Virus record (IMG/VR): IMGVR_UViG_3300017731_000086
Coordinates: 1 to 20,319 of that record
Source of the DNA: a virus
Reading direction: 5' to 3' (one strand)
DNA length: 20,319 nucleotides
The notes beneath the pieces were generated by a model. The model was given only the letters and a program-made list of their open reading frames with translations. It did no database searches and was not told the DNA's origin. Below are positions 1-20,319 of the stretch, in pieces (within the stretch, counting starts at the first letter, position 1; each line of letters begins with the position of its first letter). The position numbers were made by a program, and so were the translations under genes.

Positions 1-2
1 CT

Positions 3-323
3 GACTTACTTACACTAATTAAGCTGAATCCAAATCAGCCATACCAAATTATTGAAGACAAGGTTTATATAAATCACAGTGGTGACTTGTACTGTGACTA
101 TATTGCTAATGTCTCTGAAGCAGAGTTTCCTGTGTACTTCTCTAAGATGATTGAGTATGCACTAGCTAAAGACTTTGCTATGTCGATACGCGACAATGCT
201 ACAACAAAAGAAATTATGGCTATGGAGTATCAAAATCAATCGCGCATGGCTAGATACACTGATAGTCAGCAACATCCAATAACACCAATACAGAGTAGAC
301 CATTCCTTGATGTGAGGTACTAA
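3..323 (+). CDS. Tail adaptor protein (T7 gp11 / tail tubular protein A-like), C-terminal part
   Basis: The reading frame is open from base 3, so the start lies left of the window; a TTG at 87 is only an internal codon. About 106 C-terminal residues are visible. The stretch with ALAKDFAMSIRDNATTKE, then a basic helix and a DSQQ motif near the end, is the pattern I recognise from the C-terminus of podovirus tail tubular protein A (head-to-tail adaptor). Such proteins form the ring between the portal and the nozzle. The next gene starts inside the stop codon (TAATG at 321-325) and encodes the nozzle, which is the expected partner and order. The assignment rests on a fragment plus context. Confidence 0.7.
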   Translation, partial: DLLTLIKLNPNQPYQIIEDKVYINHSGDLYCDYIANVSEAEFPVYFSKMIEYALAKDFAMSIRDNATTKEIMAMEYQNQSRMARYTDSQQHPITPIQSRPFLDVRY

Positions 324-2989
324 TGGCTAGAAGTAACTTTGTCCAAAACAAGTTTGTTAGTGGTGAGTTATCTGAAAGCATTAAAGCTAGAACAGACCTC
401 GACCAATACTATCAGGGCATGGAAATTGCTACCAACGTAGTGACCACCCCTCAAGGTGGCGTTAAAAGACGTATGGGTTCTGAGTTTATTGACGTTCCAC
501 AGGGTAAAACTGTGCGAATAACTGGTAGCTTTACTTTTAGTTCTAGCAATGTAAAGTCAGGCAGTAATGTTAATAATCTTGCTGATAATAACCCATCAAC
601 CGTAGTAGAGTTTGATGGTATAGGCTCTAATGCTAATGTAGTAATATGGCAAAATACATTTTCTAATAGCCCAACCTTTACCAAAACTGTTAGCTTTATT
701 GACCTTATTGGCATTAAGTTTAGTTTAGATGTTTCTAGCACAGAGTTTCTTTTGGAAAGCTCTACTGATGGTAGCACTTGGGGAGCAGACGGTACAAACG
801 AACAAAGCATTGTTGTTCCAAAGATTACAAACTTTGAGCAAAACATGCGGCTTAGAGTTGATATTCCTGTATCTACTACTGGCGGTCCAAATACATACGT
901 TAGACGTTATTGGAGATTAGTCCGCAGGGCAAGCACTCCATTAGGTCTGGCTGTTATGTCTATAAAGGATGTAAACTTCTATGAGTTAGATACGGCTAAT
1001 ATATCTGAAGATTACAAATTGCATAAGTTTGAAGTTAGCAAAGATGACAGTTTTTTGTTGTTTTTCCAACCATCTAACTTACGCATATTTAGAGTAACAG
1101 CTACAGCGACAACATATCTACAAGACATTAATCATGGATTAGGCACAAACTACCCTAATCGTGTTGCTAGTAACGAAAATGTATTATTACTGTTCAACAA
1201 GAATGTTGCACCTAGACGCTTAGTGTATAACTTTAATAATGATGGCTTGTTTTATTACGACACTCCTACGTTTACAAATATTCCTAGATATGACTTTGAT
1301 GACCGAAATAGTCCAACTGAAGTAGCCGCAGTTAATACAGTTACATTTCACTCTAATTATGTTGCAGGTGATAAGTATCAACTAGAAGTTGATGGAGTAT
1401 TAAGTAAAGAGATTGTATATCATGGCGATGCTGACACTGACGAGCAAACTGCTACAGCAAGGTCTATGCAGGTAAATCTTCAGGATATGCCTGTTTTTGG
1501 CGATTCTGGCATTTCAGTTGCAAGAACTGGCACTGATGAATACACCGTAACAATGGCAGGCGATTCTGCTAACGACTACCCTTTAATGACAGGCTTTGGC
1601 ACTACAAACGCACACCCAATAACATTTAATGGGTATACGCAAGGAAGAGATACAAAAGAGCCTATCTGGAGTGCTACAAGAGGCTATCCAAATCTTGGTG
1701 TATTTGCAGAAGGCAGACTATGGATTGGTGGCACACGCGACAAGCCACAGGTTCTAATGGCATCACAAGCAGGATTTTACTTTGATTTCAAAGTAGAACG
1801 AGGAGAAGCAACCGAAGGGTTTTTGTTTACTATTAATGGGTCAAAGAGTGCTATCGTTGACGTTACTGGCGGTCGTGGCGTTACAGTATTTACTGAGGGA
1901 GCAGAGTACAGTATTACAGGCAACACTCCTGCTACGCTTGATGCCCAACAGCAGACGCAACATGGTAGCTTTAGTGAAGATGTACCTACACTAGCCCTAG
2001 ACGGCACTACATTGTTCGTAGACCGCAATGGCAGAACACTTCGACAGTTCATCTTTGATTACAGAGAAGAAGGCTTTAGAAGCGTAGATATGTCTGTATT
2101 ATCATCACATCTGATTAGCGCTCCTGTAGACATGGATGCGGTTACTGCGGTATCAGCAGATGATGCTAACTATGTATTTGTTATTAACGCTGATGGTACT
2201 GCTATCGTAATGAACACATTGCGCGACCAAGACATTACAGGATTTACTAAGTTTGACCAAATTAGAGTAGCTGTTGATGGCAGTGAGATACAAGGCAGTA
2301 ATACTAACTTTGCAGGTTCTGTAGATAAGTATAAGCAAGTTGTTTCTGTAAACAATGTTTTGCACGTTTTATGTCAAACAGGCGGCGTTGCTACTAGTGG
2401 TTATGAGTTTACATTATCGCGACTCACATTAGATCACTTGATGGATATCAGTGTTAAGTTTGCGCCTAGTTCATCGCCAGATGGTAATGGCAATTATCAT
2501 CCGCAGTATCTTACTGGGACAAAACATTTATCAGGCAATCAGCTTATTAATGTTGTAGCGGGTAACAGCGTATTACCACCAAGATATGCGGCACAGTATG
2601 CTAACGTAGTTGAACTTACAGATGCAGAAAGAAAACTAAATGCTACTATAGAGGTAGGTCGTAACTTTGTGCCTACTGTCAAACCCATGCCATTAAGCAC
2701 CATGATGGCTAGTGGTGACAACATACAGATGGCATTAAAGCGCGTAGATAGAATGAATTTGCGTGTAATTAACTCAGCAGGTGTTAATATAGATGGTGTA
2801 GCTGTACCTGTAAGAGAGTTTGGAGATTCTGGTAGTAGCCCACTAAATACATCTTTAGTGCCGTCTACAGGGATTATAGAAGACAATAACGGTGGTAACG
2901 GTTGGGGTAGAGAGGTTGTTCCTAAGATAACAGTGCCAGACCCAACACCATTTCATTTATTAGCAATAGATTACGAGATTAGTTCTTAG
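323..2989 (+). CDS. Tail nozzle protein (T7 gp12 / tail tubular protein B-like) with inserted beta domains
   Basis: This 888-residue protein should form the tip of the short tail. Residues 1-55 show the family signature: FVSGELSESIKARTDLDQYY, then TPQGGVKRRMGSEF. Normally a beta-propeller strand of the RLIPFEFS...YVLEFG type follows soon after; here its equivalent (YKLHKFEVSKDDSFLLFF) comes only at residue 231. The roughly 155 residues between (about 66-222) look like a discoidin/F5-8C-type beta sandwich: NLADNNPSTVVEF, FLLESSTDGSTW, RYWRLVRR, IKDVNFYEL. A second possible extra beta module lies at about 330-445. The rest (GVFAEGRLWIGGT, FTINGSKSAIVDV, GRTLRQFIFD) is typical nozzle sequence. 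Start is ATG at 323, coupled to the adaptor stop. The family assignment is firm; the domain identities are by eye. Confidence 0.85.
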   Translation: MARSNFVQNKFVSGELSESIKARTDLDQYYQGMEIATNVVTTPQGGVKRRMGSEFIDVPQGKTVRITGSFTFSSSNVKSGSNVNNLADNNPSTVVEFDGIGSNANVVIWQNTFSNSPTFTKTVSFIDLIGIKFSLDVSSTEFLLESSTDGSTWGADGTNEQSIVVPKITNFEQNMRLRVDIPVSTTGGPNTYVRRYWRLVRRASTPLGLAVMSIKDVNFYELDTANISEDYKLHKFEVSKDDSFLLFFQPSNLRIFRVTATATTYLQDINHGLGTNYPNRVASNENVLLLFNKNVAPRRLVYNFNNDGLFYYDTPTFTNIPRYDFDDRNSPTEVAAVNTVTFHSNYVAGDKYQLEVDGVLSKEIVYHGDADTDEQTATARSMQVNLQDMPVFGDSGISVARTGTDEYTVTMAGDSANDYPLMTGFGTTNAHPITFNGYTQGRDTKEPIWSATRGYPNLGVFAEGRLWIGGTRDKPQVLMASQAGFYFDFKVERGEATEGFLFTINGSKSAIVDVTGGRGVTVFTEGAEYSITGNTPATLDAQQQTQHGSFSEDVPTLALDGTTLFVDRNGRTLRQFIFDYREEGFRSVDMSVLSSHLISAPVDMDAVTAVSADDANYVFVINADGTAIVMNTLRDQDITGFTKFDQIRVAVDGSEIQGSNTNFAGSVDKYKQVVSVNNVLHVLCQTGGVATSGYEFTLSRLTLDHLMDISVKFAPSSSPDGNGNYHPQYLTGTKHLSGNQLINVVAGNSVLPPRYAAQYANVVELTDAERKLNATIEVGRNFVPTVKPMPLSTMMASGDNIQMALKRVDRMNLRVINSAGVNIDGVAVPVREFGDSGSSPLNTSLVPSTGIIEDNNGGNGWGREVVPKITVPDPTPFHLLAIDYEISS

Positions 2990-2997
2990 AGGTTATT

Positions 2998-3387
2998 ATG
3001 TGGCAGTTAATTGCATTGGCAGGTGCGGCACAAGCGTATGGGCAATACCAAACAGGTAAGGCGCAAGAAGCACAAATGAAGCGTCAGGCAGAACAAGAAC
3101 GCTTACGCGCTCAGACTGAAGAGCTTGCTAGGCGTGAGGAGTTAAATCAGGCGATTGCCGCTAATCAGGTTGCTATGGCTATGAGTGGTATAAGTGGCGC
3201 GACACCACAAAGTGTATCTTTAGAATCTGCTCGACAAACAACCACTAGCGAAGCGGCTATAAGTCTCAGTGAAAAACTAAAACAACGTCAACTTATTAGA
3301 GAAGGTAAAGCCGCGGCATATGCAGGAAGAATTGGTGCTGTAGGCACTTTATTAAAAGCTGGCGCAGATGCCTCTGCATCAACATAG
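2998..3387 (+). CDS. Internal virion protein, T7 gp14-like
   Basis: This is a 129-residue protein with a small-residue hydrophobic N-terminus (MWQLIALAGAAQAYGQY), then a Gln/Glu/Arg-rich helix (about 18-60), a Gly/Ser turn around AMSGISGATPQS (about 62-73), a second helix and a Gly/Ala-rich tail. That layout matches small gp14-type internal core proteins, which are ejected into the cell envelope during infection and help form the trans-envelope channel. It sits between the nozzle and the gp15-like gene, as expected. AGAGG lies 6-10 nt upstream of the ATG and the gap to the nozzle stop is 8 nt. Sequence similarity across this family is low, so position and composition carry much of the call. 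Confidence 0.7.
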   Translation: MWQLIALAGAAQAYGQYQTGKAQEAQMKRQAEQERLRAQTEELARREELNQAIAANQVAMAMSGISGATPQSVSLESARQTTTSEAAISLSEKLKQRQLIREGKAAAYAGRIGAVGTLLKAGADASAST

Positions 3388-3395
3388 GATAAAAC

Positions 3396-5534
3396 ATGGC
3401 TATTAAACCTATTACAAGATATGGAAAGTTTACCCCTACTGATGTAGATCGGTCAGGTGAAATTCGTATGCGCGCACTTGCAGGTCTTAGTGAGCAGGTT
3501 TATGACATCACTCGTGACGTTGTTAAAACTAAGCGTGAGCAAGAAGCTGTTGGTGAAGCAGTACAAGCGGCAGAAGAGTCTCGTCAAGTTGATCCTGTAA
3601 CTGGCAAAGTGACTTATGGTGAGGTAGAAAAAAGAAGTGCATTTAAGTTTGGGTCTGCACAATTCAATCAAGCATTAAACGCAACGGTACGAAGTCAGCG
3701 TGAGCAAGATAGTCGAGCTAAAATTGCTGAGTTTAAAGAAACATATAGAGATGATCCTTCAGGTTTTCAAAGCGCATCAGAAGGATATTTAAAAGGCTTG
3801 TTAGAAAGCGCACCAGAAAAAATGCGCCCAACAATAAGGCAAGATGTTAGCAGTCGCATACTAACTGCACAAACAACGATCAACACTAACTTTCAAACAA
3901 AACAAAAAGAAACTGCTATTAATTTGCACAAAGGCAACATCAATGATGGTGTAGCTGAAATGACTAGGCTCATTGTTAAAGGTGAAGACGCAACTGTAGA
4001 ATACAATAGCACAATAGAGTCTATAAAAGCTTTAGCAGAAGTCGATGAGTCGTATGATTATGAGCAAGCTGTAACAAACTTAAATAAAAAAAGAGATGAA
4101 ACTGCAAGAACAAAAAAATTATTAGACACAGCAGAAACAAATGTATCACAAGCATATAAAGATTTATTGGATTTAGAAGATAAAATACCATCAAACTATT
4201 CAGCAGATGAATGGGGAAAGTATTTAGAAAATACTAGAAAACGTATTAATGTTAAAAAGTCTGTAATTGAAAATGCAAAAATTGTTGATAAACAAGCAGA
4301 AAGAGAATTTGCTGATGGCGTTACCGCGCAAGTTGCTATGGGTCAAGATTATAATGAAGAAGATTTAGAAAAAGCTCTTGCAATATATGAAGGCACAGAC
4401 GCTAAAAAGAATTTAGAAGATGCTGTTCAAATACATGAATACAAGCAAAGTAGTTTTAATGAAAGAATAAAACTGCGAGAACAGGCTAAGAATTTAGGCG
4501 TACAAGGTGCTGAAGTTTTAGCAAAAATAATACAAGCTGAAACCCAACTTAATACTGCTTTATTGCAAGACCCAATGGGATATGCGTTTACACAAAAATC
4601 TAGCGGTGTGGTTAGAAGTGACTTTAATGTATTAAATCCAACAAAAGAAACATTAGAGCAAAGAAAAGCAAATGCTAAATTAGCTTCACAGCATTACACG
4701 AATGGGCAAAAAAACTTTCCTATACTAACATCTAGTGAAGCAGATGTATTTATTCAGGGCTTTGCTTTAATGACAGCTAATGAGCAGTCTAATTTAGCGC
4801 AAGTATATGGAGCTGATTCATATATCTGGGGATTGTTGTCAGACAAAAATCAAGGAGTGTATGCACAAGCGGGATCACATCCTAACAAAAATGTCAGTCA
4901 AAAAATATTTGATGGATTAGAAGCAATTAAAGCTGACCCTGCCCAAGTATCTGGCGAGGACTTTACAAAAACTTTTGAAACATATTTTTATAATTATATA
5001 GGTGAAGGAACAGTACCATATCAAGACGAGGCAGACTTGTATGATGCCGCCGTAGCTTTTTATGCTAGTACAGTACCGCAAGGGACTAGACTTATAAGTA
5101 CTAAAAAGACATCAGAAGCGATCAAGTCTGTTATTGGTGAAGTTATTGATTACAATGGCTATAAAACGATACTACCTACAGATGTTACTGAAGATCAATT
5201 TGAAGATTATTGGGATAATATCACTTTGAATACAATAGCAAATATTATGCCTAACGATACAGAAAGCAGACAAAAACAAGTTTTAAGATTTTTTCAAAGT
5301 GGCGATGTGCGTATGCAGCAAGTAGCAGGCGGGCAATATATTGCAAGATTGGGCGATAAAGTTGCTGTACATGAGATTAATGGCAACCCTGTTTATTTTA
5401 ATATTGATCCTTTTGTATCGCAAGCAAGATTTGAATTTCAACAAGAAGAAGCATCAAAAAAACAAGCCGCAAGAGCAGAGTCAATTAAACGATTGCAAGA
5501 GTTCAAAGAAACTGAAATAGGTGTAGCTCTGTAA
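3396..5534 (+). CDS. Internal virion protein, T7 gp15-like
   Basis: The product has 712 residues, mostly predicted helical and rich in Gln, Glu, Lys and Ala, close to the length of T7 gp15 (about 750). The N-terminus (AIKPITRYGKFTPTDVDRS) followed by a charged coiled-coil-like region resembles internal core proteins of podoviruses. There is no signal peptide or membrane segment. AGGA lies upstream of the ATG, and the stop overlaps the next start (TAATG at 5532-5536). The first roughly 350 bases are clearly richer in G+C than the segment from about 4080 on (28/60 at 3421-3480 and 3541-3600, against 15/60 at 4081-4140 and 20/60 at 4261-4320), suggesting mosaic origin. Function is inferred from position, length and composition. 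Confidence 0.65.
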   Translation: MAIKPITRYGKFTPTDVDRSGEIRMRALAGLSEQVYDITRDVVKTKREQEAVGEAVQAAEESRQVDPVTGKVTYGEVEKRSAFKFGSAQFNQALNATVRSQREQDSRAKIAEFKETYRDDPSGFQSASEGYLKGLLESAPEKMRPTIRQDVSSRILTAQTTINTNFQTKQKETAINLHKGNINDGVAEMTRLIVKGEDATVEYNSTIESIKALAEVDESYDYEQAVTNLNKKRDETARTKKLLDTAETNVSQAYKDLLDLEDKIPSNYSADEWGKYLENTRKRINVKKSVIENAKIVDKQAEREFADGVTAQVAMGQDYNEEDLEKALAIYEGTDAKKNLEDAVQIHEYKQSSFNERIKLREQAKNLGVQGAEVLAKIIQAETQLNTALLQDPMGYAFTQKSSGVVRSDFNVLNPTKETLEQRKANAKLASQHYTNGQKNFPILTSSEADVFIQGFALMTANEQSNLAQVYGADSYIWGLLSDKNQGVYAQAGSHPNKNVSQKIFDGLEAIKADPAQVSGEDFTKTFETYFYNYIGEGTVPYQDEADLYDAAVAFYASTVPQGTRLISTKKTSEAIKSVIGEVIDYNGYKTILPTDVTEDQFEDYWDNITLNTIANIMPNDTESRQKQVLRFFQSGDVRMQQVAGGQYIARLGDKVAVHEINGNPVYFNIDPFVSQARFEFQQEEASKKQAARAESIKRLQEFKETEIGVAL

Positions 5535-7342
5535 TGCCAATTTTATCTGAAAAAGGTAATAGACAGTTATTGCAAAATTTGCAACCTATGCAGTTTGACG
5601 TAGGTGATAACCCAACATTCGGTGAAACAAATAGTGCCGCATATCAATACGTGCGCGATGAAGAGCGATCTATATCTGCTAGCTTTAATAATCAATCCTA
5701 TTATGACAGGCGCGAAACAGTATTAAAAGCTAAAGAAGACGGTATGGATTTATCTGCTTATACAAATATGTATGGTGAATTTAACTATGATAGATTGGCG
5801 GAAGATACTGGGCTTGTAAAATCAGATAGAGAAATATTTGACGAGCGTAATCAATTTTTAGAACAGCGCAGAAACCGCAATAAAGACATTATGGAAAGGG
5901 GCAACGGATTTGCACAATTTTTAGGCATGGCAGGTTCATATATTGTAGACCCTATTAATATAGCCACTTTACCTTTTGGTGGCGTAGGAACTACGGCAAA
6001 AAGTTTAAGCACGTTAAGTCGTGTGTTAGTTGGAGCAAGAAATAGCGCGGGCATTGCAGTTGCCTCTGAATCCGCTATACAACCATTAGTTTACAGCCAC
6101 AAACAAACTATTGGTTCTCCGTATGAAGTTGAAGACGCATTACGTGTAATAGGTATCGTATCTCTTACAGCAGGTGTTTTAGGTGGCGGCATACAAGGCG
6201 TATCAGGTTATTTATCTAAAACAGCAGAAAAATCTGCAGAATATATTAAAACAGATTTATTTCCACAGGCTCCTTATAAGTATACTTCCCCTACAGTACA
6301 GGGCAATTCAGTAGGGATACCTACTTTAAAAAATATAGAAGCTACAAAACAAAAGATTTTGACAGAGCAAAAAGAAAAATTAGTTGCTCTTGCAGGCGAA
6401 GGCATTACTAGAGGTGAGCGCAAAAAAATTAATGAAAGCCTTGTAAATTTACGCAAGTCTCTAGAGGATTTAGAATCTGAGCCGTTATATGTGCCAGAGG
6501 TGGGTAAAGGTAAAAAGCGTAAAGCGGCTAAATTAAAACGTAATGCAGAAGTAAAACGCGCAGATAGAATTAGAGATATAAAATCTCAAATAAATAGACT
6601 AGAAACACAATTAAAAAAAGATCAACAAGCAGGTTTGGCAAAAGCAGACCTCAGCCGCATAGAGCAAGGCATATTGCCGCAAAGAGCGCAAAAAGAGCTT
6701 GATGATTGGATCACTAAAAGTACAACAGCAGAAGAAAAAGCTGTGTTTGCTATTGAGTTATTTGCTGAAAATTTAAGATTGCAAAAAGGGTTCAGAGCAG
6801 AAGAAGTAGCTTTAAAGGCGTTTGAAGCGTATGCAAAAGGAACGATAAAAAGTATTGATGAAGCTAGGGTTGTTGCAATTAAAGACCTAAATAAATCTAT
6901 TGCAGAAGCTACTGATCCTAAAATGCGCGATGATTTAGTACAATTAAAAAATAAACTCGAAACTGCTGAAAACGCAGAAGATGCTTTTAATGATATATTC
7001 AAAACTAATATAGATAAAGATATTGAAATTATTGCAAACAATTCTAAGTTAGCTCGTGAGTTTGATAAGCGCACAGTAACACTCGATGAGCTAAAAGAGT
7101 TGCCTTTGCCCCCTGCGCCAAAAGCGCAAACTACATCTTTGCAAGCACAGGCTTTAGAAGATGCAGGATTTAGCCAACGGTTTGATCACGAAATGGCAGT
7201 TTATAATTCTATAGACGAACCTTTAGCTATAAAGGTTGCTGATGATGGCAAGCAAACGCTTGTTGATGCAAAACAAATAATAAAAGACATAGATGATGAG
7301 CTTGAAGGATTAGAGTCAATAATGAGGTGTACCCGTGGCTAG
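5534..7342 (+). CDS. Internal virion protein, N-terminal part of a gp16-like system
   Basis: This 602-residue protein follows the gp15-like gene with a TAATG overlap. The N-terminal half (YDRRETVLKAKEDG, FNYDRLAEDTG, then a Gly/Ala-rich hydrophobic stretch at about 130-225) resembles large podovirus core proteins. About 265-475 is a long Lys/Glu-rich coiled-coil region. The C-terminus (DDELEGLESIMRC) looks like the end of a module found in large ejected phage proteins. I see no lysozyme or transglycosylase motif of the kind at the N-terminus of T7 gp16. Together with the next gene it gives 1380 residues, close to T7 gp16 (1318), so the two probably share the role of one large core protein. 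Confidence 0.6.
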   Translation: MPILSEKGNRQLLQNLQPMQFDVGDNPTFGETNSAAYQYVRDEERSISASFNNQSYYDRRETVLKAKEDGMDLSAYTNMYGEFNYDRLAEDTGLVKSDREIFDERNQFLEQRRNRNKDIMERGNGFAQFLGMAGSYIVDPINIATLPFGGVGTTAKSLSTLSRVLVGARNSAGIAVASESAIQPLVYSHKQTIGSPYEVEDALRVIGIVSLTAGVLGGGIQGVSGYLSKTAEKSAEYIKTDLFPQAPYKYTSPTVQGNSVGIPTLKNIEATKQKILTEQKEKLVALAGEGITRGERKKINESLVNLRKSLEDLESEPLYVPEVGKGKKRKAAKLKRNAEVKRADRIRDIKSQINRLETQLKKDQQAGLAKADLSRIEQGILPQRAQKELDDWITKSTTAEEKAVFAIELFAENLRLQKGFRAEEVALKAFEAYAKGTIKSIDEARVVAIKDLNKSIAEATDPKMRDDLVQLKNKLETAENAEDAFNDIFKTNIDKDIEIIANNSKLAREFDKRTVTLDELKELPLPPAPKAQTTSLQAQALEDAGFSQRFDHEMAVYNSIDEPLAIKVADDGKQTLVDAKQIIKDIDDELEGLESIMRCTRG

Positions 7343-9671
7343 TTTTGATTATTGTATTAACCTTGCTGTTAAAGAAAATCGCATATCTAAAAAGATGGGC
7401 GATAAAATACTTGATTCAGAAAATCCTGTTGACGTTATAAAAAATATTGCAGGTGAGCTATCACAGCAAAAACGCGAAAAAGTAATTGACGCAATACGTC
7501 TTTCACAGAATATTGAGTATATTAATCAGCACCCAAAAGGTTTAGGGGCTGGCTTAGTATCTTTGCTATCTAAAGATGTTACAGAAAAAGCTAAATCATT
7601 TAATGTTGACTATTTGCAAAAAGTTTATACGCAAAGATTTGCGGCAATGTGGTCTGACGGTCTTGAGCGCTTTAGAACCAAAACATTTGGGTTAACGCAG
7701 GATTCAGATGGCATAGCAGAGTTTGTGCGAGCGGCACATGGCAAACAATCTTCTGATGCAACTATAAATGGATTAGCAAAAGCATGGCTAGATGTTTCTG
7801 AAGCTATGCGCGTCAAGTTTAATGAGGTTGGTGGCAACATTTCTAAGAACGAAGACTGGGTATTTCCGCAGGCACATGATGGTCGTTTAATAGAAAAAGC
7901 CACTGAAGACGGTTGGGTGAGTTATATAAAACCCTTATTAGATACAACTAAAATGCTTGACGATCTAGGAAAGCCCTTACAAGGTGACGATTTAGATGGA
8001 GCATTGAGGTATGTTTATCAAACAATTGTTACTGGTGGTGTAAACAAAGCGCAAGGGTTGCCAACGCCTAAAAGGTTAGCAACAAAACTAACACGCAAAG
8101 ATAGTGAAAAAAGATTTTTATATTTTAAAGATGGTGATGCTTGGCTAGAGTATCAGAATAAATTTGGTAAAGGCGATGTATTGTCTACCATTACAGATTA
8201 CATACAAACTAAATCATCTGATATTGCGCTTGTAGAAATTTTAGGCACAAATCCTAAAAATATGTATGAGTCTTTAAAAAATTACGCAATAGCTCAGTCT
8301 GCTAGACAAGGTAAAAAATTCAAAAATATTGGCTATTATAATTCTGTGTATAAAGTTGTTAGCGGTGAAATAAATGGCGGTCACATGACCACTACGGCTG
8401 ATGCTCTCCAAGCACATAGAAACGTAGAAGTTGCGGCTAATTTAGGTTGGGCATTTTTTGCATCTTTCACTGATGTAGCTACATCGGCGTTAGCATCTCA
8501 TTATAACAAGATGCCAATAGTAAAAACTTTTTTTAGACAGCTAGACATATATGCTTCACAAGTTGTTAACGGAAAGAAAGGAAAAGAGTATCGCGACTTT
8601 CTCACCAGAAGCGGCGTAATAATAGATACAATGATGGGCAGGGCGCACAATACAAACAGGTTTACAGATACCTATGGCACTGGATATACAGCAAAAGCGG
8701 CTGATTTTGTTTTAAGATTCACAGGGCTGACTAATTTGTCGCAATCTATGCAAAAAGGCTTTGCAATGGAGTTTGCAGGCATGCTGTCTGACAGCTTTAA
8801 AAAAGGATTTGATGAGCTAGACTTTAAAGAAGTTTTAGTTAGAAATGGTATTACAAAAGAAGACTGGGATAGTTTAAGAGCAACTAAAACAATCAAGTTT
8901 AGAAATGCTACATTTGCTGATTTAACTGCTGATAAAAGCATGAAATTTCATGCTATGGTTTTAAAAGAAATGGAGTATGCAACACCCATGCTTGATGCTA
9001 GAACGCAGGCAATTACTACAGGCGGTTTACAAAGAGCAACGGTAGGCGGGCAGGCTGTACGTAGTGTAATGCAAATTAAGTCATTTCCTATAACTGTAGC
9101 AATGAATCAATATAACAGGACTATGGCTCAAGCAAGCGCAAAAGGTAAGGTTGCGTATGGCGGTGCTTTTGTTTTAGGCTCAACCTTAATGGGCGGGTTG
9201 TCACTACAAGTAACTGACATGGGCAAAGGAAGAACGCCAAGAGAAGTTGATGGCAGATTTCTGTTTGATGCTTTTGTAAAAGGCGGCTCAGGTAGTTTAG
9301 TTACTGATATGTTATTAGTGAATCATACACAGTATGGTGCATCTATGCGCGAAGCATTATTAGGATTGCAAGCCGCAAGAGCAGAAAAGCTAGTATCTTT
9401 GACTGCGGGAAATGTGTGGCAGGCTATATCTGGAAATGAAACTAATATATTAGGGGAAAGTGTTAAATTTGTAGAAGATTTAGTGCCTGCTCCGTGGCAA
9501 ACACAACTTATACAAGATTCAATATTTGATGCGCTACGCACTGAAGTTGATCCGCAATATCAAAAGCAATTAAGAAGCATATCACGTAGACGCAAAAAGG
9601 AATATGGACAAGACCAGTGGTGGGAGCGCGGGCAATCACCATTACAAAATATAGAGCAATTATCTGAATAG
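7335..9671 (+). CDS. Internal virion protein, C-terminal part of a gp16-like system
   Basis: This 778-residue protein starts with GTG at 7335 inside the end of the previous gene (8 nt overlap, +1 frame relative to it). AGGTG lies 5 nt upstream of that GTG, so independent initiation is supported. Recognisable stretches include FDYCINLAVKENRISKKMGD at the start, a motif with RFLYFKDGDAWLEYQNKFG (about 265-283), and Gly/Ala-rich hydrophobic segments around AANLGWAFFASFTD and GGAFVLGSTLMGGLSLQV that may insert in membrane. These patterns fit the large, ejected internal protein of podoviruses, expected to line the DNA path through the envelope. No catalytic motif is visible. The protein ends just before the tail-fibre gene. 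Confidence 0.6.
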   Translation: MASFDYCINLAVKENRISKKMGDKILDSENPVDVIKNIAGELSQQKREKVIDAIRLSQNIEYINQHPKGLGAGLVSLLSKDVTEKAKSFNVDYLQKVYTQRFAAMWSDGLERFRTKTFGLTQDSDGIAEFVRAAHGKQSSDATINGLAKAWLDVSEAMRVKFNEVGGNISKNEDWVFPQAHDGRLIEKATEDGWVSYIKPLLDTTKMLDDLGKPLQGDDLDGALRYVYQTIVTGGVNKAQGLPTPKRLATKLTRKDSEKRFLYFKDGDAWLEYQNKFGKGDVLSTITDYIQTKSSDIALVEILGTNPKNMYESLKNYAIAQSARQGKKFKNIGYYNSVYKVVSGEINGGHMTTTADALQAHRNVEVAANLGWAFFASFTDVATSALASHYNKMPIVKTFFRQLDIYASQVVNGKKGKEYRDFLTRSGVIIDTMMGRAHNTNRFTDTYGTGYTAKAADFVLRFTGLTNLSQSMQKGFAMEFAGMLSDSFKKGFDELDFKEVLVRNGITKEDWDSLRATKTIKFRNATFADLTADKSMKFHAMVLKEMEYATPMLDARTQAITTGGLQRATVGGQAVRSVMQIKSFPITVAMNQYNRTMAQASAKGKVAYGGAFVLGSTLMGGLSLQVTDMGKGRTPREVDGRFLFDAFVKGGSGSLVTDMLLVNHTQYGASMREALLGLQAARAEKLVSLTAGNVWQAISGNETNILGESVKFVEDLVPAPWQTQLIQDSIFDALRTEVDPQYQKQLRSISRRRKKEYGQDQWWERGQSPLQNIEQLSE

Positions 9672-9679
9672 AGGATACT

Positions 9680-11998
9680 ATGACAGTTACAGCAAATACA
9701 ACTAGAAACGATTACATAGCAGGTTCAACAAGTGCAAATCAAGTTGACTATGAGTATACGTTTCAGATACACGAAGCGTCTGATGTTGATGTATACCTCA
9801 ATGGTGTCAAGCAAACCTTAAATACACACTACACTATAGATGATATAGGCAATGCTACTGGCGGCACTGTTACGTTTACTTTGGTAGACGCAAATGGTGC
9901 TAGTATACCGCCACCAGAAAACGCAATAATTAACATTGTTATGGCAATGGATTTAGATAGAGATACCAACTATCAGCCTAGTGGTGCATTCTTAGCCGCA
10001 GATGTAAACAATGATTTTGACCGTCTATGGCTTGCTACTAACCAACAGCAGACAGCAGTCAATCGTAGCCTTAGATTGCAGGATGATGATGTAACTACGT
10101 CTAGCATGGAGTTGCCATTAAAGGATGCTCGTAAAGGCAAGCTGTTAGCATTTAACGCTACTACTGGTGATCCTGAAGCTACAAGCAATAATCAGTCTAA
10201 TTGGGATTCAGCATATAACGACACAATAACGTCTGCATCATTTAGTGGTGGTAATTACACTCTTACGCAAAGAGATGGCGGCACAATAACTACTAGTCTT
10301 GATGGGCGTTACTTAAAACTATCTGGCGGAAATGTTACAGGAACAACAAGATTTATTGAAGGTTTGTTAGTTGACCAAAACAAAGCAATAGCATTTAACG
10401 GCTCACAGTTAGTAATGGGAACTACTGGCACTGAAAGTTTTATTATTGAGGGTGGGACAGGTGATTTAAGTATTGATGCCGCAAACCTTAATCTTAGAGC
10501 TTCACCTACAGTAAACTACATTACTGCCACTAATGGTGGTGCTGTCAGCCTATACCATAATAATAGCGTTAAGTTGGCAACTACTAGCGGTGGTATTAGT
10601 GTAACAGGCACAATTACTGCTACAGGCTACAATTCAAGTAACTGGGACAATGCCTACAATGATAAGATAAATTCAGTTAGTTACAGTAACAATACCCTTA
10701 CGCTTACACAACAGGATGGGTCTACATTAACAACCACTATTGCAGGTGGCGGTGGTTCATCGCTTTGGTCTGCTAATAACTCTGATATTTACTATAACTC
10801 AGGCAGCGTGGGTATTGGCACTGATAGTCCTGCAAGAAAGCTAACAGTTCAAGGTGGCTCTGGTGATAACTTACCTGTTCGAGTTGTGGGTGGCTCTGGG
10901 ACTACTAAGTCGCACATGGAGTTCCAAGATGCTTCAACGACAGCAGACTATAAGGTTACTTTAGGTTCGGTTGGCGATGGCATGAGTTTTCAGGCAGGTG
11001 GCTCTGAGCGCCTACGTATTGACTCATCAGGCAACGTAGGTATAGGTACTACTAGTCCTGATAATGTAGGCTCGTCAAAAACACTGCACATTAATGACAA
11101 CACAAATGGTGGTGCTATAAGATTATCAGAAGGTAATACAAACAATGCTTTTGTGTCTTATGACGATTCTAATGGTATGCGTATACAGTCAATAGATACT
11201 ATTGCTCTAAAGACTGCTAACGCAGAGCGTATGCGTATAGACTCTAGCGGCAAAGTAGGTATAGGTACTAGTGATCCTGCTACAGCATTAGACGTTAGTG
11301 GAGATATAACCTTTTCTGGCGTTGTCAATGCAGGTGACGGCTCTGCCTCTGCACCTTCATACACATTTGGTGATGACACAAATACAGGTATGTTTAGCCC
11401 TGCGGCTGACACCATAGCATTTTCTGAGGGTGGCGTAGAAAGAATGCGTATTACCTCATCAGGCAAAGTAGGTATTGGCACTACTAATCCATCACAAAGA
11501 CTTCATGTAAATGGGGGCGTTCAAGGCAACAGATTTATTGCAACAAGCAATAATAACACTATTGCAAGTGCAGGACTTTATGGCGGTATAGGATTAACAA
11601 TTAAGCACGTTTATAGTTCATCTAGTACAACCTATGCAACCATGATTAGCTTCACAAATAATTCTAATGGCGAAGCAGGAAGAATACGCACACATGGTAG
11701 TTCAACACAATATGTATCCACATCTGATGAAAGACTTAAAGAAAACATCCAAGATGCAGGGGATGCAGGTAGTAAAATTGATGCTATTAGAATCAGACAG
11801 TTTGACTGGAAAGGAAGTGGAGAGCATGAAGACTTTGGTGTTATCGCACAAGAGTTACAGTCTGTAGCACCTGAAGCTGTATCTGAAGGAGAAACAGCAG
11901 ATGACATGATGGGTGTTGATTATAGTAAACTCGTACCAACCTTAATTAAAGAGATACAATCACTACGCAACAGAGTTGCAGAACTGGAGAATAATTAA
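9680..11998 (+). CDS. Tail fibre protein with T7-type N-terminus and self-cleaving S74 chaperone
   Basis: This 772-residue receptor-binding fibre has three parts. Residues 1-145 form a T7 gp17-type attachment domain (VTANTTRNDYIAG, DVDVYLNGVKQ, FLAADVNNDFDRLWLA). The shaft, about 146-670, carries repeated modules: two SNWD-AYND copies (173 and 320) and ER-RI-SSG-VGIGT copies at about 442, 515 and 586, plus a partial one near 374. Residues 682-772 are a Peptidase S74 intramolecular chaperone starting TSDERLKENI; S682 and K687 are the expected catalytic pair, with cleavage before S682 after trimerisation. The C-terminus is a coiled coil (LIKEIQSLRNRVAELE). AGAGGA precedes the ATG. Host specificity should lie in the shaft and tip before the chaperone. 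Confidence 0.9.
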   Translation: MTVTANTTRNDYIAGSTSANQVDYEYTFQIHEASDVDVYLNGVKQTLNTHYTIDDIGNATGGTVTFTLVDANGASIPPPENAIINIVMAMDLDRDTNYQPSGAFLAADVNNDFDRLWLATNQQQTAVNRSLRLQDDDVTTSSMELPLKDARKGKLLAFNATTGDPEATSNNQSNWDSAYNDTITSASFSGGNYTLTQRDGGTITTSLDGRYLKLSGGNVTGTTRFIEGLLVDQNKAIAFNGSQLVMGTTGTESFIIEGGTGDLSIDAANLNLRASPTVNYITATNGGAVSLYHNNSVKLATTSGGISVTGTITATGYNSSNWDNAYNDKINSVSYSNNTLTLTQQDGSTLTTTIAGGGGSSLWSANNSDIYYNSGSVGIGTDSPARKLTVQGGSGDNLPVRVVGGSGTTKSHMEFQDASTTADYKVTLGSVGDGMSFQAGGSERLRIDSSGNVGIGTTSPDNVGSSKTLHINDNTNGGAIRLSEGNTNNAFVSYDDSNGMRIQSIDTIALKTANAERMRIDSSGKVGIGTSDPATALDVSGDITFSGVVNAGDGSASAPSYTFGDDTNTGMFSPAADTIAFSEGGVERMRITSSGKVGIGTTNPSQRLHVNGGVQGNRFIATSNNNTIASAGLYGGIGLTIKHVYSSSSTTYATMISFTNNSNGEAGRIRTHGSSTQYVSTSDERLKENIQDAGDAGSKIDAIRIRQFDWKGSGEHEDFGVIAQELQSVAPEAVSEGETADDMMGVDYSKLVPTLIKEIQSLRNRVAELENN
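10196..10741 (+). repeat. Duplicated 35-residue module in the tail-fibre shaft
   Basis: Two in-frame copies of a 105 bp unit lie at 10196-10300 and 10637-10741, 441 bp apart. Each encodes a 35-residue block beginning SNWD, then AYND, with TLTQ and a DG..T.TT ending. By my alignment 21 of 35 residues are identical with no gaps. They look like a duplicated shaft module. Confidence 0.6.
10807..11491 (+). repeat. Repeated GIGT-type modules in the tail-fibre shaft
   Basis: In-frame copies encoding ER(L/M)RI(D/T)SSG(N/K)VGIGT lie at 11004-11062, 11223-11280 and 11437-11491, with a shorter GSVGIGT copy at 10807-10836. The three full copies are about 72 residues apart. DNA identity is high enough (for example GGCAAAGTAGGTAT in two copies) that recombination between them could remove or add shaft modules. 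Confidence 0.65.
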
Positions 11999-12286
11999 AT
12001 GAACTTTAACATTTCAACCTTAGAAAGAAACTCAGATGACGGTGTAGTTGTAGCTCACTGGCAGGTGAATAAGGCGCAAGGCGAGAACGTAGCATCTTCG
12101 TATGGTACGGTTAGCTTTACCCCAGACTCATCTGCTGAAGGCTATGTAGCTTATGCTGACCTTACAGAAGCTAATGTAATAGCATGGGTACAAGAGGCTG
12201 TGGACACTGAGGCTCTTGAAGCATCACTAGATGCTGACCTAGCTGAACAAGCATCACCATCAATAGTTACAGGAACTCCGTGGTAA
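11999..12286 (+). CDS. Small acidic protein downstream of the tail fibre
   Basis: This 95-residue protein of unknown function starts one base after the fibre stop. It begins with a beta-rich segment (NFNISTLERNSDDGVVVAHWQV) and continues with an acidic, Ala-rich helical half (about 50-95) ending in TGTPW. Small proteins with a similar start (a Leu-Glu-Arg strand followed by VV..HW) are common near fibre genes in marine phages as far as I recall, but I cannot name a function. It could be a fibre assembly factor or a minor structural protein. No signal peptide or membrane segment is present. Its stop overlaps the next ATG (TAATG at 12284-12288). Confidence 0.6.
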   Translation: MNFNISTLERNSDDGVVVAHWQVNKAQGENVASSYGTVSFTPDSSAEGYVAYADLTEANVIAWVQEAVDTEALEASLDADLAEQASPSIVTGTPW

Positions 12287-12468
12287 TGATTACTATTGAC
12301 GACAAAACTTATACAGAAGAAGATTTAGATGATGCACAACTTGTGCAGGTGGAGCGTGTTAATGCACTGCAAGCTGAACTAAATCATTTACAAATGCGCG
12401 CACAGGAACTCAACATTCTTATAAGCGCGTATGCCAATTCTATTAAAGAAAGCCTTGAGGAAAAATAA
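12286..12468 (+). CDS. Small coiled-coil protein with ITIDDKTYTEEDL start
   Basis: This 60-residue protein is of unknown function. I chose ATG at 12286, coupled to the previous stop by TAATG, over a GTG six bases upstream. It starts MITIDDKTYTEEDLDDAQL and continues as a single amphipathic helix (about 18-58). The pattern 'I-IDGKxYxxEDLs, then a helix' is a recurrent small family in marine viruses, which I recall as DUF6447-like; I cannot verify this. Its stop overlaps the next start, again TAATG. Confidence 0.55.
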   Translation: MITIDDKTYTEEDLDDAQLVQVERVNALQAELNHLQMRAQELNILISAYANSIKESLEEK

Positions 12469-12689
12469 TGTCAAACTTAGAGCCAAGAGTTAGCAAGCTA
12501 GAATGGCGTGTAGATAATCACTCTAATCAACTAACAAGATTGCATAATCAAACATCTGAACTAAGAGATGAGTTACACAATATTAACAAATCATTACTTC
12601 AGATTAAGTGGTTAGCACTTGGTGTTGGGCTTGTGATAGTAGGTGAGTCTCTTGGTTTAGGCGGCATGATGAGAGTGCTTGGAGTGTAA
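12468..12689 (+). CDS. Small coiled-coil protein with a C-terminal membrane segment
   Basis: This 73-residue protein has residues 1-44 forming a heptad-rich helix (VSKLEWRVDNHSNQLTRLHN) and one predicted membrane segment at about 47-67 (WLALGVGLVIVGESLGLGGM). It starts at a TAATG overlap and ends one base before the holin ATG. Its place just before the holin suggests a part in lysis, for example as a holin partner or antiholin, but this is inference from position only. It is not a recognisable spanin, because the membrane segment is C-terminal. Confidence 0.5.
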   Translation: MSNLEPRVSKLEWRVDNHSNQLTRLHNQTSELRDELHNINKSLLQIKWLALGVGLVIVGESLGLGGMMRVLGV

Positions 12690-12690
12690 T

Positions 12691-13062
12691 ATGTGGCAAT
12701 CATTAGTAGGTCCTATTGCTAACATTGCAGGTGGATACCTAAAGAATAAAGCAGAAGAAAAGCAAGCCAAGCATGAGGCTAAAATGAAAGTCATACAGAG
12801 TGATGGTGACTGGGAATCTAAAGCTGTAGATGCTTCTGCTAACTCATGGAAGGATGAGTTCTGGACACTTGTATTAGCTGTGCCTATCTTTATGATTGGT
12901 TACGCAATAGTAGTGAATGACCCATCAGTAATTGATAGGGTAGAAGATGGCTTTGTTGCCTTGTCTAACTTACCTGAGTGGTATCAGTATCTACTATTCA
13001 TTGCTATCTCTAGTTCGTTCGGTATCAAGGGTGTATCTAAGCTAATGAGTTTGCGTAAGTGA
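12691..13062 (+). CDS. Holin (3TM gene-transfer-agent/marine phage type)
   Basis: This 123-residue protein matches the pattern of the GTA holin 3TM family. It has an MW-I-NIAGGYLKNK start, a charged helix with KQAKHEAKMKV (about 25-35), SWKDEFWTL leading into a membrane segment (about 57-75), a linker, then LPEWYQYLL and a second membrane segment (about 98-116) ending SSFGIKGVSK. It should open the inner membrane at the end of infection so that the leaderless M15 peptidase encoded at 14837 can reach peptidoglycan. I chose ATG 12691, giving the family-typical N-terminus, over TTG 12679. The stop overlaps the next GTG (GTGA at 13059-13062). Confidence 0.8.
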   Translation: MWQSLVGPIANIAGGYLKNKAEEKQAKHEAKMKVIQSDGDWESKAVDASANSWKDEFWTLVLAVPIFMIGYAIVVNDPSVIDRVEDGFVALSNLPEWYQYLLFIAISSSFGIKGVSKLMSLRK

Positions 13063-13667
13063 GACTGCTGTTACTGTTATTTTCTGTGTCAGTGTATGCG
13101 TCAGACAGCCAACAGAACGGTGATTTGAACAACAACACACAAGACTCTACAGTTAATAGTAACAATGTTACGACAAGCACCACAACTCAGAACGTAGGGG
13201 CAGGGGCAGGGAAGCCTAACCCAGTAAACACTGCTATATCTCCATCTCTTATGTCATCAGGGCAAGATACTTGTTTACGATCTGCCAGTGGTGGTATGCA
13301 AATAGATGTATTAGGCATCAATGGTGGGCGTTATGTGCAAGATGAAGAGTGTAACAGAAGGAAGGACAGCAAAGTTTTAAAGGACATGGGTATGTCTATC
13401 GCGGCAGTAAGCCGTATGTGCCAAAACAATAATAACTGGACAGCCATGTTTATCGCAGGAACACCATGCCCCATATTAGTCAATGGTCGCATGGTCTTTG
13501 GTAAGAATGCCTTTATAGCCATGAAGAATAACCCGACATTATTTATTCCTGACTATGAAGACAAAGAAACACACTACAACCAACTACTAGGAATAGGGGT
13601 AACAATAGATGAAGAAGATACTAGCGACAATCTTAGCGTGTCTGAGCGTTTCCGCCCACAGCATTAA
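13059..13667 (+). CDS. Exported Cys-containing protein of the lysis block
   Basis: This 202-residue protein starts with GTG, coupled to the holin stop. It begins with a short signal peptide (MRLLLLLFSVSVYA, cleavage likely after A14). A Asn/Thr/Ser-rich low-complexity segment (15-50) follows, then a compact domain with four cysteines (C72, C98, C121, C137) in the order DTCLRSASGG, DEECNRR, MGMSIAAVSRMC and AGTPCP. I recall a similar MG..AAV..-C and GTPCP pattern in exported proteins next to holins of marine phages; their role is unknown. Two disulfides in the periplasm are plausible. The last 59 nt overlap the start of the next gene in another frame. It might assist lysis or modify the envelope. 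Confidence 0.6.
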   Translation: MRLLLLLFSVSVYASDSQQNGDLNNNTQDSTVNSNNVTTSTTTQNVGAGAGKPNPVNTAISPSLMSSGQDTCLRSASGGMQIDVLGINGGRYVQDEECNRRKDSKVLKDMGMSIAAVSRMCQNNNNWTAMFIAGTPCPILVNGRMVFGKNAFIAMKNNPTLFIPDYEDKETHYNQLLGIGVTIDEEDTSDNLSVSERFRPQH

Positions 13668-14415
13668 TGTATCTAACTTAGTTGATACCAGTCAAAGCAT
13701 TGTTGACACGTTTGACTTAGGCATACAGAGAGTATCTGCATTACAAACATTATCTGATCAGGGGTTAATTGCACCTGACAGTGTGGTGGATGATAGCAAG
13801 CTAACTTATGAGCAAGCTCAAGCCTACAATGATGCTTTACAAATGACAACGCAAGCAGTCTATACAATGACCGCTAACGAGTTTGTAGGCGAACAGGTAG
13901 ATCAGGCTAAGATGGAACTTAACACGGCTGTAAGCGCATTTGTGGGCGCGTCAGAGGTATTGATCAAAGCTGTTGTTGTTAATGACATGGCAGTAGAAAC
14001 AGAAGAGAGTGGTGATGCTGTACAGGCACAAGAGATACAGTCGTTTATTGCTAACAATGATGTTGAGATTACTGACACTCATGTTGATGCCTACAATGAT
14101 TCCCTCGATGCAGTAGAAGAGACGGCTCAGACCTTTGCCGCATTCGTGGCAGTGCAGAATGATGAAGGCTTAGTGCAAGATATGCAGGCAGAAGTAGATA
14201 TGATGGGTGATGACTTTATGAATGCTTATAATGCGTCATTTGATTCATCTACTGGTTATGCTTCTTTATCTTTCCATACGACTAACGTGGTTATGATGTA
14301 CAGCTTAGAAGGTGCATTTGTAAGTGCGGCTGATGTCTTAGGTGCGGGTCAAGAGGGTGAGTTCTATCAGACTGGACCAACTGCTGACAATTGTTTTTAC
14401 TGTGAGGAATACTAG
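13609..14415 (+). CDS. Exported acidic protein of unknown function
   Basis: This 268-residue protein starts at ATG 13609, deep inside the preceding gene (59 nt overlap); AGGGG lies upstream. The N-terminus is a signal peptide (MKKILATILACLSVSAHS). Cleavage after A16 or S18 is likely, although ILAC at 8-11 is an imperfect lipobox, so lipidation cannot be excluded. The mature part is acidic, Ala/Asp/Glu/Gln-rich and probably helical, and ends in a Cys-x-x-Cys pair (C262, C265) four residues from the C-terminus. I do not recognise the family. Its place between holin and peptidase suggests an envelope role during lysis. It is far larger than known outer-membrane spanins. Confidence 0.55.
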   Translation: MKKILATILACLSVSAHSINVSNLVDTSQSIVDTFDLGIQRVSALQTLSDQGLIAPDSVVDDSKLTYEQAQAYNDALQMTTQAVYTMTANEFVGEQVDQAKMELNTAVSAFVGASEVLIKAVVVNDMAVETEESGDAVQAQEIQSFIANNDVEITDTHVDAYNDSLDAVEETAQTFAAFVAVQNDEGLVQDMQAEVDMMGDDFMNAYNASFDSSTGYASLSFHTTNVVMMYSLEGAFVSAADVLGAGQEGEFYQTGPTADNCFYCEEY

Positions 14416-14837
14416 TGCTTGCTGATACAGAAGTTAATATAGGTGGCACCAAACTTAAAGGTGTGTGGATTGCCATAGTGCTGACGATAGGTACTTCGAT
14501 AGGGGGTACTGTATGGACAGCCAGTAGTTTGTATTCAAGGCTAGAGACTGTAGAGGCTATACAGATACCTGATACATCAGAGATGCAAGAGCAGTTAGTA
14601 GGTTTAGGAAGTAACCTAGAGACTATCATGGAGCGTCAGAAAGAGTTGATAGCTTTGCAGGAAAGAGTAGTCGATGTTGAGAAGCTAGTCACAGAGATGC
14701 AGGTAACTGTAGAAAAAGCTAAGATAGCCACAGAGAATAGTGATAAGATACAGGGTAGGCTAGATAAGATTGATAAAGAAATAGATAGTATCTGGCAAGG
14801 CATGGACTACCTATCAAATCCGTATCGAGGTGAATAA
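14415..14837 (+). CDS. Membrane-anchored coiled-coil protein, possible spanin-like lysis protein
   Basis: This 140-residue protein starts with GTG at 14415, overlapping the previous stop (TAGTG). GAGGA lies 6 nt upstream. It has one membrane segment near the N-terminus (about 17-37, GVWIAIVLTIGTSIGGTVW) and then a long heptad-rich helix (about 40-132) rich in Glu, Lys and Gln. An N-terminal anchor with a long periplasmic coiled coil beside an endolysin gene is the shape of an inner-membrane (Rz-like) spanin. No sequence motif confirms this, and no classical outer-membrane Rz1 partner is seen, although the exported protein just upstream is a candidate. The stop overlaps the peptidase ATG. Confidence 0.5.
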   Translation: MLADTEVNIGGTKLKGVWIAIVLTIGTSIGGTVWTASSLYSRLETVEAIQIPDTSEMQEQLVGLGSNLETIMERQKELIALQERVVDVEKLVTEMQVTVEKAKIATENSDKIQGRLDKIDKEIDSIWQGMDYLSNPYRGE

Positions 14838-15181
14838 TGTTTAAGTATTTTAAGCTGAGTGAGTTTGACTGTCAGTGTACTGGCAACAATGAGATGAAAG
14901 AAGAGTTCATCCACAAGCTAGATGAGTTGCGTGAAGCATGTGGGTTTAGCTTTAACATTACTTCTGGTTATAGAGACCCATCACATCCTATCGAGGCTCG
15001 TAAATCTAAGCCCGGAACACACGCACAGGGTATAGCGGCAGACATAGCTGTAGCTAATGGTGCAGAGAGATACAAGATTGTTAGTGAGGCTATGCGTCTA
15101 GGGTTTACTGGAGTAGGTGTTGCTAAGACATTCATCCATGTGGACATCCGAGAAACTACACCAGTGGTCTGGCAATACTAG
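14837..15181 (+). CDS. M15-family peptidase, phage endolysin
   Basis: This 114-residue protein matches the Peptidase M15 (D-Ala-D-Ala carboxypeptidase-like) fold used by many phage endolysins to cut peptide cross-links in peptidoglycan. Visible motifs are the N-terminal YFKLSEFDCQC, SGYRD (43-47), GTHAQGIAADI with zinc ligands H62 and D69, and FIHVDIR with H101. There is no signal peptide, so it should need the upstream holin to reach its substrate. The start is ATG in a TAATG overlap. It is the last gene of the rightward late block; its TAG stop overlaps the TAG stop of the convergent gene on the other strand. Confidence 0.85.
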   Translation: MFKYFKLSEFDCQCTGNNEMKEEFIHKLDELREACGFSFNITSGYRDPSHPIEARKSKPGTHAQGIAADIAVANGAERYKIVSEAMRLGFTGVGVAKTFIHVDIRETTPVVWQY

Positions 15182-15435
15182 GCTAGTAAAGACTTACGTC
15201 TAGTTTTCTTTTTAATCTTCTTAGGTTGAGAGCTGTACTGTTTACCTGCGGCAGTATCTCTTCTTTTTTTTGCGGATGTGGCGGCATACTCTTGAGGGCT
15301 GAGTGCCTGTCTTGCTTTTCTAGGCAGGTATCTTTCCCCTGTAGCCTTTGAACCCTGAGTGCTAGGCTTCCCTGATTTAGTTCCCCAGTCCTGTTTAGTC
15401 CACTGTTTTAGGCTTCGCTGTGATTTAGCAAGCAT
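15178..15435 (-). CDS. Small basic protein (85 aa) with KSQRSLKQWTKQ start
   Basis: This 85-residue protein is very rich in Lys and Arg. It has the recognisable block KSQRSLKQWTKQDWGTKSGK, then TGERYLPRKARQALSPQEYA and a basic tail (QPKKIKKKTRRKS). I recall near-identical patterns in many marine phage genomes, always as small proteins of unknown function. The ATG at 15435 shares a base with the stop of the preceding tiny gene (TAATG on this strand). Charge and small size suggest nucleic-acid binding or packing in the virion, but nothing in the sequence proves that. Confidence 0.65.
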   Translation of the reverse strand: MLAKSQRSLKQWTKQDWGTKSGKPSTQGSKATGERYLPRKARQALSPQEYAATSAKKRRDTAAGKQYSSQPKKIKKKTRRKSLLA

Positions 15436-15599
15436 TACTTGTACCCACCGCCCTTAGCTTTGTACATACGAGCAAGCATCTGCGCCTTACGCGCTGACCA
15501 TTGTCCTGCTCTACCACCCTTGCCGCCTGCTTTGATTCTGTTAAACAGGTTCTTACGCATGGTTGGCTTGGTATAATTACCTGCCGCGTTTACTGCCAT
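15435..15599 (-). CDS. Tiny basic protein (54 aa), MAVNAAGNYTKP type
   Basis: A 54-codon frame reads MAVNAAGNYTKPTMRKNLFN, then RIKAGGKGGRAGQWSARKAQ and ends KGGGYK. The GQWSARKAQ-L-A-YK-GGGYK pattern is one I recall as conserved among marine phages, which supports it as a real gene despite its length. TAGGA lies 8 nt before the ATG. It overlaps the preceding 34-aa gene by 23 nt in another frame and is coupled to the following 85-aa gene through TAATG. Strongly basic; function unknown. Confidence 0.65.
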   Translation of the reverse strand: MAVNAAGNYTKPTMRKNLFNRIKAGGKGGRAGQWSARKAQMLARMYKAKGGGYK

Positions 15600-15681
15600 T
15601 GCCCATTCCTAGTAATGACTTCTTCTTTTTCTTGGGCGGTCTTCCCACCTTAGAACCGTATGTACCTTTACCGTATGGCAT
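15577..15681 (-). CDS. Tiny basic protein (34 aa), MPYGKGTYGSK type
   Basis: A 34-codon frame reads MPYGKGTYGSKVGRPPKKKK and ends GNGSKRGR. A strong ribosome site (TAGGAGATAAAC before ATG) is built from the stop codon of the upstream gene, supporting translation. The MPYGKGTYGSK start is a pattern I recall from other marine phages. It consists almost entirely of Gly, Lys, Arg, Pro and Tyr and is probably disordered; nucleic-acid binding or a minor capsid or core role is a guess. Confidence 0.6.
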   Translation of the reverse strand: MPYGKGTYGSKVGRPPKKKKKSLLGMGNGSKRGR

Positions 15682-15690
15682 GTTTATCTC

Positions 15691-15966
15691 CTACCATTTA
15701 ACTTTGTTTGCCCAATATGCCGCAGACATCTTACCTTTAGCGATGTTTTTAGCATGGCGAGCTTTGAATGATTTGCGTCTAGCCTTATCTTTAGCGGTCA
15801 TTGGCTTCTTTCCTGCACCACGAACACCTTGCTGTCCAAACCTTATAGTCTTTACTTTGTCACCCTCTTTCGCCACGACCACATGGGACTTGGTTGGGTG
15901 TTTGGGAGTGCGCTTAGGTTTGTTATAACCTGATACGCCAATACGTTTTAATAGGGACTTAGACAT
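15691..15966 (-). CDS. Small basic protein (91 aa) with GVSGYNKPKRTP motif
   Basis: This 91-residue protein starts SKSLLKRIGVSGYNKPKRTP, followed by HPTKSHVVVAKEGDKVKTI, IRFGQQGV and KARRKSFKARHAKNIAKG, and ends SAAYWANKVKW. I recall this as a frequent marine-phage family (DUF6321-like, from memory). I chose ATG 15966, where the family sequence begins; an in-frame upstream extension to 16026 would run through a terminator hairpin. There is no usable Shine-Dalgarno: AGGG sits only 2 nt from the ATG. Instead a TGGTATAAT element places the predicted transcription start on the ATG itself. First gene of a four-gene basic cluster; function unknown. Confidence 0.7.
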   Translation of the reverse strand: MSKSLLKRIGVSGYNKPKRTPKHPTKSHVVVAKEGDKVKTIRFGQQGVRGAGKKPMTAKDKARRKSFKARHAKNIAKGKMSAAYWANKVKW

Positions 15967-15981
15967 TGCCCTATTATACCA
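15967..15981 (-). promoter_or_regulatory. Extended -10 promoter for a possibly leaderless mRNA
   Basis: On the - strand the sequence reads TGGTATAATAGGGCA followed directly by the ATG at 15966. TGGTATAAT is a perfect extended -10 element (TGnTATAAT), which does not require a -35 box. Six bases separate TATAAT from the A of the ATG, so the usual start site would be that A. The T-tract of the upstream terminator abuts it. Read from sequence only. Confidence 0.5.
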
Positions 15982-16006
15982 AAAAAAAGCCCCAAATACA
16001 TGGGGC
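15981..16006 (-). terminator. Intrinsic terminator of the leftward early operon
   Basis: On the - strand, GCCCCA, a 6 nt loop (TGTATT) and TGGGGC form a perfect 6 bp stem, followed at once by eight T residues. It lies 39 bases beyond the stop of the last gene of the leftward replication/recombination operon (16045) and just before the basic-protein cluster. It should separate the two transcripts. Confidence 0.85.
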
Positions 16007-16044
16007 AAAGTGGACATACTACACATACTAGGGGATATGTATTT

Positions 16045-16284
16045 CTATTCTATATCAAACATCTCAGGATGTTCAAGACTTAATTGTTCTTCCGTGGGTG
16101 GCTCCATGTGTTCTGCGACAGATTCTTCAACTTTATCCCACAGGTCTATTATCTGCTTTCTCGCATAACCACTTGCATTGCGGTACACAGCCGCAGTTAA
16201 TACGTTGATTAACTCTTCGCGTATATCAGTTAATCCATACTGGTCTATCTTGTCAAACATGATTCCTAATATCTCATCTTCCAT
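16045..16284 (-). CDS. Small acidic protein of unknown function
   Basis: This is a 79-residue acidic, largely helical protein (MEDEILGIMFDKIDQYGLTD; tail EEQLSLEHPEMFDIE). GAGGTG lies upstream of the ATG and the gene follows the HNH gene by 8 nt, so it is probably the last gene of the leftward operon before the terminator at 15981-16006. There is no motif, membrane segment or signal peptide. I do not recognise a family. Confidence 0.5.
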   Translation of the reverse strand: MEDEILGIMFDKIDQYGLTDIREELINVLTAAVYRNASGYARKQIIDLWDKVEESVAEHMEPPTEEQLSLEHPEMFDIE

Positions 16285-16292
16285 AGCACACC

Positions 16293-16682
16293 TCAGTTAT
16301 AACTTACTGGTTCATAGTTTTCATCTTGATCCATCTTCTTAAATTCTTCCCTGTAATGTTTTGCTATTTCTTTTCTTAACTGCTTGTTGGTCTTCATCAG
16401 GACTTGCCACTTCTCTCTCAGCATATCCATGTGTCCCTCGCCTAAAGTCTCTTCCAACCACGCTGTAAACTCCAGTGGGTTAGCAGTGAACTGCATGTGA
16501 CAGTAATGACACAGACATACTGCATTGTCCATTGACCACCTAACTGACTTAGCCGCCCTTCCATAGATGTGAGCGCACTCCATCCTGCCTTCTACTTTTC
16601 CACAGCTTTCACACACATGACCTGCTTTCTTCCTAACTACATCACTAAACCACTTGTCTGCCGCATCACGTTTTATTGCCAT
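16293..16682 (-). CDS. HNH-type nuclease
   Basis: This 129-residue protein contains a clear HNH fold: C24-x2-C27 (HVCESCGK), ECAHIYGR with H38, then DNAVCLCHYCHMQF with N53, C58, C61 and H62. The zinc knuckles and the His-Asn-His order are intact. I chose ATG 16682 (AAAGGA 8 nt upstream) over an upstream ATG at 16712. It overlaps the NinB-like gene by 17 nt. In lambda the ninB-ninG pair encodes recombination functions, so this protein may act as a junction or branch nuclease, but it could equally be a packaging-associated or homing-type HNH enzyme. Only the nuclease fold is well supported. Confidence 0.75.
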   Translation of the reverse strand: MAIKRDAADKWFSDVVRKKAGHVCESCGKVEGRMECAHIYGRAAKSVRWSMDNAVCLCHYCHMQFTANPLEFTAWLEETLGEGHMDMLREKWQVLMKTNKQLRKEIAKHYREEFKKMDQDENYEPVSYN

Positions 16683-17109
16683 TCTTAAAATCCTTTGTAG
16701 GGAATGTAACATAAAGTTTGTACTTCTCTGCTAAGTGTCTTGTTATTGTTTCAGCTACTAACGATACTTCATCTGTTGATAACTGCCTACTACTTTCATC
16801 CTTCTCAGGATACATAGCGCGCTGTACTGTCATCCATATCAAGTCCATTACACTGCGGTCAGTCCACGGTGCTTCAATATCTTTTGTTAGAACAGGACTG
16901 CTTATCATGCAAGGAAACCCTGCATCATTGCACCGCTTGGCTATCTCCTTACAGAATACCCACATAGCATTGTTTTGCTTAATACTTCTAGGCTTACCTA
17001 GCTTGTATTCAAACGTAATGTACTTATGCTTCTCATACATTTGCTCGACAAATTCTTTATACATTGTGAGTTTCTTGGGACAGTTGACAGTCCAAGCGGC
17101 ACCATTCAT
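16666..17109 (-). CDS. NinB-like recombination protein
   Basis: This 147-residue protein has the NinB/Orf-type layout: an N-terminal beta strand pair (MYKEFVEQMYEKHKYITFEY), KPRSIKQNNAMWVFCKEIAK (39-58), a DRSVMDLIWMTVQRAMYP helix and STDEVSLVAETITRHLAEKY (111-130). Lambda Orf (NinB) binds single-stranded DNA and SSB and helps load recombination proteins. The RS-KQNN motif and the Thr-x-Glu/Asp helix near the end are the strongest clues. ATG 17109 overlaps the upstream stop (ATGA); a second ATG at 17064 is possible. The HNH gene follows. The family call is by eye. Confidence 0.65.
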   Translation of the reverse strand: MNGAAWTVNCPKKLTMYKEFVEQMYEKHKYITFEYKLGKPRSIKQNNAMWVFCKEIAKRCNDAGFPCMISSPVLTKDIEAPWTDRSVMDLIWMTVQRAMYPEKDESSRQLSTDEVSLVAETITRHLAEKYKLYVTFPTKDFKNGNKT

Positions 17110-17447
17110 AACGCTAACCTCAAATATTTATTCATCATAATTTCTGATTGTGTCTCACATCTCTTGATATTGTCCTGACCATGAACATAACCTGATTTAG
17201 TCCCATCAAGATTAGTAAATGGCTTTCTCTTTGGCATAAGCTGTAAGTCAGTGATCACTTTCTCGCCATTCTCCTTTAGCTTGTTCTTCACCATGCGAGA
17301 CCTAAGTGTATGCTCACTCAGCCCTGTAAGCTCACTCATATCTTCATAAGTGTAGTAGTTACCAGTAACAAACTTATCACTCTCAGTGCCTACATACTTA
17401 TAGCCTTTTATGCCGCCATGCTTTTTTGCTTTCTGATAGCTAGACAT
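17106..17447 (-). CDS. Small HTH DNA-binding protein
   Basis: This is a 113-residue basic protein. Residues about 31-52 (YYTYEDMSELTGLSEHTLRS) form a MerR/excisionase-like helix-turn-helix in which the recognition helix would be SEHTLRSRM. The N-terminus is Lys/Gly-rich and the C-terminus (EIMMNKYLRLAL) ends in a short helix. It is coupled to the upstream HTH gene by an 8 nt overlap and to the NinB-like gene by ATGA. A regulatory role or an origin/recombination accessory role is possible; the target is unknown. Confidence 0.55.
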   Translation of the reverse strand: MSSYQKAKKHGGIKGYKYVGTESDKFVTGNYYTYEDMSELTGLSEHTLRSRMVKNKLKENGEKVITDLQLMPKRKPFTNLDGTKSGYVHGQDNIKRCETQSEIMMNKYLRLAL

Positions 17448-17658
17448 ATTTCTTCTCCATGTAGTATTCAGCTACAGTGCATATCTCATCGTAGCGATTG
17501 TATACCTTTCTGCGATTAGTCTTTATGTCATGACCTTTCTCTTTTAACTCAAAGATTCTAGCCGCCACTTGTGTAATGCCTAGTTCTTCAAAAGCATTCA
17601 GGCAGGTTAGCTTCTTACCATCTTCTAAATATTTTAATACTCTCTCTACTTGTGTCAT
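17440..17658 (-). CDS. Small winged-helix protein (HTH_39 type)
   Basis: This 72-residue protein matches a short phage HTH pattern: QVERVLKYLEDGKKLTCLNA, FEELGITQVAARIFELKEKG, HDIKTNRRKV. The order 'R-L-YL--G--LT---A---LGI---AARI--L---G--I' is what I recall for HTH_39 proteins, common in replication and regulation regions of phages. AGGAGA lies 6 nt upstream of the ATG. Only 9 bases separate it from the preceding gene's stop. Role unknown; probably DNA-binding. Confidence 0.65.
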   Translation of the reverse strand: MTQVERVLKYLEDGKKLTCLNAFEELGITQVAARIFELKEKGHDIKTNRRKVYNRYDEICTVAEYYMEKKYV

Positions 17659-17667
17659 TGTCTTCTC

Positions 17668-18405
17668 CTAAAAAAGTTTGGCTTGTTGCCATTCGCATGT
17701 GAACCCGCAATCAGCAGGCATATCATCTTTGAACCTTCCCCTATTTGGATCTAGCTCATCTAAAAAAACTGCACCAATCTTATCTTTGTTGATAGCGTGT
17801 CCTATCTCTCTCTCTAAGTTAGCCATTCTATCAAAAGCATCTGGGAAATCTTTGCGTATCTTGTTCCAGTAACCCATGCCACCTTTAACACATCCTATGC
17901 AGTTGTTGTTATTGTATCCAAGTTTATACATTGCAGGTATTTCTATCTTCATATCCTTCACAAACTCAATGCAATCTTGCTTGGTATACCCTTGCTCCAT
18001 GAGTATAAAGTCAACGTCAACATCATTATTAGAATCTATGAATCTATTTGCCCTAGACTCTTCTTCTACTGTGTATCCAAATACCTGTATATCAGTTGGC
18101 TGTTGGTAGTCCTTTCTTACATTTTTCTTTAAAATCATAGTGCAAGGCGCACCAGTCTGACCTTTTATGAACTTTCTATCTCTAAACACCTTGTAGATAG
18201 AGAAGTCTTTTCGCTCATCGCCAATAATCTTTACTGGCAGTTCGCATTTGTCTGCGTATTCATTAAGAAATCTAAGGTTATCCTCATGCTCCTCTGCAAC
18301 TCGACAGTAAACTGCTTCAAACTTTTCTTCCTTGTACTTTTCTTTGGCTAGGTATGTGGCGAATGCGCTTGCCGCCCCACAGCTAAACCACGATACAACT
18401 CTCAT
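17668..18405 (-). CDS. PAPS-reductase-like / PP-loop ATPase family protein
   Basis: This 245-residue protein belongs to the adenine-nucleotide alpha-hydrolase (PP-loop) group. The N-terminal strand and loop RVVSWFSCGAASAFATYLA (2-20) is a variant of the SGGxDS pyrophosphate-binding loop. TGAPCTMILKK (84-94) and VFGYTVEEESRANRF (108-122) are typical of phage PAPS-reductase-like proteins, and NNCIGCVKGGMGYW (167-180) has a Cys-x-x-Cys pair (C169, C172) near C88. Two more cysteines (C233, C237) lie at the C-terminus. The cluster suggests a metal or Fe-S site. Phage members have no settled substrate; sulfur transfer or base/nucleotide modification is possible. It sits between the replication initiator and small HTH genes. 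Confidence 0.75.
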   Translation of the reverse strand: MRVVSWFSCGAASAFATYLAKEKYKEEKFEAVYCRVAEEHEDNLRFLNEYADKCELPVKIIGDERKDFSIYKVFRDRKFIKGQTGAPCTMILKKNVRKDYQQPTDIQVFGYTVEEESRANRFIDSNNDVDVDFILMEQGYTKQDCIEFVKDMKIEIPAMYKLGYNNNNCIGCVKGGMGYWNKIRKDFPDAFDRMANLEREIGHAINKDKIGAVFLDELDPNRGRFKDDMPADCGFTCEWQQAKLF

Positions 18406-18422
18406 AACTCCCCCAGTTAATC

Positions 18423-19133
18423 CTAGTTAGCCCATGATCTATCAGTCAACGCTACTTCAATATCGCGCTTCTTGATTTGTGCGGGCTGTTTGATTTGTGT
18501 AACTACCTTTTGTTCAACTTCATCTTCCCACCTTGCATTGTTTAGATAGGTTGACGCATGAGGAATGAATGTTTTGTTAGCATCACTCCACTCGCCATGT
18601 TTAATCCTCAATGCAATGTTCTCAGCTATCATCTTTACAGTATCGTCATTTAGTTTGAGTTTATCCCATGCTTTCCTGGCTTGTGCCTTGCCAACCTTTC
18701 TTGGGTAAACAGTCCAGAATGATTCAAAATGATCTATATTATTAACTGTAATATTAGATGTAGTATTAACTGTATTATTATCCTTAAACTTTTCTTTAAT
18801 ACCCCCATTAACTTTTCTTTGTGGGGTATTTAACTTTTCTTTAATAGGGTCATTAACTAATCTTATATACCTATTTAAGATTTGTTTAGTACCCCCATCC
18901 TGCTCTAGCTCAATGCTGACGTAGCCTGCGTCTTTAAGGCTACCTATCCATTTACTGATAGATACCTTGCTGACGTTATATAGTTCTGCAAAGTATCCGT
19001 TAGTTGCCCAACAATATCCTTTCTCATTGCAAAGTGCAGTGATCTCACCATATAAAAGTTTGGCGTTAGGTGTTAGACTCTCATCGTATCTGACGTTAGC
19101 AGGGATGATTGCGTAGTAACCTTTCTTATTCAT
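18423..19133 (-). CDS. Replication initiator with HTH domain (lambda O / DnaD-like arrangement)
   Basis: This 236-residue protein has three parts. Residues 1-80 contain a winged helix (LTPNAKLLYGEITALCNEKG, WATNGYFAELYNVSKVSISK, LKDAGYVSIE), as in phage replication proteins. Residues about 81-135 are a low-complexity Asn/Thr/Lys linker. Residues 136-205 carry the C-terminal module FWTVYPRKVGKAQARKAW, then FIPHASTYLNNARWEDE, seen in many phage initiators and helicase loaders. The DNA for the linker holds the repeats described separately, an arrangement like lambda gene O. The ATG at 19133 has AGGAG 7 nt upstream and overlaps the methyltransferase stop by 8 nt. No helicase or polymerase gene is in view, so it likely recruits the host replisome. 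Confidence 0.75.
   Translation of the reverse strand: MNKKGYYAIIPANVRYDESLTPNAKLLYGEITALCNEKGYCWATNGYFAELYNVSKVSISKWIGSLKDAGYVSIELEQDGGTKQILNRYIRLVNDPIKEKLNTPQRKVNGGIKEKFKDNNTVNTTSNITVNNIDHFESFWTVYPRKVGKAQARKAWDKLKLNDDTVKMIAENIALRIKHGEWSDANKTFIPHASTYLNNARWEDEVEQKVVTQIKQPAQIKKRDIEVALTDRSWAN
18733..18898. other. Putative replication origin inside the initiator gene
   Basis: The iteron array (18784-18898) is followed, in the direction of the gene, by a stretch of nearly pure A/T (18733-18783, for example TATTATTAACTGTAATATTA) suitable as an unwinding element. The order within the gene is N-terminal domain, iterons, AT-rich DNA, C-terminal domain, the same as lambda ori in gene O. AATACCCC (18798-18805) and GGGGTATT (18823-18830) form an inverted repeat within the array. 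Origin function is inferred from structure and analogy. Confidence 0.6.
18742..18898. repeat. Iteron-like direct repeats with 22-23 bp period
   Basis: On the + strand, units beginning TTAA(A)CTTTTCTTT-TA recur. Their AAC/AAG cores start at 18787, 18810, 18832, 18855 and 18877 (spacings 23, 22, 23, 22). The first three share AACTTTTCTTT exactly. The fifth (AAGATTTGTTTAGTACCCCC) matches the first in 18 of 22 positions by my count. Two weaker TTAACT units follow at 18742 and 18766. Spacing of about two helical turns is typical of initiator-binding iterons. Confidence 0.7.
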
Positions 19134-19914
19134 TTGCCGCTCCTTGTTGTAATCCTTTGAAAATATGCGAAATCACATCTACAGTCCATCCATTGCCTAT
19201 CATTTTATATCTTTGCGTGTTCGATACACCGTCAGTATAATTTTTTGGAATTGACTGTAGCGTTTCACAGTCTGTAGGTGTTAATTTATCTTTTAAGTCT
19301 TTTGATTTTAAAGGCACATTATGACCACCTGTACCCATATTAGCTGTCAAGCATGGGCTAACGCCAGACTTATTCTCTCTAAAATATGTTCTTCTCCATT
19401 GATAAAAGTTACCTGACCAATCTGGTCTTTCTGGCAAAGACTCTAAAGGTATATTTGTCCAATAAAGTCTTTCTCTATTTTGTTGTACAAAAAGATCACT
19501 GTTAATTAATATTGGATTAACACCTAAAATCTCACTAATAACATCTTGTGATTCTTGCTTCATTTTTACATTTTCTAAAAGAAAGTATTTAGGATTACAC
19601 TCTTTAACTAGTCGAGCGTATTCAAAAAATAGTTTTGATCTTGGGTCATCGAAGTTAAGTCTTTTACCTGCATAGCTGAACCCCTGACAAGGTGAGCCAC
19701 CCATGATTAAATCAATCTTAATACCATCTAATGATTCAGGGTACATAATATCTTGTACATCTCCTAAATGGATGGTGTCTGGATAATTTTGTTTAGCTAC
19801 TTGGATGGCGTGTTTATCTATCTCAGATGCAAAGTATTTGCCAACCTCGATCCCCGCTCTTTCGAGTGCGATTCTTCCGCAGCTCATGCCATCAAACAAA
19901 CTTAAAACATTCAT
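19126..19914 (-). CDS. C5 cytosine DNA methyltransferase (orphan)
   Basis: This 262-residue protein contains the ordered motifs of C5 cytosine methyltransferases. Motif I is LSLFDGMSCG (4-13, AdoMet binding), and SEIDKHA is at 30-36. Motif IV is GGSPCQGFS with catalytic C76, motif VI is LENVK with E114, and motif VIII is QNRERLYW (145-152). A short target-recognition region spans about 160-210, then LTPTDCETLQ (211-220) and motif X GNGWTVDVI (241-249). The FDGMSCG form resembles phage DNMT3-like enzymes. It is complete, with no restriction endonuclease beside it, so self-protection against host restriction or gene regulation is more likely than a full R-M system. The target site cannot be read from sequence. 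It overlaps the initiator gene by 8 nt. Confidence 0.9.
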   Translation of the reverse strand: MNVLSLFDGMSCGRIALERAGIEVGKYFASEIDKHAIQVAKQNYPDTIHLGDVQDIMYPESLDGIKIDLIMGGSPCQGFSYAGKRLNFDDPRSKLFFEYARLVKECNPKYFLLENVKMKQESQDVISEILGVNPILINSDLFVQQNRERLYWTNIPLESLPERPDWSGNFYQWRRTYFRENKSGVSPCLTANMGTGGHNVPLKSKDLKDKLTPTDCETLQSIPKNYTDGVSNTQRYKMIGNGWTVDVISHIFKGLQQGAANE

Positions 19915-19936
19915 TTTTTTCCCCTTTGTATGCGTT

Positions 19937-20140
19937 TTAATGCTCTCCTGCCCTGATAAACTCGCTGACTGGTACTTGGAATAGATCGGACAATGCTACT
20001 AGAGTGGCACAGCTTGGATCACGATGGTTGTTTCTAATCAAACTGACAGTAGCAGGGGATAGTCCACCCTCTCTAGCTATATCAGCCTGGGTCATGCGGT
20101 GGGTAGTCATGTAAAAGTCTAACGATTTGTTAATATCCAT
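19937..20140 (-). CDS. XRE-family (Cro/CI-type) repressor
   Basis: This 67-residue protein is essentially one XRE helix-turn-helix domain: HRMTQADIAREGGLSPATVS (14-33) with recognition helix SPATVSLIRNN, then a third and fourth helix (CATLVALSDLFQVPVSEFI). Its length matches Cro-type rather than full CI-type repressors, since there is no dimerisation or cleavage domain. GGAGATCCAC precedes the ATG. It is the first gene of the leftward operon and faces a rightward gene across a palindrome-rich region, so it most likely binds there and controls both promoters. Whether it maintains lysogeny or only times early transcription cannot be told. Confidence 0.85.
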   Translation of the reverse strand: MDINKSLDFYMTTHRMTQADIAREGGLSPATVSLIRNNHRDPSCATLVALSDLFQVPVSEFIRAGEH

Positions 20141-20154
20141 GTGGATCTCCTTAG

Positions 20155-20220
20155 TGATTTGTACCCATCATATACTAATGCAAAATAATTTGCAAATAAA
20201 TAGTGACATGGGTGTAATCA
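20155..20220. promoter_or_regulatory. Nested inverted repeats, probable repressor operators
   Basis: The inner site is a perfect repeat, TGCAAA, 4 bases, TTTGCA (20179-20194). The outer arms are TGATTTGTACCCAT (20155-20168) and ATGGGTGTAATCA (20208-20220), which match as inverted repeats with one gap and two mismatches. The two dyads share nearly the same centre (about 20187-20188). Each outer arm overlaps one of the divergent promoters and the inner dyad overlaps the leftward -35 box. Confidence 0.6.
20167..20195 (-). promoter_or_regulatory. Leftward sigma70-like promoter of the repressor operon
   Basis: On the - strand TTGCAA (20195-20190), a 17 bp spacer and TATGAT (20172-20167) match the -35/-10 consensus at 4/6 and 5/6. 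The predicted start lies about 20 bp before the repressor ATG at 20140, leaving room for the GGAG ribosome site. The -35 box lies within the central palindrome. Confidence 0.6.
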
Positions 20221-20231
20221 TTAACTAATAT
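20203..20231 (+). promoter_or_regulatory. Rightward sigma70-like promoter
   Basis: GTGACA (20203-20208), a 17 bp spacer and TAATAT (20226-20231) give a 5/6 and 4/6 match to sigma70 consensus, about 29 bp upstream of the ATG at 20260. The spacer contains the right-hand arm of the outer inverted repeat, so a bound repressor would block it. Confidence 0.5.
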
Positions 20232-20259
20232 GTCAGTACACAAACATGAGGAGAAGCAA

Positions 20260-20319
20260 ATGAAACCAATAATATTTGAAGAATACAACTTCAACCGGGC
20301 AGAAACACAATTCCCTCTC
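20260..20319 (+). CDS. Start of a rightward gene, cut by the window edge
   Basis: An ATG at 20260 with a strong ribosome site (GAGGAG, 6 nt upstream) opens a frame without stops to the window end: 20 residues beginning MKPIIFEEYNFNRAE. It lies directly after the rightward promoter and operators, opposite the XRE repressor, so it should be an early gene under that repressor's control. The visible part is too short to assign a family. Confidence 0.6.
   Translation, partial: MKPIIFEEYNFNRAETQFPL

Follow-up and report, generated by a model that had tools for sequence, protein, structure and literature searches.

A conserved cassette of four small, highly basic genes in marine phages and its probable link to the phage head

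The window analysed here, a 20,319-bp fragment of viral DNA with the phage's own TerL and portal genes lying outside it, carries four consecutive minus-strand genes, designated A to D, that touch or overlap one another and run convergently to the lysis genes (Table 1). Open reading frame positions and composition agree with the original prediction of a Lys/Arg-rich cluster at this place, and the computed pI values of the four products range from 11.2 to 11.5. A gap of 9 nt separates A from B, B and C overlap by 23 nt, and C and D overlap by a single nucleotide (TAATG); the Shine–Dalgarno sequence of B is strong (AGGAGATAAACATG). Directly upstream of the cassette, at 16293–17109, lie NinG/Rap-like and NinB/Orf-like recombination genes of the lambda type. 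Further on, reading of the sequence places PAPS reductase-like and DNA methyltransferase-like genes on the minus strand at 17668–18405 and 19126–19914, respectively, and a PAPS reductase is also annotated in phages C72C1 and HTVC034P.

Table 1. Genes and predicted signals of the cassette and its borders in the window.
Feature	Position	Strand	Description
Gene A	15691..15966	-	91 aa; K+R 27 / D+E 3; phrog_7595
Gene B	15577..15681	-	34 aa; K+R 11 / D+E 0; MPxGKGTYGSxxGRPxK header and Lys-rich tail
Gene C	15435..15599	-	54 aa; K+R 13 / D+E 0; phrog_17747; N-terminal half of DUF5872-like C–D protein
Gene D	15178..15435	-	85 aa; K+R 24 / D+E 4; phrog_14910; C-terminal half of DUF5872-like C–D protein
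M15 peptidase/endolysin gene, convergent to the cassette	14837..15181	+	3′ end overlaps D by 4 nt
Acidic 79-aa gene, upstream of the terminator	16045..16284	-	kept in the closest relative (L167)
Extended −10 promoter (predicted), TGGTATAAT	15973..15981	-	6 nt before the ATG of A
Intrinsic terminator, GCCCC..GGGGC + T8	15981..16006	-	ends the upstream operon; abuts the promoter

All four are real, conserved genes. Full-length PHROG profile matches identify A (phrog_7595, 1e-39), C (phrog_17747, 2.5e-32) and D (phrog_14910, 2.4e-31) as members of families annotated ‘unknown function’, and scans of IMG/VR confirmed at least 594 relatives for each of the three. B has no match in PHROG or Pfam, the Pfam search of A–D returned nothing above the cut-off, and an NCBIfam search likewise returned nothing. 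Compared with the closest relative, L167, in which the A–B–C–D order is identical, the window genes have dN/dS values (NG86) of 0.038 for A, 0.145 for B, 0.143 for C and 0.039 for D, with zero stops; all four are clearly under purifying selection. The two tiny frames, B and C, which had been put forward as genes easily missed, are thus genuine, showing neither a high Ka/Ks nor stops. Relative to a second locus (L031), the header of B carries six synonymous and two non-synonymous differences.

By tblastn, A was found in 48 phage records, C in 16 and D in 17, mostly those of roseophages, HMO-2011, pelagiphages, Methylophilales phages, cobaviruses and cyanosiphoviruses; in SIO1 the region matching A has no annotated feature. 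The same search with B returned zero matches, low-complexity filtering of its poly-Lys being the probable cause, and relatives of B were gathered by a DNA pattern scan for its header, blind to A, C and D, that yielded at least 120 stretches. The cassette is very common in ocean phages, yet its genes are small enough to escape or mislead annotation. Members of the B family share the header given in Table 1 followed by variable Lys-rich tails, and in some cases are joined to further small basic modules, which by eye are phrog_16028-like in L141 and phrog_31838-like in L030. The GRP core of this header resembles an AT-hook, with the window's VGRPP as a non-canonical version: the window protein has V-G-R-P-P in place of the AT-hook core R-G-R-P with its basic flanks, and RGRP is found in some relatives. 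Since the scan pattern demanded GRP, the frequency of GRP among the stretches it collected carries no evidence.

The four genes are functionally linked, and cassette members are found together in hundreds of marine phage contigs. Among the fetched loci, 14 preserve the A–B–C–D order within 2 kb and 61 the order A–C–D, A and C point in the same direction in 112 of 112, and C almost never occurs without D; the loci represent non-independent lineages and were fetched via cassette proteins, so that the presence of one member is ascertained while order and strand are unbiased by this. C and D correspond to the halves of a single protein and are joined in one ORF, a Rosetta-stone fusion, in 30 loci. 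The original prediction held that the four signature genes travel together in marine phages and share a job. The recurrent co-linear sets bear out the former, and the recurrent order, the strand agreement, the C–D fusion and the purifying selection acting on both tiny frames strongly support the latter.

Neighbourhood, strand and domain fusions together make it very likely that the cassette is linked to phage head genes. In L031 and L051 the order is TerL, portal, a small gene, A, B, C, D and then scaffold-like and MCP-like genes; L220 has portal, scaffold-like, A, C–D and MCP-like genes, and L011 has TerS, C, D and TerL, where scaffold and MCP labels derive from position and size, and TerL, portal and TerS labels from the PHROG match of the cluster representative. 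The annotated genome of MEP402 reads C, D, TerL, portal, scaffold, capsid, and CRP-345 and CRP-603 are further phages that support this neighbourhood. Of the 52 A loci flanked by 4 kb or more on each side, 29 have TerL, portal, scaffold or MCP genes within 6 kb of A, all on the same strand, and head genes were not detected within that distance in 23 (fragmentary contigs, limited detection). Cassette genes share the strand of TerL in 49 cases and oppose it in three, compared with 161 and 210 for other small genes (Fisher p 2e-13, from 25 mixed-strand TerL loci that are not phylogenetically independent). Of 38 loci from the B scan, 17 have head genes at a distance of up to 2.5 kb, with none on the opposite strand. 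The head and packaging neighbourhood is thus confirmed in relatives; the window cassette itself lies on the strand opposite to the structural genes, so its position does not imply late timing.

How the window cassette might be expressed is suggested by the junction upstream of A. The terminator–promoter layout in Table 1 recurs in L167, L183 and L095, and the promoter placement is found without a terminator in L090 and L104. Because the count of TGnTATAAT is by itself insignificant in the window (three occurrences against 1.8 expected), it is this conserved placement that upholds the earlier claim of an own promoter, which stays a predicted one. Usual spacing would put +1 at the A of the gene A ATG, which predicts a leaderless mRNA. 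Given that the cassette of L095 likewise lies opposite to TerL, the window clade seems to have taken the cassette out of the late structural operon and placed it last in an operon of the opposite strand.

The AlphaFold2 model of A (pLDDT 92) consists of a helix, a beta hairpin and two helices, and neither sequence nor fold searches of the PDB found a similar solved structure. Among predicted viral structures, it matches with probability 1.00 ICP1 ORF125, one protein annotated as XkdF and another as ChaB, A0A2H4PAR7 (1393 aa, taken from its length to be the CL131 portal polyprotein), and iridovirus and marseillevirus proteins. Sequence HMMs locate an A domain C-terminal to Peptidase_S78_2 in ICP1 gp125, N-terminal to Peptidase_S78_2 in gp107 of Aeromonas phage 4L372XY, and between the portal and InPase/MuF domains in CL131 gp12; the reversed domain order in gp125 and gp107 implies independent fusions. 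These two XkdF-type capsid proteases have the A fold in common with the window protein and occupy a head operon position between portal and scaffold/decoration genes, whereas the window A stands alone, without a protease. ICP1 gp122–126 constitute a late capsid gene cluster (PMC7567579), and CL131 ORF012 was detected by LC-MS/MS in purified virions (PMC6293099), a finding that concerns the A domain specifically inside the CL131 portal polyprotein. Designed repeat proteins that phmmer matched to ICP1 gp125 were dismissed as an effect of composition. The A domain may not be head-only, as a weak match to the tail-tube-initiator family PF23980 hints. In the A relatives examined, two Cys residues close to the C-terminus occur as a pair or are missing as a pair, which suggests that some members have a metal site or a disulfide.

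A is probably distantly related to Tlr6F/DUF5754, which is found in polinton-like and giant viruses. DUF5754 (PF19058) matches 27 of 50 A relatives, at best with 1.5e-4, and wherever bits were seen the matches fall below the Pfam gathering threshold of 27.4 (15.4 bits for A, 20.9 for the relative L040). With Foldseek, the A model is likened by fold alone to the predicted structures of iridovirus W8QE68 (probability 1.00, E 2.5e-3) and marseillevirus V9SE36 (probability 1.00, E 8.7e-3). DUF5754 is the same as Tlr6F (PMC12220804), a protein of unknown function that is conserved across almost all polinton-like viruses and in many giant viruses and is present also in virophages and some phages (PMC4642659). 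Both A and Tlr6F are small and widespread; A differs in that it is tied to phage head genes and sits in a cluster with B–D. Among the papers searched, none ties Tlr6F or DUF5872 to head proteins, and the fusions of the A domain to capsid protease and portal, together with the head-module cassette, offer a concrete, testable place for Tlr6F.

DUF5872 (PF19197) matches all 14 of the scanned C–D fusion proteins (best 1.8e-6), and a cellular homologue (L522) passes its gathering threshold. The window C and D fall below the threshold when each is searched alone; in contrast to DUF5872, the domain is split in the window over two overlapping genes. The model of the C–D fusion (pLDDT 90, pTM 0.59) is mainly helical, and PDB sequence and fold searches found no relatives. 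Homologues about 55–63% identical over nearly the full length reside on alphaproteobacterial chromosomes, among them those of Methylobacterium, Sphingomonas and Aureimonas. A Rho_N/SAP-type C-terminal tail is carried by about 51 of the 80 homologues fetched (49 by pattern, 2 by eye) and exceeds the Pfam cut-off in one; L499 has a long Lys/Ala/Pro-rich tail instead. Recognisable head genes lie near none of the 23 tailed loci counted first and near six untailed loci, which are phage contigs. Phage C–D has a net charge of 0.23 per residue, compared with 0.09 for the cellular core. Genes in the GC-rich cellular contigs were called with GC3 bias. The cellular protein is possibly a nucleoid or stress protein. 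Cellular C–D genes were seen at about 50 loci (L487–L545, for example L493:5001–5369), including in Microvirga.

The reading that we favour, and consider somewhat probable, is that A–D form a cationic, nucleic-acid-binding cassette for head assembly and packaging whose products are loaded onto or into the prohead. A would dock on the portal, scaffold or inner shell of the prohead, on DNA or on both; B, through its GRP and poly-Lys, and C–D would bind nucleic acid; and the four proteins, jointly loaded, could help to neutralise or organise DNA during packaging. In the window phage, they would do so from a relocated cassette with its own terminator–promoter junction, probably through a leaderless mRNA. 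The original prediction had offered DNA condensation in the virion, RNA binding or host takeover as the shared job, and the first, understood as condensation or packaging in the head, fits best in view of the head-gene neighbourhood, the A-domain fusions, the Rho_N/SAP-like or Lys/Ala/Pro-rich tails and the AT-hook-like B. From this context we infer that stand-alone A–D bind DNA and are present in virions. Packaged internal head proteins such as T4 IPI–III, and protamine-like virion proteins, are small, basic and head-associated; A–D are likened to them by description, with their own presence in the virion presumed.

Some of the same evidence can be read differently. Late-gene regulators that bind RNA or act on transcription or translation, with phage mRNA, RNA polymerase or ribosomes as their targets and a place beside late genes for timing only, would suit the basic composition by itself, the RNA/DNA-binding type of the Rho_N tails, the location of a Methylobacterium C–D homologue near rplM/rpsI and the independent promoter of the window clade; we nevertheless think this unlikely, since the fusion partners of the A domain are capsid protease and portal–MuF, not RNA polymerase or regulators, and the cassette's placement is specific to the head module. 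The attachment of A to the protease on both sides and the place of the genes among portal, scaffold and MCP would also agree with assembly factors that are never packaged, A positioning the scaffold, protease or portal, and C–D and B serving as scaffold-like or terminase cofactors, with none kept in the mature head. The A-carrying CL131 portal stays in virions, however, and the tails of the cellular C–D homologues point to nucleic acid, which leaves this explanation distinctly unlikely. That A–D serve early in infection to take over the host by binding its nucleoid, RNA polymerase or ribosomes is very improbable and unsupported: the opposite strand and own promoter of the window clade would fit, but most relatives carry the cassette in the head module instead of the early module, and Pfam, PHROG and NCBIfam gave zero host-factor-like similarity.

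Returning to the head-packaging reading, a wider form of it can be put forward tentatively, although we judge it more doubtful than not: the A fold may be a common head-interior module of tailed phages, polinton-like viruses and giant viruses, and C–D, with or without Rho_N/SAP, an unrecognised nucleic-acid-organising family of phages, giant viruses and alphaproteobacterial chromosomes, the phage forms being more positive for genome packaging. If true, the shared head-interior A module would give Tlr6F a function. The cassette makes a long-standing viral protein family without known function testable, and two of its members appear to reach giant viruses and ordinary bacteria.

Small basic modules lie beside or fused to A, B or D at several loci (L030, L141, L092, L095, L011:7750–8037 and L208) and appear exchangeable, as if taken from a shuffled toolkit; they comprise phrog_16028, phrog_31838, phrog_6437, DUF6321 and LTxKQKxLP tails. 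D is also seen at the N-terminus of larger Gly-rich proteins of the ‘SDGEFVM’ type (L083:5761–7122 and L038:8841–10091), the L083 protein matching tape-measure PHROGs.

Follow-up and report, generated by a model that had tools for sequence, protein, structure and literature searches.

A putative lambda-like replication origin in the linker codons of a phage winged-helix initiator gene, and a residue-to-base pattern across its family

The stretch of viral DNA analysed here (20,319 bp, hereafter the window) carries an array of five repeats in the linker codons of a replication initiator gene, and judging from its sequence this array is very probably the replication origin of the phage. The most likely reading is a putative intragenic origin of the lambda type, bound by the winged-helix HTH_36/PHROG 270 initiator that the same gene encodes. 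In-gene origins are already known from lambda O, pSK41 and the pPR9 domain swap, and the window origin alone would be an ordinary replication device; the interest lies in the family pattern. In-gene iteron origins are known from few systems, and the 273 distinct sequences collected here let a binding code be read by comparison. The features concerned are as follows.

18423..19133, minus strand: replication initiator gene, 236 aa, with winged-helix N-domain, disordered linker and helical C-domain (profile matches and AlphaFold2 model)
18927..18968, minus strand: recognition helix, residues 56-69 (helix in the model, at the position of a recognition helix)
18963-18965, minus strand: V57, proposed specificity residue (N-domain column 53, top pair of the MI scan)
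18951-18953, minus strand: K61, proposed specificity residue (N-domain column 57, second pair of the MI scan)
18875..18888, minus strand: iteron 1, TAAACAAATCTTAA, weak, encoding the end of the wing
18853..18866, minus strand: iteron 2, ATAAGATTAGTTAA, weak
18830..18843, minus strand: iteron 3, TAAAGAAAAGTTAA, flank GACCCTAT
18808..18821, minus strand: iteron 4, CAAAGAAAAGTTAA, flank ATACCCCA, in a frame different from that of iterons 3 and 5
18785..18798, minus strand: iteron 5, TAAAGAAAAGTTTA, flank GGGGGTAT
18771..18779, minus strand: AT box 1, AATAATACA, 5 bp from iteron 5
18759..18767, minus strand: AT box 2, AATACTACA
18747..18755, minus strand: AT box 3, AATATTACA
18720..18779, minus strand: AT-rich tract, presumed unwinding element, 18% G+C (base composition)
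18426..18731, minus strand: C-terminal domain, residues 135-236 (phrog_9327 matches 117-215, phrog_9474 matches 123-218)
16666-17109, minus strand: NinB-like gene, downstream of the initiator (Pfam/PHROG profile matches)
16293-16712, minus strand: NinG-like gene, downstream of the initiator (Pfam/PHROG profile matches)

The initiator matches PHROG 270 'replication initiation protein' in a profile search (E 1.1e-45) and Pfam HTH_36 (PF13730; E 3.1e-12, 46.5 bits against a cut-off of 25). Its AlphaFold2 model (mean pLDDT 70, pTM 0.39) comprises a winged-helix N-domain whose wing strands reach residue 92, a low-confidence linker at residues 99-129 (pLDDT below 50) and a helical C-domain. The protein had been described, from the letters alone, as not visibly O; this stands in Pfam, where it matches HTH_36 and gives no match at E <= 1 to Phage_rep_O (PF04492), to which lambda O itself matches at 5.7e-36, but not among PHROG families, since the window protein and lambda O are linked by common O-like families such as phrog_678 and phrog_345. 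A direct profile comparison with lambda O returned no match, and neither did Pfam RepA_N (PF06970) at E <= 1. In a Foldseek search of the PDB with the model no match reached E 0.001; the first was the Rep-DNA complex 5kbj (E 6.5e-3), the initiators 4pql, 4pt7 and 4pta were also matched, and 5kbj and 4pql are what we take to be RepA_N proteins. VIA-align recovered many winged helices at Z 8-9, general ones scoring equally high, and is uninformative beyond the fold, while a PDB sequence search with the N-domain found further winged helices that bind DNA, along with designed or unrelated chains, and no replication initiator by name. Other C-domains occur behind a similar linker in three family members (L031, L034 and L035, C-terminal sequences compared); because these C-termini differ and the linker is nearly the same, it appears that N-domain and array move as a pair.

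The initiator is flanked by a PAPS-reductase-like gene (17668-18405, phrog_424), which is not a P-type loader, and by a C5 DNA methylase gene (19126-19914) that overlaps the initiator start. The NinB- and NinG-like genes lie downstream of the initiator, as in a lambda early operon. No helicase-loader gene was recognised among the scanned window genes, and it is possible that the loader is encoded outside the 20,319-bp record; among 20 named phage records, 7 show a DnaC-like loader or replicative helicase annotated directly after the initiator, unlike the window. The near relatives L004, L009 and L014 show divergent flanking genes resembling SSB, a YqaJ-type exonuclease and an annealing protein (by eye). 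The C-terminal codons of the window initiator contain two head-to-tail 18-bp direct repeats, 83% identical, at 18464-18499.

The five 14-bp repeats of the array start 22, 23, 22 and 23 bp apart (linker offsets 5, 27, 50, 72 and 95), the first of them about 240 bp into the initiator gene. The sequence-only reading had listed five repeats at this spacing, and their cores, taken at the first TTAA base on the minus strand, lie at 18787, 18811, 18833, 18856 and 18878, at most 1 bp from where it had put them. Tandem Repeats Finder reports 18787-18858 with a period of 23 and a score of 81. Neither the 400 synonymous recodings drawn from early-gene codon usage nor the 400 drawn from all-gene usage (best 62 each) attain the array score of 64, nor do any of 400 codon permutations (best 54) or of 870 other window segments (best 53). 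A single two-mismatch site at 18118 is the only further iteron copy within the window, and Rfam and tRNA scans gave no match. The core AAAGAAAAGTTAA encodes IKEKLN in one frame and QRKVN in another. In the L003 group (L003 4001-4711) iterons 3 and 5 have exchanged their GGGGGT and GACCCT flanks as compared with window positions 18785-18843, the 14-bp cores of iterons 3-5 being the same as in the window despite the swap.

Homologues were collected at 436 loci besides the window, whose own copy (L044) was dropped, in viral and genome contigs, many of them one contig fetched repeatedly; the set is a biased sample because each scan gave its best 80 at most. All 437 loci hold the N-domain, as expected from the search design, and they collapse to 273 distinct N-domain and linker combinations. 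By record titles the family is found in genomes of several phyla, and a plasmid search with it yielded 20 records. Of the 273 distinct genes, window included, 253 gave a call of a palindromic array, and the search for homologues with the same linker and no repeats, proposed with the original reading, turned up no such case: the window's recognition helix is absent from all 20 genes that gave no call, 10 of which form one group with the helix VAKSTIQTWL. These 20 are left out of all counts based on 253. The repeats are imperfect palindromes of the form N5-AAAW-N5' (5 bases, a 4-base A-tract and 5 bases), the A-tract positions being 79-92% A in units close to their gene's seed. Arrays of only two units occur in 24 of the 253 genes and of three in 33; the 856 unit intervals measure 22 bp in 285 cases, 23 bp in 319 and 24 bp in 185, so that 604 are of 22 or 23 bp. 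The final information-weighted caller is blind to the helix sequence and replaced earlier callers that mis-registered in AT-rich tracts; the replacement was made after seeing the earlier output listed by recognition helix, and thus its choice was not blind, and some of its calls, e.g. in L022, are visibly off register. Upstream of the units, G:C pairs are found 4-6 bp before them as CC or GG, seldom A or T (at -5 to -3, CCT at 0.38 and GGT at 0.21); because the CC and GG strands are interchangeable there, minor-groove or shape reading is suggested.

Conservation of the array is at the level of DNA. In eight distant relatives, which were selected for keeping the window's iteron type, codons for the same residue are identical to those of the window in 171/192 cases (89%) in the array and 65/72 in the AT tract, against 148/425 (35%) in the N-domain and 53/135 in the C-domain. 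Three other groups (20 relatives) likewise show higher identity in the array than in both domains, with 510/521, 26/35 and 109/115 array codons against 809/955, 44/112 and 86/193 N-domain codons; the first of these pairs of counts comes from 14 near relatives. Silent sites in the array are frozen. Units occupy at least two reading frames in 231 of the 253 genes, or in 209 of 238 when only units before the AT box are counted, whereas a protein-level repeat would keep one frame. Among 117 representatives of these 253 genes, each set against 40 recodings, 87 score above all 40 of their own and 30 do not, while 109 lie above the 95th percentile of N-domain controls. The view that DNA and protein functions share this sequence is thus borne out, by the frozen silent sites and by one repeat core being read in two frames.

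The neighboring tract had been called an A/T-only stretch; it is indeed AT-rich, with only 6 of the window's 20,260 60-mers lower in G+C than 18720-18779, but nowhere in it do A and T alone extend beyond 11 bp. Two weaker units placed by the same reading toward this side coincide with a different element, the AATAHTACA box, of which the tract has three copies (starting at 18747, 18759 and 18771) at 12-bp spacing. Our caller also picked two weak AT-side units (24-bp spacing, offsets 119 and 143), and some of the units called inside AT tracts, these two included, are probably not iterons. The window contains six AATAHTACA matches against 1.3 expected, the others lying at 1180, 4526 and 17460. 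Across the family the box is present in the linkers of 235 of the 253 genes with a called array and absent in 18; the 225 nt after the HTH in the 253 genes hold 585 matches, as against 1 in 128,934 nt elsewhere in those genes, whereas recoding would lead one to expect about 121. It lies on the coding strand, with 1 match on the other strand, and because it is in frame in 580 of the 585 cases the encoded NNT motif may have a protein role. In the 215 genes selected for this motif, Asn is written AAT in 98% of cases (elsewhere 69%) and Thr ACA in 76% (elsewhere 34%). Of 60.9 weighted genes, 39.9 have the first box starting 5 bp past the preceding unit and 7.8 have it at 17 bp.

Two AATAATACA boxes occur together at no fewer than 120 loci of viral contigs, and among the matches listed for the pair, 149 fall in 113 distinct longest ORFs. 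The N-domain is encoded by 84 of these; the other 29 listed include, by eye, Asn/Thr-rich proteins and at least one truncated initiator. Locus L520 encodes a different predicted HTH-like protein outside the N-domain profile, with TDNNTDNNT and paired AATAATACA boxes. The GC-richer Pseudomonas phage Skulduggery has both palindromes and boxes, and its relative Cruim01 palindromes without the box. In lambda itself ACTATTACA, one mismatch from AATATTACA, is found at 39130-39138 (L438 631-639), 11 bp after iteron 4, and the ori96 deletion (39139-39153) begins directly after it (PMC6022878); the DNA being AT-rich, this match may be due to chance.

Specificity residues were sought by an MI scan of 92 N-domain columns against 5 half-site positions, with 80%-cluster weights (effective number 79.6) and 60 permutations. 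The top pair couples column 53 (window V57) with half-site base 2 (z 15.8) and the second couples column 57 (window K61) with base 4 (z 9.8). Lower ranks are taken by helix columns 51, 52, 54 and 56, by columns 42 and 73 outside the helix, and by columns 82, 87, 89 and 90, whose signal proves nothing because their codons overlap the first repeats. In weighted counts, base 4 is C with Arg in column 57 (23.2/29.8) and A with Lys (11.9/15.8) or Asn (9.4/10.4), while base 2 is G with Arg (13.5/13.8), Glu (7.7/9.2) or Lys (6.0/9.7) in column 53 and A with Val (9.6/11.0); Thr there is mixed (T 7.9/14.0). With whole clusters left out, residue 57 predicts base 2 correctly at 0.69 (majority 0.40, nearest relative 0.26) and residue 61 predicts base 4 at 0.73 (majority 0.47, nearest relative 0.42).

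This co-variation is also seen between close relatives and along the tree. In sister pairs base 2 differs in 34/48 when column 53 differs against 15/51 when it is the same, and base 4 in 34/45 against 17/52 for column 57. The crossed comparison of column 53 with base 4 gives 26/48 against 21/51 (p 0.23), that of column 57 with base 2 gives 34/45 against 23/52 (p 0.002), and pooled non-helix columns show a weaker effect (0.63 vs 0.45 and 0.54 vs 0.43). On a tree of 119 representatives, built with the helix columns left out, 18 of 26 base-4 changes match an Arg61 change in branch as well as direction (null mean 3.7, with at most 9 in any of 2000 draws), 13 of 25 changes pair Val/Ile57 with A at base 2 (null mean 2.2) and 20 of 33 pair Arg/Lys/Glu57 with G (null mean 5.5); the null values are descriptive, because both the Arg61-C test and the grouping of residues (R/K/E, V/I) were picked after viewing the MI tables. 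As crossed controls, Val/Ile57 shares any branch with base 4 in 2/26 (mean 2.2), and Arg61 shares branches with base 2 in 10/33, above its null (mean 4.8, p 0.004). Exceptions among the representatives are 9 of the 41 with Arg61, in which base 4 is not C, and 4 of the 78 with another residue there, in which it is, the residue-base association being a statistical one in these sequences. L022 and L023, which have the window-type C-domain, carry Arg in place of K61 and keep V57; read manually from their GGGTAT or CCCTGT flanks, the caller having mis-registered L022, their units are AGGCG-AAAA-TGTTA, AGGCA-AAAT-TGTTA, AGGCA-ATTC-TGTTA and TAGCA-AAAT-TGTTA (middle units were too degenerate to count), base 4 being C on either side in contrast to the A of the window.

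A check set of 20 named phage records was selected for host variety, its rules being written after the records had been scored, and it overlaps the main set in that L559 shares its helix, and almost its whole linker, with L187. At least three repeat units are found in 13 of the 20, and the other 7 (two units or no chain) were not counted. Of these 13 phages, 9 fall under the base-2 rule (R, K, E to G; V, I to A), which is right in 8, and 10 under the base-4 rule (R to C; K, N, T, S to A), which is right in 9; L567 fails both. The box is present in 11 of the 13 and in 0 of the 7 others.

The arrangement resembles several known systems. The succession of domain, iterons, AT-rich tract and domain that had been likened to lambda is real, and the repeats are palindromic with a central A-tract as in lambda, whose ori, inside gene O as here inside the initiator gene, consists of inverted repeats 18 bp long, of hyphenated symmetry and with adenines as the joining bases, ahead of an AT-rich region of 39 bp (PMC6022878). 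Iteron spacing is 20, 24 and 23 bp in lambda and 22-23 bp in the window, and both have the AT-rich tract directly downstream of the iterons and NinB- and NinG-like genes nearby. In contrast, the lambda N-domain is Phage_rep_O and that of the window HTH_36, the dyad is 6+5+6 in lambda iteron 1 (read from the lambda sequence) and 5+4+5 in the window, and only in lambda is the initiator followed by a P-type loader gene. The RepA_N initiator of pSK41 may be likened to the window in its central in-gene Rep boxes, dispensable linker and winged-helix N-domain, as may its Rep-box tract, which is A+T-rich with bending (PMC5703833); the window protein lacks the Pfam RepA_N match, although its first Foldseek PDB matches are plasmid initiators. 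In pPR9 the pSK41 N-domain and origin region are replaced by one with a pfam13730 N-domain, and the mini-replicon replicates and is compatible with pSK41 (PMC5703833). The window shares with such hybrid initiators the pfam13730 N-domain, there exchanged along with the origin region, while they differ in having a pSK41-type C-domain and residing on a staphylococcal plasmid rather than in a phage record. Within the literature searched, this working replicon is the best support for the N-domain family (PMC5703833). In the PLE satellites of Vibrio cholerae the RepA_N domain of RepA and the origin co-vary, the C-domain is conserved and the iterons are semi-palindromic; that origin is intergenic, unlike the intragenic one of the window, and the passages of the paper at hand contain no residue-to-base code (PMC8263062). 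HTH_36 proteins have been noted in early regions of some lambdoid phages, iterons going unmentioned in the part of the paper available (PMC8951638). A limited literature search, which lacked most subscription papers and older work on lactococcal and staphylococcal phages, found neither the residue code nor the AATAHTACA box, which is weak evidence of novelty, and no phage-origin paper was among the matches listed for the box letters.

Based on these observations we propose that each palindromic A-tract iteron would be occupied by a dimer of the N-domain, in whose recognition helix residue 57 would read half-site base 2 and residue 61 base 4. Once loaded, the array could then bend the DNA and open the adjacent AATAHTACA tract, where one strand would be held, and the C-domain would recruit the helicase-loading machinery for the origin to fire. 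For dimer binding at the palindrome, opening of the tract and recruitment of the helicase the models are lambda O (PMC6022878, PMC7466680) and plasmid Rep proteins (PMC4081077), the latter binding iterons and one DUE strand at once (PMC4081077).

Other accounts of the array are conceivable. The repeats might be initiator binding sites for autoregulation or incompatibility, through titration or handcuffing, with the origin elsewhere; the co-variation of the recognition helix is after all the behavior of a binding site and not of origin firing, and iterons may also regulate copy number (PMC5703833). We consider this improbable, as the array lies well inside the gene, promoter-like sites in the region, like terminator-like ones, do not exceed the chance number of shuffled sequence, the preferred 5-bp distance to a conserved AT-rich box is as for an unwinding element, and the swap of pfam13730 domain and origin is functional in pPR9 (PMC5703833). 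Still less probable is a degenerate or inactive remnant with replication starting at another site. The 20,319-bp record is probably a fragment, so there may be other origins, and iterons 1 and 2 are weak, but the linker DNA is identical in L004-L006, and selection on the array looks current because the 14 near relatives keep its codons better than those of the N-domain. The least probable account makes the array a charged flexible tether repeated at the protein level, with the DNA repeat a by-product: the linker is predicted to be disordered and its residues do recur (IKEK.N), yet the units stand in two frames, synonymous recoding lowers their score and silent sites are frozen. As the sole cause such a tether is ruled out by the two-frame reading and the silent-site conservation. 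An intragenic origin bound by its own initiator remains the preferred reading.

For the family as a whole we see an even chance that it constitutes a self-labelled library of protein-DNA recognition, in which one coding sequence would hold both a reader and its cognate palindromic sites. Residues 57 and 61 would set half-site bases 2 and 4, Arg61 going with C at base 4 and hence G on the other strand, Arg/Lys/Glu57 with G and Val/Ile57 with A at base 2, and AATAHTACA, mostly 5 bp from the last iteron, would be a specificity-independent, general element for strand-specific single-strand capture or unwinding. Were this so, iteron specificity could be predicted from protein sequence and the origins of unknown phages found by motif alone. 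The code would be testable on any family member and would supply predicted origins for uncultured phages; the same reading would explain how one linker encodes both DNA sites and protein, and offers a candidate unwinding motif. In the Lactobacillus phages phiLdb, Lc-Nu and Ld3 (L565, L568 and L576) the HTH domain and the following replication protein are annotated as separate ORFs.
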